DNA of 64,000 bases. Origin: Paracrocinitomix mangrovi (GTDB lineage: Bacteria > Bacteroidota > Bacteroidia > Flavobacteriales_D > Crocinitomicaceae). The DNA is taken from the NCBI RefSeq assembly GCF_019740355.2, contig NZ_CP091819.1, positions 3,286,001 to 3,350,000 on the forward strand. Direction: 5' to 3'. Every line of letters begins with the position of its first letter. Position 1 is the first letter of the stretch. Positions 1-64,000 of the stretch are shown in pieces. Under the pieces are notes generated by a model. The model saw only the letters and a list, made by a program, of their open reading frames with translations, had not been told where the DNA came from and did no database searches. Position numbers and translations under genes: made by a program.

Positions 1-136
1 CTTTAGCTTCAAAAATTTTCTCAAAACTTGTTATTGTAGCTCTTAGAATTAAGAAAAATATTCCTACTACAATTAATCCCGACAACACTGTGGCTAATAA
101 ACTTGCCCAAAATGTTTTCCAAAAAGTCATATTCAT
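1..136 (-). CDS. Membrane-anchored protein N-terminus, possibly signal peptide peptidase SppA (3' end outside window)
   Basis: Reading the minus strand from an ATG at 136 gives an open frame to the window edge (45 codons) starting MNMTFWKTFWASLLATVLSG. A second in-frame ATG lies two codons on, at 130. It has one hydrophobic segment at about residues 9-30, followed by a charged stretch (TSFEKIFEAK). The short N-terminus with a single uncleaved-looking membrane anchor resembles the start of Bacteroidota SppA (protease IV) proteins, but the catalytic part is not in view. The product name is a guess from overall look; the coding call is better supported. Confidence 0.5.
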   Translation of the reverse strand, partial: MNMTFWKTFWASLLATVLSGLIVVGIFFLILRATITSFEKIFEAK

Positions 137-317
137 AAGACTCAAATATTTAATGGTTTAAATAGAATATGTAAAAATAGTTCAATCCTTTTAATTGGAA
201 GGTTGATTTATGTGAATGGATTATTAAATGATTGAATTAGCTATTTGAATGATGATAGGTGAATACTAGATTGCAGTTGATTGTAATATTCACGGTATTT
301 TTCAGTTATTTTGTCGG

Positions 318-1439
318 GTGAAAGCAAAGAAAATCATAGTATCAGTCACCAATGATTTGTACACAGACCAGCGAGTTAGAAAGGTCTGTGAATTTTTGGT
401 GGAGAATGGTTTTGAGCTGACACTGGTAGGTAGAAAACTACCAAACAGTCATAAAATGCCTGAATTACCATACAAAATCAAACGGTTTCCTCTGTGGTTT
501 AAAAAAGGGCCGTTGTTTTATGCAACTTATAATCTGAGATTATTTTGGTTTTTACTTTTTCACAAAGCAGATGTGTTACTGTCAAATGATTTAGACACAT
601 TACTTGCCAATCATTGGGCAAGAAAATTTAAATCAAAATGCCAATTGATTTATGATTCGCATGAGTATTATACAGAAACCCCTGAATTGGTAAACCGACC
701 AAAAGTGCAACGTTTTTGGAAGAAAATTGAGCGCAAATGTTTGCCAAAAGTTGATGCTATGTATACTGTTAATGAATCAATAGCGCAATTATACAGAGAT
801 GAGTATAATGTGGATGTAAAAGTCGTTCGCAATATTTCAGATAGAAAAGGTTTCACTTTGTCCAAAACAAGAAATGAATTAGGATTGCCTGAAGATAAAA
901 AGGTGGTGATAATGCAAGGCGCTGGGATCAATATCCAACGCGGTGCAGAAGAAATGGTGCAGGCTATTCAAAAAGTGAACAATGCGGTTTTGGCAATAGT
1001 AGGAGATGGGGATGTGGTTCCGCAACTTAAAGAAGAAGTGAAACAAAATAATTGGTCGGATAAAGTCTTATTTTTTGGTAAACAACCTTACGATATTTTA
1101 CTCAACTATACAGCTCTGGCAGATGTGGGAGTAGCCATGGATAAAGCCACCAATCTGAATTATAAGTTGGCATTAGGGAATAAAATTTTCGATTACATTC
1201 ATTGCAGCACGCCATTATTTGTGTCAGATTTACCTGAGATTGCTAGAATTGTAAATGAGTATCAAATTGGGGTGGTTTGTCCATCTCACAATGTAGATGA
1301 AATTGCAACTTTGTTGAATGCTATGTTGGAGGATGAAAACAAATTGGAACAATACAAATCCAATACTCTAAAAGCTGCAAATGATTTGACCTGGGAAAAT
1401 GAGCAAAAGGTACTTTCTGAAATTTATTTAAATGAGTAA
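318..1439 (+). CDS. Glycosyltransferase, GT-B fold (family 4-like)
   Basis: A 373-residue predicted cytoplasmic glycosyltransferase that would move a sugar from a nucleotide-sugar donor to a glycan or lipid acceptor. The N-terminal half starts with a Rossmann strand (KKIIVSVTNDLYTDQRVRK), the usual opening of Bacteroidota GT4-like enzymes. The C-terminal half has the donor-site pattern NKIFDYIHCSTPLFVSDLPE near residue 290. The start is GTG at 318; no in-frame ATG fits better. The stop overlaps the start of the next glycosyltransferase by 8 bases, so the pair is probably co-transcribed and translationally coupled. Acceptor and sugar cannot be told from sequence; exopolysaccharide or surface glycan synthesis is the likely setting. 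Confidence 0.85.
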   Translation: MKAKKIIVSVTNDLYTDQRVRKVCEFLVENGFELTLVGRKLPNSHKMPELPYKIKRFPLWFKKGPLFYATYNLRLFWFLLFHKADVLLSNDLDTLLANHWARKFKSKCQLIYDSHEYYTETPELVNRPKVQRFWKKIERKCLPKVDAMYTVNESIAQLYRDEYNVDVKVVRNISDRKGFTLSKTRNELGLPEDKKVVIMQGAGINIQRGAEEMVQAIQKVNNAVLAIVGDGDVVPQLKEEVKQNNWSDKVLFFGKQPYDILLNYTALADVGVAMDKATNLNYKLALGNKIFDYIHCSTPLFVSDLPEIARIVNEYQIGVVCPSHNVDEIATLLNAMLEDENKLEQYKSNTLKAANDLTWENEQKVLSEIYLNE

Positions 1440-2553
1440 AAAACTTCACATCATATCGTTTGATGTTCCTTTTCCGGCAACTTATGGTGGAATAGTGGAT
1501 GTTTTTTACAAGCTAAAAAAATTACATGAGCTAGGCGTTGACATCACTTTACATTGTTATCACTATAAAGATCATAATCCACCGACAAAGGAATTGGAAA
1601 AATATTGCAGTAAGGTGTTTTATTATGAACGAAAGCAGAGCATTTTAAAGCTGCTGTTTAGCCGTTTGCCATATATTGTTTCTAGCAGAAATAGTCCTGA
1701 ACTTTTAAGCAGAATTGCATCTGATCCAGCAGCAGTATTGATGGAAGGAGTTCATAGCACTTTTTGGATTTTACATAAAGACTTAAAGGATCTAAAACTG
1801 ATTTTCAGAGCTCATAATATTGAACATGAATATTATTTGGGACTTGCAAAGGCAGAAAAAAATTGGCTTAAGAAAATCTATTTAAACAGAGAAGCCAATA
1901 AACTGCTCAAGTACGAATGGGAACTTAGAAATGCCAATGCAATTTTATCAATCTCCAAAAGAGATACCGAGTATTTTAAGCAGTATGCTGATACCATTCA
2001 CATTCCTCCATTTTTTGACGATTCTGTTCAAACTGATTTGTCTAACGAAAGTGAAAAATTTGTGCTGTTTCACGGAAATTTGAGTGTTCCGGAAAATGAT
2101 AAAGTGGCAAGACATATCATCAACTATATTGCCTCAGTATCCAATCAAAAATTTGTAATTGCCGGTAAAAATCCTTCCAAACAGTTGGTGAGATTAGCGG
2201 GTGTGTGCAGTAATGTTGACGTTGTTAATTCGCCCACGGATGAACAATTGAATATACTGATGAAAGACGCTCACATTAACTTATTAATGTCTTTTCAGCA
2301 AACTGGGGTTAAGTTAAAGCTGCTAAATGCGCTTCAAAAAGGAAGGCACATTATCATTAATGAAATGATGGATGATGATGGAATTTTCAAAGATTTATGT
2401 ACAATAGAAAATGAAGATGAAGCAATCGTTCAAAAGATTGATGACTTAATGGAAATTCCTTTTACAGCAAAAGAGCAGGCTGAAAGAAATGTAAAATTCA
2501 AAGAAATATTCAACAACGAATCAGCTGCTCAAAAGATTATTCAGCTTTTATAA
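1432..2553 (+). CDS. Glycosyltransferase, GT-B fold
   Basis: A second 373-residue predicted glycosyltransferase, starting with ATG inside the end of the previous gene. It opens with a Rossmann-type strand followed by a glycine-rich acceptor loop (SFDVPFPATYGGIVDVFYKL). It carries FHGNLSVPENDKVARHI near residue 213, the start of the C-terminal GT-B domain, and a donor-binding-like segment GVKLKLLNALQKGRHIIIN near residue 288. The two glycosyltransferases are only distantly similar and probably act in one glycan pathway. The gene ends with TAA directly against the stop of ftsE on the other strand, with no spacer. Confidence 0.82.
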   Translation: MSKKLHIISFDVPFPATYGGIVDVFYKLKKLHELGVDITLHCYHYKDHNPPTKELEKYCSKVFYYERKQSILKLLFSRLPYIVSSRNSPELLSRIASDPAAVLMEGVHSTFWILHKDLKDLKLIFRAHNIEHEYYLGLAKAEKNWLKKIYLNREANKLLKYEWELRNANAILSISKRDTEYFKQYADTIHIPPFFDDSVQTDLSNESEKFVLFHGNLSVPENDKVARHIINYIASVSNQKFVIAGKNPSKQLVRLAGVCSNVDVVNSPTDEQLNILMKDAHINLLMSFQQTGVKLKLLNALQKGRHIIINEMMDDDGIFKDLCTIENEDEAIVQKIDDLMEIPFTAKEQAERNVKFKEIFNNESAAQKIIQLL

Positions 2554-3273
2554 TTACTCGTATTTAACCTGTTCAAATGGATTAAATGCATTCATTGGAT
2601 TCAGCTCAATCACTGTGTGATCCTTTACTTGCATTGTTCTAGAAGGAAATTGTTCCATCAAAGCCAAGTCGTGAGTTGCCATCAGTACAGAAGTACCCTC
2701 CTTTGCAATCGCCATTAATACAGCTACAATTTCTTTAGATGTTTCAGGGTCAAGGTTCCCGGTAGGCTCATCTGCTAAAATAAATGCCGGTTTATTTACC
2801 AAAGCTCTGGCAATAGAAACACGTTGTTGTTCACCACCTGATACCTGATGAGGCATTTTATTTTCAATATGATCTAAACCAACAAGGCTCAATACCTCCA
2901 TGGCGCGTTTTTGAATTTCGTCTTTCTTTTTCCATCCGGTTGATTTCATCACAAAAATTAAATTATCCATGATTGATCTATCCGATAAAAGTTGAAAATC
3001 CTGAAAAACAATACCTAAATTTCTTCTCAAAAAAGGAATGTCTTTACGTTTCATTGTAGTAAGATCAAATCCTGCAACCTGACCGCTTCCTTTTTGCAAT
3101 GGCAACTCGCCGTAAAGAGTTTTGAGTAAACTACTTTTCCCGGTTCCGGTTCTACCTATTAAGTAAACAAATTCACCTTTATCTAAATGAATATTGACGT
3201 CTTTCAATATCATTTTATCTTTTTGGTGAATCTCACCATTCTTAATTGAAAATATTTGGTTTGTTGTTTCCAT
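2554..3273 (-). CDS. ftsE: Cell division ATP-binding protein FtsE
   Basis: A 239-residue ABC ATPase. Visible motifs are Walker [10 protein letters not shown] (about residue 40), the Q-loop in VFQDFQLL, signature VSGGEQQR (about 144), Walker [13 protein letters not shown] (about 160) and switch histidine ATHD. The length and the [11 protein letters not shown] segment fit FtsE, which with the membrane protein FtsX controls septal peptidoglycan hydrolases. The ftsX gene is not adjacent, which is common in Bacteroidota. The gene stands alone on the minus strand, with a TAnnTTTG-like -7 box (complement of 3280-3287) just upstream. Lipoprotein-release (LolD) ATPases have the same motifs, so a LolD-like role cannot be fully excluded. 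Confidence 0.85.
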
Positions 3274-3279
3274 CTACGT

Positions 3280-3287
3280 CAAAAATA
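3280..3287 (-). promoter_or_regulatory. -7 promoter element for ftsE
   Basis: The minus strand reads TATTTTTG, matching the Bacteroidota -7 consensus TAnnTTTG, seven bases before the ftsE ATG. No clear -33 TTTG is seen at the usual distance, and the mRNA would be nearly leaderless. Confidence 0.35.
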
Positions 3288-3513
3288 GGGATTCGAGGGA
3301 TTTTATTGCAGTATTGTGTATAAAAGTTTAACAAGTCTTTAACAGATCTTATTTGTTACCAATTATTAAATCAACACTATACTTAACAGAAGTGCGTTTA
3401 TAACTTTCAAACACCCCCCAACAAAAGCCCACTTCGCAACATTAATTTTACAAATTTAAACAAGGCGCAATTTTACAAACAAGCGTTTTGAAAGAAAAGA
3501 CATACTGTTTTAA

Positions 3514-6500
3514 ATGTTGAGATCGATACTTATATTATTGCTTTTCGTGAGCTTTTCTGCTACCGCACAGTTAACAGATAAGTACACCTCTGATTATGCA
3601 AACTTTTATAGGGCAGAAGAGCTTTTTGAAAAAGATAAGTTCTCTGCGGCTCAAGAAGAGTTCAAAACTTTCATGAACGATTTTAATGAGCCTAATCATG
3701 CCTATTTTATAAAAGCAAGATTTTATCATGCATTGTGTGCATTGTATTTGTATCATGCCAATGCTGAGCAATTGTTACTGTCGTTTCTAGCAGATTATCC
3801 AGAGAGTATATACCGTCAAAAAGTTTACTTTGAATTGGGTAGATATTATTTCAGAAAAAACAAGTTTGATAAAGTAATTGAATGGTTGTCGCAGGTTGAT
3901 CCTTTGGATTTGGAAGAAGATCAATTGCCTGAGTATTACTTTAAATTGGGTTATGCTCACTTTAGAAAAAATGAACCTAAAGCGGCTAGAGATGCATTTT
4001 ATGAAATTATCAATGTAGAATCGCAATACCAGCACCCAGCACTTTACTACTATTCGCATATTGCCTACTCTGAGAAAAATTATCAGGTGGCTTTAGAAGG
4101 TTTCAGAAAATTAGAAGAAGATCCTGCCTTTAAGAAAACAGTGCCTCCATACATTGCTCAAATTCTTTATTTACAGGGTAAATATGATGAATTGATGGCG
4201 TATGCTCCGGATGCAAAAGAGAATGCTTCTGAAAAAAGTTCAATTGAAATGGCTCATTTAATAGGAGACGCATTTTATCGTACCGGAAGATATGATGAGG
4301 CGGTTCCATTCTTAGAAGAGTACAATAGTAAATCAGCAACTACCAGAGATGAAGATTATCAATTAGGTTTTGCCTACTATAAAAGTGGACAGTATATGAA
4401 GGCTGTTCAAATGTTTGATAAGGTGGCACAAGTGCGTGATGAAATGGGGCAGTTAGCACTTTATCATATTGGAGATTGCTATATGAAAAGCGAAAGTTAT
4501 TTGTATGCAAGAAATGCTTTTGAATTGGCTGCAGCCATGCATTTTGACAAAGAAATTGAAGAGGATGCTTTATACAATTATGCTATTTTATCTTATAAAA
4601 TTGATTTCAATCCATTTGATGAGGCAGTTGAAGCATTAAATCTTTACCTGGAAAGATATCCTGATTCTCATAGAAGACAAGATATTTATCAGTATTTGAT
4701 CAATGTATACACTACCATGAAGAACTATCGTTCAGCAATGGAAAGTATTGAGAAAGTTGAAAAGTTAGATTACAACTTAAAACATGCTTATCAAATGATG
4801 GCTTACAACTACTCAGTTGAATTATTTGATAATTCACAATACAGAAAAAGTATAGAAAATTTTGAGTTGGTAAGAAAGTACCCTATTGATCCTGAGTTGA
4901 ATGCAATGTCGCATTATTGGACAGCTGAAGCTTATTATAAGTTAAATGAATTTGACAAATCTATTAATGCTTACAAGTCGTTTTTAAATGTACCTGGAAG
5001 TTATGGTATGGAGCAACACAATGATGCCTATTATAATATTGCGTATTGCTATTTCAAAAAAGCCGATTACGAACCGGCGATTCAAAACTTTAGAACTTTT
5101 ACACAAGATCCTAAAGAAACATCTCATGAAAAAATTGCAGATGCTTACTTAAGAATTGGTGATGCCTATTTTGTTTCTGAGAAGGACATGGAAGCTATTG
5201 ATTTTTATAATCGCGCAATAGCTGAAAATGGAGGGCAAGTTGATTATGCAAAATTTCAGGTTGGATTAGCACTTGGTTTTCAAAGAAAATATGCTGAGAA
5301 AGCTAAGAGAATGTTGGATATCGTTAACAATCATAAAGGGTCAACTTTTGCAGTTCCGGCATTATATGAGGCTGCCGAGGCTTTCAGATTGAACAACGAA
5401 AATTCAAAAGCGCTTCAACATTACGAGAAACTGATCATTGACTTTCCTAATCACCCAAAGGTGGTAGATGCAGTATTTCAAACAGCATCTTTGAATTTCA
5501 TTCAAGAAAATTATGATCTGGCCGAAAAAGGGTACTTGAGAGTTATCAATGAATTTCACAATGAAAGCAAAAAGAAAGAGGCGTTAGCAAGATTAAAAGA
5601 TTTGTATGCTACCACTAATCAACCGGACAAATATGAACAGTTGTTAGGTCAGCTAAATATGACTTTAAGTAGTTATGAAAAAGATACATTGTATTATTTC
5701 AATGCCTTGGATCTTTATTCAGATTCTTCATTCAGACAAGCAATTTCTGCCTTTGATAAGTATTTGAAAGAATTCCCTAATCCAAGCTTTTTTACAGAAG
5801 CACATTATTATAAAGGAGCATCTCACCACAGATTAGGTGAAAAAGAGCAAGCAGCTATTCACTTTAAACAAGTGTTGACAAGACCAAACGGAATTTATAC
5901 AGAATTTGCCGCCTTAGTTGCGTCTCAAGATGAGTATAAAAACAAAAATTATGATAAGGCAATTTCTTATTATGAAAAATTGCTTGAAACAGCTTCTTAT
6001 CCTGAGAATAAATTAACTGCCAATATTGGCTTGATGCGTTGTTATACGTTCAAAGAAAATTATATCAAAGCTCGTCCTTATGCACAGGCAGTATTAGATG
6101 ATGATTTATCATTAAGTAATGTCATAATTGAAGCTCATTATGTGTTAGGTAATGCAGATTTAATCAATGTAAATTATCTGGGTGCAGAGACACATTTTAG
6201 ATATGTTGCTAAAAACACCAAAGGAGAAATTGGGGCAGAATCTCAGTTTAGAATAGCAGAAATTTATCATCTACAAGAAGAGTATAAAAAATCTGAAGAT
6301 GAAATCAGAAAATTGATGAAGGAGCATGCTTCATATGATTACTGGAAAGGAAAAGCTTTGATTTTACAAGCTAAAAACTCTATCGGAATTGAAGATTATA
6401 CACAAGCTGAGTTCACATTAAATTCTGTAATCAATAATTATCCTAATCAAACAGATGGAATTATTGATGAGGCAAATGAAGTAATGCAAGTGTTGCAAGG

Positions 6501-6564
6501 ACTAAAGAATAAGGAGAAGGAGATTCCGGATGACAATGGTAACACAATAGAGATTGGAGGTTAA
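3514..6564 (+). CDS. Large periplasmic tetratricopeptide repeat protein
   Basis: A 1016-residue protein with a signal peptide (MLRSILILLLFVSFSATAQ) followed almost entirely by TPR-type helical pairs. Recurring units such as AYYKSGQYMKAVQMFDKV and AHYYKGASHHRLGEKEQA run from about residue 30 to 1000. TPR solenoids are protein-binding scaffolds, so a periplasmic or outer-membrane-associated role is inferred. One base separates its stop from the start of the outer-membrane barrel gene downstream, and the pair recurs in Bacteroidota, suggesting the two work together. No enzymatic motif is visible. It resembles BamD/YbgF-type repeats only in general fold. Confidence 0.85.
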   Translation: MLRSILILLLFVSFSATAQLTDKYTSDYANFYRAEELFEKDKFSAAQEEFKTFMNDFNEPNHAYFIKARFYHALCALYLYHANAEQLLLSFLADYPESIYRQKVYFELGRYYFRKNKFDKVIEWLSQVDPLDLEEDQLPEYYFKLGYAHFRKNEPKAARDAFYEIINVESQYQHPALYYYSHIAYSEKNYQVALEGFRKLEEDPAFKKTVPPYIAQILYLQGKYDELMAYAPDAKENASEKSSIEMAHLIGDAFYRTGRYDEAVPFLEEYNSKSATTRDEDYQLGFAYYKSGQYMKAVQMFDKVAQVRDEMGQLALYHIGDCYMKSESYLYARNAFELAAAMHFDKEIEEDALYNYAILSYKIDFNPFDEAVEALNLYLERYPDSHRRQDIYQYLINVYTTMKNYRSAMESIEKVEKLDYNLKHAYQMMAYNYSVELFDNSQYRKSIENFELVRKYPIDPELNAMSHYWTAEAYYKLNEFDKSINAYKSFLNVPGSYGMEQHNDAYYNIAYCYFKKADYEPAIQNFRTFTQDPKETSHEKIADAYLRIGDAYFVSEKDMEAIDFYNRAIAENGGQVDYAKFQVGLALGFQRKYAEKAKRMLDIVNNHKGSTFAVPALYEAAEAFRLNNENSKALQHYEKLIIDFPNHPKVVDAVFQTASLNFIQENYDLAEKGYLRVINEFHNESKKKEALARLKDLYATTNQPDKYEQLLGQLNMTLSSYEKDTLYYFNALDLYSDSSFRQAISAFDKYLKEFPNPSFFTEAHYYKGASHHRLGEKEQAAIHFKQVLTRPNGIYTEFAALVASQDEYKNKNYDKAISYYEKLLETASYPENKLTANIGLMRCYTFKENYIKARPYAQAVLDDDLSLSNVIIEAHYVLGNADLINVNYLGAETHFRYVAKNTKGEIGAESQFRIAEIYHLQEEYKKSEDEIRKLMKEHASYDYWKGKALILQAKNSIGIEDYTQAEFTLNSVINNYPNQTDGIIDEANEVMQVLQGLKNKEKEIPDDNGNTIEIGG

Positions 6565-6565
6565 G

Positions 6566-8275
6566 ATGAAAAGTAGCTTATTGTACATATTTCTTTTCGT
6601 AGGTTTCGCCAATACTTTATTGGCGCAAGATGATGATGATCAAATCATTATTATTTCTGACGCAGATCGTCCAATTACTAATGCCTATAGGATTACTGAG
6701 CAGCCTAAGGTTTTAGACACAGTTGTGCCAATTCCTGACATTGAATATCCATTGCTGGTAAAAAGCTTAGAAACACAAATCAGTATTGAAGATATTGTGG
6801 CGTCTAAAATTCGTATCACAGATAAGTTGGATAAGTTATACAGAGGTTATGTTAAAGCAGGATTGGGAATGTACACTTCTCCTTTAGCTGAGGTGTATTT
6901 TAATACCATCCGAAACAGAAGAACCAATATGGGAGTGCATGTGAAGCATTATTCTTCTTGGGGTAAATTAGAAGGGCTTGCACCATCAACTTACGACAAT
7001 ACTGATGCGAAACTGTTTGGCGAATGGTTTACATCTGGTCTCCAAATTGGCGCACAGGCTAGTTATTTAAACAATGGGTATAATTTCTACGGAATCACTG
7101 ATACCACGGATTTTTTCTCTAAAGATTCACTAAGAAATAGAGTGCAAGGATTTGGTGGTGAATTCAAAATTGGAAACTTCACTTCAAAGGACAGTGCTAA
7201 AGTGTTGTGGTCTGCTAATATCGGAAATTACTACTTCCATGAATTTCAACCGAACTGGGATATTTTGGGAGATAAACATGCTAGAAACAACAATTTCTAT
7301 ATTGGAAGTAACACCAAGTATAAGCTCGGCAAAAATCTATACAATGTAGATTTTAAATGGCAGCACAACAGGTATTGGTACGGTGAAGAAGATGCAACTT
7401 TACCAGCAAATGAAAGATTTGACGTGAGCAATGCATTGGTAACAGTTCGTCCTACCATATCAACTTATGGAGATAAATGGAAAGTGGTTTATGGTTTAGA
7501 TATGAACTTTGATTTCCCTAGACAGGGCTTGGAAAGAGTTTTTAAAGTTGTGCCGGTAGTTGAAGGTAAATACAGCCTGTTCAATGATATGTTTATTCCG
7601 TATGTGGGAATAGATGGAGGAGTGAAACAGAACTCATTTTATACATTAAACAGAGAGAATCCTTACATCTATTCAGGCCAAGAAATGTTGAATGAAACAG
7701 AATATGATTTCTATGGAGGTATTAAAGGAACATTGTCTAAAACCATGTCATTTAATGTAGCTGCTCATTATTTTGATATTCATAACAAAGCACTTTATAT
7801 AAATGAAAACACATGGTCTGGTTATAACAGATTTGATGTGTTATATGAAGATATGAGCGTTTTCCAGGTTGAAGGTGGATTGTCTTATCAAAAGGATGAA
7901 AAACTAAAAATAGATGCAATTGCTCAATGGAATAAATACAATCCTAAAAACGAATTTTATGCATGGCATTTACCGGAGATAAAAGCAACGGTGCGAGGGA
8001 GCTACAATTTGTTTGATAAGATTTATGCTAAGGCAGATTTTACTTTAGAGTATGGAAGAAAATCTCCTGTGTATTTGTTTAATCCGGCAGATGATGACAT
8101 TGCAGTTGATATGCCTGTAATTGCAGATGGTAATCTACATTTGGAATACAGATACAATCCTAGGTTGTCAGCATTTTTGCAATTCAATAATATAGCTGCT
8201 CAAAAGTACGATCGCTGGTACAATTACCGCGTACAGGGCTTCCAGGTTTTAGGCGGAGTCACTTTTAGCTTTTAG
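6566..8275 (+). CDS. Outer-membrane beta-barrel protein, partner of the upstream TPR protein
   Basis: The start is taken as ATG 6566, because it begins a signal peptide (MKSSLLYIFLFVGFANTLLAQ) and lies one base after the upstream stop; a TTG at 6554 would overlap the upstream gene. The mature protein (about 550 residues) begins with an acidic stretch, then shows alternating aromatic strands typical of outer-membrane barrels, ending in a terminal strand with aromatic last residue (GFQVLGGVTFSF). It has no convincing TonB box or plug domain, so it is more likely a barrel related to TonB-dependent receptors than a full transporter. It is probably transcribed with the TPR gene. Confidence 0.8.
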   Translation: MKSSLLYIFLFVGFANTLLAQDDDDQIIIISDADRPITNAYRITEQPKVLDTVVPIPDIEYPLLVKSLETQISIEDIVASKIRITDKLDKLYRGYVKAGLGMYTSPLAEVYFNTIRNRRTNMGVHVKHYSSWGKLEGLAPSTYDNTDAKLFGEWFTSGLQIGAQASYLNNGYNFYGITDTTDFFSKDSLRNRVQGFGGEFKIGNFTSKDSAKVLWSANIGNYYFHEFQPNWDILGDKHARNNNFYIGSNTKYKLGKNLYNVDFKWQHNRYWYGEEDATLPANERFDVSNALVTVRPTISTYGDKWKVVYGLDMNFDFPRQGLERVFKVVPVVEGKYSLFNDMFIPYVGIDGGVKQNSFYTLNRENPYIYSGQEMLNETEYDFYGGIKGTLSKTMSFNVAAHYFDIHNKALYINENTWSGYNRFDVLYEDMSVFQVEGGLSYQKDEKLKIDAIAQWNKYNPKNEFYAWHLPEIKATVRGSYNLFDKIYAKADFTLEYGRKSPVYLFNPADDDIAVDMPVIADGNLHLEYRYNPRLSAFLQFNNIAAQKYDRWYNYRVQGFQVLGGVTFSF

Positions 8276-8328
8276 TGTTAAATATTTCATAAAAAACTAT
8301 ATTTCAATCAATTCGGTTGTTTAATTTC

Positions 8329-8336
8329 TATTTTTG
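8329..8336 (+). promoter_or_regulatory. -7 promoter element (TATTTTTG)
   Basis: Exact match to TAnnTTTG, 24 bases before the start of the next secreted-protein gene and after an 80-base spacer following the barrel gene. The -33 box is unclear. Confidence 0.4.
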
Positions 8337-8359
8337 GCTCGACTAGAAACTAATAAAAA

Positions 8360-10009
8360 ATGAAATTAAAATTAAGAATGAAGCAATTGCTAGTGGCAGC
8401 AGTTGCATTCACAACCACTGGTGCTTTTGCGCAAAACGTTAGCATCAAAAATGGTGAATCCTTCAAAGTGGGTGGGTTCGAATTTGTTGAAGACGTGTTA
8501 GCAGTACATTCAGATGGATCTGCAACAGTATTACTTAAAGCTGGGTTTTTGGGTACCAAGTTTCGAGTATTAAATCTAAACAGTGAACTAACTGCAGACT
8601 CTAAGTTTGAAATTGAAATTCCGAAAGTTGATAACAAAAAGGTGAATTACTTTACTGCTGGACAGTATGGTAAAAATGTGTTTTTCATGTCTACTTTAAA
8701 GGATAGAAAAAGCAAAACTTATAGTATGTACGCTTCTGAGTTAGATCCTAAAACAGGGAAATTTCTTAAGCATCACAATCCTGTAAGTTTGAATTACGAC
8801 AAAATGATCTTTGGAAGACCATTTGAAGTTAGCAGAAGCGTTGATTCTACTAAAATTTTGTTTGTGTCAAAATATCCAACAGGTAGAAAAGACATGGCAA
8901 AATATAAGCTGACAGTAGTGAACAATGATATGTCTGAAGTTTGGAGTAAGGATATTGAATTCTCTGAAGAAACAAGACATTTTGATTACAATGGTGCTTT
9001 AGTAGACAAGGAAGGAAATGTTCACCTTTTAGCTACTTCCAAAATGGACAAAGACGAGCAGAAAGAGGAAGGTAAATCTGGAATTTTTGCAGATAAGTGG
9101 AAAACAGAAATGTATTCGTATTATCACAAAGATGGGAAGTTAGTGCATTATGATTTTGAAAAGTCATTGTCAGACAAGGTGGTAATGAATATCCACTTAA
9201 CAATGAATGATCAGGATCAGGTTTTAGCCGCTGGTTTTTATAGCGACAGAACTTTCTGGGGACAAGGTTATTCAGGGTTCTATACTTTCAGAGTTGATGC
9301 TGCTTCAAAAGAAATAGTGTCAAGTAGTATTGTACCATTCAACGAAGAATTAAAAGCTGAGTTAATCGGTGAAAGAAGAGCACAAAAAGGAAAAGATATT
9401 CCTAAGTATGAAGTAAGAAAATTATATCCTCTAGAAAATGGTAAAATGGCCGTAGTTACAGAGGAATATACTTATACAAGAACTGAATCTACAGATGCAA
9501 ACGGAAATACAACTGTAAGCGAAACTTGGTTATACGGAAATGTATTAGTGATGTACCTGGATGAAAAAGGTCAAATGACTTCATATGGTGTATTAAAGAA
9601 AAGACAATACTGTACTGCTAAAAATGGTGAAGCATCATTGATGCAAAAGTTAGGTATTGGAGCTACTCCTGGTGTTAATGAGTTGCCGTACTATGGAATT
9701 GCAACTATGAATGTTGATGGTAACATATATGTTATTTTTAATGACAATCCAAAGAATCCGGCAAGATTGGAAGATGGTAAAAAACCAAAATCAGTTCGTC
9801 AAAGAACAGCAATTACTGAGTTGGTTTCTTTTACAGAGGATGGAAAAATGATGAGAAATACTTTGTTTAAGGCAAAAGATAACTCAGAAGGATATAAAAT
9901 GCCAATCATGCCAAGACAGTCTGTTCAATACTCTGATCACGACATGATCATCTTTGGTAGAAAAAAGAAAAACTTAAGAGTGTTGGGATTAAATATCAGT
10001 AACTCTTAG
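8360..10009 (+). CDS. Secreted protein of unknown function
   Basis: A 549-residue protein with a signal peptide (MKLKLRMKQLLVAAVAFTTTGAFAQ). No family is recognised with confidence. Repeated strand-rich segments (DKEGNVHLLATSKMDK, VDGNIYVIFNDNP, DQDQVLAAGFYSDRTF) suggest a beta-propeller-like fold. It has no lipobox and no T9SS C-terminal domain, so it is probably periplasmic or surface-bound by other means. A promoter box precedes it and a strong terminator follows, so it looks monocistronic. Lysine and glycine are frequent and cysteine is nearly absent. Confidence 0.8.
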   Translation: MKLKLRMKQLLVAAVAFTTTGAFAQNVSIKNGESFKVGGFEFVEDVLAVHSDGSATVLLKAGFLGTKFRVLNLNSELTADSKFEIEIPKVDNKKVNYFTAGQYGKNVFFMSTLKDRKSKTYSMYASELDPKTGKFLKHHNPVSLNYDKMIFGRPFEVSRSVDSTKILFVSKYPTGRKDMAKYKLTVVNNDMSEVWSKDIEFSEETRHFDYNGALVDKEGNVHLLATSKMDKDEQKEEGKSGIFADKWKTEMYSYYHKDGKLVHYDFEKSLSDKVVMNIHLTMNDQDQVLAAGFYSDRTFWGQGYSGFYTFRVDAASKEIVSSSIVPFNEELKAELIGERRAQKGKDIPKYEVRKLYPLENGKMAVVTEEYTYTRTESTDANGNTTVSETWLYGNVLVMYLDEKGQMTSYGVLKKRQYCTAKNGEASLMQKLGIGATPGVNELPYYGIATMNVDGNIYVIFNDNPKNPARLEDGKKPKSVRQRTAITELVSFTEDGKMMRNTLFKAKDNSEGYKMPIMPRQSVQYSDHDMIIFGRKKKNLRVLGLNISNS

Positions 10010-10027
10010 TAGAGAGATAATTGTTTT

Positions 10028-10067
10028 AAAACCCGGCTCAATTCATTTTTGAGTCGGGTTTTTATTT
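10028..10067 (+). terminator. Rho-independent terminator
   Basis: Stem ACCCGGCTCAA pairs with TTGAGTCGGGT (one G-T pair) around a short loop, with flanking A and T runs. It lies 18 bases after the upstream stop. Confidence 0.85.
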
Positions 10068-10078
10068 TGAGTCAATTT

Positions 10079-10105
10079 TTGATTGATACATCTTTTGTAT
10101 CTTCG
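10079..10105 (+). promoter_or_regulatory. Promoter for the following secreted-protein gene
   Basis: TTG at 10079-10081 and TATCTTCG at 10098-10105 (one mismatch to TAnnTTTG) are 16 bases apart, placed right after the terminator and about 80 bases before the next start. Confidence 0.45.
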
Positions 10106-10188
10106 TTTTCAAAATATTTCAATAATTATTACGTCTAAGTTGAACTTTTGCATAGTTCTTGTAGATGATCCAAATAAAATAAGGAAAA

Positions 10189-11199
10189 GTGAAGAGATTA
10201 ATTTTAGGAATTCTAACGACAATTTTAGCATTAAACATTAACGCCCAGTGTTCTAAAGATCTTGTGACAAATGAGGATTATAGTACCGGGCCAATGATTT
10301 TAACTAAAGATCAAGTATTTGATTCACCTACAATCACCAATAAAAAAGACCTGGCTTTTGCAGTTAAGGATTCTTCAAGATTGTTTGCGCATTTTGAAAT
10401 TACTTACGGTACTTGGAGAGTAGGGTCTAAAATTGATTTTACTTTTCAATCAGGAAAAGTGGTGAGCACATATATCTCAAAATGGGAATCAGAAAGATCA
10501 GGTTCTTACACAGTCAAAAGATATGATTGTCAAATTACTTCTAGAGATGATTTAGATGTGTTTTATCTTGAAAACATCACCAAAATTACTGTAGCTTGTG
10601 TAGGTAAAACGTACAATGTTTCTATAAAGAAAGCTAGAAAAATAACACAGTATTTTCAGTGTGCAGTCAATACTTTAGGGATTGATAATATCAATTATAA
10701 TACTGCACAAAAATCTGATCCTGATCCTTATGTAGATAATACTATTATTGTGTCTTTTGGAAATGATAATTCAAATACAGCTTCAGATGACTTTTCTGAT
10801 ATTGAATGCAATTATGAAATGAATGAGGTAGATGAATTCACAGGTGACAAAACTACTTTAACTAAGACATTTAAACTAAGTGATAAGTTAACGGGTCAAA
10901 TTCACCATATCAACGGTAAAACTTTCTTAAACTTTTTCTATGCAGGACCGTTAGGATGTAGTGATGTAGAGTCTTATGCAATTATCAAGTTCACAGATGC
11001 TTCTACACTTAAGTTTACTAATCTGGCTCCAAAAGATTGTGGAGATAATCCAATGTTAAAAATTGAGTTGACAGATAAGATGTCAATTTTAAAAGTGCGT
11101 GATATTGAAAAAATCCGTGTAGGATATTCTGATTCTCACGCAGATGTAACTGTATCTAATCAAAAACTAATTAGAGGTATCTTGAACAAGTGCCTGTAG
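10189..11199 (+). CDS. Secreted protein of unknown function with two similar modules
   Basis: A 336-residue protein starting at GTG 10189, which opens a signal peptide (MKRLILGILTTILALNINAQ). No family is recognised. Two parts look alike: a first module ending in ENITKITVACVGKTYNVSIK (about residues 125-144) and a second ending in RDIEKIRVGYSDSHADVTVS (about 304-323). Both are followed by a short helix and a cysteine (YFQCAV and LNKCL). This suggests an internal duplication of a domain of about 110-150 residues joined by an acidic linker. Cysteines are few and could pair in the periplasm. It is followed after 21 bases by another secreted protein, probably in the same transcript. Confidence 0.78.
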   Translation: MKRLILGILTTILALNINAQCSKDLVTNEDYSTGPMILTKDQVFDSPTITNKKDLAFAVKDSSRLFAHFEITYGTWRVGSKIDFTFQSGKVVSTYISKWESERSGSYTVKRYDCQITSRDDLDVFYLENITKITVACVGKTYNVSIKKARKITQYFQCAVNTLGIDNINYNTAQKSDPDPYVDNTIIVSFGNDNSNTASDDFSDIECNYEMNEVDEFTGDKTTLTKTFKLSDKLTGQIHHINGKTFLNFFYAGPLGCSDVESYAIIKFTDASTLKFTNLAPKDCGDNPMLKIELTDKMSILKVRDIEKIRVGYSDSHADVTVSNQKLIRGILNKCL

Positions 11200-11220
11200 T
11201 TTAGAGTTAATTTTATAAAC

Positions 11221-12024
11221 ATGAGGATCTGTTTACTATTAATATTGTTAGTGAGTGGGTCTATTGTTTATGGACAGGAAGTTAAGTTTGTAGCTTCAGA
11301 CACTATTAAAGGAAAATACGACCATTTTTCAGTTGACAATTTTGGAAGAATCTATTTAACCAGTAATGATGTATTGTTGGTATTGTCAGCAGATTTAGAT
11401 ACACTGTTCACATCTTCATTAAAAGCAATAAGACCTTCTTCAGTAGAAGCTTCAAAGTCATTTAGAACTTTGATTTTTGACAAAGAGAGAAGTGTAATTC
11501 AGTTTCTTGATAACACCGGAACTCCTATTCAGGATGAGATAGATTTAGTTGGCTTGGATATCCAACAACCTATCTTGGTTTGCGAATCTTTTGGCGGTAA
11601 TACTATTTGGATTTTAGATGCCGGAAACCTCAGATTAATTAAGCTGAATCAAAAATTGGAGAAAGTGATTATTACAGAAAATCTCACCAATATTTTTGAT
11701 GCGGAGGAAGAGCCTGTTTTAATGAAAGAAAGCAATGACAACTTAATGGTTTTAATTCCCGGAAAAGGAATTGCAATGTTTGATGTTTTCGGAACTTACG
11801 TAAAGACATACCCTTGTGATGCAGATTATTTTGATGCAACAGAAGAATTTCTATTTATAAAAACTGCAGATCAAATGGAAGTAATTCCGCTTGAAGGACT
11901 TTTGGAACCGCAGTATAAATACAGTTTGCCAAAAGGTGTTAATTCGTTTCAGTATACTCGCAATCATTTGTATTTGCTACAATCTGATCAACTGATAATA
12001 GGAAATTACAAGAAGGCTAAATAA
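11221..12024 (+). CDS. Secreted beta-propeller-like protein of unknown function
   Basis: A 267-residue protein with a signal peptide (MRICLLLILLVSGSIVYGQ). The mature part is rich in short strands with NHL/propeller-like spacing, for example VDNFGRIYLTSNDVLLVLS, GNTIWILDAGNLRLIKLN and RNHLYLLQSDQLII, consistent with a five- or six-bladed propeller. No catalytic residues are evident. It sits 21 bases after the previous secreted protein and is likely co-expressed with it. Homologous small propellers of unknown role are common in Flavobacteriales, but no specific function is claimed. Confidence 0.75.
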   Translation: MRICLLLILLVSGSIVYGQEVKFVASDTIKGKYDHFSVDNFGRIYLTSNDVLLVLSADLDTLFTSSLKAIRPSSVEASKSFRTLIFDKERSVIQFLDNTGTPIQDEIDLVGLDIQQPILVCESFGGNTIWILDAGNLRLIKLNQKLEKVIITENLTNIFDAEEEPVLMKESNDNLMVLIPGKGIAMFDVFGTYVKTYPCDADYFDATEEFLFIKTADQMEVIPLEGLLEPQYKYSLPKGVNSFQYTRNHLYLLQSDQLIIGNYKKAK

Positions 12025-12120
12025 TGCATTGATCTTTTCGCATTTCATTTATAGTTCGTCACATAATAAATTGGCAATGCCTTGTTGACAACTTCAATTA
12101 TCATATTAGTTTGAATCCTT

Positions 12121-12128
12121 TATATTTG
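12121..12128 (+). promoter_or_regulatory. -7 promoter element (TATATTTG)
   Basis: Exact TAnnTTTG match 22 bases before the GTG start of the PASTA gene. No -33 TTG is seen at the usual distance. Confidence 0.4.
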
Positions 12129-12150
12129 TCGGAAATAATTGAACGAATAG

Positions 12151-12948
12151 GTGAAAAAATTCTTCAGATTTTTAATTAGCAGACAGTTTCTACTCAATGT
12201 AGCCGGAATCATTTTTGTATGGATCCTCATTGTTTGGATTGAAGGAATGTATCTAAAAAATACTACCAGTCATGGTGAAAGTATTGAAGTTCCTTCTTTC
12301 TATAAAATTCACATGGATGACCTGGATGAATTTGTTAGGGATAAACAATTGGAATATGAGATTGTAGATTCGGTTTATTTAGATGAATGGCCAAAGGGAA
12401 CAGTGTGTTGGCAATATCCAAAACCTACAGATTCAACCGGAATGAGTATTAAGTCTGGAAGAACAATTCAGTTATCGGTAGTTCCTCTTTCTCCTCAAAT
12501 GGTACGTATGCCTAAAGTAGTGCATATGTCAAAGAGAATGGGAGAAACAACTTTAAATGCCTTGGGGATTAAAACCAAAATTTCTTTCAAACCGGATCCT
12601 GTAGGAAAAGACTTTATTCTTGAGCAGCTATATAATGGACAACCAATTGACTCTGGTACATTTATTCCTAAAGGAAGTAGAATTGAACTGGTTGTGGCAA
12701 AAGGTAAAAGCGGTGATGCTACACCTTTGCCTTCTGTAGTTGGACTTACAATAAATGAAGCAAAGCAACGTTTCTCTACTTTATCCTTGTCTTTGCATCC
12801 ACAGTGTGAAAACTGTATGGATGAAAATCAAGTGCTAAATGCCGTAATTACAAGACAAAGTCCTGCTGGTGGAGCTAATGTACAAGTAGCAGCCGGAACA
12901 ACAGTAACAGTGTGGGCTACTTACGGAGCTGGAGGTGCTACTGAATAA
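12151..12948 (+). CDS. PASTA domain-containing membrane protein
   Basis: A 265-residue protein starting with GTG 12151. It has a short basic cytoplasmic tail, one membrane segment at about residues 11-28 (FLLNVAGIIFVWILIVWI), then about three PASTA modules at roughly 40-113, 114-183 and 184-262. Each module has the pattern of a proline-containing strand, a helix and an ending such as IPKGSRIELVVAKG or VAAGTTVTVWAT. PASTA modules bind muropeptides or beta-lactam-like ligands in serine/threonine kinases and penicillin-binding proteins. Here no kinase or transpeptidase is attached, as is usual for the Bacteroidota stand-alone form, so a cell-wall sensing or scaffold role is inferred. Confidence 0.9.
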   Translation: MKKFFRFLISRQFLLNVAGIIFVWILIVWIEGMYLKNTTSHGESIEVPSFYKIHMDDLDEFVRDKQLEYEIVDSVYLDEWPKGTVCWQYPKPTDSTGMSIKSGRTIQLSVVPLSPQMVRMPKVVHMSKRMGETTLNALGIKTKISFKPDPVGKDFILEQLYNGQPIDSGTFIPKGSRIELVVAKGKSGDATPLPSVVGLTINEAKQRFSTLSLSLHPQCENCMDENQVLNAVITRQSPAGGANVQVAAGTTVTVWATYGAGGATE

Positions 12949-12966
12949 GGATTAGTTGAACTGAAA

Positions 12967-15237
12967 ATGAAAAAAGTACTATTATTCCTATCTCTTGTTT
13001 TTTGCTTTGGTGCTATGGCACAAGAAGTGATTGTTCCAATATTGGGTAATCCCGCTTTGTTTGGAAAATATTCACATCAAAAAATTAAAGCAGCAGGCTC
13101 TTCTTTAGATAGTACATTTATATATTCTTACAGTAGTTTGACCATAACTGATATCTGGGATGATTTTTCAGTAAATAAATTTGTGCAATATCCTCCCGCT
13201 TATAATGCTGCCAATGTAACATCTCAGTGGTATTGGCATTTAATGGATCAAACAAATACTACCCCTGAACCCGATACTGTGCAGTTTTGTGATGAGACAG
13301 TTGCCAAACATGATTCTGTCATTGTGGTTGCTGGAGTTGGAACAACTTTTACTTCGAATTTTACACCGCATGATATATGGGTGAACGACCTAACGCAGTA
13401 TCCTATTAGTGGAACTGTGATGCAATTGTATGATGAATGTTATACTTTAATTGATTCAGTTATTGAAGGTGTTCCAGATCCTACACAAGATACTGTTTGG
13501 GCTGATGCTTCTACTATTTATTACCAGGATAGTATTCATTTGTTTTTTGCTAATATGAATGACCCAAGTCGAATTTGGGTTGATAATAAAGCATTTCACA
13601 ATTATAATTTCCCGGTAGATCCGTTTTCACTTGGTGTAGCAACTTTAGATGGGGTTGACTCTACAGGATGGCCTTATGAATTCAATAATCCAAATAGTTA
13701 TGGAGGTGCTGATACAATGACTTCAAAACCAATTAATTTGTTTGGAAATACTAATGTCTTTTTACAATTCCTCTACCAGGCAAAAGGTCATGGAAATATG
13801 CCGGAGGATGCTGATTCTTTATTGGTTGATTTTTACTTGCCTGATTCAGCTCAGTGGTATAACATTTGGCATGCTTCAACTCCTTATCCGGACCAAACAT
13901 GGGATACCGCATATATAGCCGTGCCAGTGAATTTTCTGGACAATGGTTTCAAATTTAGATTTAGAAATTACGCCTCTTTATCAGGTGCATTAGATCATTG
14001 GCATATTGATTATGTTCAATTGTATGAAAACCCTTTAATTACTATTCAACCATTAAAGGATTTAGCGGTGTCATATCCTGTTTATTCATTGTTAAAAGAT
14101 TATACAGCAGTACCATGGGATCATTATAATGCTTTGATTTCACCCAATTTAAAAATGCAGGACACTTCATTTTTATCAGTGTATAATTCAGATGATACAC
14201 CTACCAATGTTGGAAGTGAGATGTATTTAGAAATTGCCTATGACGGTGCAGTGCAGGGTAGCTATAATTTGCCAAATCCTGGTGCTACTCCTCCATGGAC
14301 TTCCAATTGGGAATTGGGAATGAATGCATTTCCATTTTTTACTTCTTCTTTACATAACTCATTTGACGCTCCCGGTAATGATACCATGGCAACTTTTAAT
14401 GTTAAAGTAAACGCACATGCGGCTGTTGCTGCTTCTAATGTTTATCAAGTAAATGATACAACTTATCTAAATCAGGAGTTTAAAAACTATTATGCCTATG
14501 ATGATGGGTCTGCTGAAGTAGGTTATGGAATTAATGGAGCAAATTCACAGTTGGCTTATCAGTTTACAGCTTATGAAGAAGATACTTTAACCGGCGTGTT
14601 AATGCATTTTGTTCCTGCAGAACTAGATGTTAGTGGTTATGTGATGTTACTCACTGTTTGGGATGATAATAATGGTGAGCCTGGTGATATATTGTATCAG
14701 GATGATTATTTCCAGCCTCATTATCCTGAATATGGCGGATCACAAAATGAATTTAGATATTACGAGTTTTTAAATCCAAATTTCCCTTCTGTTATCCCTG
14801 TAGGAGAAACTTTTTATGTTGGATGGGAACAAATTGAAAGCCAAAATTTATATGTAGGGATGGATAGAAACATTATCAAAAATGAAAAGATGTTTTACAA
14901 TGTTTCAGGAAGTTGGATAGGTTCTTCTTCAGCCGGATGTTTAATGATTCGCCCTGTATTTTCCACTTCAATTAATTACACTCTTGGTGAGGAAAGAATT
15001 GAAGAACAAGTGGAAGAGATTGTAATGTTTCCAAATCCTGCAAATGAACAAGTTTCGTTTAACGGTATCAATAAAGATTGTATTGTTTCTTTTTATGATA
15101 TGACAGGTAGATTGGTAATGTCTACAGAGAATGTAAGTGGTATTGATGTGTCGTCATTAATTGACGGAATCTATCTGGTAGATATTAGAGATTTAAATGG
15201 TGTATCTTTGTACACTGATAAATTAGTCAAGAAATAA
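12967..15237 (+). CDS. T9SS type A sorting domain-containing secreted protein
   Basis: A 756-residue protein with a signal peptide (MKKVLLFLSLVFCFGAMAQ) and a C-terminal type IX sorting domain: MFPNPANEQVSF near residue 685, FYDMTGRLVMS, then DGIYLVDIRD and a lysine-rich end (KLVKK). This domain directs export through the outer membrane and is normally removed with attachment to surface lipopolysaccharide. The middle has jelly-roll-like, aspartate- and tryptophan-rich segments but no recognised enzyme. The stop overlaps the start of the pseudouridine synthase gene (TAATG). It was reached from the PASTA gene with an 18-base spacer, so all three genes may form one operon. Confidence 0.88.
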   Translation: MKKVLLFLSLVFCFGAMAQEVIVPILGNPALFGKYSHQKIKAAGSSLDSTFIYSYSSLTITDIWDDFSVNKFVQYPPAYNAANVTSQWYWHLMDQTNTTPEPDTVQFCDETVAKHDSVIVVAGVGTTFTSNFTPHDIWVNDLTQYPISGTVMQLYDECYTLIDSVIEGVPDPTQDTVWADASTIYYQDSIHLFFANMNDPSRIWVDNKAFHNYNFPVDPFSLGVATLDGVDSTGWPYEFNNPNSYGGADTMTSKPINLFGNTNVFLQFLYQAKGHGNMPEDADSLLVDFYLPDSAQWYNIWHASTPYPDQTWDTAYIAVPVNFLDNGFKFRFRNYASLSGALDHWHIDYVQLYENPLITIQPLKDLAVSYPVYSLLKDYTAVPWDHYNALISPNLKMQDTSFLSVYNSDDTPTNVGSEMYLEIAYDGAVQGSYNLPNPGATPPWTSNWELGMNAFPFFTSSLHNSFDAPGNDTMATFNVKVNAHAAVAASNVYQVNDTTYLNQEFKNYYAYDDGSAEVGYGINGANSQLAYQFTAYEEDTLTGVLMHFVPAELDVSGYVMLLTVWDDNNGEPGDILYQDDYFQPHYPEYGGSQNEFRYYEFLNPNFPSVIPVGETFYVGWEQIESQNLYVGMDRNIIKNEKMFYNVSGSWIGSSSAGCLMIRPVFSTSINYTLGEERIEEQVEEIVMFPNPANEQVSFNGINKDCIVSFYDMTGRLVMSTENVSGIDVSSLIDGIYLVDIRDLNGVSLYTDKLVKK

Positions 15238-16325
15238 TGTCTTCAATAGAAGAAAACGAATTTTACGAAGAAGATTTTGATGAATCATCCATTGATGCCG
15301 AAGAATCAGAAGAGTTGTATGAGCACCACAACATCATTGCAGATGTAGGGCAAGAGCTTTTGAGGATAGATAAATTCCTCATGGATCGCATACCAAACAT
15401 TTCCAGAAATAAACTTCAAAATATTGCCAAGGCCGGCAATTTATTGGTGAATGGCAAAGCGGTGAAGTCTAATTATAAGGTTCATCCAAAAGATGAGATT
15501 TCAGTTGTATTGCCATTTCCGGTAAGAGAAACAACCCTTGTTCCTGAAAATATTCCAATAGACATAGTTTATGAAGATGATGATTTGGTCATTGTAAATA
15601 AACCACCCAATATGGTAGTGCACCCAGGATTTGGAAATTATTCTGGAACCTTAATGAATGCGCTTGTTTATCATTTTGATAATCTTCCTAAAAGAGATGA
15701 TTTTTATGGTAGGCCGGGATTAGTGCATAGGCTTGATAAGCATACAACAGGTTTATTAGTTGTGGCTAAAACTGAATATGCTATGACTCATTTGTCAAGA
15801 CAGTTTTTTGACCGTACATCTGAAAGAAGATATTATGCCCTGGTTTGGGGTGATGTGGAAGAGGATGAAGGAACAATCACCGGAAATATAGGAAGATCAC
15901 AAAAAAACAGAAAAGTGTTCAAAGTTTATCCAGAAGACGAAGGATATGGAAAACACGCGGTAACACACTATAAAGTAATTGAGCGTTTCCGATATGTTAC
16001 TTTGGTAGAATGTAAGCTGGAAACAGGTAGAACTCATCAAATTAGGGTGCATTTCAAGCACATTGGTCATCCTCTTTTTCATGATTTGGAATATGGAGGA
16101 GATAAAATAATAAAAGGAACAACTTTTACTAAGTACAAGCAATTTATTGATAATTGTTTTGGTTTGATTCCGGGACAAGCTTTGCATGCTAAAACACTGG
16201 GAATCACTCATCCAGTGACAGGTGAGTGGCTGCATTTTGATTCAGAATTACCGGAGGGAATGGTAACTCTATTAGAAAAGTGGCGTATATACAGTTCGAA
16301 TGTACAAGGAGGGGACGACCAATAA
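15237..16325 (+). CDS. rluD: RluA-family 23S rRNA pseudouridine synthase (RluD-like)
   Basis: A 362-residue enzyme that isomerises uridine to pseudouridine in rRNA, probably in helix 69 if it is a true RluD. An acidic N-terminal extension (about 1-35) precedes an S4 RNA-binding domain (about 42-100). The catalytic domain has the motif GLVHRLDKHTTGLLVV with catalytic aspartate near residue 167, and the later motif TGRTHQIRVH. The start codon overlaps the previous stop (TAATG), favouring translational coupling. RluA-family members differ in target and cannot be assigned to specific uridines by sequence alone, so the symbol is the most likely choice, not a certain one. Confidence 0.88.
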   Translation: MSSIEENEFYEEDFDESSIDAEESEELYEHHNIIADVGQELLRIDKFLMDRIPNISRNKLQNIAKAGNLLVNGKAVKSNYKVHPKDEISVVLPFPVRETTLVPENIPIDIVYEDDDLVIVNKPPNMVVHPGFGNYSGTLMNALVYHFDNLPKRDDFYGRPGLVHRLDKHTTGLLVVAKTEYAMTHLSRQFFDRTSERRYYALVWGDVEEDEGTITGNIGRSQKNRKVFKVYPEDEGYGKHAVTHYKVIERFRYVTLVECKLETGRTHQIRVHFKHIGHPLFHDLEYGGDKIIKGTTFTKYKQFIDNCFGLIPGQALHAKTLGITHPVTGEWLHFDSELPEGMVTLLEKWRIYSSNVQGGDDQ

Positions 16326-16361
16326 AAGTATGTTCTAACGTGATTTTTCAAAATATTTAAT

Positions 16362-16369
16362 TATTTTCG
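16362..16369 (+). promoter_or_regulatory. -7 promoter element (TATTTTCG)
   Basis: One mismatch to TAnnTTTG, 43 bases before the OmpA gene. The spacer after rluD is otherwise AT-rich and featureless. Confidence 0.3.
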
Positions 16370-16412
16370 CCTTTAATAACAAGCTTACTAAAATTTAGTA
16401 AATAATATTTTT

Positions 16413-18536
16413 ATGAAGTTATTCAAGTTATTTGTTGCGATTGCAGTGTTGATCGGAACGACAAACACGGTTCTAGCTCAAGGAGGCGGACCAGCTACTA
16501 GAAACTACGGAAAAGAAGCTGACCGTTTATGGCAATCTGGAGCTTATGCTGAAGCAGCTGAAGCTTTTAAGAAAGCATCTGAGAAGTTAAATCCAAAAAA
16601 TCAAAAAGCTAGATTAAAGAAAGCTTACTATGCGTACATGTCTGCTACTTGTTACAGACTGTTACACCAGTTTTCTGCAGCAGAACAGCAATATGAAAAA
16701 GCTGTATTGTTGAAGTATCAAGAAGCTGAACCAAAAACATTTTACTATTTAGCTGAAATGGAAATGGCTCAGTGTAAACATGATGAGGCAAAAGAAAACT
16801 ACAAGAAGTACGAAAAATTGAATCCTGGTGATGAATTAACCAAGGTAAGAATTGAGTCGTGCGAGAAGTACAAAGAAATGACTGTTAAGTCAGGTGCAAC
16901 TAAGCACTTGGTTACTAATGTCACTAAGTTGAACACAGAGTTTTATGACTATGCTCCTGTAATGGGCGGAAGAGGAAAAGAAATGTATTTTTCATCTTCA
17001 CGTTCTGGTTCTTTAGGAGAAGAGATGGATAACATCACTGGTCAAAACTATATGGATCTTTGGATTACTAATATTGACAGAAATGATAACTGGGGTCAAC
17101 CAGAGCCAATTGGAGAACCTGTAAATTCAGGAAATTCAGAAGGTACTATGTGTTTTGACGGTAGAGGTAAAACAATGTGGTTCACAAGATGTCCTGTTAT
17201 TGAAAAAACGAATATCGGATGTGAAATCTACATGGTTGAAAAGAAAAGTAAATCTTGGGGTGAGCCGGTATTGGTTAAATTAAAAGATCATGATACAACA
17301 AACGTTGGTCACCCATGTGTTTCTCCTGATGGTTTAACCCTAATCTTCGCTTCTAACATGGCCGGTGGATACGGTGGTCTTGATTTGTGGTATTCAACTT
17401 ACGACAAAAGAAATGACGAGTGGAGTCTTCCAGTAAACCTTGGAGAGGATATTAACACTGCAGGTAATGATTGTTTCCCTACTTGGGGTCCAGATGATAA
17501 ATTATACTATGCTTCTAATGGTATGGTTGGTCTAGGTGGATTAGATATCTACAGAGCTGACAGAGTAGGAGAAGAATTGAAATGGGAGAAACCTAAAAAC
17601 TTAGGATACCCTATGAATTCATGCATGGATGATTACCACATCATTTATACTGAAAAAGGAAAAATTGAAAGAGGGTATATCTCTTCAAACAGAAATGGTT
17701 CTAAAAAAGGAGCAAACGGTGAAAACTCACAAGATATTTGGGATTTCTATTTACCTCCGGTATTAGTTGACTTAGATATCATTGTTAAAAACCTTGAAAC
17801 AGGTGAAGCTATTCCAGATGCTAAAGTTGTAATCGTTGGTTCAGGTGGAGAAAATTATGTAATGAACACTGACCCTTCTGGTAGAATTACAATGTCTGAA
17901 AAACCTGACGGAACTAGATATATTGAGCCAGGAGGAACTTGGACAATTGAAGTTGAAGGTGTGCCTAAAAAATATTTCTCTGCTTCAGATAATTTCTCAA
18001 CAGAAGGTATTGAAGTGAATAGAAGAATTATTAGAGAGTTAAAAGTGATGCCTGAAAAAGAAGTTATCCGACTTCCGGAAGTGCGTTATGACTTAGGTAA
18101 AGCAACCTTACAGGTAAATGACTCTGTAAACTCTAAAGACTCATTGAACTTCTTATATGATCTGATGGTAGCCAACCCAACTATTATTGTGCAGTTGATG
18201 GCGCATACAGATTCACGTGGTTCAGATGCAGCAAACTTAGACCTGTCTCAAAGAAGAGCTGACTCATGTGTGGCTTATCTTGTAAATGAAAAAGGATTAG
18301 ATCCTGCAAGATTAGTACCTAAAGGTATGGGTGAAACTACACCGGCAATGTATTTTGAAACAAATGCTGAGGGTGATACAACACTTAGACAAAAACTTAC
18401 CGAGTCTTACATTAATGGATTTAAGCGAGACAAAGACAAGTTTGAAAAATTACATCAGTTTAACAGACGTACTGAAGGTAAAATTATTAGCTACGATTAT
18501 GTTCCTAAGAAAGAAGAAGATGGGAACAATGAGTAA
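16413..18536 (+). CDS. OmpA family protein with TPR, PD40 propeller and regulatory-like domain (PorE-like)
   Basis: A 707-residue protein with a signal peptide ending in VLAQ. In order it has TPR-like helices (about 30-150), a PD40/WD40-like beta-propeller (about 180-440; blades with SPDGLTLIFASNMAGGYGGL and GPDDKLYYASNGMVGLGGLD), a carboxypeptidase-regulatory-like beta-sandwich (about 450-540), and a C-terminal OmpA peptidoglycan-binding domain (about 555-690; MAHTDSRGSDAANLDLSQRR). This order matches PorE, the component that tethers the type IX secretion machinery to peptidoglycan. Bacteroidota carry several paralogues, so the PorE role is inferred. It is flanked by its own promoter-like box and a terminator. 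Confidence 0.85.
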   Translation: MKLFKLFVAIAVLIGTTNTVLAQGGGPATRNYGKEADRLWQSGAYAEAAEAFKKASEKLNPKNQKARLKKAYYAYMSATCYRLLHQFSAAEQQYEKAVLLKYQEAEPKTFYYLAEMEMAQCKHDEAKENYKKYEKLNPGDELTKVRIESCEKYKEMTVKSGATKHLVTNVTKLNTEFYDYAPVMGGRGKEMYFSSSRSGSLGEEMDNITGQNYMDLWITNIDRNDNWGQPEPIGEPVNSGNSEGTMCFDGRGKTMWFTRCPVIEKTNIGCEIYMVEKKSKSWGEPVLVKLKDHDTTNVGHPCVSPDGLTLIFASNMAGGYGGLDLWYSTYDKRNDEWSLPVNLGEDINTAGNDCFPTWGPDDKLYYASNGMVGLGGLDIYRADRVGEELKWEKPKNLGYPMNSCMDDYHIIYTEKGKIERGYISSNRNGSKKGANGENSQDIWDFYLPPVLVDLDIIVKNLETGEAIPDAKVVIVGSGGENYVMNTDPSGRITMSEKPDGTRYIEPGGTWTIEVEGVPKKYFSASDNFSTEGIEVNRRIIRELKVMPEKEVIRLPEVRYDLGKATLQVNDSVNSKDSLNFLYDLMVANPTIIVQLMAHTDSRGSDAANLDLSQRRADSCVAYLVNEKGLDPARLVPKGMGETTPAMYFETNAEGDTTLRQKLTESYINGFKRDKDKFEKLHQFNRRTEGKIISYDYVPKKEEDGNNE

Positions 18537-18558
18537 GTAGCTCAGATAAATATTGTTG

Positions 18559-18594
18559 AAACACTTCCGTCAAAAGACGGAGGTGTTTTTTATT
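18559..18594 (+). terminator. Rho-independent terminator after the OmpA gene
   Basis: AAACACTTCCGTC pairs with GACGGAGGTGTTT (one G-T pair), loop AAAA, followed by a T run. The T run overlaps the start of the purM -7 box. Confidence 0.9.
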
Positions 18595-18598
18595 TTTG
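18591..18598 (+). promoter_or_regulatory. -7 promoter element for purM (TATTTTTG)
   Basis: Exact TAnnTTTG match, 27 bases before the purM ATG. It makes the TTG at 18611 an unlikely start because that codon would lie in the first bases of the transcript. Confidence 0.45.
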
Positions 18599-18625
18599 TA
18601 CCACCCTTAATTGCAAAAAAGTCAA

Positions 18626-19795
18626 ATGTCAGATATCCGATACAATAAAAGAGGAGTTTCAGCTTCAAAAGAAGATGTCCATAACGCAATCAAGAATATA
18701 GACAAAGGTCTTTTCCCACAAGCGTTTTGTAAAATCGTTCCAGATTATTTAACAGGTTCAGATGATCACTGTATTGTAATGCATGCAGATGGAGCAGGTA
18801 CAAAAAGTTCACTGGCATACATGTATTGGAAAGAAACTGGAGATTTATCTGTTTGGAAAGGTATCGCACAAGATGCATTGATAATGAACATTGATGATCT
18901 ACTTTGTGTTGGTGCAACAGATAATATCCTTTTATCCTCTACCATAGGAAGAAATAAAGGGTTGATTCCGGGTGAAGTGTTGTCTGCCATTATTAACGGA
19001 ACAGAGGAGCTTTTACAAGATTTAAGGAATCATGGAGTAGATATCCGATCAACAGGTGGCGAAACAGCAGATGTTGGGGATTTAGTGAGAACCATTATTG
19101 TTGATTCTACAGTGGTGGCAAGAATGAAGCGAAAGGATGTAATTACAAATAAAAATATTAAAGCCGGGGATGTAATTGTTGGATTAGCTTCATATGGACA
19201 AGCTACATATGAAAAGGAATACAATGGCGGAATGGGTAGTAATGGTCTGACATCTGCACGACATGATGTTTTTGAAAAATACCTTGCCACTAAATATCCT
19301 GAAAGTTTTGACCCATCAGTACCTGAAGAATTAGTTTACTCAGGGGGTATGAAGCTAACGGATAAAGTAGAAGGTAGTCCAATTGATGCCGGAAAATTGG
19401 TTTTATCTCCTACAAGAACTTACGCGCCTATTATTAAAAAAATATTGGATTTGAATAGATCAGATATTCATGGAATGGTGCATTGTAGTGGAGGAGCACA
19501 GACAAAAGTCTTACATTTTGTTGAAGATCTTCACATTATTAAGGACAATATGTTTGAAGTGCCACCTTTGTTTAAATTAATAAGTGAGCAATCAGGTACT
19601 TCATGGAAAGAAATGTATAAAGTCTTCAATATGGGACATAGAATGGAAATCTATTTACCGGAAGATAAAGCACAAGTAATTATAGAAATTTCAAATTCTT
19701 TTGGTGTGGATGCACAGATTGTTGGAAGATGTGAAGCTGCTGACGAAAAGAAATTGACAATAAGTTCCGAATTCGGAAAATTTGAATACCAATAA
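18626..19795 (+). CDS. purM: Phosphoribosylformylglycinamidine cyclo-ligase (AIR synthetase)
   Basis: A 389-residue ATP-dependent cytoplasmic enzyme of purine synthesis that closes FGAM to aminoimidazole ribonucleotide. It begins with RYNKRGVSASKEDVHNAI and contains HADGAGTKSSLAYMYW, the phosphate/ATP-binding region of the PurM fold. MNIDDLLCVGATDN and STGGETADVGD follow, then a second half with HGMVHCSGGAQTKVLHF. The ATG at 18626 is preferred over TTG 18611 because the residues before it do not match the family and a promoter box lies just upstream. In Bacteroidota purM is commonly followed by prfA and pyrF; here a small extra gene separates purM from them. Confidence 0.93.
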   Translation: MSDIRYNKRGVSASKEDVHNAIKNIDKGLFPQAFCKIVPDYLTGSDDHCIVMHADGAGTKSSLAYMYWKETGDLSVWKGIAQDALIMNIDDLLCVGATDNILLSSTIGRNKGLIPGEVLSAIINGTEELLQDLRNHGVDIRSTGGETADVGDLVRTIIVDSTVVARMKRKDVITNKNIKAGDVIVGLASYGQATYEKEYNGGMGSNGLTSARHDVFEKYLATKYPESFDPSVPEELVYSGGMKLTDKVEGSPIDAGKLVLSPTRTYAPIIKKILDLNRSDIHGMVHCSGGAQTKVLHFVEDLHIIKDNMFEVPPLFKLISEQSGTSWKEMYKVFNMGHRMEIYLPEDKAQVIIEISNSFGVDAQIVGRCEAADEKKLTISSEFGKFEYQ

Positions 19796-19833
19796 GACAA
19801 TTAACAATTAATAATGAACAATTGTCAATTTGA
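19796..19833 (+). repeat. AT-rich ACAATT repeat at the left edge of the four-helix gene
   Basis: Right after the purM stop, ACAATT occurs at 19797, 19804 and 19818, the last within palindromic ACAATTGT, followed by GTCAATTTG. The block is an imperfect inverted copy of the repeat block after the four-helix gene. Confidence 0.6.
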
Positions 19834-20190
19834 ATGGCACAACAAAACGAAAATATAATCCTGAAAAAATCTTATGATTTTGCATTAAAGGTTGTTGTAC
19901 TGTGTAGAAAAATTCAAATTGAAGAGAAGGAATTCCAATTATCAAAACAATTGTATAGATCAGGAACGTCTATAGGAGCAAATGCAGAAGAGGCCATAGG
20001 AGGTGTTTCAAAAAAGGATTTTGCTAATAAATTAGGCATTTCTTATAAGGAAGCAAGAGAATCAAAGTATTGGTTGAGATTGATGCGAGACTCAGAGCTA
20101 GTGGATGAAGAATTGACAAATGAATTGATAGCAGATGTAGATGAACTTGCAAGAATTTTGTTTTCAATAATCAGATCATCTAAAAATTGA
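19834..20190 (+). CDS. Four-helix bundle protein (23S rRNA intervening-sequence protein family)
   Basis: A 118-residue predicted cytoplasmic, all-helical protein of the S23/IVP-like four-helix bundle family (TIGR02436 type). Family hallmarks are KSYDFALKVVVLCRKI at the start, QLYRSGTSIGANAEEAIGG in helix 2 and SYKEARESKYWLRLM in helix 3. Relatives are encoded in intervening sequences of 23S rRNA genes, and the fold is shared with Avd of diversity-generating retroelements; no biochemical activity is firmly known for free-standing copies. No reverse transcriptase or variable repeat is nearby. It interrupts the usual purM-prfA-pyrF order and has AT-rich repeats on both sides, which suggests recent insertion. 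Confidence 0.88.
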   Translation: MAQQNENIILKKSYDFALKVVVLCRKIQIEEKEFQLSKQLYRSGTSIGANAEEAIGGVSKKDFANKLGISYKEARESKYWLRLMRDSELVDEELTNELIADVDELARILFSIIRSSKN

Positions 20191-20233
20191 TAATTGCACA
20201 TTGATAATTGCACATTGATAATTGTAAATTGAC
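20186..20233 (+). repeat. 14-bp tandem repeat (about 3.5 copies) after the four-helix gene
   Basis: ATTGATAATTGCAC occurs at 20186-20199 and 20200-20213, a variant with TAA at its end at 20214-20227, and a partial copy from 20228. The first copy overlaps the stop codon of the four-helix gene. Its reverse complement resembles the block before the gene. Confidence 0.8.
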
Positions 20234-20261
20234 AGTAAATATTTTAGATTGAAATTAAATC

Positions 20262-21347
20262 ATGAGCGATATTTTACCAAAGTTAGAAGCGATCAAAATT
20301 CGTTTTGATGAAGTAGGTCAAAAGATAGTTGACCCTGAAATCATTGCGGATATGAGTCGTTATGTAAAACTGAATAAAGAATATAAGGATCTTGAGGTTA
20401 TTGTCAACGCTTATATTAAGTATAAGAACGTTATTGACAATATCGAATCGTCAAAGGAAATGTTGGCCGAAACTAAGGATCCTGAAATGAAAGAAATGGC
20501 TCAAATGGAATTAGATGAATTGATTCCTGAAAAAGAGCGATTGGATGAAGAAATTAAAATCTTATTGATCCCTAAAGACCCTGAAGATGATAAAAACGCC
20601 ATACTTGAAATTCGTGCAGGTACTGGTGGAGATGAAGCATCCATTTTTGCTGGAGATTTGTATAGAATGTATACTCGTTTCTTCGATACAATGGGATGGA
20701 AAACGGAGGTAATGGATGTTACTGATGGTACCCAAGGCGGATACAAAGAGGTTATTTTAAAAGTGAATGGTGAGGAAGTATATGGCACTTTAAAATTTGA
20801 AGCTGGTGTGCACCGAGTTCAAAGGGTTCCGGATACAGAAACACAAGGTAGAGTTCATACATCTGCAGCTACAGTTGCTGTTCTTCCTGAAGTGGAAGAA
20901 GTTGATGTTCAAATCAATCCTGCTGATATTGAGTTGCAAACTTCTCGTTCAGGAGGTGCTGGAGGACAAAATGTAAACAAGGTTGAAACGAAAGTTCAGT
21001 TGACACATAAACCTTCCGGTATTGTGGTTGTTTGTCAGGTAGAGAGATCTCAGCTAGCTAACCGTGAACGTGCAATGGAAATGTTGCGTTCAAAGTTGTA
21101 TGATATCGAACTGGCAAAAAAACAAGGGGATGTTGCTGCTAAAAGAAAATCAATGGTATCAACAGGAGATAGATCTGCTAAAATTAGAACTTATAACTAT
21201 CCTCAAGGAAGAATTACAGATCACAGAATTAATAAAACCATGTACAACCTTTCTAATTTCATGAATGGGGATATTCAAGAAATGATTGACGCATTGAAGA
21301 TGGCAGAGAATGCCGAAAAAATGAAAGAAGGAGAAGCAGCACAATGA
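20262..21347 (+). CDS. prfA: Peptide chain release factor 1
   Basis: A 361-residue class I release factor that reads UAA and UAG in the ribosomal A site and triggers peptidyl-tRNA hydrolysis. The GGQ loop is [17 protein letters not shown] (about residues 229-245), the methylatable glutamine included. The codon-reading PxT element is PDT in [15 protein letters not shown], which marks RF1 and not RF2 (SPF). The C-terminal [20 protein letters not shown] is also typical. The stop overlaps the pyrF start by four bases (ATGA), so the two genes are coupled. A 71-base spacer with tandem repeats separates it from the four-helix gene. Confidence 0.96.
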
Positions 21348-22162
21348 CAAAGCAACAACTCTTAGAGCAAATCAAAATAAAACAATCTTTCTTGTGTGTA
21401 GGATTGGATACAGATTTAAATAAAATCCCAAAATTTTTGCTGGATTTTGATGATCCAATTTTTGAGTTCAATAAAAGAATTATTGATGCCACTAAAGATT
21501 TGTGTGTAGCATATAAACCAAACATTGCCTTTTATGAATGTCATGGTAGTAAAGGATGGGACTCTCTTAAAAAAACCATTGATTACATTCCAAGCGACAT
21601 TTTTACAATTGCAGATGCAAAAAGAGGTGATATAGGTAATACATCTTCTTATTATGCTAAAACCTTCTTTGAATATTTAAATTTTGATTCGGTTACAGTA
21701 GCTCCTTACATGGGTGAAGATTCTGTAACACCATTCTTAGAGTTTGAAGATAAATGGGTGATATTACTTGCTTTAACTTCAAATAAAGGAGCTCTAGATT
21801 TTCAAATGACAACAGACCAAAATGGTGAAAGATTGTTTGAAAAAGTGATTAAGCAATCTGCTAAATGGGGAAGCCCTGAAAACTTGATGTATGTTGTTGG
21901 AGCAACAAGAGCAGAAGGAATTGGAGAAGTAAGAGAAATTGCACCAAACAATTTTTTCCTGGTTCCGGGTGTTGGAGCACAAGGTGGTTCTCTTGAAGAT
22001 GTTGCAAAATATGGCTGGAATGACGACTGTGGCTTGCTGGTAAATTCATCTAGAGGAATTATTTATGCCGGAGATGGCGAGAATTTTACTGAAGATGTAA
22101 AAAGTGCTTCGCAATCACTTCAAAACCAGATGAAAACCATTTTAATCAATAAGTTTAATTGA
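21344..22162 (+). CDS. pyrF: Orotidine 5'-phosphate decarboxylase (class 2)
   Basis: A 272-residue cytoplasmic enzyme that decarboxylates OMP to UMP, the last step of pyrimidine synthesis. It shows [14 protein letters not shown] at the N-terminus, YKPNIAFYE, and the catalytic segment [11 protein letters not shown] with aspartate 91 and lysine 93. The phosphate-binding loop is in [13 protein letters not shown]. The length and the long insert after the active site fit the class 2 subfamily found in Bacteroidota. The ATGA overlap with prfA points to one transcript. Two palindromes lie at and after the stop codon. Confidence 0.95.
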
Positions 22163-22180
22163 TCGATCAATCAGCTGATT
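22158..22180. repeat. Two overlapping palindromes at the pyrF stop
   Basis: ATTGATCGATCAAT (22158-22171) and AATCAGCTGATT (22169-22180) are perfect palindromes sharing three bases. They have no T run, so they are not a standard terminator; a protein-binding site or weak 3' structure is possible. Confidence 0.5.
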
Positions 22181-22238
22181 AAGTTGATACTTATTTTATA
22201 TCTTGTAGTCAACTTTTTGCGAGTAAGATTCGTCTTGC

Positions 22239-25200
22239 TTGTGTTACCCAAAACATTTAGATATCAAAAGGCTACTATTTATATTCAACCTACTATTGTT
22301 GGCTTCTGTTGCCAACGCACAGGGAAACTGGCTCCGCTCCATTGGTGATAATGACAATGAAGAAGTGAGGGATGCCACCTTTGATAGTAATGGCGACTAT
22401 GTGATGACCGGATTCTTTACCGGAACTTTAAATACTGGAGTCGGTACGCTAACTACATCCGGTAATACAGACATTTTTATAATTAAAACTAATGATGCTG
22501 GAAATCCAATTTGGGCAGTTCAAGCCGGAGGTTCAGGTGTAGATAGAGCAAACGGAATAGCTTCTGATGCTGCAGGAAATACCTACATTACGGGTTACTT
22601 TCAATCATCTGCAACTTTTGGTTCTATCACTGTTTCAGGTCAGGGATGGGAAGCTTATGTCGCAAAAATAGATCCTAATGGAAACTTTGTTTGGGTTTCT
22701 ACTATGGGTGGTTCAAACGGAGATATTGGATACGGAATTGATGTAGATAATAGCGGAAATGTATTTTGTGTTGGTGAGTTTACGGGTAATGCAACATTCG
22801 GCGCAAGTGTGTTCAATAGTATGAATGGTACAGCTGATGTCTTTGTTTCCAAATTAGATAACAACGGAACTTTTTTGTGGACCAAAGTTGGACAAGCCAA
22901 TGCTGCCGATAAAGGTTTTGAAGTAACTACGGATAATACAGGAAATGCTTATGTAATAGGACAGTTTTCAAACAATATCACTTTTGATGTTACTCACTCA
23001 ACAACTTTATTAAATGCAGGATTCTTAATTAAGTTTGATGCATCTGGTAATGAACAGTGGTTTGATCACTTATGGGGAGCACAAATTTTATTGAATGATG
23101 TTGAATGGAGAAATAATAAAGTATTCATTACAGGTGATTATCAAAGTAATGTTTTAGTCCAGGATGTTAGTGGAATTCAGAATTTCAATGGTACCGGGAA
23201 TTATAATATCCTCACAGCTAGATTCTCTTCTACTGGACAATTAGATTGGTTGTCTTCTAATTATTCTGACAGTGAATTACACTCAAAACAACTTTGCATT
23301 GATAGTAACAATGATGTTTATTTGACCGGAGATTTCCTTTGCACATTTACTGAAATGAACGCTACTTACGGTAATTCAACTTTTTTATCTGTTGGATATG
23401 AGGATGTGCATTTCATCAAATATAATTTTGCCGGAGCTTTTCAATGGGCCAGACAAATGGCAAGTAATGGACCTGATTTTGGTGTAACTATAGATATTAA
23501 AAATCCAAATTTACCGGTAATTGCCGGAGCACATGAAGGAACTTTTTATGTGCCTGCAGGTGGATCATTTGCTTTTCTTCCAGGACAACAAACCAATTTT
23601 TCTACTTCCAATTGCTCAGATGCCAATTATGGAAATTTTGCCAAAGAAAATTGTACAAACATGAAAGATATCTTTTGGACAAGTCCTTTTGATATCAACA
23701 GATTGCCGTTTGATTATTTTGAAAAAAATCCTGGATTGAGTTGTGATTTGAACACTTATCCTCCTTGTATTGGAAATGAAATTCCTTTTGCTAATTGTGA
23801 AGATACTTTGTCTGGATGTGCCCCTGTTACAGCATGGTTGAATGATTTCTTTTATGATGGTCCAAGTCCAAATTATTCTGTTTCATGGAGTAATGGTGGA
23901 AGTGGTACCAGCACAGGAATAAGTGTAGAAGGTAATTATACTGCGACAACTACAACAGTAGATGGTTGTTATACCTGGACAGATAACGTCTATATTGAAA
24001 TTTATCCGGATCCGGATCCACCTTTGATATCTGATAGCTGGTTTTTTAATGACAATGAAATATTACCAAATGAAATTGACACATGTGATGCAGATTCAGT
24101 GTTGGTTTGGGCAAGTCCAAACGGAACAGGAATAGACAGTTTAATCTGGATTGGCGATCTGAATGAGTTAAATGATTCTACCATTTCAGTTAGTACTTCT
24201 GGAATATATTCTGCGTATGCAGTAAATCAATATGGTTGTCAATCTAATACTACCTCAATAGATATTGTTATCAATAATTTTGCATTGCACGACACATTAG
24301 ATCCTGTAATAATTTTTGGTGATCCGGATATTCAACAAACAGATTCAGTGTTAACTTGTGATCTACCTTTTTGTTCATCAGCATTTTTATTAGACAGTAA
24401 TTTTACCAATATATGGGGAACCATGCCTAATCTGTATTCTGTATGGACGCTAGATGGAGATTTTTTAGACACACTTCAACACAATTCAGATGACACTGCA
24501 TTCGTAACTATACCAACAAATATTAGCTTCTGTGTTTTAGATACCGGATGGCATGTTTTAGAAGCTCACCTGGTAAACGAATGTGGGGATACGGTAGATT
24601 ATTTTCTGGTAGATCAATTTTATGTAGACACTGTACAAACTCCTTATGTGAGTATTTCTGGACCTACAAATGCCTGCCCTGGAGACACCATTACTGTTTA
24701 TGCAGATTTTTATACCAATACGGCGAACTGGTCCGGAAGCAGCATTATTGCAAATTATGGAGATTCTGTTCATGCAGTATACAATTATCTCACCGGTATA
24801 ACCATAACAGTCTCCGTGGATACAACACAAGAAGGAACTACCTGCTATAATTCTGCAACTTATGGTTTAGGAGCGCTTCCTATTCCTCAAGTAACAATGA
24901 ACCCTTCTGATGGGGTCGTTTGTCCTGGAGATTCTGTTCAGTTGGAAGTGATTGGTGGTGTAGCCTGGCAATGGATTGGGCCTACTGGAGATTCTTTAGG
25001 AACGAATCAAATTCAATATGCAACTGATGTTGGTGAATACTTTTGTTATGTAACTACGGCAGAAGGATGTATAGTTCCTTCAGAATTTGTTGAAACGGTA
25101 GCTTATTCTTCTCCTACCTTGTATATCTGGAATCCAGTGATCTGTATGGGTGACAGTACTTTAATTCAGGTGTTGGGTCCCAATAGTACGGTGATCAATT

Positions 25201-27356
25201 GGTTACCACCTCTCTTTGGTTCTACTAATGAACAATGGGTTGATTCGGCAGGATATTATTATGTTGAAACAAGCTTTTGTGGTATTACCAAAATTGACAG
25301 TATTGAGTTAGATATCAACCTACCTTTAGAAAACTTCAATTTCCCGCCTGACACATTGATTTGTCCTTATGATGTACTGACATTAAATGCGCCTCCCGGA
25401 ATGCTCAATTATTCTTGGAACGGAACCCCTGGTGGTGATTCTTTCTTGGTGCAAGATTCAGGTTATTATTATTTGAGTGTAACAGATGTTGACGGCTGTA
25501 TGGATCATTCAGATACAATTTATATTGGTTATCACGCTTTACCGGATGCTCCTGTTGCTACTGACACTACTGTCTGTCCTGGTGGAGATGCGGTATTGTC
25601 TGCAGTTGGAACTGGTACTATAGATTGGTACGACAGTGGTTTTAATCATCTACAAACAGGTGGAAACTGGAGTGTCAGCAATGTTACTCCTAATCAGTTT
25701 TATTTAGTAACACAATCTGACGCCAATTGTGCGAGCTTACCGGATACGGCTTCCATTTTTGTTTTTGTTGACAATGTGGTAGCCGATTTTGACATCCTTG
25801 ATCAATGCGGTTCCTTAACTGTACAGGTGGTCAATACAGGAAATCCGGGACTTGATTATAGTTGGGATATGGGTGATGGAACACTGTACAATGGTGATTC
25901 AATCTTTCATACTTATCCTGGAAATGGAACTTATACAGTTTCTATGCTAACTACAGATCCTGTTTGTGGGTTTGAAGATTCAACTGTTCAGGATGTAACT
26001 GTTTATGGCCAATCTGTTGATGTAATCTATAATTATCCTACTTGTTATCAGTTTTCAGATGGATCTGTCACCCTTGATCTAATTGATGGTGTAGGAGGAG
26101 AAACATTCTTGATTGAAGACATTTTAGGAAATACATTGAATACGAGTGGATCAAATACGGCCAATAATTTATCTGCAGGTTGGTATTATTGGGAAGTTTA
26201 TCTGGGTCCTGGATGCACTTTGATGGATTCTGTTGAAGTAGTAGATCCGGGAGCCTTGGATGCTAATGTCATTGTTTTCCCACCACTGTGTTATGGTTTA
26301 ACAGGTTCCGCTATGGTTGACACAGTATTTAATTGGCAAGGCGATTACAATAATATAAGCTTCTTCTGGAATCCTAGTACTTCTCCTGTTGGTGGAGTAT
26401 GGGCAGACAGTGCTTATAATATGACTGCAGGAGATTATGTGTTGACAATAAATGATGACAATGGTTGCTCTAATCAAATTGATTTCACGGTCACGGAACC
26501 ACCTCCATTGGTGTTTTCAGAATTAGGTTCAGATCCTGCTTATTGTAGAATGTTTGATTATCAATCTGGTAATGGTGTTGTGTATGCAGCAGCTTCAGGC
26601 GGAACTCCTGATTATACTTATCAATGGGTTAATCTAACTACTGGAGATACTACTGTCAATACAACATGGGGAGGATTAAATTATGGTGAATATCAAATCA
26701 CAGTAGTAGATGATAACGGTTGTACATTAATAGATACCGTTATGGTTGATTCCCTTAATCCTGAAGCTGATTTTGATATGGCATCTGCAGGATTCACTGT
26801 AGAATGGGAAGGAGATTCACCTTTAGAAGTTCAATTCTCAAACTTGTCTTCTTATTACGCTAATCCAAATAATCCTAATGCGGATACCACTTTCTTTTGG
26901 CATTTTGATCATCCAAATGATCCTCCGGGATGGGTGATATCTCATGATGTTAATGAAACTTTCGATACTATCTATACTGCCGGTACATACACAATTTGTT
27001 TAGTAGCAATGAATAAAAATGGTTGTTCAGATACTACTTGCCAAGTTATAGTTGTACATGATCCTGTTGATCTTGATCCTGTGAACATATTCACACCAAA
27101 TGGGGATGGAGATAATGATGTGTTCACTTTTATCTTGAAATCACAAGGAATTGAAACTTTTGAGTGTTTAATTGTAAATAGATGGGGTGTTACGGTTAAA
27201 GAACTTTATGATATCTACGATTCATGGGATGGTACTGATAAAAATGGAGATGATTGTCCGGATGGCGTATATTTTTATGTCTATAGAGGTGTCGGATTCA
27301 ACGGTACTGAATTTGAAGGGCAAGGATCAATCACTATTGTGAGAGGAGGCAATTAA
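22239..27356 (+). CDS. Giant surface protein with gliding-motility-type (T9SS type B) C-terminal domain
   Basis: A 1705-residue secreted protein. The start is TTG 22239, since an in-frame stop lies just before it and no ATG precedes the signal peptide (LLFIFNLLLLASVANAQ). Residues about 30-440 hold propeller-type SBBP-like repeats (GNTYITGYFQSSATFG, GNVFCVGEFTGNATFG, GNAYVIGQFSNNITF). Residues about 530-1190 hold Ig-like modules, then a PKD module (YSWDMGDGTLYNGDSIFHTY, about 1205) and SprB-like repeats. The last 90 residues are the type B sorting domain (VNIFTPNGDGDNDVF; DSWDGTDKNGDDCPDGVYFY). It is probably exported by the type IX system and placed on the cell surface, where an adhesin or motility role is inferred. 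Confidence 0.9.
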   Translation: MCYPKHLDIKRLLFIFNLLLLASVANAQGNWLRSIGDNDNEEVRDATFDSNGDYVMTGFFTGTLNTGVGTLTTSGNTDIFIIKTNDAGNPIWAVQAGGSGVDRANGIASDAAGNTYITGYFQSSATFGSITVSGQGWEAYVAKIDPNGNFVWVSTMGGSNGDIGYGIDVDNSGNVFCVGEFTGNATFGASVFNSMNGTADVFVSKLDNNGTFLWTKVGQANAADKGFEVTTDNTGNAYVIGQFSNNITFDVTHSTTLLNAGFLIKFDASGNEQWFDHLWGAQILLNDVEWRNNKVFITGDYQSNVLVQDVSGIQNFNGTGNYNILTARFSSTGQLDWLSSNYSDSELHSKQLCIDSNNDVYLTGDFLCTFTEMNATYGNSTFLSVGYEDVHFIKYNFAGAFQWARQMASNGPDFGVTIDIKNPNLPVIAGAHEGTFYVPAGGSFAFLPGQQTNFSTSNCSDANYGNFAKENCTNMKDIFWTSPFDINRLPFDYFEKNPGLSCDLNTYPPCIGNEIPFANCEDTLSGCAPVTAWLNDFFYDGPSPNYSVSWSNGGSGTSTGISVEGNYTATTTTVDGCYTWTDNVYIEIYPDPDPPLISDSWFFNDNEILPNEIDTCDADSVLVWASPNGTGIDSLIWIGDLNELNDSTISVSTSGIYSAYAVNQYGCQSNTTSIDIVINNFALHDTLDPVIIFGDPDIQQTDSVLTCDLPFCSSAFLLDSNFTNIWGTMPNLYSVWTLDGDFLDTLQHNSDDTAFVTIPTNISFCVLDTGWHVLEAHLVNECGDTVDYFLVDQFYVDTVQTPYVSISGPTNACPGDTITVYADFYTNTANWSGSSIIANYGDSVHAVYNYLTGITITVSVDTTQEGTTCYNSATYGLGALPIPQVTMNPSDGVVCPGDSVQLEVIGGVAWQWIGPTGDSLGTNQIQYATDVGEYFCYVTTAEGCIVPSEFVETVAYSSPTLYIWNPVICMGDSTLIQVLGPNSTVINWLPPLFGSTNEQWVDSAGYYYVETSFCGITKIDSIELDINLPLENFNFPPDTLICPYDVLTLNAPPGMLNYSWNGTPGGDSFLVQDSGYYYLSVTDVDGCMDHSDTIYIGYHALPDAPVATDTTVCPGGDAVLSAVGTGTIDWYDSGFNHLQTGGNWSVSNVTPNQFYLVTQSDANCASLPDTASIFVFVDNVVADFDILDQCGSLTVQVVNTGNPGLDYSWDMGDGTLYNGDSIFHTYPGNGTYTVSMLTTDPVCGFEDSTVQDVTVYGQSVDVIYNYPTCYQFSDGSVTLDLIDGVGGETFLIEDILGNTLNTSGSNTANNLSAGWYYWEVYLGPGCTLMDSVEVVDPGALDANVIVFPPLCYGLTGSAMVDTVFNWQGDYNNISFFWNPSTSPVGGVWADSAYNMTAGDYVLTINDDNGCSNQIDFTVTEPPPLVFSELGSDPAYCRMFDYQSGNGVVYAAASGGTPDYTYQWVNLTTGDTTVNTTWGGLNYGEYQITVVDDNGCTLIDTVMVDSLNPEADFDMASAGFTVEWEGDSPLEVQFSNLSSYYANPNNPNADTTFFWHFDHPNDPPGWVISHDVNETFDTIYTAGTYTICLVAMNKNGCSDTTCQVIVVHDPVDLDPVNIFTPNGDGDNDVFTFILKSQGIETFECLIVNRWGVTVKELYDIYDSWDGTDKNGDDCPDGVYFYVYRGVGFNGTEFEGQGSITIVRGGN

Positions 27357-27380
27357 TAGCTCATTCTTCCATAAAAATTC

Positions 27381-27388
27381 TATTTTTG
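27381..27388 (+). promoter_or_regulatory. -7 promoter element (TATTTTTG)
   Basis: Exact TAnnTTTG match 22 bases before the ATG of the first of two small membrane proteins. Confidence 0.45.
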
Positions 27389-27410
27389 ATCAAAGTTTAA
27401 CCCAAACATC

Positions 27411-27887
27411 ATGCCCGAAAGAAGAAGTAACGAAGATCTAAAACGTTCATTTGAGATTGCTAAAAAAATGCAACAACGCAGTAAGCAAAAAGAGCGTGAA
27501 ACCAGTGTCAAATATGCCAAAACTGCCCTCTTAATTTTGGGATTACTCCAAATTGGAGTAGGGTTTTATGAAGGATTTGGCCCTTTACAATCAATGATTG
27601 CATTTGGAATTGATGTGGCTATCGGAGGTGCCTTCATAGGTTTGTACTTCCATTCAAATCAAAAGCCGGTTCAGGCATTTACAATAGCCTTATTTATATA
27701 TGTTGGAATTTTAGTGTTACTAGCAGCACTAGATCCTACTCAGATATTTAGAGGGATTATTCTAAAAGCTGTTATTATTTCGGTAATTGCTACAGGCTTA
27801 AATGCTGCCAAAAAATTACCTCCACCTGCTGTTAATAATAAGAAGGATGATTTGATAGATGATTTGGATGAATTAGAAGATCTGTAA
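27411..27887 (+). CDS. Small membrane protein with charged N-terminal helix
   Basis: A 158-residue protein of unknown function. A charged helix at residues 1-37 (ERRSNEDLKRSFEIAKKM) is followed by about four membrane segments (LLILGLLQIGVGFYEGF, then about 58-78, 85-105 and 112-128) and an acidic tail (DDLIDDLDELEDL). Its layout is the same as that of the next gene, only 11 bases downstream: charged helix, membrane bundle, a turn such as GLNAAKKLPPP, acidic C-terminus. The two are probably diverged tandem duplicates in one operon. No known domain is recognised. Confidence 0.75.
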   Translation: MPERRSNEDLKRSFEIAKKMQQRSKQKERETSVKYAKTALLILGLLQIGVGFYEGFGPLQSMIAFGIDVAIGGAFIGLYFHSNQKPVQAFTIALFIYVGILVLLAALDPTQIFRGIILKAVIISVIATGLNAAKKLPPPAVNNKKDDLIDDLDELEDL

Positions 27888-27898
27888 TATTAAATCAC

Positions 27899-28348
27899 AT
27901 GGCAACAGAAGAAGAAAAAGCGAGAGCAAAAGAAGTAGCTCAGGAAATCTTAAATAAGAGTAAGAAAAAGGATGATTTGGCAAGTATAAAATTTGCCAGA
28001 TATGGATTTTTAGGTATTGCAATTATGCAAGCTTTGGTGGTGTTCTTTTTCCATTTTATATTTTTTGTACCACTTAGTTTGATGTTTTGGGATGTCATGT
28101 TGGTTATCTTCTTTATTGTCATGTTTGTTTTGTCATTTTGGAGACCTTTAATTGCCTTTATAATTGGCCTAGGCACATGGTTAATTATCCAACTGATGTT
28201 GGCATCTGTCAGTATAGATCACATGATGAATGGATGGATTTGGAAAGTGATGATTCTAACTGCCCTAATTATTGGTTTGATTTCATCATTGAGAGTTCCA
28301 AAACCTGTTAAGGAAGCAAATGCAGAAGAGTTGTTAGACGTTGAGTAG
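27899..28348 (+). CDS. Small membrane protein, probable paralogue of the preceding gene
   Basis: A 149-residue protein of unknown function with an N-terminal charged helix (TEEEKARAKEVAQEILNKSK), the motif SIKFARYGFLGIAIMQ matching SVKYAKTALLILGLLQ of its neighbour, about four membrane segments and a short acidic tail (NAEELLDVE). The end of the last membrane helix (GLISSLRVPKP) parallels GLNAAKKLPPP. Its stop codon is one base from the stop of the DUF4249 gene on the other strand (TAG-C-CTA). Confidence 0.75.
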   Translation: MATEEEKARAKEVAQEILNKSKKKDDLASIKFARYGFLGIAIMQALVVFFFHFIFFVPLSLMFWDVMLVIFFIVMFVLSFWRPLIAFIIGLGTWLIIQLMLASVSIDHMMNGWIWKVMILTALIIGLISSLRVPKPVKEANAEELLDVE

Positions 28349-28349
28349 C

Positions 28350-29174
28350 CTAATTGGGAACAATTGCCACTTGTTTGGATAAAGCGGATACAACAAATAA
28401 TCCCAATCCTCCATTATCCACATTTGTAGGAGCATTTGCCGGTGGGGCCGCAAAAATTCCTCCGCTCCATGCCGTTTCACTGAGTATACCAATAAAGGCA
28501 TCATAGGTTTGTTTAGATATATTGTGCTGTTCTAGCGTAAGTGTGTCACCCGGATTGCAATCGTTGACACTAATGTAGTCTATAGGAAAAGCTTCAAAAG
28601 TTAAGCCGTCTCCTAGATAGTCATCCGTCTCAATTGAAATTTCACTTAATGTATCAGTTACGTAAATCCCATTGTTTAAAATTCTCCAGCAATAATAATG
28701 GCCATACCCACTTAACTCTGTGGTCCATATTAAAAACTGATATCCCCTCAGTTCATTTTGACTATTGTATACAGGACTCAATTCTAATTGATTTAGTGTT
28801 GGCACCGTATCGCAGTAATCCTTTGCAGTATAAACTTCACCTTCATGCATTACTGTTAAAGTATATTCAGTTCCCATCTCTGCCTTAGCATTGGCGTCTG
28901 ATTGATAAATTCCCGGAGACACTTCCATAAAAGGAAAAATTTGACCACCTCCACTTATTTCTACAGTGGCGCCACTTGCTACAGGAACAGATTCATTCGA
29001 AAAATAAGCAGCTGTTTTTGTCAACCTAATTTCATGTACTTTTTGCTCTGTAGTGAACCAGGCATCAATCACCAATTTTTCATCACCTTCGTCTAATTCA
29101 ATATCAATATCCTTGGTACATGAATTAAGCATCACAACAAATAAACTCGATATGAAGATTAAGTAATTTCTCAT
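28350..29174 (-). CDS. DUF4249 domain-containing lipoprotein
   Basis: A 274-residue protein with a lipoprotein signal peptide (MRNYLIFISSLFVVMLNSC; lipobox cysteine at residue 19). The body matches the DUF4249 family: KLVIDAWFTTEQKVHEIRLT near residue 33, then SGATVEISGGG, YTLTVMHEGEVYTA, and FIGILSETAWSGGIF near the end. DUF4249 proteins are usually encoded next to TonB-dependent receptors, as here, where the receptor stop and this start overlap by one base (TAATG). An accessory lipoprotein on the receptor is inferred; the ligand is unknown. Confidence 0.88.
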   Translation of the reverse strand: MRNYLIFISSLFVVMLNSCTKDIDIELDEGDEKLVIDAWFTTEQKVHEIRLTKTAAYFSNESVPVASGATVEISGGGQIFPFMEVSPGIYQSDANAKAEMGTEYTLTVMHEGEVYTAKDYCDTVPTLNQLELSPVYNSQNELRGYQFLIWTTELSGYGHYYCWRILNNGIYVTDTLSEISIETDDYLGDGLTFEAFPIDYISVNDCNPGDTLTLEQHNISKQTYDAFIGILSETAWSGGIFAAPPANAPTNVDNGGLGLFVVSALSKQVAIVPN

Positions 29175-31501
29175 TAAAAATTGAAGTTATAAGTGATGGC
29201 TGGAACTATGCCAAATAAATACAGCATTTCTGCTTTTGTTTGGGTCGGATCCACTTCATCAGCAACAAATGTTATACTGTATGGGTTTGCTCTGTTATAT
29301 ACATTGTAAGTTGACAGTACCCATTCGCTTTTCCATTTTCTGTCCGCATTTTTGCGTGGTCTAAATGCAATAGATAAATCCCAACGGTGATAATCTGGCA
29401 TTCTTTTTCCATTTCTGCTTGAATAAATTGGAACGGTCATTCCCATGTATTCCATTTTTCCAATTGGCATTGTTATGGCCGCACCTGTACTGAAAACAAA
29501 ATTGCTGCTAAACGTCCAACTTTTGCCAAGTTCATAAGACATTACTATTGAAAGGTCATGTGTTTTATCATATTTAGCAAAGTACAATTCATTGTTATTG
29601 ATTCCATCTATTTTTTTCTGTGTTCTACTTAAAGTATAGCTGATCCAGCCGGTGAAATTCCCTTTTGTCTTTTTGAATAAAAATTCTGCACCATATGCAA
29701 AAGCTCTTCCAAATCTTAATTCACCTTCAAGGTATGGGTTTAATAACAGTGTTGCATGATCTTTAAAATCAATGGCATTTTGCATTTGTTTGTAGTACAC
29801 TTCAACGGACGCCTGGTAAGTATTTTTATTGAAATTTTGAAAGTATCCCATTGCTATTTGATCTGCTATTTGAGGTTTAACATTCGGACTAGAAGGGAAC
29901 CAAATATCTAATGGAGATGACGCAGTGGAATTTGAAGCAAGATGAACGTATTGTCTTGTCCTATTATAAGATGCTTTTATTGAAGATGATTCATTAAAGA
30001 TATATGTCATTCCAACCCTTGGCTCTAATCCTCCATAAGTATGATAAATTTCACCTTTGGCAACATTTACTGTATCAGAAACCTGATAGTTTGCATCATA
30101 TTCATAGTAAGTAGTTGCTCCAATGTTCTGGAATACTGAATATCTCAAACCGTAAGTCGTTGTAAAGCGCTTTCCTATTTTCAACTCATGAGATATGTAG
30201 GCTGCATATTCTAGTCCATTTGTTTTGGGTACAACAAACTCTTCCAATATTGATTCTCCAACTCCATTGGCTCTTCCCGGATCAATTTGATGAAATGACC
30301 CTAATAAACCAAACTTCAAAGTATTGTTAGGGTTTAAATAATAAGTAAAATCTGTTTTTAAGTAATAATCTTTGATGTTTGAGGTCCATTCATATGCATC
30401 TAAACCTTGCGGTTGCCCCAGGAAGTAATCATAGTTACTAAAAGTGGCTGTGGTGTTTAAAAATAGTTTGTCTGAAAATACATGATTCCATCTGGTAGAA
30501 ACTGTAGCGTTACCCCAATCCATTCTAAAATACTCCGATAATCCCAATACATCTCTTCCTAAATATCCGGACAAGAAGATGCGATTGTTGTCATTTAGTT
30601 TGTAATTGGCTTTTAAGTTGACATCATAAAAATGAAGTTTGCTGTCATGAATGTCTTCATTTTTTGAAAGTGGTAAAAACATATCAGCATAAGTTCTTCG
30701 TCCTGAAACAATGATGGATCCCTTTTCTTTAACAATTGGGCCTCCCAGCGCAAGACGACTACTGATGGTTCCAATTCCCCCTACCATTTCAAATTTCTTC
30801 ATATTTCCATCCCTCATTCTTATGTCAAGCACAGAAGATAATCTTCCGCCAAATTGAGCCGGGATGCCACCTTTGTACAATTCAACTTCTTTAATTACAT
30901 CCGGATTAAATACAGAGAAAAATCCCATTAAATGAGAAGCGTTATAGACATTTGCCTCGTCCAATAAAATCAGGTTTTGATCAACAGAACCTCCACGTAC
31001 ATAAAATCCTGAACCACCTTCTCCAACAGTTGATACTCCGGGTAAAAGTTGTATAGCCTTAATAATGTCTACCTCTCCCATTAAGGCTGGCATCTTCTTG
31101 ATTTGACTAATGCTCAGTTTTTCTACACTCATATTGGTGTTGGTAATGTTGGCATTGCCTGCTTCACTGGTTATGGTAACTTCTTTTAAGGTATTAGAGC
31201 TTTCCAATTCTAGATCCAGCTGTATGTTTTTGTCTAACGAAATCTCCTTACTAATAGGCGCAAATCCAACAAAAGAATAAGTAAGTGTATACTCTCCTTT
31301 GGGAAGTGTAAGTGAATAAAATCCGTAGCTATTAGCTACAGCTCCAACTAATTCACCATTTAAAGAAGTTTTGACAGTGGCTCCAATTAATTCTTCTCCA
31401 GAGCTCATGTCTTTGATGTAGCCAGAGATGGTAAAGTTCTCCTGTGCAAGTACAACTGAGCTTTGAATGATTATAAGAAGAATAAAAATGTATCGTTTCA
31501 T
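29174..31501 (-). CDS. TonB-dependent outer-membrane receptor with carboxypeptidase-like regulatory domain
   Basis: A 775-residue receptor with a signal peptide (MKRYIFILLIIIQSSVVLAQ), a CarboxypepD_reg-like sandwich (about 24-108: SGYIKDMSSGEELIGATVK), a plug domain (about 120-235: LLPGVSTVGEGGSGFYVRGG; NPDVIKEVELYKGGIPAQFG) and a barrel to the C-terminus (PAITYNFNF). Energy from TonB-ExbB-ExbD would drive uptake of an unknown ligand. Together with the DUF4249 lipoprotein it forms a two-gene operon. A good promoter lies upstream on the minus strand. No SusD-like gene is present, so it is not a standard polysaccharide-utilisation pair. Confidence 0.92.
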   Translation of the reverse strand: MKRYIFILLIIIQSSVVLAQENFTISGYIKDMSSGEELIGATVKTSLNGELVGAVANSYGFYSLTLPKGEYTLTYSFVGFAPISKEISLDKNIQLDLELESSNTLKEVTITSEAGNANITNTNMSVEKLSISQIKKMPALMGEVDIIKAIQLLPGVSTVGEGGSGFYVRGGSVDQNLILLDEANVYNASHLMGFFSVFNPDVIKEVELYKGGIPAQFGGRLSSVLDIRMRDGNMKKFEMVGGIGTISSRLALGGPIVKEKGSIIVSGRRTYADMFLPLSKNEDIHDSKLHFYDVNLKANYKLNDNNRIFLSGYLGRDVLGLSEYFRMDWGNATVSTRWNHVFSDKLFLNTTATFSNYDYFLGQPQGLDAYEWTSNIKDYYLKTDFTYYLNPNNTLKFGLLGSFHQIDPGRANGVGESILEEFVVPKTNGLEYAAYISHELKIGKRFTTTYGLRYSVFQNIGATTYYEYDANYQVSDTVNVAKGEIYHTYGGLEPRVGMTYIFNESSSIKASYNRTRQYVHLASNSTASSPLDIWFPSSPNVKPQIADQIAMGYFQNFNKNTYQASVEVYYKQMQNAIDFKDHATLLLNPYLEGELRFGRAFAYGAEFLFKKTKGNFTGWISYTLSRTQKKIDGINNNELYFAKYDKTHDLSIVMSYELGKSWTFSSNFVFSTGAAITMPIGKMEYMGMTVPIYSSRNGKRMPDYHRWDLSIAFRPRKNADRKWKSEWVLSTYNVYNRANPYSITFVADEVDPTQTKAEMLYLFGIVPAITYNFNF

Positions 31502-31542
31502 TCGATTTAAGTAGCCTCCTCAACCTAATTGATTGAGGATTG

Positions 31543-31574
31543 CAAAGTTATACAATTGTCTAGCTAAAATCCAA
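31543..31574 (-). promoter_or_regulatory. Promoter of the TonB receptor operon
   Basis: On the minus strand TTG (complement of 31572-31574) and TAACTTTG (complement of 31543-31550) are 21 bases apart, fitting the Bacteroidota pattern. The -7 box is 42 bases before the receptor ATG. Confidence 0.55.
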
Positions 31575-31597
31575 TTAAAAATTACGATCTTTAATGT

Positions 31598-32848
31598 ATG
31601 CTCGAAACACACTTACATTCCCTCTTTGATGCTAAAAAATTGGGCAACATTTTTCAAACTACAACTGATCAAAAACTTAAGGTAGTTCAATTTGGTGTGC
31701 GAAATAAAAATTCAGGTCCGGATTTTCTAGAGTCTATCATTGAGTACGATAATAAGTTGTGGGCAGGTCATATTGAGTTTCATATCAATTCTTCAGATTG
31801 GAAAAAACACAATCACCACCTTGATGAGTCTTATAATAATGTAATTGCGCATTTTGTATTAAATCATGATATGGAGGTTGTGATTAATAATTTCAAGCTT
31901 CCGGTGGTAGAACTAAATCAAGTTATAGCAAATCAAAAACTTAACGATTCATTTAATAGTAATAAAGATGTTATTGTTTGTTCAAAGCAAATAAAAAAGG
32001 TTGCTGCCCTTGAGCTTCAAAATCAAATTAATGCTTCACTGCAAAGTAGGTTAGATCAAAAAGCAAATGAGATTTTACAATTACTTAAAGAAAATCATGG
32101 AGATCAAAAAAAGTCGTTTTTCATCCTTTTAGCACAGGCATTAGGTGGTAAAGTAAATAAAGAGGCTTTCAAAGATTTGTCAGAAAAAATCAATCCTGCA
32201 ATTATCGCACATCTCAATTATAACCCAATTAAGATAGAAGCTTATTTAATGGGATTGTCAGGTATGTTGCCTATGCAACATGATAGTGAATATGTGCAGT
32301 ATTTAATTGATGAATTTAGTTATCAAAAAAAATTGTTTTTATTGAATCCGCTCTCATCCACTGCCTGGCATACTTCAGGGATGAGACCATCTTCACATCC
32401 GAATATCAGGTTGGCACAATTAGCCGCTATTTTAACTCGCTATCATGAAATTGATATTTATCAGCAAGGCATTACCTATTGGCAAAGAGCATTGAAGATT
32501 GAGCTTTCAACTTTCTGGAAAACCCATTTTACTTTTGCTAAGTCAACTCAAGAAAAATCTATTCAAATCAGTCATGCTGCAATGCAATTAATAATGATTA
32601 ATGCAGTATTGCCTTTTCAATACGCCATGGCTAAATTTAAAGCAGATATTGATGCGCAAGAAAAAGTTAAAATCAATTTATCTCAGTTGCCATCTGAAAA
32701 TAATGCTGTTATAAAAATGTGGAATAAAATAGGTGTAAAACCTAAAAATGCTTTTGATTCTCAAGGATTATTAGCGCTTAAAAATGAGCTTTGCAACCAA
32801 AAAAAGTGCTTATTTTGTAATATCGGTAAATTTGTACTCAATAAATGA
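31598..32848 (+). CDS. DUF2851 family protein
   Basis: A 416-residue cytoplasmic protein matching the DUF2851 family of Bacteroidota. Signature parts are RNKNSGPDFLESIIEYDNKLWAGHIE-type opening (residues about 32-58, split by conserved GPDF and GHIE), SSDWKKHNHHLDESYNNVIAH, and NIRLAQLAAILTRY later. A conserved cysteine-rich end (NQKKCLFCNIGKF) could bind metal. Acidic and histidine residues in the N-terminal part (HIEFHINSSDW) recall a nuclease-like active site, but this is speculative. It overlaps the PspC gene by four bases (ATGA), starting a compact four-gene run. Confidence 0.88.
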   Translation: MLETHLHSLFDAKKLGNIFQTTTDQKLKVVQFGVRNKNSGPDFLESIIEYDNKLWAGHIEFHINSSDWKKHNHHLDESYNNVIAHFVLNHDMEVVINNFKLPVVELNQVIANQKLNDSFNSNKDVIVCSKQIKKVAALELQNQINASLQSRLDQKANEILQLLKENHGDQKKSFFILLAQALGGKVNKEAFKDLSEKINPAIIAHLNYNPIKIEAYLMGLSGMLPMQHDSEYVQYLIDEFSYQKKLFLLNPLSSTAWHTSGMRPSSHPNIRLAQLAAILTRYHEIDIYQQGITYWQRALKIELSTFWKTHFTFAKSTQEKSIQISHAAMQLIMINAVLPFQYAMAKFKADIDAQEKVKINLSQLPSENNAVIKMWNKIGVKPKNAFDSQGLLALKNELCNQKKCLFCNIGKFVLNK

Positions 32849-33078
32849 ATCTCATTCAAAAAATATCCCTTTTTTTCGAGCTCAGATCCTTTGGTGTTAG
32901 CACTTGGTTTGCCAGAAAAATAGGAGTTGAGGTATCCCGAGTTAGATTATTCTTTATTTATTTTTCATTTATTGGTTTAGGCTCACCGGTAATTTTATAC
33001 TTGATGATGGCCTGGATATTAGAGCACAAACACATCTTTAAATTACAACGCAAGCGCAAAACTATTTGGGAGTTATAG
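32845..33078 (+). CDS. PspC domain-containing small membrane protein
   Basis: A 77-residue protein with the PspC fold: an amphipathic start (LRSFGVSTWFARKIGVEVSRVRLFFIY), a hydrophobic helix (FSFIGLGSPVILYLMMAWIL) and a basic tail. PspC proteins take part in envelope stress responses in proteobacteria; in Bacteroidota the short forms are of unknown role. It overlaps the DUF2851 gene by four bases and its stop is directly followed by the channel gene, so translation is probably coupled. Confidence 0.8.
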   Translation: MNLIQKISLFFELRSFGVSTWFARKIGVEVSRVRLFFIYFSFIGLGSPVILYLMMAWILEHKHIFKLQRKRKTIWEL

Positions 33079-34095
33079 ATGTTACTGAATTATAAATATT
33101 TTGCGAAGGTTTATTATGCCTTGTTTGTGGTAATAGGAATTATTGTCACAGGTACTTTGGGTTTCATGATTGTAGAAGGGTGGAGTTTGCTTGACTCTTT
33201 TTATATGACACTACAAACTGTATCTACAGTTGGTTTTAATGAGATTAAGCCTTTGTCACCGGAAGGAAAAATATTTACTTCATTTTTGATCATTTTATCA
33301 TTTGGTACTTTTGGTTATGTAGTGACTGCAATAACTTCCTACGTAGTTTCAGGTGAGTATAAAAAGTACTTTCAAGAATATAAGACTTTAAAAACAGCAG
33401 AGAATATGGAGAACCATACAATAGTTTGCGGATATGGAAGGGTTGGAAAACAAGCTGCTCACGATTTAAAATTCTACAAAAAGAGTTTTGTCGTAGTAGA
33501 AAGAGATCAAGAGATTACAAACGATCCTGAATTTAATGAGATCACTTTTATAAAAGGTGATTCCACAGATGATCAAGCCCTTTTGAAAGCAAATATTTCT
33601 AATGCTACTTCATTGATTACTGCCTTACCTAATGATGCAGATAATTTATTTGTAGTGCTATCTGCTCGTGAATTAAATCCCAAATTGAAAATTATCTCAA
33701 GGGCATCTTCTTATTCATCAATGAGAAAATTGAGAATTGCCGGTGCAGATAATGTAATCATGCCTGATACAGTTGGTGGTGCTCACATGGCTTCATTGGT
33801 TGTTACCCCTGATATGATGGAGTTCATGGATTTAATTAAAGTTTCAGGAAAATCAACGGTAAATTTAGAAGAAGTTAGTTTTCAAGATTTACCCGAAGCA
33901 TACCAAAACCTTACAATTGGTGAGCTTGAAAATTTTTCTAAATCAGGTTGTAATGTAATTGGATATCGAACTGAAGAAGGAGAATACATCATAAACCCTC
34001 CAAACGATATGAAAATTACTAAGAATTCAAAAATGTTCGTTTTGGGAAATCCTGAACAAATTAAAAAACTAAACACCGTTCTGGGAATATCATAA
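33079..34095 (+). CDS. Two-helix potassium channel with RCK (TrkA-N/TrkA-C) domains
   Basis: A 338-residue ion channel subunit of the MthK type. Transmembrane helix 1 is at about 11-32, the pore helix and filter are TLQTVSTVGFNEI (T50, V51, G52, F53), and helix 2 is at about 67-90. A cytoplasmic TrkA-N domain follows with the nucleotide loop VCGYGRVGKQA (about 115), then TrkA-C at about 250-335. The filter TVGF instead of TVGYG is seen in related bacterial channels and may change selectivity. It would form a tetramer gated by nucleotide or calcium. It starts on the base after the PspC stop and ends on the base before the next gene. Confidence 0.88.
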   Translation: MLLNYKYFAKVYYALFVVIGIIVTGTLGFMIVEGWSLLDSFYMTLQTVSTVGFNEIKPLSPEGKIFTSFLIILSFGTFGYVVTAITSYVVSGEYKKYFQEYKTLKTAENMENHTIVCGYGRVGKQAAHDLKFYKKSFVVVERDQEITNDPEFNEITFIKGDSTDDQALLKANISNATSLITALPNDADNLFVVLSARELNPKLKIISRASSYSSMRKLRIAGADNVIMPDTVGGAHMASLVVTPDMMEFMDLIKVSGKSTVNLEEVSFQDLPEAYQNLTIGELENFSKSGCNVIGYRTEEGEYIINPPNDMKITKNSKMFVLGNPEQIKKLNTVLGIS

Positions 34096-34983
34096 ATGCA
34101 CATTTTAATTACAGGATCTAACGGCTTATTGGGCCAAAAAATAGTAGCGCAGTTATTAGATGCTAACATCTCCTTTGTGGCAACCTCTAAAGGAAAGAAC
34201 AGAAATCCAGATTGCCCTGAGGAATTTTATCAATCTCTTGATATTACTGATAAAGCCCAAATTGAATCTATTTGTGACGGGCAAGAGTTTACGGCAATCA
34301 TCAACACGGCTGCCATGACTAATGTAGATGCATGTGAAGAGAATGAGGCTGAATGTAGAAAGGTAAATGTAGCTGCTGTTAAAAATTTATATGAAGTTTC
34401 TGAAGATTTAGGTTTATACTTTGTTCAAGTTTCAACAGATTTTGTTTTTGATGGTGAAAATGGACCATACAAAGAAGAGGATGAGAGAAACCCTTTGAGT
34501 ATATATGCCACTTCTAAAAGGGATGCAGAGGATATTCTGATTAATGGTAACTACCCCAACTGGTCTATTTTAAGAACCATTATTGTATATGGTGAAGGGA
34601 ATAATTTAAGTAGGTCTAACATTGTACTCTGGGCAAAAGAAGCGCTAAAACAAGGAAATGAATTGACTATTGTAAATGATCAGTTTAGAGCTCCAACATG
34701 GGCAGATGATTTGGCATGGGCTTGTATTCAATCAGTAAAGTTAAAGGCTGAAGGAATTTTTCATATCTCTGGCCCGGAAACTATTTCCATTTATGATTTG
34801 GTTTGTAGAATTGCAGATTTTTATGGATTTGATAAAACCGTCGTTAAACCGATATCTTCAAATACCTTGAATCAAAAAGCAAAAAGACCTCCAAAAACCG
34901 GCTTTGATTTAACAAAATCAGCAAAGATTTTATCCTATCGACCACTAACATTAGAAGAAAGCCTTCAGTACATTACAAATTAG
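34096..34983 (+). CDS. RmlD-like sugar-nucleotide reductase (extended SDR family)
   Basis: A 295-residue NAD(P)-binding protein. The Rossmann loop is LITGSNGLLGQK (residues 4-15), the conserved NTAAMTNVDACE lies near 75, STDFVFDG near 112 and the catalytic YATSK near 137. This order fits dTDP-4-dehydrorhamnose reductase relatives, which reduce a 4-keto sugar nucleotide. No other rhamnose genes are nearby, so the exact substrate is not known. It begins on the base after the channel stop, continuing the compact operon that began with DUF2851. Confidence 0.85.
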   Translation: MHILITGSNGLLGQKIVAQLLDANISFVATSKGKNRNPDCPEEFYQSLDITDKAQIESICDGQEFTAIINTAAMTNVDACEENEAECRKVNVAAVKNLYEVSEDLGLYFVQVSTDFVFDGENGPYKEEDERNPLSIYATSKRDAEDILINGNYPNWSILRTIIVYGEGNNLSRSNIVLWAKEALKQGNELTIVNDQFRAPTWADDLAWACIQSVKLKAEGIFHISGPETISIYDLVCRIADFYGFDKTVVKPISSNTLNQKAKRPPKTGFDLTKSAKILSYRPLTLEESLQYITN

Positions 34984-35001
34984 TCCCTAAGATTAATTTT
35001 T

Positions 35002-35009
35002 TATATTTG
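35002..35009 (+). promoter_or_regulatory. -7 promoter element for the symporter gene (TATATTTG)
   Basis: Exact TAnnTTTG match. It contains the TTG at 35007 that would otherwise be an in-frame start, so the true start is more likely the ATG at 35043, 33 bases downstream. Confidence 0.5.
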
Positions 35010-35042
35010 CTCGAACCCGTACTAGAACACTTAAAATCTAAT

Positions 35043-37013
35043 ATGAAGAAATTACTTGCCTTCCTATTTTTATTAATTCCATTTTTCAACTTCGCAAGAG
35101 ATAAAGGTATCGATCAAAAGATTGATGAAACCTTTGGAAGCTATACTTCCTGGTTTGTTGATTTTATCTTTATGCCAATCCCATTTAGTAAGGATATTCA
35201 AGTTCCTTGGGTGCTTATTGTGCTAATTGGTGCTGCGGTAAGTTTTACTATTTACTTCAGATTTATCAATGTTCGTGGATTTAAAACTGCGATCAATATT
35301 GTCAGAGGTAAATATGATGAATTAGAAAGTGGAGAAGATCATATTGAGGCTTCAGAAGATACAGTTCATACAGTTGACGGAGATATCGTTGATACGATAA
35401 GAGTTGAGCAAAAAGAAGGTGAACATCACGGAGAGGTTTCTCACTTTCAAGCTTTAACTGCTGCATTGTCTGCGACAGTAGGTTTAGGAAACATTGCCGG
35501 AGTAGCCGTAGCTTTATCTGTTGGTGGACCAGGTGCCACTTTTTGGATGATTGTTGCAGGTTTAATTGGGATGGCGTCTAAGTTTACTGAATGTACACTA
35601 GGAGTAAAATACCGTGAAATTGATAAAGACGGTAAAGTGTTTGGTGGACCTATGTACTACCTTAAAAAAGGTTTGCGAGACAAAAAAATGGCCAATTTTG
35701 GTAGAGTTTTAGCTGTGATTTTTGCTATCATGTGTATCGGAGGATCATTTGGTGGAGGTAATATGTTCCAATCAAATCAGGCGTTTGCAATGCTTGAATC
35801 TTATGGTTCAACTAAGGCTTCAGAATATGAAAATCTTAGTGAAACTGTTGGAGAACAAGTAAAATATAATTTCTACACAGAAGAAACTATTACTATTGAA
35901 TCAGTTAAAAAAGATTCAATTACTTATAAAAAAGGTGATGAATCAGTGACTGTTTCAAATGAGACAATGGTAGGTGATTCAACTAGAATTGGAACTACTG
36001 ATGAAACAATTAAGAAAGATACAGATTTTGAAACCCTTGTAGGTGAAAATGTAATTATCGCTTCGCCTCAATCTTTATTGTACAATGTTGAATCTGTTGA
36101 GAATGGAGAAGTGACTTTGGTGTATAAAGACGAAAAGAAAGTAGTTTCAGAAGAAGAGTTTAAAGCTGGAGGAGTTGTTACACCATTAACTGGATATGGT
36201 TTCATTTTCGGAATTGTGATGGCTATTTTAGTAGGTATCGTAATTATTGGTGGTATTAAAAAAATTGCAAAGGTTACAGACAAAATTGTTCCATTCATGG
36301 TGGCAATTTATGTATTAGCTGCAATGACAATTTTAATAATGAAAGGAAGTGAAATTCCAAGAGCCTTCGGTCAAATATTTGAAGGTGCTTTTACCGGATT
36401 AGGGATTGCAGGAGGTGTTTTCGGTGTGTTGATACAAGGTTTCCAAAGAGCGGCTTTTTCCAATGAAGCCGGAATTGGTTCGGCATCTATCGCTCACTCT
36501 GCGGTAAAAACAAAATATGCAGCTAGTGAAGGATTGGTTGCTTTGTTAGAGCCTTTTATTGATACTGTTTTAGTTTGTACTATGACTGCATTAGTGCTTA
36601 TTATTACAAATGGAGACGGATCTATTATGGAATACGGTACAAAAGTTTCTCAAGGAGTAGAGGTAACGTCTGCAGCTTTCGGCTCGGTATTTAGTTTCTT
36701 CCCATTGATTTTAACAATAGCTGTAATTTTATTTGCATTCTCAAGTATGATTTCATGGTCGTATTACGGATATCAAGCATGGACCTTTTTGTTTGGTAGA
36801 GATAAAAAAGTAGAATATGCTTATAAAGCCTTATTTTGTGTATTCGTAGTAGTTGGAGCCGCATCTCAACTTGATTCGGTAATGGGCTTCTCAGATGCTA
36901 TGATCTTTGCAATGTTGGTTCCTAATATGATTGGATTATTTATTCTTGCTCCGGTGGCTGGTCAGGAATTGAAAAAATTCATGGGCAAAGTCAAAGAACT
37001 CAAAGCAAGATAA
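35043..37013 (+). CDS. Sodium:amino acid (AGCS family) symporter with soluble insert
   Basis: A 656-residue inner-membrane carrier that would take up alanine or glycine with sodium. Family motifs are HFQALTAALSATVGLGNIAG (about 138-157), SKFTECTLGVKYRE (about 180), GGPMYYLKKGL and FQRAAFSNEAGIGSAS. Typical members have about 450-570 residues. This one has an extra hydrophilic stretch at about 252-380, between NMFQSNQAFAM and the helix GYGFIFGIVMAILVGIVI. The stretch contains two similar beta-rich units (ESVKKDSITYKKGDESVTVS at 286 and ESVENGEVTLVYKDEKKVVS at 350). The ATG at 35043 begins the first hydrophobic segment and is preferred over TTG 35007. Confidence 0.9.
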   Translation: MKKLLAFLFLLIPFFNFARDKGIDQKIDETFGSYTSWFVDFIFMPIPFSKDIQVPWVLIVLIGAAVSFTIYFRFINVRGFKTAINIVRGKYDELESGEDHIEASEDTVHTVDGDIVDTIRVEQKEGEHHGEVSHFQALTAALSATVGLGNIAGVAVALSVGGPGATFWMIVAGLIGMASKFTECTLGVKYREIDKDGKVFGGPMYYLKKGLRDKKMANFGRVLAVIFAIMCIGGSFGGGNMFQSNQAFAMLESYGSTKASEYENLSETVGEQVKYNFYTEETITIESVKKDSITYKKGDESVTVSNETMVGDSTRIGTTDETIKKDTDFETLVGENVIIASPQSLLYNVESVENGEVTLVYKDEKKVVSEEEFKAGGVVTPLTGYGFIFGIVMAILVGIVIIGGIKKIAKVTDKIVPFMVAIYVLAAMTILIMKGSEIPRAFGQIFEGAFTGLGIAGGVFGVLIQGFQRAAFSNEAGIGSASIAHSAVKTKYAASEGLVALLEPFIDTVLVCTMTALVLIITNGDGSIMEYGTKVSQGVEVTSAAFGSVFSFFPLILTIAVILFAFSSMISWSYYGYQAWTFLFGRDKKVEYAYKALFCVFVVVGAASQLDSVMGFSDAMIFAMLVPNMIGLFILAPVAGQELKKFMGKVKELKAR

Positions 37014-37014
37014 T

Positions 37015-37872
37015 GTGAAATCTTATTTCCACTTTACAAGGAAACAAAAGGTTGGAGTAGTAAGTATTTCAATCATTATTGTCTTTTTGATAGTGGTTTT
37101 AAATGTCAATAAAAGTCAGGGTTTACCTGATGCGGACGTAATTCCCATAAGCGAAGCTGATTTTATCCAAATTAAGGGTGATAATCACTTAGACACCCTT
37201 GAAGCAAATTCAGAATTTACTAAAGACAAATCAAAAAGTAAAACAACTTATAAGCTTTCAAAGTTTGATCCAAATTTACTTGACCAAAAAGGCTGGGAAG
37301 GAATTGGTTTCTCTGATAAACAAGCTAAGTCAATAGTTGATTATAGAGACAAATATGGTCCTTTTGTTAAAGCAGAAGACGTAGAGAAAATATACGTAAT
37401 AAGCGAAGATAAATTTAAGGAAATCGAACCTTACATGATCCTTGATGGGGCTGATCCGGTTTCGGATATCCCAAATTCAATTTTGATCAATTCTTGCAAT
37501 TCAACTGATTTGGAGGCACTCAAAGGAATTGGACCTTTCTATGCTGAACGTATTATTAAATACAGAGATTTTTTAGGTGGATTTGTGAGTAAAGATCAGT
37601 TCAATGAAGTTTACGGTTTGTCCGAATTGGCAATTGAATCTCTGAGTTTAACGGCAGAGTTTGATCTGAATCAAATTAAAAAAATCAATATCAATGAGGA
37701 TAAGAAAGAAGACATTAGAAAACATCCTTATTTCAAAGAGAATTGGGGAGCAGTGGCTGAAATAATTAAAAGAAGATCGGAGTCTAAAATTGAAAATTTA
37801 GATTTTTTGGAGGAAAAAGGATTAATGTCTAAATCGGAGATTGAAAAAGTGTCTCCTTATATATCATACTAA
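37015..37872 (+). CDS. Membrane-anchored helix-hairpin-helix protein (ComEA-like)
   Basis: A 285-residue protein starting at GTG 37015, with one membrane segment at about 13-29 and three helix-hairpin-helix units outside it. The clearest are KSIVDYRDKYGPFVKAEDVEK (about 103) and the hairpin LEALKGIGPFYAERIIKYRD (about 163-182). The HhH fold binds DNA non-specifically; ComEA-like proteins receive DNA during natural transformation, but this layout is also found widely in Bacteroidota without proven competence. The start is one base after the symporter stop, and its own stop is followed directly by apt. Confidence 0.83.
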   Translation: MKSYFHFTRKQKVGVVSISIIIVFLIVVLNVNKSQGLPDADVIPISEADFIQIKGDNHLDTLEANSEFTKDKSKSKTTYKLSKFDPNLLDQKGWEGIGFSDKQAKSIVDYRDKYGPFVKAEDVEKIYVISEDKFKEIEPYMILDGADPVSDIPNSILINSCNSTDLEALKGIGPFYAERIIKYRDFLGGFVSKDQFNEVYGLSELAIESLSLTAEFDLNQIKKININEDKKEDIRKHPYFKENWGAVAEIIKRRSESKIENLDFLEEKGLMSKSEIEKVSPYISY

Positions 37873-38406
37873 ATGAGCGCATTGTCAGAAGAAATAAAAA
37901 AAGTTATCAGGGATGTACCAAACTTCCCCAAAGAAGGAATCGTATTTAAGGATATCACACCAATTTTACATGATCCAAATTTGTGTAAAATGATTAAAAA
38001 CGCAATAGTAAGTGAAGTAAAAAATCTTGGTGTTGATGTTGTTGCCGGAATTGAAAGTAGAGGTTTTTTGTTTGGATTATCATTGGCAATGGAACTAGAT
38101 GTGCCATTCGTTTTGATAAGAAAAAAAGGGAAGTTACCATATGAAACCGTTTCGTATAAATATGATTTGGAATATGGTTCTGCCGAAATCGAAATGCATA
38201 TTGATGCAATTTCTCCTAATCAAAAAGTGCTGATTCATGATGATTTATTGGCGACAGGAGGAACAGCAGCAGCTGTTTCAGAACTAGTGAAAAAACAAGG
38301 GGCAACTGTTGCAGGTTATAGTTTTTTAATCGAGTTAGCTTTCCTTGAAGGAAGTGAATTATTAACCAAATACTCAGAAAATATTAGTACTTTAGTCCGC
38401 TACTAA
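37873..38406 (+). CDS. apt: Adenine phosphoribosyltransferase
   Basis: A 177-residue purine salvage enzyme that makes AMP from adenine and PRPP. Motifs are FPKEGIVFKDITPIL (about 16-30), AGIESRGFLFG (about 58), the flexible-loop region RKKGKLPYETVSYKYDLEYG and the PRPP-binding loop VLIHDDLLATGGTA (about 117-130). The length matches the family. The ATG is the base after the stop of the HhH gene. Confidence 0.96.
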   Translation: MSALSEEIKKVIRDVPNFPKEGIVFKDITPILHDPNLCKMIKNAIVSEVKNLGVDVVAGIESRGFLFGLSLAMELDVPFVLIRKKGKLPYETVSYKYDLEYGSAEIEMHIDAISPNQKVLIHDDLLATGGTAAAVSELVKKQGATVAGYSFLIELAFLEGSELLTKYSENISTLVRY

Positions 38407-38454
38407 ATAAAACACCTTGAAGCTACGACAGTCCTTTAGAGTGTAGTATTTAGC

Positions 38455-38482
38455 TTGAACGGTTGGTTCCGGTATATTTTTG
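38455..38482 (+). promoter_or_regulatory. Promoter of the acyl-CoA dehydrogenase gene
   Basis: TTG at 38455-38457 and TATTTTTG at 38475-38482 with 17 bases between, 19 bases before the ATG. Confidence 0.5.
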
Positions 38483-38501
38483 AGAAACGTATTACTTAAA
38501 C

Positions 38502-39641
38502 ATGGAAATTGTAGAAAACGAAAATCAGGTAATGATTAGGCAAATGGTTAGAGATTTTGCCGAAAAAGAAATTCGCCCGCATTTTATGGAATGGGATGAG
38601 ACCCAGGAATTCCCTGTACCCCTTTTTAAGAAATTAGGTGGCCTTGGATTAATGGGTGTGCTTGTTCCTGAAGAGTATGGTGGAAGTGGTTTTGGTTATA
38701 ATGAATACATTACTGTAATTTCTGAAATTGCTCAAGTTTGTGGATCAATTGGATTATCGGTAGCAGCTCATAATTCACTTTGTACAGGTCACATTTTATA
38801 TCATGGATCTGAAGAGCAAAAAAGAAAATATTTACCAAAGTTAGCCTCAGCTGAGTTTATTGGTGCTTGGGGATTAACTGAAACAGGAACCGGATCTGAT
38901 GCGGGAGGTATGGCTACCACTGCTGTAAAGGACGGTGATTATTATATTTTAAACGGTTCAAAAAACTTTATCACTCACGCCATTAGTGGTGATGTAGCAG
39001 TTGTCATTGTTAGAACTGGTGAAAAAGGAGATTCTCACGGAATGTCTGCTTTCATAGTTGAAAAAGGAACTCCTGGTTTTAAATCTGGTAAAAAAGAGAA
39101 TAAATTGGGGATGCGTGCTTCTGAAACTGCTGAATTGATTTTTGAGAACTGTAGAGTACATAAAGATCAGTTAATAGGAGAAGAAGGAAAAGGATTTATT
39201 CAGGCCATGAAAGTTTTGGATGGAGGAAGAATTTCTATCGGAGCTTTGGCGCTAGGTATCGCTCAAGGAGCATTCAAAGCAGCGGTTAAATACTCTAAAG
39301 AAAGAGAACAATTTGGTCAACCAATTGCTAAATTTCAAGGTATCGCTTTTAAATTGGCAGATATGGCAACTAAAATTGAAGCAGCAGAACTATTGTTGCT
39401 ACAAGCAGCTGCTATGAAAATGAGAGGAGAAAAAATGACTAAGGAATCTGCAATGGCTAAATATTATGCTTCAGAAATTTCAGTAGAAGTTTCTACAGAT
39501 GCTGTTCAGATCTTTGGAGGATACGGATATACAAAAGATTTTCCAGTAGAGAAATTTTACAGAGATTCTAAGTTGTGTACAATTGGAGAAGGGACATCAG
39601 AAATTCAAAAATTGGTAATTTCACGCGAATTATTTAAATAG
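38502..39641 (+). CDS. Acyl-CoA dehydrogenase (short/medium-chain type)
   Basis: A 379-residue flavoprotein that oxidises acyl-CoA to trans-2-enoyl-CoA in beta-oxidation or branched-chain amino acid breakdown, passing electrons to ETF. The N-terminal helical domain is followed by the FAD-binding signature [17 protein letters not shown] (about 123), [20 protein letters not shown] and the C-terminal helical domain. The likely catalytic base is glutamate 363 in [13 protein letters not shown], placed as in butyryl-CoA dehydrogenase. It stands alone with its own promoter. The substrate chain length is not deduced. Confidence 0.93.
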
Positions 39642-39643
39642 AT

Positions 39644-39674
39644 TTTGCGTTACTAAAAAAAAGAATTATCTTTG
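39644..39674 (+). promoter_or_regulatory. Promoter of rpsU (near-perfect Bacteroidota consensus)
   Basis: TTTG at 39644-39647, exactly 19 bases, then TATCTTTG at 39667-39674. The -7 box contains the TTG at 39672 that could be misread as a start; the real rpsU ATG is at 39708. Confidence 0.75.
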
Positions 39675-39707
39675 CCATCCAATTTTGATAAAAGAAATAA
39701 GAAAGAT

Positions 39708-39899
39708 ATGTTAATAATTCCATTGAAAGAAGGCGAAAACATTGAGAGAGCTTTAAAAAGATACAAAAAGAAGTTTGAAAGAACAGGTGTCTTAAGAGAA
39801 TTGAGAGATAGACAACAATTTACAAAACCTTCTGTTGTTGAAAGACAAATGAAATTGAAAGCTGCTTATAGACAAAAAATGCAGCAAGAAGAAATGTAA
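39708..39899 (+). CDS. rpsU: 30S ribosomal protein S21
   Basis: A 63-residue basic protein of the small subunit. It begins MLIIPLKEGENIERALKRYK and continues with the conserved KKFERTGVLRELRDRQQF, then a basic helix. The ATG at 39708 gives the normal N-terminus; upstream TTG 39672 lies within the promoter. In Bacteroidota S21 is known to help hide the anti-Shine-Dalgarno end of 16S rRNA, which fits the lack of Shine-Dalgarno sequences in this window. A terminator follows 29 bases after the stop. Confidence 0.95.
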   Translation: MLIIPLKEGENIERALKRYKKKFERTGVLRELRDRQQFTKPSVVERQMKLKAAYRQKMQQEEM

Positions 39900-39927
39900 T
39901 TAAAACATATTCTCTAAAAATACGTAC

Positions 39928-39956
39928 AAGGAGTATCAACTGATACTCCTTTTTTT
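39928..39956 (+). terminator. Rho-independent terminator between rpsU and xerC
   Basis: AGGAGTATCA pairs perfectly with TGATACTCCT around a two-base centre (a larger loop is likely), followed by seven T. The T run ends at the base before the xerC ATG. Confidence 0.88.
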
Positions 39957-40829
39957 ATGTCTTTAATCGCAGAATTCGAATATTATCTGGTGCATGAGAA
40001 GCGATATTCTCAGCATACGGTGATAGCGTATCTAAAAGATCTGGAACAATTCTGTGAGATCCTTAATTTAAGCTCGGATAAAAGTATCAAGGAAGTAAAC
40101 CACCAAATGATGAGATCTTATTTGGTGGATATGATGGAAGAAGGTCTAGAAAATTCTTCTGTAAATAGAAAGTTGAGCTCTGTTAAAACATTTTACAGGT
40201 TTATTCGCCAACAAGGATACATTGATGCAAATCCGGCTCAAAAAGTTAAAAGTGTTAAGCAAAAAAAAGTATTGCCTCAGTTTGTGCCCGAACAACAGCT
40301 TTGGGACAGCAGTATTTTTAATGACATAGAAGACGAGTTTACTAGATGTCAGGATGAGCTTATTATGGAGCTTTTATATCAAACCGGTATTCGACTTAGC
40401 GAATTAATCAATTTAGAAGAATCAAATATCTCTGATCACCAAATTAAAGTGTTGGGTAAAAGAAATAAGGAACGCATAATTCCAATTTCACATTTATTAA
40501 CAGAAATAATTTATCGTTATCGCCAATCTAAATCAGTTTTAGGTCTGAAAACCAGACATTTACTTTGCACCAAGGCTGAAAAAAAATTGAGTCCTAAATT
40601 TGTTTATAATAAGGTAAATTTTTATCTTTCTAGAGTAACGAATTTGAGTAAAAAAAGCCCGCATGTGTTAAGGCATACTTTTGCTACTCACATGTTAAAC
40701 AATGGTGCATCTTTGGAGACGATAAAGAAGCTTTTGGGCCACACAGATTTATCAGCTACTCAGATTTACACTCATAATTCGTTCAAACAGATACAATCGA
40801 TTTATAAACAGGCTCATCCAAGAGGTTAG
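39957..40829 (+). CDS. xerC: Tyrosine recombinase XerC
   Basis: A 290-residue site-specific recombinase that with a partner resolves chromosome dimers at dif. The N-terminal SAM-like core-binding domain (about 1-90: LVHEKRYSQHTVIAYLKDLE) is followed by the catalytic domain. The active residues are visible: R146 (QTGIRLSEL), lysine near 170, H236 and R239 (HVLRHTFATHML), H262 (LLGHTDLSATQ) and tyrosine 271 (IYTH). The size and position between rpsU and hpf fit the chromosomal XerC of Bacteroidota, not a phage integrase. The ATG lies right at the end of the rpsU terminator T run, so transcription may rely on read-through. Confidence 0.92.
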   Translation: MSLIAEFEYYLVHEKRYSQHTVIAYLKDLEQFCEILNLSSDKSIKEVNHQMMRSYLVDMMEEGLENSSVNRKLSSVKTFYRFIRQQGYIDANPAQKVKSVKQKKVLPQFVPEQQLWDSSIFNDIEDEFTRCQDELIMELLYQTGIRLSELINLEESNISDHQIKVLGKRNKERIIPISHLLTEIIYRYRQSKSVLGLKTRHLLCTKAEKKLSPKFVYNKVNFYLSRVTNLSKKSPHVLRHTFATHMLNNGASLETIKKLLGHTDLSATQIYTHNSFKQIQSIYKQAHPRG

Positions 40830-40869
40830 CCGATCACGTGAGCGAACGTGAATTAAAACTAGAGGTATT

Positions 40870-41163
40870 ATGGATATAAATGTTCATTCAGTGCACTTCA
40901 GTGCCGACAGAAAACTAGTAGATTTTATCAACGGAAAGGTTTCTAAATTAGAAGTGTTTTTTGATAATATTATTGCTGGTGAAGTTTACCTTCGATTAGA
41001 CAACTCTGCAAATGCTGAAAATAAAGTTGCAGAAATTAAATTGTCGATTCCCGGGAAAGAATTATTTGCAAAGAAACAATGTAAAAGTTTTGAGGAGGCA
41101 GCCGACCTGGCTTGTGAAGCACTGAGGAGGCAGGTAAGAAAACAAAAGTCCAAGAGGAAATAA
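40870..41163 (+). CDS. hpf: Ribosome hibernation promoting factor (HPF/RaiA family, short form)
   Basis: A 97-residue protein that binds the decoding centre of idle 30S subunits in stationary phase. It has the S30AE fold pattern (MDINVHSVHFSADRKLVDFI; VYLRLDNSANAENKVAEIKL; SFEEAADLACEALRRQVRKQ) and a basic end. It lacks the C-terminal dimerisation domain of long HPF. It follows xerC after 40 bases and is closed by a terminator. Confidence 0.93.
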   Translation: MDINVHSVHFSADRKLVDFINGKVSKLEVFFDNIIAGEVYLRLDNSANAENKVAEIKLSIPGKELFAKKQCKSFEEAADLACEALRRQVRKQKSKRK

Positions 41164-41183
41164 TAATATTTTAACTAATTTAG

Positions 41184-41221
41184 TCCCTGATCCACTGATT
41201 GTTGTTCAGGGATTTTTTTTT
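41184..41221 (+). terminator. Rho-independent terminator after hpf
   Basis: TCCCTGA (41184) pairs with TCAGGGA (41206), followed by eight T. The loop is about 15 bases. Confidence 0.82.
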
Positions 41222-41309
41222 GAATTTATAAATCTATAACGAGAAAACTAGTTCATTTTGGCTCAATACTTGCCTTTGAATTAGAAAAGACAATTTTAAT
41301 TAAAAGCGT

Positions 41310-41876
41310 ATGAAAAAATTTATTGCATTGTTAAGCTTGGTTTTATTTTTTGGATTTAACGGATCTGCACAAACCAAGATAGGAGGAATAGTGATGCCCA
41401 ATGTTATGAAAGTAGATGGGGAATATCTAAAAATGAATGGCGGTGGAGTCAGAGAAAAGTATTGGATTGATTTATACGTAGGTGTATTATATCTAGAAAA
41501 TAAATCTTCAGATGCTGAGAAAATTATGAGTGCTGATGAAAAAATGGCGATCAAATTGAGAATAGTTTCAGGAATGGTTTCTAATTCAAAATTAGAAGAT
41601 GCCGTAAGAGAAGGAATGGAGAAATCTACAAAAGGAAACATGGAACCTTATAAAGCTAGATTAGAAAAATTGATCAAAGAAGGTTTTGGTGAAGATGTAG
41701 AAGATGGAGACATTTTTGATTTAGTTTATGTACCTGGTAAAGGAACATCTTTAATTAAGAATCAAAAAACACTAGTTACAGTAGAAGGATTAGACTTTAA
41801 AAAAGCAATTTTTGGCGTTTGGTTATGTGATGAACCAGCTCAGGAATCCCTGAAAAAGAAAATGTTAGGTAACTAA
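41310..41876 (+). CDS. Chalcone isomerase-like periplasmic protein
   Basis: A 188-residue protein with a signal peptide (MKKFIALLSLVLFFGFNGSAQ). The body resembles the bacterial chalcone-isomerase-like family: GGVREKYWIDLYVGVLYLE (about 49-67), then MAIKLRIVSGMVS, DLVYVPGKGTSLIKN and FKKAIFGVWLCDEPAQESLK at the end. In plants the fold isomerises chalcones or binds fatty acids. The bacterial secreted members probably bind small hydrophobic ligands and lack a flavonoid pathway. It is monocistronic, between the hpf terminator and the tRNA promoter. Confidence 0.85.
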   Translation: MKKFIALLSLVLFFGFNGSAQTKIGGIVMPNVMKVDGEYLKMNGGGVREKYWIDLYVGVLYLENKSSDAEKIMSADEKMAIKLRIVSGMVSNSKLEDAVREGMEKSTKGNMEPYKARLEKLIKEGFGEDVEDGDIFDLVYVPGKGTSLIKNQKTLVTVEGLDFKKAIFGVWLCDEPAQESLKKKMLGN

Positions 41877-41910
41877 GAAAAAAAAATTAAAATTTTATCT
41901 GATTTTTTGT

Positions 41911-41941
41911 TTTGTCACAAGAAATTAGTTTTATATATTTG
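41911..41941 (+). promoter_or_regulatory. Promoter of the tRNA operon (near-perfect consensus)
   Basis: TTTG at 41911-41914, 19 bases, then TATATTTG at 41934-41941. Transcription should start at about 41945-41948, within the left arm of a GC-rich hairpin. Confidence 0.75.
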
Positions 41942-41942
41942 C

Positions 41943-41973
41943 ACTCCCGTTTTGAAAAATGCGGGAGTTTTTT
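41943..41973 (+). terminator. Terminator-like hairpin at the start of the tRNA transcript
   Basis: ACTCCCG (41943) pairs with CGGGAGT (41962-41968), with extra A-T pairs possible in the loop, followed by six T. It can end transcripts of the upstream gene, and because it starts at the tRNA promoter it may also form a 5' leader structure. Confidence 0.65.
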
Positions 41974-41998
41974 AGTTCTTTAAATAAGAAATTTTTTC

Positions 41999-42072
41999 GC
42001 CTCTGTAGCTCAGCTGGCTAGAGCAGCTGATTTGTAATCAGCAGGTCGTGGGTTCGAGTCCCTCCAGAGGCT
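41999..42072 (+). tRNA. tRNA-Thr (anticodon TGT)
   Basis: Cloverleaf with acceptor GCCTCTG/CAGAGGC, D arm GCTCAGCTGGCTAGAGC, anticodon loop TTTGTAA and T arm GGGTTCGAGTCCC. CCA is not encoded. First of four clustered tRNAs. Confidence 0.95.
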
Positions 42073-42094
42073 CTTTTAGTGCTAAGTACTAAAA

Positions 42095-42177
42095 GGGGAG
42101 ATACCAGAGTGGCCAAATGGGACGGACTGTAACTCCGTTGGCTTACGCCTTCGCAGGTTCGAATCCTGCTCTCCCCA
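42095..42177 (+). tRNA. tRNA-Tyr (anticodon GTA)
   Basis: Class II tRNA with a long variable arm. The acceptor is GGGGAGA/TCTCCCC, anticodon loop CTGTAAC, T arm CAGGTTCGAATCCTG. CCA is not encoded. Confidence 0.95.
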
Positions 42178-42211
42178 CTATAGCACTTAGGTAAAGAAAG
42201 AAAAATAATAA

Positions 42212-42284
42212 GCGGGAGTAGCTCAGTTGGTAGAGCGTCAGCCTTCCAAGCTGAGGGTCGCGAGTTCGAGTCTCGTCTCCCGCT
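42212..42284 (+). tRNA. tRNA-Gly (anticodon TCC)
   Basis: Acceptor GCGGGAG/CTCCCGC, D arm GCTCAGTTGGTAGAGC, anticodon loop CTTCCAA, T arm with GTTCGAGTC. CCA is not encoded. Confidence 0.95.
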
Positions 42285-42329
42285 CAATAAATCGTCAAAC
42301 GAGATGGTTAAGGTATTAAGAACTATCGT

Positions 42330-42401
42330 GCCGGTGTAGCTCAGGGGTAGAGCGTTTCCTTGGTAAGGAAGAGGTCACGGGTTCAAATCCCGTCATTGGC
42401 T
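42330..42401 (+). tRNA. tRNA-Thr (anticodon GGT)
   Basis: Acceptor GCCGGTG/CATTGGC contains two G-T pairs. D arm GCTCAGGGGTAGAGC, anticodon loop TTGGTAA, T arm GGGTTCAAATCCC. CCA is not encoded. Confidence 0.93.
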
Positions 42402-42439
42402 CAAAAGGTTGTGATGGGAATTATGAAATTGAGACAATG

Positions 42440-42527
42440 GAATTTGGCTAGTTCAAATTCATCTTTTTAACATTTAAAAAGATTGTGTTGACTCAAGGGA
42501 TTAGTGTATCCGCCTAAGGCGGATTTT
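42440..42527 (+). promoter_or_regulatory. Structured leader between tRNA-Thr and tuf (three hairpins)
   Basis: Three perfect inverted repeats in a row: GAATTTG/CAAATTC (42440-42460), ATCTTTTTAA/TTAAAAAGAT (42461-42483) and ATCCGCC/GGCGGAT (42508-42524, followed by TTT). They may process or attenuate the tRNA-tuf transcript. No clear tuf promoter is seen in the 181-base spacer. Confidence 0.5.
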
Positions 42528-42582
42528 GTAGTTTGTAAAAATTTGATAATTAATAAAATAACAAAGTAAACAATTGTAGATT

Positions 42583-43770
42583 ATGGCTAAGGAAACCTTT
42601 AATCGTTCCAAACCACACGTAAATATTGGGACAATTGGACACGTTGACCATGGTAAAACTACTTTGACTGCTGCTATTACTACTGTATTAGCAAAAGCTG
42701 GTGGTGCTGAAGTAAGAAGCTTCGATACTATTGATAACGCTCCTGAAGAAAAAGAAAGAGGTATTACTATTAATACATCTCACGTAGAATACGAAACTGA
42801 AACTAGACACTATGCTCACGTTGACTGTCCAGGTCACGCCGACTATGTAAAGAACATGGTAACTGGTGCTGCTCAAATGGATGGTGCGATCTTGGTAGTT
42901 GCTGCTACTGATGGTCCTATGCCTCAAACTAGAGAGCACATCCTTTTAGGAAGACAGGTTGGTGTTCCTAGAATGGTTGTTTTCATGAACAAAGTTGACA
43001 TGGTTGATGATGAAGAGCTACTTGAATTAGTAGAAATGGAAATCAGAGACTTGTTGTCTTTCTATGAGTATGATGGAGATAATACTCCAGTTATCCAAGG
43101 ATCTGCTTTAGGTGGATTGAATGGAGAGCCTAAATGGGAAGAAACTATCATGAAATTGATGGAGTCAGTTGATAACTGGATCGAACTTCCAGTTAGAGAA
43201 GTTGATAAAGATTTCTTGATGCCTGTTGAGGATGTATTCTCAATTACTGGTCGTGGTACTGTTGCTACTGGTAAAATTGAAACTGGTGTTATTAACACTG
43301 GAGATGAGGTTGATATCATTGGTATGGGTGAAGAAAAATTATCTTCAACTATTACTGGGGTTGAGATGTTTAGAAAAATCTTAGATAGAGGTGAAGCTGG
43401 TGATAACGTAGGTCTTCTTTTGAGAGGTATCGAGAAAACTGATATCAGAAGAGGAATGGTAATCGCTAAACCTGGTTCAATTACTCCTCACGCTAAGTTT
43501 AAAGCTGAGGTTTATATCTTGAAAAAAGAAGAAGGTGGACGTCACACTCCATTCCATAACAAATATAGACCACAGTTCTACTTAAGAACTACTGACGTAA
43601 CTGGTGAAATCGTTCTTGAAGACGGTAGAGAAATGGTTATGCCTGGTGATAACGTTACTATTACTGTAAACTTAATCGTTCCTGTTGCGATCAACAAAGG
43701 GTTGAGATTCGCGATCAGAGAAGGTGGTAGAACAGTAGGAGCTGGTCAGGTAACTGAGATTTTAGACTAA
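42583..43770 (+). CDS. tuf: Translation elongation factor Tu
   Basis: A 395-residue GTPase that delivers aminoacyl-tRNA to the ribosome. G1 is [11 protein letters not shown] (about 19-29), with G2 [14 protein letters not shown]3 DCPGHADY and G4 NKVDM; the two beta-barrel domains complete the protein ([33 protein letters not shown]). The length is normal. It lies in the conserved tRNA-tuf-tRNA-Trp-secE-nusG block. Codon use is strongly biased, as expected for a highly expressed gene (many repeated ACT, GGT and GTA codons). Confidence 0.98.
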
Positions 43771-43797
43771 GTCTAATAATAACATATAAAAGAGGTG

Positions 43798-43826
43798 AAC
43801 TCCGACACGTCGGAGTTGCCTTTTTT
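43798..43826 (+). terminator. Rho-independent terminator after tuf
   Basis: AACTCCGAC and GTCGGAGTT form a near-perfect stem, then GCC and six T. The T run touches the first base of tRNA-Trp, so it may limit read-through into tRNA-Trp and secE. Confidence 0.85.
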
Positions 43827-43897
43827 ACGGGCGTAGTTCAATGGTAGAATACCGGTCTCCAACACCGTTGATGAGGGTTCGAATCCTTCCGCCCGTG
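43827..43897 (+). tRNA. tRNA-Trp (anticodon CCA)
   Basis: Acceptor ACGGGCG/CGCCCGT, anticodon loop CTCCAAC giving CCA, T arm GGGTTCGAATCCT. Fourteen bases separate it from secE. Confidence 0.93.
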
Positions 43898-43911
43898 CAA
43901 AATAGAAGAAA

Positions 43912-44160
43912 GTGGCAAACATAGTCAAATACATAGAGGAGTCTTACAATGAGTTAGTGCACAAGGTAACTTGGCCAACTTGGGATCAACTCCAAAGTAG
44001 TTCAATCGTGGTACTAGTTGCTTCGGTTATTTTTGCATTATTAATCTTTATCATGGATTATTTGTTTGGAATTAACGTGCAACACGTTGAAGGACAAACT
44101 GAATTCGGAATCTGGAAAGGTCTTTTAGGTTTCTACTATGATTTAAGAGGGGCATATTAA
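43912..44160 (+). CDS. secE: Preprotein translocase subunit SecE
   Basis: An 82-residue inner-membrane subunit of the SecYEG channel. The amphipathic helix with ESYNELVHKVTWPTWDQLQ (about 9-27) is the SecE signature, followed by one membrane helix (about 29-50) and a short tail. The start is GTG 43912; no ATG fits. It is 14 bases after tRNA-Trp and one base before nusG. Confidence 0.93.
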   Translation: MANIVKYIEESYNELVHKVTWPTWDQLQSSSIVVLVASVIFALLIFIMDYLFGINVQHVEGQTEFGIWKGLLGFYYDLRGAY

Positions 44161-44161
44161 T

Positions 44162-44713
44162 ATGGCTGAGATTAAAAAACGTTGGTACGTAGTTCGTGCT
44201 ATTGGTGGTAAAGAGAAAAAAGTTCGTGATTATATCGAGCTTGAGGTGAAGCGTCACAAAATTGAACACTTGGTAGGTCAGGTTTTGATTCCTACAGAAA
44301 AAGTGTATCAAATTAGAAACGGTAAAAAAATCAGCAAGGAAAGAAATTACTTGCCAGGTTACGTTTTGATTGAGGCTGCCCTTGAAGGTGAGGTGCAACA
44401 CATTATTAAAAGTGTTCCTAACGTAATCGGATTTATGAGCGCGGTAAAGGGTGGCGACCCAATGCCTATGCGTAAAGAAGAAGTTAACCGAATTTTAGGT
44501 AAGGTTGACGAGTTAGCAGAACAAGAAGAAGAATTGAACATTCCTTATGTTGTTGGAGAAACTGTTAAAGTAATTGACGGTCCTTTCAACGGATTTAATG
44601 GAGTGATTGAAAATATTAATGAAGAGAAGAAGAAGTTAGAGGTGATGGTAAAAATATTCGGCCGTAAAACTCCACTTGAGTTGAACTATATGCAGGTCGA
44701 TAAAAATAGTTAA
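44162..44713 (+). CDS. nusG: Transcription termination/antitermination protein NusG
   Basis: A 183-residue RNA polymerase-binding elongation factor. The N-terminal NGN domain (about 6-115) begins with RWYVVRAIGGKEKKVRDYIE and holds ERNYLPGYVLIEA. The C-terminal KOW domain (about 128-180) has GETVKVIDGPFNGFNGVIEN. NusG links polymerase to the ribosome or Rho. It directly follows secE and precedes a 110-base structured spacer and rplK. Confidence 0.97.
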   Translation: MAEIKKRWYVVRAIGGKEKKVRDYIELEVKRHKIEHLVGQVLIPTEKVYQIRNGKKISKERNYLPGYVLIEAALEGEVQHIIKSVPNVIGFMSAVKGGDPMPMRKEEVNRILGKVDELAEQEEELNIPYVVGETVKVIDGPFNGFNGVIENINEEKKKLEVMVKIFGRKTPLELNYMQVDKNS

Positions 44714-44823
44714 GGTTATAATAAACGAGTAGGAGTGCTACGTGAGACGCCCCGATTTATCGGTAAAGACAATGCTTCCCGTCCGCGATTAACGCACGCT
44801 AACACTACTAAAAACAAAGCAAA
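44714..44823 (+). promoter_or_regulatory. Structured leader between nusG and rplK (possible r-protein autoregulatory RNA)
   Basis: This 110-base spacer is more GC-rich than its surroundings. TAGGAGTG near its 5' end can pair with CACTACTA near the 3' end (one mismatch), enclosing GACG/CGTC and CCGATTTATCGG. L1 protein represses its own rplK-rplA mRNA in other bacteria, so a binding site is plausible. The fold is drawn by eye. Confidence 0.4.
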
Positions 44824-45267
44824 ATGGCAAAACAAATTGATGGATTGATCAAGCTTCAAATCAAAGGTGGAGCAGCTAATCCAGCACCTCCTGTAGGACC
44901 AGCTCTTGGTGCTAAGGGTGTTAATATCATGGAGTTCTGTAAGCAGTTTAATGCTAGAACCCAAGAGAAAGCTGGAAAAGTATTGCCGGTTGTAATTACA
45001 GTTTATAGCGATAAATCATTTGAATTTATTGTTAAAACTCCTCCGGTTGCTGTACAATTGATGGATGCTGCTAAGATCAAAGGTGGTTCTGCTGAACCAA
45101 ATAGACAAAAAGTTGCTAAAGTTACTTGGGATCAAGTAAAAGCGATCGCTGAAGATAAAATTCAGGATATGAACGCTTTTAAAGTTGAATCTGCTATGAG
45201 AATGGTAGCCGGTACTGCAAGAAGTATGGGTATTACTGTAATCGGCAATTTCCCTGAAACAGTTTAA
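44824..45267 (+). CDS. rplK: 50S ribosomal protein L11
   Basis: A 147-residue protein of the GTPase-associated centre. The proline-rich N-terminus with [18 protein letters not shown] (about 19-36) and the RNA-binding C-terminal half ([20 protein letters not shown]) are conserved. The length is normal. It is first of the rplK-rplA-rplJ-rplL run, with spacers of 12, 11 and 28 bases. Confidence 0.98.
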
Positions 45268-45279
45268 AATTAACGAGTT

Positions 45280-45975
45280 ATGGCAAGAATAGGTAAGAAA
45301 AGAAAAGAGGCTTTGTCAAAAATTGACAAAACTAAAGCTTATTCCTTGACAGAAGCTTGTTCTCTGTTAAAGGAAATCACTAACGCTAAGTTTGATGCTT
45401 CAGTTGATGTTGCAGTAAGACTTGGAGTTGACCCAAGAAAATCTAACGAAATGGTACGTGGTACGGTAGCTTTGCCTCACGGAACAGGAAAAGACGTCAA
45501 AGTATTGGTGTTGTGTACTCCTGATAAGGAAGCTGAAGCAAAAGAAGCAGGTGCTGAACACGTTGGATTAGACGACTATATCAATAAAATTAAAGGAGGA
45601 TGGACTGATATTGATGTTATCATTACAATGCCTTCCGTAATGGGTAAAGTAGGTGCTTTAGGTAGAGTATTAGGACCAAGAGGTTTGATGCCAAATCCTA
45701 AAACAGGTACTGTTACTATGGATATAGGAAAAGCAGTTCAAGATGTTAAGGCTGGTAAAATCGATTTCAGAGTTGATAAGTTTGGAATTGTACACTCATC
45801 TGTAGCTAAAGTATCTTTCGATCCTAAGAAAATCGAGGAGAATACGAATGAGTTACTTCAAACTATTATCAAATTGAAACCGGCAGCAGCTAAAGGTACT
45901 TATATCAAGAGCGTTTATTTAAGCTCTACTATGAGTCCAAGCATCAATGTTGACACTAAGGCGTTTGCCATTTAA
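45280..45975 (+). CDS. rplA: 50S ribosomal protein L1
   Basis: A 231-residue protein of the mobile L1 stalk near the E site. The motif [18 protein letters not shown] (about 129) is diagnostic, together with [17 protein letters not shown] (about 47). L1 commonly represses its own operon by binding the mRNA leader. The length and position are normal. Confidence 0.98.
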
Positions 45976-45986
45976 AACACTCTAAT

Positions 45987-46514
45987 ATGACAAAAGAGGA
46001 AAAATCACAGTACATTGAAGATTTAGCAAGTAAATTGTCTGATACGGGTGTATTTTATTTAACAGATGCTTCAGGATTAACTGTTGAATCTGTTAACAGC
46101 TTAAGAGAAAAATGCTACAAAGCTAATATCGAACTTAAAGTGGTTAAAAACACTTTATTGAAAAAAGCTTTGGAGAAAATTGAGGACAAGAATTATGAAG
46201 ATCTTTACGGAGTTCTTGCTGGTCCTACTGCAATCATGTTCTCTGAAGTAGGTAATGCCCCTGCGAAGTTGATCAAAGATTTCCGTAAAAAGTTTCCAAA
46301 ACCGCTTTTGAAAGGTGCTTTTATTGAAGAAGCTATCTACACAGGAGAAGAGAATTTAGATTTCTTGGTTTCTATCAAAAGCAAAGAAGAACTTATCGGA
46401 GATATCATTGCACTTCTTCAATCGCCGGCGAAAAACGTTGTTTCTGGATTACAATCTGGAGGTGGCAAGTTAGCTGGTATTATTAAAACGCTTTCGGAAA
46501 GAACCGAAGCATAG
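45987..46514 (+). CDS. rplJ: 50S ribosomal protein L10
   Basis: A 175-residue base of the L7/L12 stalk. The N-terminal RNA-binding part contains YLTDASGLTVESVNSLR and KVVKNTLLKKALE. The C-terminal helix (LQSPAKNVVSGLQSGGGKLA; IIKTLSER) binds L7/L12 dimers. Only 11 bases separate it from rplA, so no separate L10 leader fits here. Confidence 0.97.
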   Translation: MTKEEKSQYIEDLASKLSDTGVFYLTDASGLTVESVNSLREKCYKANIELKVVKNTLLKKALEKIEDKNYEDLYGVLAGPTAIMFSEVGNAPAKLIKDFRKKFPKPLLKGAFIEEAIYTGEENLDFLVSIKSKEELIGDIIALLQSPAKNVVSGLQSGGGKLAGIIKTLSERTEA

Positions 46515-46542
46515 TAATTAACTTAAATTAAAACAAAATAAA

Positions 46543-46920
46543 ATGGCTGAATTAAAAGAATTCGCAGAACAACTAGTAAACCTTACAGTAAAAGAGGTAA
46601 ACGAACTAGCTGAAATCCTTAAAGAAGAGTACGGAATCGAGCCTGCTGCTGCTGCAGTAGCTGTTGCTGGACCTGTTGGTGGTGGAGACGGTGGAGCAGC
46701 TGAAGAGAAAACTGAATTTGATGTTATCTTGAAATCTGCTGGTGGATCTAAATTAGCTGTAGTTAAATTGGTAAAAGAATTAACTGGAGCTGGTCTTAAA
46801 GAAGCTAAAGAACTAGTTGATGGTGCACCTGCTACTTTGAAAGAAGGTGTTTCTAAAGACGAAGCTGAAGGTCTTAAATCTTCATTAGAAGAGGCAGGAG
46901 CTGAAGTTGAGATTAAATAA
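46543..46920 (+). CDS. rplL: 50S ribosomal protein L7/L12
   Basis: A 125-residue acidic stalk protein. The N-terminal dimerisation helix (about 1-35) and an alanine/glycine-rich hinge (about 38-55) precede the factor-binding C-terminal domain ([39 protein letters not shown]). It is followed by a strong hairpin that separates it from rpoB. Confidence 0.98.
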
Positions 46921-46936
46921 GACATACTTATTTTAT

Positions 46937-46980
46937 ACAGGATAGGCACTGCTTTCGGGCATGTGCCTAGTCCTGTTTTA
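46937..46980 (+). terminator. Hairpin between rplL and rpoB (attenuator or partial terminator)
   Basis: ACAGGATAGGCAC pairs with GTGCCTAGTCCTGT (one bulged base) around a 13-base loop, then TTTAT. The weak T run suggests partial termination, as in the known rplL-rpoB attenuator of other bacteria. Confidence 0.65.
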
Positions 46981-47029
46981 TATTGCTTATCAATTGTATA
47001 AGTTTTTTGATAACTAAAATTTTTTAGCC

Positions 47030-50000
47030 TTGGGATCTACAAATAATATTACAGAAAGAATTAGCTTTAGAAGTCAATCAAGCAAGTTTGAATATCCCGA
47101 CTTCTTGGATATCCAGTTAGAATCATTCAGGCAGTTCTTTCAGTTGGAAACAACCCCGGAAAACAGAAGTGATGAAGGTCTCTTCAAAGTGTTCAGCGAA
47201 AACTTCCCAATTACGGATACTCGTAATCAATTCGTTTTGGAGTTTTTGGACTATTTCATTGATCCACCTCGTTACACTATCCAAGAGTGTATAGATAGAG
47301 GATTAACTTACAGTGTTCCATTAAAAGCCAAATTAAAGCTTTATTGTACAGATCCTGAGCATGAGGATTTTGAGACGATCGTTCAAGACGTATATCTTGG
47401 TACTATCCCTTATATGACTCCAAAAGGTTCTTTCGTTATTAACGGAGCTGAAAGAGTTATCGTTTCACAATTACATAGATCACCTGGTGTGTTCTTTGGA
47501 CAATCGCGTCACGCTAACGGTACTAAATTGTACTCGGCTAGAATTATTCCGTTTAAAGGATCTTGGATCGAATTTGCTACAGATATCAACTCGGTAATGT
47601 ATGCTTATATCGATCGTAAAAAGAAATTACCTGTTACTACTTTGTTCCGTGCTATCGGATACGAAAGTGATAAAGATATTTTAGAAATCTTCGATCTTGC
47701 AGATGAAGTTAAAGTAAACAAAGCCAACTTGAAAAAGGTTTTGGATAGAAAACTTGCTGCAAGAGTTTTGAAAACTTGGGTTGAAGATTTCGTAGATGAG
47801 GATACTGGAGAAGTTGTTTCTATTGAAAGAAACGAAGTGTTATTAGATCGTGAAACTATTCTTGAAAAAGAACACATTGATCTAATTGTTGAGTCTGGAG
47901 CTAAAACTATTATCCTTCACAAGGAAAATGTAAATACTGCAGATTTTGCTATCATCTACAACACATTACAAAAAGATACTTCTAACTCAGAGAAAGAAGC
48001 GGTTGAACACATCTACCGTCAATTGAGAAATGCAGAGCCGCCTGATTTTGAAACAGCAAGGTCTGTATTTGAAAAACTATTCTTCTCTGATACAAGATAT
48101 GACTTAGGTGAAGTTGGTCGTTTCCGTATCAATACCAAATTAGGAATTGACACTGATATCGAGCAAAAAGTATTGACTAAACAAGATATTATCTTGATCG
48201 TTAAATACTTGATTGAGTTAATCAATGCTAAAGCTGAGATTGATGATATCGATCACCTTTCTAATAGACGTGTAAGAACAGTTGGAGAGCAATTACACAA
48301 CCAGTTCGGAGTTGGTTTGGCTAGAATGGCTAGAACGATCCGTGAAAGAATGAACGTTAGAGATAATGAGGTGTTTACGCCAATCGATTTGATTAATGCT
48401 AAGACACTTTCATCTGTAATTAATTCATTCTTCGGAACCAACCAGCTTTCTCAGTTCATGGATCAAACAAATCCACTTTCTGAGGTAACACACAAAAGAA
48501 GATTGTCGGCACTAGGGCCTGGAGGTCTTTCTAGAGAAAGAGCAGGGTTTGAGGTGCGTGACGTTCACTATACTCACTACGGTAGATTGTGTACTATTGA
48601 AACACCTGAGGGACCAAACATTGGTTTGATTTCTTCATTGTGTGTATATGCAAAAGTTAATAAGTTGGGATTCATTGAAACTCCTTATTGGGAAGTGAAA
48701 GATGGAAAAGTAAATTATACTACTCCAATTTATAAATCTGCTGAAGAAGAAGAAGGTAAAGTAATTGCTCAGGCAAGTGCTGAAACTGACGATAAAGGTA
48801 AATTGGTTAATGATAAGATTAAGGCAAGATTAGAGGGTGACTTCCCTGTTGTTGATCCGAATGAAATATCAATGATGGACGTTGGAACTAACCAGATTGC
48901 ATCAATTGCAGCATCTTCAATTCCTTTCTTGGAGCATGATGATGCCAACCGTGCCTTGATGGGATCTAACATGCAGCGTCAGGCAGTTCCTTTATTGAAA
49001 CCTACTTCTCCTATTGTTGGAACCGGAATTGAGAAATTGGTAGCGAGAGACTCTCGTGTATTGATCAATGCTGAAGGTGACGGAGTAGTTGAGTATGTTG
49101 ATGCAAATGAAATTCAAATCAAATACAACTTGTCTGCAGAAGATAAATTGGTAAGCTTTGATGGAGAGGTTAAAACTTATGAGTTAACTAAATTCCAAAA
49201 AACTAACCAATCTACTACTATCAATCTTAGACCAATTGTGGCTAAAGGAGATACAGTAGAAAAAGGACAGGTACTTTGTGAAGGATATGCAACTCAAGCT
49301 GGAGAGTTGGCCTTAGGTCAAAACTTGAAAGTAGCGTTCATGCCTTGGCAAGGATATAACTTTGAGGATGCGATTGTAATCTCTGAGAAAATCGTTAGAG
49401 ATGACATCTTTACTTCAGTTCACATTGACGAATATACTTTAGAGGTTCGTGATACAAAACGTGGATTGGAAGAATTAACTGCTGATATTCCAAACGTTTC
49501 AGAAGAGGCTACAAAAGACTTAGATGAAAACGGAATTATCAGAGTTGGTGCTGATATCAAAGAAGGAGATATTTTGATTGGTAAGATTACTCCTAAAGGA
49601 GAAACTGATCCTTCTCCGGAAGAAAAACTATTGAGAGCTATCTTTGGTGACAAAGCAGGTGATGTAAAAGATGCATCATTGAAAGCAGGACCTTCTTTAA
49701 GAGGTGTTGTTGTTGACAAGAAATTGTTCTCAAGAGCAATCAAAGACAGAAAAACTAAAGCAAAAGATAAGCCAATTTTAGCGCAGTTAGATGAAGACTA
49801 CGAAAAAGAGGCAGGTGCTTTAAAAGGAGTTTTGATTGACAAGTTATTAGACATTTTGAAAGATGAAAAATCTGCTGGTGTTTTCAATAACTATAAAGAA
49901 GAGATCTTGAAAAAGGGAATTAAATTCTCTCAAAAGAACTTGCAAACTGTTGATTTCTCAATTGTTAATCCATACGATTGGACTGGAAATGAGAAAATAA

Positions 50001-50839
50001 ATAAATTGATCCAAAGAGTATTGCACAATTACTCGATCAAAGCAAATGATCTTCTTGGAATTTATAAGCGTAAAAAATTCCAGATTTCAGTAGGTGATGA
50101 GTTACCAACAGGAATCGTTAAAATGGCAAAAGTTTACGTTGCTAAGAAGAGAAAGTTGAAAGTTGGTGATAAGATGGCAGGACGTCACGGAAATAAAGGA
50201 ATCGTGGCAAATATCGTTCGTCAAGAAGATATGCCTTTCCTTGAAGATGGAACTCCTGTTGATATCGTACTTAACCCACTAGGGGTACCTTCTCGTATGA
50301 ACCTTGGACAGATTTATGAAACTGTACTAGGATGGGCAGGTGAAAAACTAGGTGTTAAGTTTGCTACTCCAATTTTTGACGGAGCATCAATGGACCAAAT
50401 CAACGAATACACGGAAAAAGCAGGTGTGCCTAAATTCGGTAAAACTTACTTGTATGATGGTAATACAGGAGAGATTTTCGATCAACCGGCAACTGTTGGT
50501 GTAATCTATATGTTGAAATTAGGTCACATGGTTGATGACAAGATGCACGCACGTTCTATCGGACCATACTCGTTGATTACTCAACAACCATTGGGTGGTA
50601 AAGCTCAATTTGGAGGTCAGCGTTTTGGTGAGATGGAGGTTTGGGCACTTGAAGCTTATGGTGCAGCTAATATCTTGAGAGAGATTTTAACAATCAAGTC
50701 GGATGACGTTGTAGGAAGAGCGAAAGCTTATGAGTCGATTGTTAAAGGTGAAAACTTCCAGGAGCCTGGTATTCCAGAATCATTCAATGTATTGTTGAAT
50801 GAGTTGGCAGGACTTGGATTGAACATCACAATGGATTAA
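47030..50839 (+). CDS. rpoB: DNA-directed RNA polymerase subunit beta
   Basis: A 1269-residue catalytic subunit. The rifampicin region reads [20 protein letters not shown], with [10 protein letters not shown] next, so aspartate, histidine and serine at the main resistance sites are the sensitive forms. [14 protein letters not shown] (about 1048) and the C-terminal [15 protein letters not shown] are also present. The start appears to be TTG 47030 (LGST after decoding as MGST): an in-frame stop lies just upstream and no ATG occurs at the expected N-terminus. A 101-base repeat-bearing spacer separates it from rpoC. Confidence 0.97.
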
Positions 50840-50849
50840 TTATTAATAG

Positions 50850-50930
50850 AAAAAAGAACATAGAACAAGGAAAAAAGACAAAGACTTATTCACTTTAAGT
50901 CTTTGCTCTTTGCTCTTTGCTCTTTAATCT
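50850..50930. repeat. Inverted repeat with 7-bp tandem units in the rpoB-rpoC spacer
   Basis: CAAAGACTTA (50879-50888) and TAAGTCTTTG (50896-50905) form a perfect 10-bp stem. The right arm continues as CTTTGCT three times (50901, 50908, 50915), and the left arm carries imperfect complements (AGAACATAGAACAAGG). There is no T run of terminator type right after the stem. Confidence 0.7.
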
Positions 50931-50940
50931 GAATAAAAGC

Positions 50941-53900
50941 ATGGCTTACAAAAAAGAACAAAAACCAAAAAGTAGTTTTAATAAAATTACGATCAGTTTG
51001 GCTTCGCCAGAGATGATTCTAGAAAAATCACATGGTGAGGTTTTAAAGCCTGAAACAATTAACTACCGTACATACAAGCCTGAACGAGACGGATTATTCT
51101 GTGAAAGAATTTTCGGACCTGTTAAGGATTACGAATGTCACTGTGGTAAATATAAACGAATCAGATATAAAGGAATCGTTTGTGACAGATGTGGAGTTGA
51201 AGTTACTGAGAAAAAGGTAAGAAGAGAAAGAATGGGGCACATCTCATTGGTAGTTCCTGTTGCTCATATCTGGTATTTCCGTTCATTGCCAAACAAAATT
51301 GGTTATTTGTTAGGATTGCCTACTAAAAAATTGGATCAAATTATCTATTACGAAAGATATGTTGTGATTCAAAAAGGTGTGGCTGAAAGAGTTGATGGAG
51401 AACCATTGGAATACATGGATTTCTTAACTGAAGAAGAATACTTGGATATTTTGGATGAATTGCCAAAAGAAAACCAATATTTAGAAGATACAGATCCTAA
51501 TAAATTTATTGCAAAAATGGGTGCTGAGGCATTACATGATTTATTGCAAAGATTGGATTTGGATGCATTGTCGTTTGAATTAAGACACAAGGCAAACACT
51601 GAGACTTCTCAACAAAGAAAGAAAGAGGCATTGAAGAGATTGCAAGTTGTTGAATCTTTAAGAGAAGCACAAACAAGAGTAGAGAATCGTCCTGAATGGA
51701 TGATTGTTAAAGTTGTTCCGGTTATTCCACCTGAATTAAGACCATTAGTTCCGTTGGATGGAGGTAGATTTGCTACTTCTGACTTGAATGACTTATATAG
51801 AAGAGTTATTATCAGAAACAACCGTCTGAAGAGACTATTGGAGATTAAAGCTCCTGAGGTTATCTTGAGAAACGAGAAACGTATGTTGCAAGAATCGGTT
51901 GATTCATTGTTCGACAACTCAAGAAAATCTTCTGCGGTAAAAACTGAATCTAACAGACCTTTAAAATCACTTTCTGATTCATTAAAAGGTAAACAAGGAC
52001 GTTTCCGTCAAAACTTGTTAGGTAAAAGGGTTGACTATTCAGCACGTTCTGTAATTGTTGTAGGACCGAACTTGAAATTACACGAGTGTGGTCTTCCTAA
52101 AAACATGGCAGCTGAGTTATTCAAACCGTTTATCATCAGAAAATTGATTGAAAGAGGGGTTGTTAAAACAGTAAAATCTGCTAAGAAAATTGTAGACAAA
52201 AAAGAGCCAATAGTTTGGGACATCTTGGAAAACGTTCTTAAAGGACATCCGGTGCTTCTAAACAGAGCCCCAACTCTTCACAGATTGGGTATTCAGGCTT
52301 TCCAACCTAAATTGATTGAAGGTAAAGCGATTAGATTGCACCCATTAGTGTGTACGGCATTTAACGCCGACTTTGACGGTGACCAGATGGCAGTTCACTT
52401 ACCATTGAGTAATGCTGCAATTTTGGAAGCTCAAATGTTGATGTTGTCTTCTCACAATATCCGTAACTCTGCGAATGGTGCTCCTATTGCGGTACCTTCT
52501 CAGGATATGGTATTGGGACTTTACTATATCACTAAGTTGAAAAAATCTACTAAAGAAGAAGTTGTAAATGGTGAAGGAATGACTTTCTATTCTCCAGAAG
52601 AGGTAATTATTGCCAACAACGAAGGTAGATTACATATCCATGCTGGTATTAAAGTTAGAACTAACGATATTGATGAAGATGGAAATCCGGTAGTTAGAAT
52701 TATCGAAACTACATGTGGTAGAGTTTTATTCAACGAATTAGTTCCTAATGAAGTAGGATATATTGATGAAGTATTGACTAAGAAAGCGTTGAGAGATATT
52801 ATCTCACGTGTATTAGCCATTTGTGGTACAGCTAGAACAGCTCAATTCTTGGATGATATCAAGGATATGGGTTACCATATGGCCTTTAAAGGAGGATTAT
52901 CATTCAACTTGGATGATGTTATTATTCCACCAGAAAAAGACGAAATGGTTGAGCGTGCTAACAAAGAAGTTGATGAAGTGATGATGAACTATAACATGGG
53001 TCTTATCACTAACAACGAGCGTTATAACCAAATCATTGATATTTGGACGCATACTAACACTCGTTTGACTTCTAAATTGATGGAGCGTATTTCTACAGAT
53101 AACCAAGGATTCAACTCAATTTATATGATGATGGATTCTGGAGCCCGTGGATCGAAAGAGCAAATTCGTCAGTTATCAGGAATGAGGGGATTGATGGCGA
53201 AACCACAAAAATCTGGTGCTTCTTCTCAAGATATTATCGAGAACCCGATTTTATCAAACTTTAAAGAAGGATTAACTGTATTGGAGTACTTTATTTCAAC
53301 TCACGGTGCACGTAAAGGTTTGGCGGATACGGCCCTAAAAACGGCGGATGCTGGTTACTTAACAAGAAGATTGGTTGACGTTGCTCAAGACGTTGTTATC
53401 AATACAGATGACTGTGGTACTTTAAGAGGTATTACTGTAACTGCATTGAAAAAGAATGACGATATCGTTGAGTCACTTTATGACAGAATTCTTGGACGTG
53501 TTGCTGTAGATGATATCAAGGTTCCTGGAACTGATGATATTATTGTAGAAGCAGGAATTGAAATCAGTGAGAAATTAGCTAAGAAAATTGAAGACGCGGA
53601 AATCGAAGAAGTTGAAGTACGTTCAGTATTAACTTGTGAGATGAAGCGTGGGGTTTGTTCTAAGTGTTATGGTAGAAACCTTTCTTCTTCTGAAATGGCA
53701 GTTGAAGGTGATACTGTAGGTGTAATTGCTGCTCAGTCTATTGGTGAGCCGGGTACACAGTTAACACTACGTACATTCCACGTTGGGGGTACTGCATCAA
53801 ACATTGCTGATGAACAAGATATCAAAGCTAAATTTGATGGTTTATTAGAAATTGATGAGTTAAGAACTATCCCAACTACTGATAAAGATGGAAACAAAGC

Positions 53901-55218
53901 GCAAGTTGTAATTGGTCGTTCAGGTGAAGCTAAGATTACGAATCCTAAAACAGGTATCGTAATGATGACAGCTAACATTCCTTACGGATCATACCTAATT
54001 GCAGATAATAACAAAGCCATTAAGAAAGGTGATGTAATCTGTAAATGGGACCCTTACAACGCGGTTATCCTTTCAGAAATTGATGGTAAGGTTCAATTCG
54101 AAAATGTTATCGAAGGGGAAACTTATCGTGAAGAAATAGATGAGCAAACAGGATTTACTGAAAAGGTAATTACTGAAAATAGAAATAAGAAGAAGATCCC
54201 TACAATTGAAATCGTTGGATCGAGCAAAGAAGGTAAAGCATATAACTTACCTGTAAATGCTCACATCATGGTAAATGAAGGCGATAAAATTAAAGCGGGT
54301 CAAATCCTTGTTAAAATTCCTAGAGTTGCTGGTAAATCTGGGGATATCACAGGAGGTCTACCAAGAGTAACTGAGTTATTCGAGGCAAGAAACCCTTCAA
54401 ACCCTGCAGTTGTTGCAGAGATTGATGGAATCGTGTCTTATGGTAAAATCAAACGTGGTAACAGAGAGATCATCATTGAATCAAGAACTGGTGAAATTAG
54501 AAAGTACTTGTGCCCATTGTCTAAACACATTTTGGTACAAGAAAATGACTTTGTTAAAGCAGGTCAAACACTTTCTGATGGAGCTATTACACCAAAAGAC
54601 ATCCTTGATATTAAAGGACCTACAGCAGTACAAGAATATCTTGTAAATGAGGTACAAGAGGTTTACCGTCTACAAGGTGTAAAAATTAACGATAAACACT
54701 TTGAGGTAATTGTTCGTCAAATGATGTTGAAAGTTGAGATTAAAGAACCGGGAGATACTAAATTCTTGGAAGGACAAGCTGTTCACAAAGCAGACTTCTT
54801 TGAAGAAAACGACGCTCTATTTGGAAAAGTAGTAGTTGTTGATCCGGGAGAATCTGAGTCAATTAAAGCGGGTCAAATTATTTCTGCTCGTAAATTAAGA
54901 GATGAGAACTCAACATTGAAGCGTAAAGACAAACAACTGATTGAAGCTAGAGACGCAGTTCCTGCTACATCAGAGCCAATGCTTCAAGGTATTACTAAAG
55001 CATCATTGCAAACACGTTCATTTATTTCTGCTGCTTCTTTCCAGGAGACAACAAAAGTATTGAACGAAGCTGCCTTGAACGGAAAAGAAGATTTCTTATT
55101 AGGATTGAAAGAAAACGTAATCGTTGGTCACAAGATTCCTGCAGGAACTGGTTTCAGAAAATTCCAGAAACTGGTTGTAGGGTCTCAAGAAGAATACGAA
55201 GAGTTAACTGCCAAGTAA
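50941..55218 (+). CDS. rpoC: DNA-directed RNA polymerase subunit beta'
   Basis: A 1425-residue catalytic subunit. The start is ATG 50941 ([10 protein letters not shown]); a TTG 24 bases before it lies in the spacer repeat. The N-terminal zinc site is [20 protein letters not shown] (about residue 61). The catalytic magnesium loop is [12 protein letters not shown] (about 472), the second zinc site has [13 protein letters not shown] (about 898), and [20 protein letters not shown] marks the trigger loop. The Bacteroidota-type insert of about 150 residues in the C-terminal part is present. It is closed by a strong terminator. Confidence 0.98.
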
Positions 55219-55237
55219 GAATAATTCATAAATTTAT

Positions 55238-55271
55238 AAGCGCTCTTGATAATGTCAAGGGCGCTTTTTTT
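55238..55271 (+). terminator. Rho-independent terminator after rpoC
   Basis: AAGCGCTCTTGA pairs with TCAAGGGCGCTT (one G-T pair), loop of five bases, followed by seven T. Confidence 0.92.
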
Positions 55272-55311
55272 ATTTCATAAATTGCGAAATTTTCAATAAA
55301 TTGAATCAGAT

Positions 55312-55635
55312 ATGAGTGACGAACAAAATAAGAATCCCAATCAAATTAATATCGAATTACCTGAAGATCAAGCTGAAGGTACCTATTCAAATTTGACAAT
55401 TGTAACACATTCTCCTAGTGAGTTTATATTAGATTTCATCCAATTGATGCCCGGCGTGCCAAAAGGGAAGGTAAAATCAAGAATAATTCTTACTCCTGAT
55501 AATGCTAAAAAATTGATGAAAGCTTTGACAGAGAATGTACATAAATATGAGTCAACTCATGGACCAATTAAAGAATTAGGAAACATGGGGCAACCAATAC
55601 CACTGAATTTTGGAGGTCCCAATACAGAAGCTTAA
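55312..55635 (+). CDS. DUF3467 domain-containing protein
   Basis: A 107-residue cytoplasmic protein. The core NQINIELPEDQAEGTYSNL (about 10-28) and SPSEFILDFIQLMPGVPKGK (about 34-53) is the DUF3467 signature, followed by TPDNAKKLMKALTENVHKYE. The gene is commonly found just after rpoC in Bacteroidota. The function is unknown; it is sometimes suggested to bind RNA polymerase on position alone, which is not shown here. The rpoC terminator lies between the two, so read-through or a weak separate promoter would be needed. Confidence 0.88.
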   Translation: MSDEQNKNPNQINIELPEDQAEGTYSNLTIVTHSPSEFILDFIQLMPGVPKGKVKSRIILTPDNAKKLMKALTENVHKYESTHGPIKELGNMGQPIPLNFGGPNTEA

Positions 55636-55656
55636 TAACCCCTAAATCATAGAGAA

Positions 55657-56013
55657 ATGAAAATGAAAAGATCACTACTTTTTATGGCTTTCTTAGCAGT
55701 TGCCTTCACATTTACTTCTTGTAAAAAGTGTAAAAACGAAGATCCGATTTCAAGAATTGTAAATAATGGTACAGAGTCTACCAGTGTACAAATTCAAACT
55801 TCGGGTGGAAATACCGTTAACATCAACAACATCTTACCCGGTGAAACTTCAGAAGATAAAACTTTTGCTCCGGGAGTAGTAGATTTCACAATTTCTATTG
55901 GAAACAATAACCCTGTCGTTCTTTCAGTGACTATGGAACAATGTTGGGAGTATGAAATCGTTATTGACGCCAACAATGAAGTGTCATCTGTACCTACAGA
56001 TAGAAATGAATAA
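55657..56013 (+). CDS. Small putative lipoprotein
   Basis: A 118-residue protein with a lipoprotein signal (MKMKRSLLFMAFLAVAFTFTSC, lipobox FTSC). The mature part has a cysteine-lysine cluster (KKCKNED) and a small beta-rich domain (QIQTSGGNTVNINNILPGET; DFTISIGNNNPVVLSV). A second cysteine near residue 97 could form a disulfide with the first cluster. No family is recognised. It is followed after five bases by the SRPBCC gene and may be in one operon with it. Confidence 0.72.
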   Translation: MKMKRSLLFMAFLAVAFTFTSCKKCKNEDPISRIVNNGTESTSVQIQTSGGNTVNINNILPGETSEDKTFAPGVVDFTISIGNNNPVVLSVTMEQCWEYEIVIDANNEVSSVPTDRNE

Positions 56014-56018
56014 ATGAT

Positions 56019-57053
56019 ATGAAGACAATTAAAAAATTGTCAATAGGATTACTTAAAGTGCTGGGAGTTTTCCTGGCACTTTATTTTATTGTAGCCCTGG
56101 TTGCACCTGCTTCTTTTAAGGTGGAGCGCACAAGAGCTATGAACAATGAAGTAAAAGCCATTTACACCAGTATTGCTTCTTTTGAAAACTGGAACAGATG
56201 GTCTCCATGGGTGGCTAAGGATTCTAGCTTAACTAATGCCATTGAAGGCGAAGATGGAACTGTTGGAGCTAAACAAACATGGAAGGGTGACCCTCAATTA
56301 TCAGGAGAAGGTAGTATGACTTTTACTGAATTCCATGAAAATCAACAAGTACTTTATGATTTAGTGTTTTCAGACATGGAAGATATGATCATCAAAGGGG
56401 ACATATCTATCAAGTCAAACGGGCAAATAAATGAAGTAACATGGAGCAATAAGGGTGATATCCCCTTTTTAATGCGTCCAATCGCTTTGTTCTTTAATAT
56501 GGAGGAAAAGATGGCGCCGGATATTGAACAGGGCCTTGCTAATATAGATTCAGTTGCCAGAGTGATTGATGTTGAAATGAATGCTCCTTATGTAATCTCT
56601 GAGGTAGAATTTCCAACTTCTTATTACTATGGGATAAGCTACAAAATTGACATTGATGAGATCAACGCTAGTTTGTATGAAGAAGCATACGCACGTTTAG
56701 GAATGTTCTGTGGGACCAATCAAATTAAAGTAACTGGTATGCCCGGATGTATTACTTTAAACTGGGATGAAGAAAAAGGGACATGTGAGATAATGCCTGT
56801 TTTTCAGGTAAAAAGTAATTTGACTGCTGCAGAAAATGGGATAACTCCTTTTACCATTCAATCATCAGAAGCCGTTGTTATGGAATTTTACGGTGACTAC
56901 AATGAAATTGGTGATGGTTATCATTGGTTGGATGCATATATCAATGCCACACATTACAATTGTCCTGTAAGTATTGAGGTTTACGAAACCGATCCTGCAT
57001 CAGTTGAAAATTCATCTGATATATTAACGAAGGTTTACTACATCAAAGATTAG
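56019..57053 (+). CDS. SRPBCC and GyrI-like domain membrane-anchored protein
   Basis: A 344-residue protein. A membrane anchor at about 9-30 (LLKVLGVFLALYFIVALV) is followed by a SRPBCC/polyketide-cyclase-like domain (about 34-180: SFENWNRWSPWVAKDSS; VGAKQTWKGDP). A GyrI-like effector-binding domain closes the protein (about 190-344: YYGISYKIDIDEINASLYEE; GYHWLDAYINATHYNC). Both domains bind small hydrophobic ligands in other proteins. The fused form is common in Bacteroidota with no assigned ligand. Its stop is one base from the stop of the convergent VOC gene. Confidence 0.82.
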   Translation: MKTIKKLSIGLLKVLGVFLALYFIVALVAPASFKVERTRAMNNEVKAIYTSIASFENWNRWSPWVAKDSSLTNAIEGEDGTVGAKQTWKGDPQLSGEGSMTFTEFHENQQVLYDLVFSDMEDMIIKGDISIKSNGQINEVTWSNKGDIPFLMRPIALFFNMEEKMAPDIEQGLANIDSVARVIDVEMNAPYVISEVEFPTSYYYGISYKIDIDEINASLYEEAYARLGMFCGTNQIKVTGMPGCITLNWDEEKGTCEIMPVFQVKSNLTAAENGITPFTIQSSEAVVMEFYGDYNEIGDGYHWLDAYINATHYNCPVSIEVYETDPASVENSSDILTKVYYIKD

Positions 57054-57054
57054 T

Positions 57055-57447
57055 TTATTCAAAACCCGAATCTACTGGTTCCCATAACTCAATTTTATTT
57101 CCTTCAGGATCTAAAATGTGCAAGAATTTACCATAAGGATATTCAGCTATTTCATCACAAATTGTGACACCTGCTAAATGCAATTCTTTTTCCAATTCAA
57201 TCAAATTTTCAACGCGATAATTAATCATGAATGTTGCTTTGGAAGGTTCCATATAGGTGGTATCATCTGGAAAAGTACTCCATTGTAAATAATTAATTTC
57301 ATCAGGATTATCAATATTTCGAGATTCGAAAGTAGAACCATATTCATTAGTTACTAATCCTAAGTTATTGCTGTACCAATCTTTCATTTTTTTTGGATCC
57401 TTGCACTTAAAAAAGATCCCTCCAACACCTGTTACTTTTTTACTCAT
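57055..57447 (-). CDS. VOC family (glyoxalase-like) protein
   Basis: A 130-residue protein of the vicinal-oxygen-chelate fold. It starts at ATG 57447 (MSKKVTGVGGIFFKCKDPKK); a longer frame back to 57489 adds residues that do not match the family. Two beta-alpha-beta modules are visible: the first with DWYSNNLGLVTNEYGSTFE and the second with FMINYRVENLIELEKEL and FLHILDPEGNKIELWEP. The glutamate in IELWEP is a usual metal ligand. Members include dioxygenases, lactoylglutathione lyases and resistance proteins; which applies is unknown. Confidence 0.87.
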   Translation of the reverse strand: MSKKVTGVGGIFFKCKDPKKMKDWYSNNLGLVTNEYGSTFESRNIDNPDEINYLQWSTFPDDTTYMEPSKATFMINYRVENLIELEKELHLAGVTICDEIAEYPYGKFLHILDPEGNKIELWEPVDSGFE

Positions 57448-57519
57448 AATTGTAGTTTGATTTAAAGTTAATGAAAAGTTGTACCGCAAAATAATTAGGA
57501 ACTAAATAGATGCTTTCTG

Positions 57520-57527
57520 TATCTTTG
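57520..57527 (+). promoter_or_regulatory. -7 promoter element for the EEP nuclease gene (TATCTTTG)
   Basis: Exact TAnnTTTG match 9 bases before the ATG at 57537. It makes an upstream in-frame ATG (57510) an unlikely start. No clear -33 box. Confidence 0.45.
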
Positions 57528-57536
57528 TCCGGCACA

Positions 57537-58730
57537 ATGAAAAAACTCAGCTTAATATTTCTATTGCTAAGCACCATCTCTTTTGGACAAGATTCTCTTA
57601 GGATCATGTTTCACAATTTGCTGAATTTTCCAAGTACAAATGCATCAAGAACTTCATATTATAGAACGGTTTTACAGTATGCCAAGCCTGATGTTTATGT
57701 TGTTAATGAATTGGATAATGAAACCGGAGCAGATTTAATATTGAATCAATCTTTGAATGTGTTTGGAACTTCTCATTATCAAAGAGCTCAGTTTATTGAT
57801 GGTGTAGATACAGACAATTGCCTGTATTATAATTCAGACAAATTGGGATTGGTTGATCAAATGCAGTTGGCTACTTCTTTGAGAGATATATCTGTGTACC
57901 AAATGTATTATAAGGCTCCCAATTTAACAGCTGTAACAGATACAATTTACATGTGGTTCTTTTCATGTCATTTAAAAGCCGGAGTAAATGATTATCAGCA
58001 AAGAAATCAGGAAGCATTAACGCTAAAATATTACTTGAATTCAATTGCAGATCATGTAGAAAATGTATTTGTTGGAGGTGATTTCAATTTCTATTCAGGT
58101 TATGAATCCGGATGTCAATCTATGCTAAACAGTGGTGATGTTCCCTTAATTGATCCTGTAAACGCAATAGGTAACTGGTCTGGTGATTATAATTTTGCCG
58201 ATTGGCATACTCAGAGTACTAGAAATAGTTCAATTGGTGGAGGGACAGGTGGTGGACTGGATGATAGATTTGATTTGATTTTTGTATCAGAAGATGTTAT
58301 GAACAATCAAAACGGAATTAATTATTTATCCAATACGTATAAGCCTTTAGGACAAGATGGAAATCACTTTAATGATGCTGTTAACGCCGGCAGCAACAGT
58401 TCTGTACCGGATAGTGTTGCCAATGCACTTTACAATGGTTCTGATCATTTACCGATAATGATGGATATAGTTTTTGATGAGACAGCAACTATTCCGGTTC
58501 AGTCAAATGATTATTTGCAAGCCTATTATAGTAATATTGAAAACACCATAAATTTCACTACATCTCTTAATCAATTTGATTTTGAATTATATGATTTGAG
58601 TGGTAGAAAAGTAATGAATGTCAATGCAGATGGTACGGCTGTTCAGGTTCCAAATCATCTTAAAGGTATGTTTGTTTGGAGGGTAAAATCAGACAAAGGA
58701 ATCCTAAGCGACCGAATATTTATTCGATAG
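57537..58730 (+). CDS. Secreted endonuclease/exonuclease/phosphatase family protein with T9SS type A domain
   Basis: A 397-residue protein. The ATG at 57537 opens a signal peptide (MKKLSLIFLLLSTISFGQ). The EEP domain (about 19-310) keeps its likely catalytic residues: glutamate in VVNELDNE, FSCHLKAG, VGGDFNFYSG, DDRFDLIFVSED and SDHLPIMMD. The last 75 residues are a T9SS type A sorting domain (FELYDLSGRKVMNVNADG; GMFVWRVKSDKG; ending SDRIFIR). It is probably exported to the surface or medium to degrade nucleic acids or phosphate esters. DNase I-like and sphingomyelinase-like members share this fold. Confidence 0.9.
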   Translation: MKKLSLIFLLLSTISFGQDSLRIMFHNLLNFPSTNASRTSYYRTVLQYAKPDVYVVNELDNETGADLILNQSLNVFGTSHYQRAQFIDGVDTDNCLYYNSDKLGLVDQMQLATSLRDISVYQMYYKAPNLTAVTDTIYMWFFSCHLKAGVNDYQQRNQEALTLKYYLNSIADHVENVFVGGDFNFYSGYESGCQSMLNSGDVPLIDPVNAIGNWSGDYNFADWHTQSTRNSSIGGGTGGGLDDRFDLIFVSEDVMNNQNGINYLSNTYKPLGQDGNHFNDAVNAGSNSSVPDSVANALYNGSDHLPIMMDIVFDETATIPVQSNDYLQAYYSNIENTINFTTSLNQFDFELYDLSGRKVMNVNADGTAVQVPNHLKGMFVWRVKSDKGILSDRIFIR

Positions 58731-58757
58731 CGAAACATGTTTGTTAAGATTAAAATC

Positions 58758-58997
58758 TTATTCTACACTTTCCCAAAACCTATCCGGAACTTCCAGATCA
58801 GCTTCTTCAGCGTAATCAATAAAATCGTCGAGATTCTCAGCAACTTCACTTACCACATAAGTGTTTTCATGATTGTCTTCTTCGTAGAAGTAAAATACAC
58901 CATTATAAAAGAAATATCCTTGCTGATAAAACTGATTAGATTTACCTACTTTGAAGTGAGGATGGTCTCCATAGTAGATTGCTTTTTTAGATGACAT
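58758..58997 (-). CDS. Small acidic protein of unknown function
   Basis: A 79-residue protein with no recognised family. It is rich in tyrosine, phenylalanine and acidic residues (SNQFYQQGYFFYNGVFYFYEEDN; LDDFIDYAEEADLEVPD). The minus-strand frame has normal protein-like composition, while the overlapping plus-strand frame is isoleucine/phenylalanine-rich and unlike a protein. The ATG is at 58997. It lies convergent to the EEP nuclease gene and divergent from the SpoIIE phosphatase gene. Confidence 0.65.
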   Translation of the reverse strand: MSSKKAIYYGDHPHFKVGKSNQFYQQGYFFYNGVFYFYEEDNHENTYVVSEVAENLDDFIDYAEEADLEVPDRFWESVE

Positions 58998-59167
58998 TAT
59001 TAAATAATTGCAATAATTAAGTTATAAAGTTTCACACCAACCACGCGGCACTCAATTAAATATACAATATTAATTTATATTTTTAGCCTAAGTGATACTT
59101 TTTCAAGATTCTACAAAAGATTGAGACTTTTTTTTAACGATCTTTGTGGCGCCTTTCAAATTTGCAA

Positions 59168-61018
59168 ATGTTAAAGAAAACCTCATTCGAGAAAAAAGTA
59201 ATAGGTATGCTGGTCCTCGTGGTGCTAGCGGTTTCTTGCATTTCAGCTTTAGTATATTTCAATTTACGTCAAATCATCAATGAAATTACTGAAGAGGCTC
59301 GCCAGGATGAGAATCTGATTATCATGAAAGAAATGGTTTATGATTTATCAGATGCGGAAAATGGTGTTAAGTCTTATAGCTTAACCAAAGATCCTGCTTA
59401 CCTGGAAGAGTTTGAAGAGAACTCAGTTGCTGTTGACCAAAAAATTCAAAAACTTCGTGAATTATCTAAAGGAAATGAAGAAAGTCTTGCACTTGTTGAT
59501 TCTTTAGATGTTTTAACTAAGAATAAGTTTGTTATTCTTGAAGACTTGCTGATTTTACAAGAGCAATATGGGGTAGATCGCGTATTGGATCAGGTGATTC
59601 AAAACCTTGAAAAGACCGGTAATAATAAAACTTCCAATCAAACCATTAATGAAAATGTAGCTACCAGCAATAATTCAGGCAGTGAAAATACTACAGATAG
59701 CAATGCAGAAAAGGTTGAAGAAAAGACGGCAGAGCAAAAGGAAGAAGACAAAAAAGGTTTCTTTAAAAGATTAAAAGATAAATGGGAGAGTAGGAAAGAT
59801 GAGGAGTCATCAACTGAAGTTACTACAAATGATACTGAAGTGAATACTGAAGAATCTGCAGAATCTAGTAGCGAAACACAAGTTGAGAATACTACTAATC
59901 AAAACCAAACATCCAACAATAATCAAATTAATCTTGAAGAAAGAGTAAGTAGAATTCGTGAACGTGAATTGGCTAATGAGAGAGAGATTAAAATTGAAGA
60001 GTTGAAGCTTATTCAGGAAGACAAGGAGATCATGGATCAAATTAAAGGCATATTTGATCGCATGGAGGCCAAGGAAAATGCTAAGTTAAATGAGCAAATT
60101 GCTAAAGCCGAAGATGAGAGCAGTTTTACCAAAAATATAGTTCTAGCATTTTGTCTCTTGGTAATAGGAATGCTAATATTTGCTGCTTACACCATCTATT
60201 CTTATGTGAAGAGAAACAATGCGTACAAAAAAGCATTAAAGGCAGCAAAAGATGAAACGGAACAAAGAAATAAGGAGGTAATTGACAGTATTCATTACGC
60301 ACAACGTATTCAAACAGCTATTTTGCCTGACAAACAAAAGTTTGATAGCTGTATTCCGGATTCATTTGTTTTATACAAACCTAAAGACATTGTAGCAGGA
60401 GATTTTTATTGGATGGTTGATTTGAATGATACCATTTTATTAGCAGTGGCAGATTGTACCGGTCATGGTGTTCCGGGCGCAATGGTTTCTGTAGTTTGTC
60501 ATAATTCACTCAATAGAAGCGTAAGAGAGTTTGGATTAACCGAACCAGCAAAAATCTTAGAAAAGACGAGGGAGTTGGTTATTGAAACTTTGGATGAAGG
60601 AAATCTAAAAGTGTCTGATGGAATGGATATCTGTCTGTGTTCAATAAACAAGAAGACAAATATGGTGCAGTATGCAGGCGCCAACAATTCATTGTATTTG
60701 CTGAAAAATGAAGGGATTCATGAAATAAAAGCAGACAAGCAGCCTGTTGGTAGACATATCACAACTAAGCCATTCACTAATCATGAAATCAAACTGTCTA
60801 AAGGTGATCATTTATACATGTTCACAGACGGTATGGCAGATCAATTTGGAGGTCCAAAAGGGAAGAAGTTTAAGTATAAACAATTCAAAGATCTCTTGGT
60901 TGCAAGTTCTAAAAACAGTGTGGAGTCTCAAAGACAGCAAATTAATACTGCCTTTGAAAGCTGGAGAGGAAATCTTGAACAAATTGATGATGTTTGTGTT
61001 GTAGGTGTAAGGGTTTAG
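59168..61018 (+). CDS. SpoIIE/PP2C-type serine phosphatase with CHASE3-like sensor region
   Basis: A 616-residue membrane signalling protein. ATG 59168 is preferred over TTG 59144, which overlaps a promoter-like box. Membrane helices lie at about 11-31 and 323-347. The region between them starts as a CHASE3-like helical sensor (about 36-180: YDLSDAENGVKSYSLTKDP) and continues with an Asn/Ser/Thr/Glu-rich stretch (about 175-275) containing KKGFFKRLKDKWESRK, then a coiled coil. The C-terminal phosphatase domain (about 375-616) has VAGDFYWMVD, VADCTGHGVPGAMVS, ANNSLYLLKNEG and MFTDGMADQFGG. Such proteins usually dephosphorylate anti-sigma-factor antagonists; no partner is adjacent. Confidence 0.9.
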   Translation: MLKKTSFEKKVIGMLVLVVLAVSCISALVYFNLRQIINEITEEARQDENLIIMKEMVYDLSDAENGVKSYSLTKDPAYLEEFEENSVAVDQKIQKLRELSKGNEESLALVDSLDVLTKNKFVILEDLLILQEQYGVDRVLDQVIQNLEKTGNNKTSNQTINENVATSNNSGSENTTDSNAEKVEEKTAEQKEEDKKGFFKRLKDKWESRKDEESSTEVTTNDTEVNTEESAESSSETQVENTTNQNQTSNNNQINLEERVSRIRERELANEREIKIEELKLIQEDKEIMDQIKGIFDRMEAKENAKLNEQIAKAEDESSFTKNIVLAFCLLVIGMLIFAAYTIYSYVKRNNAYKKALKAAKDETEQRNKEVIDSIHYAQRIQTAILPDKQKFDSCIPDSFVLYKPKDIVAGDFYWMVDLNDTILLAVADCTGHGVPGAMVSVVCHNSLNRSVREFGLTEPAKILEKTRELVIETLDEGNLKVSDGMDICLCSINKKTNMVQYAGANNSLYLLKNEGIHEIKADKQPVGRHITTKPFTNHEIKLSKGDHLYMFTDGMADQFGGPKGKKFKYKQFKDLLVASSKNSVESQRQQINTAFESWRGNLEQIDDVCVVGVRV

Positions 61019-61019
61019 T

Positions 61020-61916
61020 CTACAAGAAATCATCTATTTTCTCGTGTTCAAATTTAAACCCTACTTCTGTTAATTTTTCCGGAATCACATTTCTACTTTT
61101 CAATAGTAATTCAGTTTCAGTGCCAATAATCTTTGCACCTAGTTCTAATAACCACTTGGGTTGCGGAATTCCTAATGGAACCTTGAGATGTTTCCTTAAT
61201 TGTTGCATTAAATAATAGTTTCTTACCGGATTTGGTGCTGTTACATTTATAGGACCAACTATTTCTGGATGATTGATAATAAATTCAATTGCTTTGCAGA
61301 AGTCATTTATTTCTATCCAGCTAAAGTATTGTTGTCCATTTCCCTGTTTACCACCCATTAAACATCTCGTTATTGTTTTAAGTTTAGGAAAAGCTCCTCC
61401 ATTATTTCCTAAAACAATGGAAGTTCTTATGGCTACTCTTCTTGTGTGATCCAATTGACAATTGAAAAATTCATTTTCCCATTGCTTGCAAACATTCATT
61501 GAAAAATCATCACCAATAATTCCTTCGTCTTCTGTCATTTGTTGCGATTCAGAATGAACATAGGTGGTGGCACTACTTGCATTAATCCACAATTGTGGAG
61601 GCTTGTCTGCCATAGTAATTGATTTACAAATGGCTTTGGTACTGTCAATTCTAGATGCTAAAATAGCTTTCTTGTTTTTCTCTGTGTATCTACAATCAAC
61701 ACTTTTGCCACTTAAGTTGATTATTACATCCGCCCATTCAATTTCAGCCAGCCAATCTCCTGGTTGTTTTCCGTCCCATTTTATGTGGTTCTCTGCTTTG
61801 CCTGATCTACTTAATATTTTGACTTCTTTCCCTTTATCAGTGAAATAATTTTCAAGCGCTTGTCCTAAAAAACCGGTTCCTCCGGCAATTAGTATATGTT
61901 TAATATTGGTATCCAT
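61020..61916 (-). CDS. TIGR01777 family oxidoreductase (NAD-dependent epimerase-like)
   Basis: A 298-residue SDR-type protein. The Rossmann loop is ILIAGGTGFLGQALENYF (about 8-25); the TIGR01777 pattern includes INLSGKSVDCRYTEKNKK (about 67), ASSATTYVHS (about 114) and FSWIEINDFCKAIEFII (about 199). The C-terminal DUF1731 part has GIPQPKWLLELGAKIIG and SRNVIPEKLTEVGFKF. The substrate is unknown. Its start overlaps the end of the SRPBCC gene by 28 bases, and it is the last gene of a desaturase-SRPBCC-oxidoreductase operon. Its stop is one base from the stop of the phosphatase gene. Confidence 0.88.
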   Translation of the reverse strand: MDTNIKHILIAGGTGFLGQALENYFTDKGKEVKILSRSGKAENHIKWDGKQPGDWLAEIEWADVIINLSGKSVDCRYTEKNKKAILASRIDSTKAICKSITMADKPPQLWINASSATTYVHSESQQMTEDEGIIGDDFSMNVCKQWENEFFNCQLDHTRRVAIRTSIVLGNNGGAFPKLKTITRCLMGGKQGNGQQYFSWIEINDFCKAIEFIINHPEIVGPINVTAPNPVRNYYLMQQLRKHLKVPLGIPQPKWLLELGAKIIGTETELLLKSRNVIPEKLTEVGFKFEHEKIDDFL

Positions 61917-62371
61917 TTTTCTTCGTCTTCAGCGTATTCTTTAATTAGGTTGTTTCTTTTAGTCAATAGTTGATACAGATATTTTCGCAGTACCAATTGA
62001 TCTACCAAACAACCAAGTGGTTTAAGTGGAGAGTCAAATTTGAAAACATCAGTCATAATTGTCTGTTCTCCTTTTTGTTCAAAAAGATGTTGATGCTCTA
62101 GCTTTGCAAAAGGCCCCTTAATCATTCTGTCTTCAAATGAATGCGGAAATTTCATCTGAGTAATGGCTGAGGTCAAGGTTTGCACAATTCCAAAGTGTTT
62201 TCCTTTCCATGTTACATACTCGTTTTCATTAATAAGCCCTGATTTTCTTCCGGAAATTACTTTTTCACCGGTTCTCTCAAATGAGATTAAATGAAGGTCA
62301 ATACTACGCGCCAAATCAAAAACCCTTTGAATAGGTGCATTTATTTTGGTGGTTAAATGAATGGTACTCAT
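61889..62371 (-). CDS. SRPBCC family ligand-binding protein
   Basis: A 160-residue protein of the START/SRPBCC fold (COG4276-like). It begins TIHLTTKINAPIQRVFDLAR, has FERTGEKVISGRKSGLINEN and WKGKHFGIVQTLTSAITQM, and ends with the long C-terminal helix (QLLTKRNNLIKEYAEDEEKW). It overlaps the TIGR01777 gene by 28 bases; the two families are often neighbours or fused in other bacteria. Hydrophobic ligand binding is inferred from the fold. The desaturase gene ends ten bases upstream. Confidence 0.85.
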   Translation of the reverse strand: MSTIHLTTKINAPIQRVFDLARSIDLHLISFERTGEKVISGRKSGLINENEYVTWKGKHFGIVQTLTSAITQMKFPHSFEDRMIKGPFAKLEHQHLFEQKGEQTIMTDVFKFDSPLKPLGCLVDQLVLRKYLYQLLTKRNNLIKEYAEDEEKWIPILNIY

Positions 62372-62381
62372 AACTTTTATT

Positions 62382-63164
62382 TTAAAATGTTTGTTTTGTT
62401 TTCATTGAAGGAAATGCCTTATCAATTCTTCTTGCTAATTCGGGCATTTTAATTGTTGGAACCGCAGGAAAAAGATGATGTTCCATGTGATAAAACATAT
62501 TAAAACTTAACATGTTCTTCCATTTGGTTCGCTGGGTTCTAGCTTGATGAGGTTGATCTTCAGAATGATGATGAACAGACCACACTGCAAAAAATGCAGA
62601 GAAAAATTCTGCTAGGAACATGGTTAAAATGTGGTATATAAGAACCTTAATCTGTAAGGCAAAAACCACTGTAATAAATATCGCGATCAAGCTTAATTCA
62701 AGGATGACATATTTTTTATATTGATGGTTACCATATTTAAAAGTGAAATAGTGGAGGTTAAATATGTGAATCGGGCCATATAAAATTGCTTGATACCAAT
62801 TCAATCTTGCACATTTACCTTCATAGTCTTTTTCACCTAGACAGTATTTATGATGTCGTAAGTGATTAAATTTTACGGCGTGCATAGAAGCTAACATTAA
62901 TACACTGTTGAGTAGTAAATTGATTTCAGTGAGTTTTTTATTAATGCCTAATGAATTGTGAAAGCCGTTATGTACTTGACGCAAAGCCGTTAAGAAGAAA
63001 AAAAATGACAAGGGCAATGCCAACCAATACAATTGATAATGTGCAGCAAGGAGAGATCCAACAAACCAGGGAACAGTAATGGAGTTTTCAATAAAAATTT
63101 CCTTTTTACTCAAATTAGTGAGATCATGCCAATGGACGGATTTTTTAATTTCAGTTGTTTTCAT
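62382..63164 (-). CDS. Membrane fatty acid desaturase
   Basis: A 260-residue integral membrane di-iron enzyme. Histidine boxes are in VHNGFHNSLG (HxxxH, about 85), FNHLRHHKYCLG (HxxHH, about 103), HHHSEDQPH (about 197) and MFYHMEHHLFPAVP (HxxHH, about 228). Four hydrophobic segments surround them. The enzyme would insert a double bond in membrane lipid acyl chains or hydroxylate a similar substrate, such as carotenoid-type compounds. The gene is first of three on the minus strand and may be cold-regulated, which is inference. Confidence 0.88.
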   Translation of the reverse strand: MKTTEIKKSVHWHDLTNLSKKEIFIENSITVPWFVGSLLAAHYQLYWLALPLSFFFFLTALRQVHNGFHNSLGINKKLTEINLLLNSVLMLASMHAVKFNHLRHHKYCLGEKDYEGKCARLNWYQAILYGPIHIFNLHYFTFKYGNHQYKKYVILELSLIAIFITVVFALQIKVLIYHILTMFLAEFFSAFFAVWSVHHHSEDQPHQARTQRTKWKNMLSFNMFYHMEHHLFPAVPTIKMPELARRIDKAFPSMKTKQTF

Positions 63165-63226
63165 AGCTTAATTTTTAATTAATTCAAAACTTTCAGAAAA
63201 AAATGAAAGTATTCGTGAAAAAAATA

Positions 63227-63739
63227 TTAGTTTATCTCTTGATCATCCATGTCAAAGTCATCAATTAGGTCAGTGTTTTCAGCTTTTACTTGATCAGTTG
63301 TAAATACTCTTCCCTTATGCAATAAATACCAGGTTCTAAGTCCTTGAGTAGTAAATACGGCCAAACCTAAGGTGATAACTAATTCATTTCCAAACCCAAA
63401 GAATCCCATATCTCCAAGTAATAAATAAGGAATAAGAAAAGTAGCTATCAGAGCCTCAGCAGCTAAAACGCCAAACAGGGCCTGTCTAGTTCGCATATTG
63501 GTAAGGATAATTGCTTCAAACGCCAAACAAAGCAATACTGTTGGAATCCAAATGATAGCACCGTAAACCAGTCCAAGGGTTGACATCAGTAAAAAAGTCT
63601 CAAATCCGCCTCCTCCTAAGAATCCATCAAAAATTTGAAGAATATCAATGTACAATCCAAAAAACGGAACCGCCATTGGTATAAAGAAAAGTGAAATAAA
63701 TACTTTTTTAGGTAATATTTTCTCCTGGATACTTGCCAT
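63227..63739 (-). CDS. Multi-pass membrane protein of unknown function
   Basis: A 170-residue protein with about five hydrophobic segments: about 13-31, 45-65, 66-82, 88-108 and 115-135. A glycine-rich loop (FLGGGGFETF) and an acidic tail (NTDLIDDFDMDDQEIN) follow the pattern of the small membrane proteins at 27.4-28.3 kb only in general. It has no recognised domain. Two bases separate it from the upstream gene's stop, so the two probably form an operon. Confidence 0.72.
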   Translation of the reverse strand: MASIQEKILPKKVFISLFFIPMAVPFFGLYIDILQIFDGFLGGGGFETFLLMSTLGLVYGAIIWIPTVLLCLAFEAIILTNMRTRQALFGVLAAEALIATFLIPYLLLGDMGFFGFGNELVITLGLAVFTTQGLRTWYLLHKGRVFTTDQVKAENTDLIDDFDMDDQEIN

Positions 63740-63741
63740 TT

Positions 63742-63981
63742 TTAGCCCATTATATTGATCATTTTTTTAAAGAAAAAGTTATCCTTTAGTTTTAGCCAGA
63801 TTTCTGATAATTGATCCAATTGTTTGATAAAGTCATCTAACTCTATCATCAATTTTCTAAAGTGTTCAACATCTGCTTCCTTTCCTTCCAATTCCTCGTT
63901 TTGAAGTTTCACTAATAACTCCATTACCGGTTGTAATTCTCTTTTTTTACGTTCTTGAACAATGTTTTGAGCCATCATCAT
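63742..63981 (-). CDS. Small helical protein of unknown function (5' end may lie outside the window)
   Basis: A 79-residue protein with long charged helices (LQPVMELLVKLQNEELEGKE; HFRKLMIELDDFIKQLDQLS) and likely coiled-coil character. Three ATG codons in a row (63981, 63978, 63975) could start it. The frame also stays open to the window edge (ANSDV before the first Met), so the true start may be outside. It is directly upstream of the multi-pass membrane gene in one direction. No family is recognised. Confidence 0.6.
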   Translation of the reverse strand: MMMAQNIVQERKKRELQPVMELLVKLQNEELEGKEADVEHFRKLMIELDDFIKQLDQLSEIWLKLKDNFFFKKMINIMG

Positions 63982-64000
63982 AACGTCTGAATTGGCTGTA

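What the first reader, a model, noticed from the sequence alone, without database searches (positions are those of the whole stretch)
19796..20233. Four-helix-bundle gene inserted between purM and prfA with repeat flanks: candidate small mobile unit
Seen: a 118-residue IVP/S23-type gene sits inside the purM-prfA-pyrF run. AT-rich repeats abut it on both sides, and the left block (ACAATT units) is an imperfect inverted copy of the right block. There is no transposase. Known: relatives of this protein are encoded in 23S rRNA intervening sequences and the fold is shared with Avd of diversity-generating retroelements; purM-prfA-pyrF is commonly uninterrupted in Bacteroidota (from memory, not checked). 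Inference: the gene plus flanks may move as one small element whose mechanism is not described.
Basis: partly seen in the sequence, partly recalled or inferred. Interest (0 to 1): 0.62.

Follow-up and report, generated by a model that had tools for sequence, protein, structure and literature searches.

The report
Tiny jumping gene with private repeats
A 118-residue protein gene wedged between two essential bacterial genes is one copy of a tiny, widespread mobile element that carries no known moving enzyme and whose two ends are usually mirror-image arrays of a short repeat that differs from copy to copy within a genome, which matters because nobody knows how such an element moves and it may explain puzzling short repeats in many genomes.

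Summary
Observation confirmed; inference supported well beyond this locus. The gene (PF05635/TIGR02436, 'IVP') sits between purM and prfA with inverted ~7-nt arrays; in 22 of 29 prfA loci purM and prfA are directly joined. The architecture is family-wide: own-arm inverted match in 116 of 181 loci; in the named-genome part 54 of 79, against 7 of 376 other genes there. Copies of one genome rarely share repeats (alike in 1 of 92 and 1 of 35 pairs). Neighbours are mostly co-directional (90/102, 59/70; control 226/397). Nostocales plasmids give filled/empty versions of five junctions; one insertion cut off the last 12 codons of a gene, and part of that end survives beyond the element, so insertion, not loss. 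One 416-419-nt unit, ending with its arrays, occurs in three surroundings. No transposase is encoded; no RVT_1 was found in four congeners. Of 29 best gammaproteobacterial loci 1 lay in 23S rRNA. Movement of the window copy itself is inferred. The mechanism is not shown; I favour DNA-end recognition by IVP plus host enzymes. Literature searched: open access only.

The parts
18611..19795 (+). purM, upstream host gene (ORF as listed; true start may lie a few codons downstream); its stop codon abuts the left array
   Evidence: ORF list; tblastn to relatives
19796..19832 (+). left arm: about five 7-nt units (ACAATTA-like)
   Evidence: TRF period 7; periodicity scan 19796-19831; inverted match to right flank p = 0.003
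19834..20190 (+). IVP gene, 118 aa, four-helix-bundle family PF05635/TIGR02436
   Evidence: homologous to solved chain 2rld and, by family profile, to 2gsc/Xcc0516, both entries with five chains
20183..20236 (+). right arm: about seven 7-nt units (ATTGATA/ATTGCAC), inverted relative to the left arm; overlaps the gene's last codons
   Evidence: TRF periods 7 and 14
20262..21347 (+). prfA, downstream host gene
   Evidence: 29 prfA loci compared
50840..50940 (+). second, ORF-less inverted array pair filling the rpoB-rpoC junction (probable non-coding derivative)
   Evidence: inverted p = 0.002

Best explanation
The feature is one copy of a compact mobile DNA element of about 0.4 kb: an IVP gene between two, mostly inverted, arrays of a short (mostly 7-9 nt) tandem repeat that is shared with close kin but rarely with other copies of the same genome. 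Shown: the architecture, the insertions (in Nostocales plasmids), and that gene and arrays form the moved unit. Inferred: the element is tolerated at stop-to-start junctions in sense orientation because it has no promoter of its own and is read through. The IVP oligomer recognises its own repeat at both DNA ends (perhaps one protomer per repeat), brings the ends together, and host replication or repair enzymes do the cutting and joining. Arrays then grow, shrink and diverge by slippage, and ORF-less copies remain as solo or paired arrays.
For: Architecture: own-arm inverted match at p<=1/61 in 116 of 181 loci, direct in 34 of 181; 54 of 79 IVP genes against 7 of 376 other genes of the same loci, odds ratio 114; 25 of 29 loci in nine further genomes, by title from other phyla and one archaeon except one probable Flavobacterium (mononucleotide shuffles; 7 of the 29 places were already among the 181); 24 of 29 gammaproteobacterial loci (same shuffles); 10 of 12 cyanobacterial plasmid loci p<=0.011. 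Period 7-9 type arrays: left 133/181, right 138/181, shuffled 23/362. Repeats alike in only 1 of 92 and 1 of 35 same-genome pairs. Insertion: filled/empty versions of five junctions; at the Aulosira site the upstream protein ends 12 residues early and its severed end (QTELDDF and stop) lies beyond the right array, so the filled state is derived. Unit: L273, L276 and L357 share 416-419 nt at 78-82% identity with unlike flanks. Protein constrained: median dN/dS 0.107 over 47 usable of 84 pairs, not independent. Orientation: 90/102 and 59/70 against 226/397. ORF-less relatives: traM site L280, purM-prfA L068 and rpoB-rpoC here; stray arrays match the IVP arms of their own locus best in 23 of 76 cases among 80 loci. 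DNA rather than RNA: no excess of sense G.U over A.C (218 vs 237), no sense/antisense difference in duplex energy (p = 0.26), no RVT_1 in 4 congeners.
Against: No strand-transfer enzyme, excision product or transposition event has been observed. Target duplication is unclear: a possible 5-6 bp (TTCTA) at one site, none evident at the other four. 65 of 181 loci fail the strict inverted test, and only 3 of 8 copies of the window's own genome pass at 0.05. Some copies have direct arrays (L270, L001, L007). A left arm's best match among 102 right arms is its own in only 21 (median rank 5.5), because kin elements share repeats. Array similarity still falls fast: only 15% of pairs with 60-70% protein identity and no shared neighbour have alike arrays, so protein-repeat specificity is unproven. 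Clades confined to one junction (sufC site 10 rows and another site 5 rows, each on one branch; sdhA-sdhB 3 changes) show long residence. Three of 12 cyanobacterial copies (L266, L267, L271) are antisense to their neighbours. Absence by one Pfam search does not exclude an unlike RT.
Confidence: 0.72

Rival explanations
1. RNA-level element: a 23S-IVS-like insertion that moves into transcripts. The arms form an RNA stem that RNase III cuts, and the released RNA is copied back by some reverse transcriptase.
For: Sense orientation beside co-directional genes; the same protein family in 23S IVSs, and in Coxiella the IVS has complementary ends, is cut by RNase III in vitro and has tandem heptamers before the ORF (PMC4990558 passages); one of 29 gammaproteobacterial loci lies in a 23S gene.
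Against: No G.U bias on the sense strand, no sense/antisense energy difference, no RVT_1 hit in 4 congeners; the 23S-borne copy L355 has stops in its frame and no significant arms.
Confidence: 0.2
2. Resident operon regulator: IVP binds the arrays in the mRNA and tunes the neighbouring genes; the arrays are its cis sites, and mobility is rare or past.
For: Long residence at the sufC, sdhA-sdhB and other junctions, purifying selection, sense orientation, arms of one element match each other better than arms of elements at the same junction elsewhere for fadB-fadA and sdhA-sdhB (p = 1.6e-7 and 1.3e-4; not for sufC, p = 0.43).
Against: Host operons are unrelated (purM, sdh, suf, fad, cas, plasmid transfer genes), many relatives are empty, arrays without IVP are common in the sample, and there is no wobble bias.
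Confidence: 0.15
3. The arrays are not carried but made in place after arrival, by slippage and template switching between arms, possibly promoted by IVP; only the gene moves.
For: Arms co-vary between elements at one junction; elements with unlike repeats occupy the same junction in different genomes.
Against: The shared unit in three surroundings includes both arrays and ends with them; all 7 pairs of at least 70% identity without shared neighbours (two clusters) have alike arrays.
Confidence: 0.08
4. Passenger of a tyrosine (Y1, RAYT-type) transposase acting in trans, as REPs are of RAYTs.
For: Y1_Tnp hits in 3 of 4 congeners; array places without IVP outnumber those with it, 4 to 1, in the 464-kb sample.
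Against: One congener with five IVP hits has no Y1_Tnp hit (93% complete), and no arrays were found around the five Y1_Tnp hits (four loci, one of them at a contig end).
Confidence: 0.05

Closest known systems
23S rRNA intervening sequences (IVS) with an S23/IVP ORF
   Same: Same protein family; ORF between complementary ends; tandem heptamers before the ORF are reported in Coxiella (PMC4990558 passages)
   Different: The window copy and 28 of the 29 gammaproteobacterial loci read have no rRNA around them; ends are arrays of repeats; arms show no RNA-strand signature
Cyanobacterial STRR heptamers, Xanthomonas/Nostoc GGGAATC-type repeats, Beggiatoaceae TAACTGA repeats
   Same: Intergenic 7-nt tandem arrays; 70 and 75 inverted pairs reported in two Xanthomonas (PMC4692102 passages); cyanobacterial IVP genes are flanked by arrays of this kind
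   Different: Those reports treat the arrays alone; 'S23' does not occur in PMC4679880 or PMC4692102. Against a link: the Nostoc 7120 repeats there are rarely paired and absent from its plasmids
RAYT/REP systems and MITEs
   Same: Small protein gene with dispersed non-coding derivatives sharing its ends
   Different: No Y1 transposase in the element; ends are heptad arrays, not REP hairpins or TIRs common to one transposase; copies of one genome rarely share a repeat
Diversity-generating retroelements (Avd)
   Same: PF05635 is described as resembling Avd (PMC10053308 passage)
   Different: No RVT_1 in the congeners; the family profile finds 2gsc and 2rld among solved chains, not an Avd entry

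Membership tests
IVP/S23 protein family (PF05635, TIGR02436) | Profile match above curated cut-off | tested here: met
   88.4 bits (cut-off 33.8) and 104.3 bits (cut-off 24)
23S rRNA IVS | Lies inside an rRNA gene | tested here: not met
   Window copy lies between purM and prfA; among 29 gamma loci only L355 has LSU rRNA around it. The 29 are best-scoring loci, and rRNA contigs are often broken in draft genomes, so the share may be low-biased
23S rRNA IVS | RNA stem of the ends, cut by RNase III | tested here: inconclusive
   Arms can pair (-26.0 kcal/mol) but there is no sense-strand signature; cleavage not testable here
Insertion sequence / DNA transposon | Encodes a transposase or recombinase | tested here: not met
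   Only listed ORF in the insert is IVP; unit is 416-419 nt in three plasmids
Insertion sequence / DNA transposon | Inserts at new sites as a unit with defined ends | tested here: met
   (Nostocales copies; for the window copy only empty sites in relatives)
Insertion sequence / DNA transposon | Target-site duplication | tested here: inconclusive
   Possible 5-6 bp at one site, none evident at four
RAYT/REP | Y1 transposase flanked by its repeats | tested here: not met
   No Y1 in the unit; no heptad arrays around the congeners' Y1_Tnp hits
DGR / retroelement | Reverse transcriptase in the element or genome | tested here: not met
   RVT_1 in 0 of 4 congeners; control genomes ring in 3 of 14
Cyanobacterial STRR | Tandem heptamers in intergenic DNA | tested here: met
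   Flanks of the cyanobacterial IVP genes; that these are the published STRRs is recalled, not compared sequence by sequence

The most novel reading that the evidence does not exclude
A new class of mobile element in which a 13-kDa four-helix-bundle protein is the only encoded mobility factor and acts on heptad-array ends of its own. The long-puzzling 7-nt arrays of Cyanobacteria, Xanthomonas, Beggiatoaceae and Bacteroidota would be its solo ends and ORF-less derivatives, and 23S rRNA IVSs its niche in rRNA.
Probability: 0.45. Interest if true: 0.95.

Novelty: categorically new. Interest (0 to 1): 0.85.

Why it matters
It turns a common, misleadingly named protein family into the gene of a widespread mobile element in bacteria and archaea with no recognisable moving enzyme. 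It gives short tandem heptamer arrays, noticed for decades without an origin, a testable source. It offers an explanation for IVP genes reported inside cas loci: two copies read here sit between cas6 and cas4. It raises a new mechanistic question: how both ends come to carry the same repeat when that repeat rarely recurs in other copies of the genome.

Tried and rejected
RNA-stem selection was tested by wobble asymmetry and by sense/antisense duplex energy and found no support. Reverse transcriptase and Y1 transposase as resident partners were tested. A clean target duplication was looked for at five sites and not established. Defence and phage libraries gave nothing convincing for the protein (PADLOC 0 families; PHROGs best E 0.052). 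Two phage records carry weak relatives, not followed. Whether the Xanthomonas GGGAATC repeats flank the IVP gene Xcc0516 of that species (2gsc; repeats PMC4692102) could not be tested because that genome was not reached. Structure prediction was not run because solved homologues exist. Rows dropped: of 110 same-family hits 102 kept (full 160-nt flanks, near-complete, not near-identical), of 91 named-genome hits 80 usable and 79 after removing a duplicate; 29 of 30 loci; 12 of 18 plasmid records read. Only the 30 or so best-scoring matches per genome search became loci, so weak family members are under-sampled. In one search most of the listed pairings of neighbouring stray arrays were not inverted. 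The tree is FastTree with few columns; many forks are unresolved. Phylum names of the named genomes rest on record titles; draft genomes may be mis-binned (one contig titled Limnohabitans looks like Flavobacterium). Literature: ten searches of an open-access library; among their listings I found no paper that describes arrays flanking IVP genes outside rRNA. Papers were seen as passages only or as listings; none was read whole.

Full report
What is at the locus. The window holds purM (stop at 19795), a left array of about five 7-nt units, an IVP gene of 118 codons (19834-20190), a right array of about seven units, and prfA from 20262. The protein matches PF05635 and TIGR02436 well above their cut-offs and is homologous to solved chain 2rld; the family profile also finds 2gsc. 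The left flank is an inverted match of the right flank beyond chance (p = 0.003; direct p = 0.61).

Is the junction normally closed? Of 29 prfA loci (own included), 22 have purM directly before prfA with a short gap, among them a congener (L053) and the genome with the closest prfA (L052). Three have a longer stretch that by eye holds another gene, one (L068) has an ORF-less inverted array pair, two lack purM nearby, and one is our own. A congener's relative of the window element, L014 (61.6% protein identity), has like arrays (score 40) but other neighbours.

The architecture is family-wide. In 181 IVP loci (102 from the window's family, 79 from named genomes of many phyla) period 7-9 type arrays occur left in 133 and right in 138, against 23 of 362 shuffled flanks; the arms of the same element match in inverted orientation at p<=1/61 in 116, in direct orientation in 34. 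Flanks 540-700 nt away never exceed the 95th percentile of mismatched pairs (0 of 99; own flanks 51 of 102). Ordinary genes of the same loci pass in 7 of 376, IVP genes in 54 of 79. Nine further genomes, an archaeon (by title) included, pass in 25 of 29 loci (7 of these places were already in the 181). A gammaproteobacterial sample has IVP in 54 of 274 genomes and passes in 24 of the 29 best new loci; only one of the 29 lies in 23S rRNA, so in this sample, which may under-represent rRNA contigs, the family name describes the exception. Ten of 12 cyanobacterial plasmid copies pass at p<=0.011; one has direct arrays, one has none. Against this, in the window's own genome only 3 of 8 copies pass the inverted test.

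Whose repeat is it? Copies of one genome rarely share a repeat: alike arrays (score at least 24) in 1 of 92 same-genome pairs from 29 genomes and in 1 of 35 pairs from the nine further genomes. Kin elements in other genomes do share them, so that across 102 loci a left arm's best right arm is its own in only 21.

Where they sit. In the same-family set 90 of 102 are co-directional with both neighbours; in the named set 59 of 70, against 226 of 397 other gene triples there (Fisher p = 8e-6). The outer end of the left arm lies around the upstream stop codon (median -5 nt, 127 loci) and the right arm ends about 10 nt before the next start (122 loci). Recurrent junctions include fadB-fadA (29 copies), sdhA-sdhB (19) and a sufC junction (10) (groups; gene names are my reading of the neighbours). 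On the protein tree the sufC group is one branch, sdhA-sdhB needs 3 changes, fadB-fadA 8 and another junction of 7 copies 6, so both long residence and repeated arrival are likely.

They insert. Searches of plasmids gave filled and empty versions of five junctions in Nostocales, with flanks mostly 88-99% identical and a few distant partners down to 67%. In one strain, Nostoc sp. ATCC 53789, two plasmids carry the same operon with an element at different junctions, each the empty site of the other. At the traM junction filled, empty and ORF-less states all exist (L269 and L278; L279 and L282; L280). In Aulosira the element lies inside the 3' end of a gene: the protein is 12 residues shorter than in Tolypothrix (77 against 89), and severed codons (QTELDDF and stop) remain beyond the right array. 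That fixes the direction: the filled state is derived. In Calothrix the element supplies a new stop and changes the last residues of an integrase.

The unit. The Aulosira, Nostoc and Trichormus elements share 416-419 nt at 78-82% identity; similarity starts with the left array and stops with the right one, in three different gene surroundings. Across the 181 loci all 7 pairs with at least 70% protein identity and no shared neighbour have alike arrays, against 0.5-0.8% of pairs below 50% identity; the 7 pairs come from two clusters. So arrays and gene move together.

ORF-less copies. The window itself has an inverted pair filling rpoB-rpoC (50840-50940, p = 0.002). A 464-kb sample of the genome (window included) has 8 intergenic arrays at five places, one of them with an IVP gene. 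A pattern of the window repeat finds IVP-less arrays at four further places of this genome. Within 6 kb of IVP genes, 23 of 76 stray arrays match best the arms of the IVP of their own locus among 80 loci.

Mechanism. The protein is under strong constraint (median dN/dS 0.107, 47 pairs). The complementarity of the arms shows no sign of selection on sense RNA: sense G.U and antisense-type mismatches are equal (218, 237) and duplex energies do not differ between strands (p = 0.26). No RVT_1 reverse transcriptase is found in four congeners, and Y1 transposases are present in three of four but without arrays. I therefore favour DNA-end recognition by IVP, with host enzymes doing the strand work. 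Arrays of about 40 nt (median 43-44 nt by a measure that extends the edges) and five chains in the 2gsc and 2rld entries invite the guess of one protomer per repeat; this is inference only. How both arms acquire a common repeat that differs from that of elements at the same junction elsewhere (fadB-fadA p = 1.6e-7, sdhA-sdhB p = 1.3e-4, but sufC p = 0.43) is open: re-insertion of kin elements or arm-to-arm copying would both do.

Known or new. Heptamers in front of the S23 ORF were reported in the Coxiella IVS, heptamer arrays in Cyanobacteria, Xanthomonas, Nostoc and Beggiatoaceae, and IVP genes in cas loci; in the passages seen none is connected with the others. The thing fails the defining tests of IVS (not in rRNA), transposon (no transposase), RAYT and retroelement, while meeting the behavioural test of a mobile unit. 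I therefore rate it categorically new, with the caveat that subscription literature was not searched and that a reader may prefer to call it an IVS outside rRNA.

Noticed in passing
window 50840-50940: ORF-less inverted heptamer pair fills the rpoB-rpoC junction.
   Followed up: partly
L054, L055, L056 (purM-prfA junction of relatives): A different small gene (TerB-like by eye) seems to lie between purM and prfA, so this junction receives other insertions too.
   Followed up: no
L263, L264, L265 (congener G002): Very long near-perfect ACCAATC arrays (roughly 10 to 18 units) with, in two of the three, composite arrays of other heptamers; no IVP hit in these stretches.
   Followed up: partly
L268 and L270: IVP elements sit between cas6 and cas4, which may explain earlier statements that IVP is CRISPR-associated (PMC3936711 passage).
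   Followed up: partly
L344, L347, L349-L352: Six gammaproteobacterial copies lie directly beside a tRNA gene at what looks like one recurrent junction.
   Followed up: partly
L281 (traM junction, Nostoc sp. C057): By eye another ORF-less inverted array pair of a different heptamer (AATTCAA-like) at the same junction as the GGGAAC elements.
   Followed up: no
L312, L323: Arrays with a 6-nt unit (best lag 6), so the unit length is not strictly 7-9.
   Followed up: no
L355: The only rRNA-borne copy seen, in a 23S gene, has stops in the IVP frame and no significant arms.
   Followed up: no
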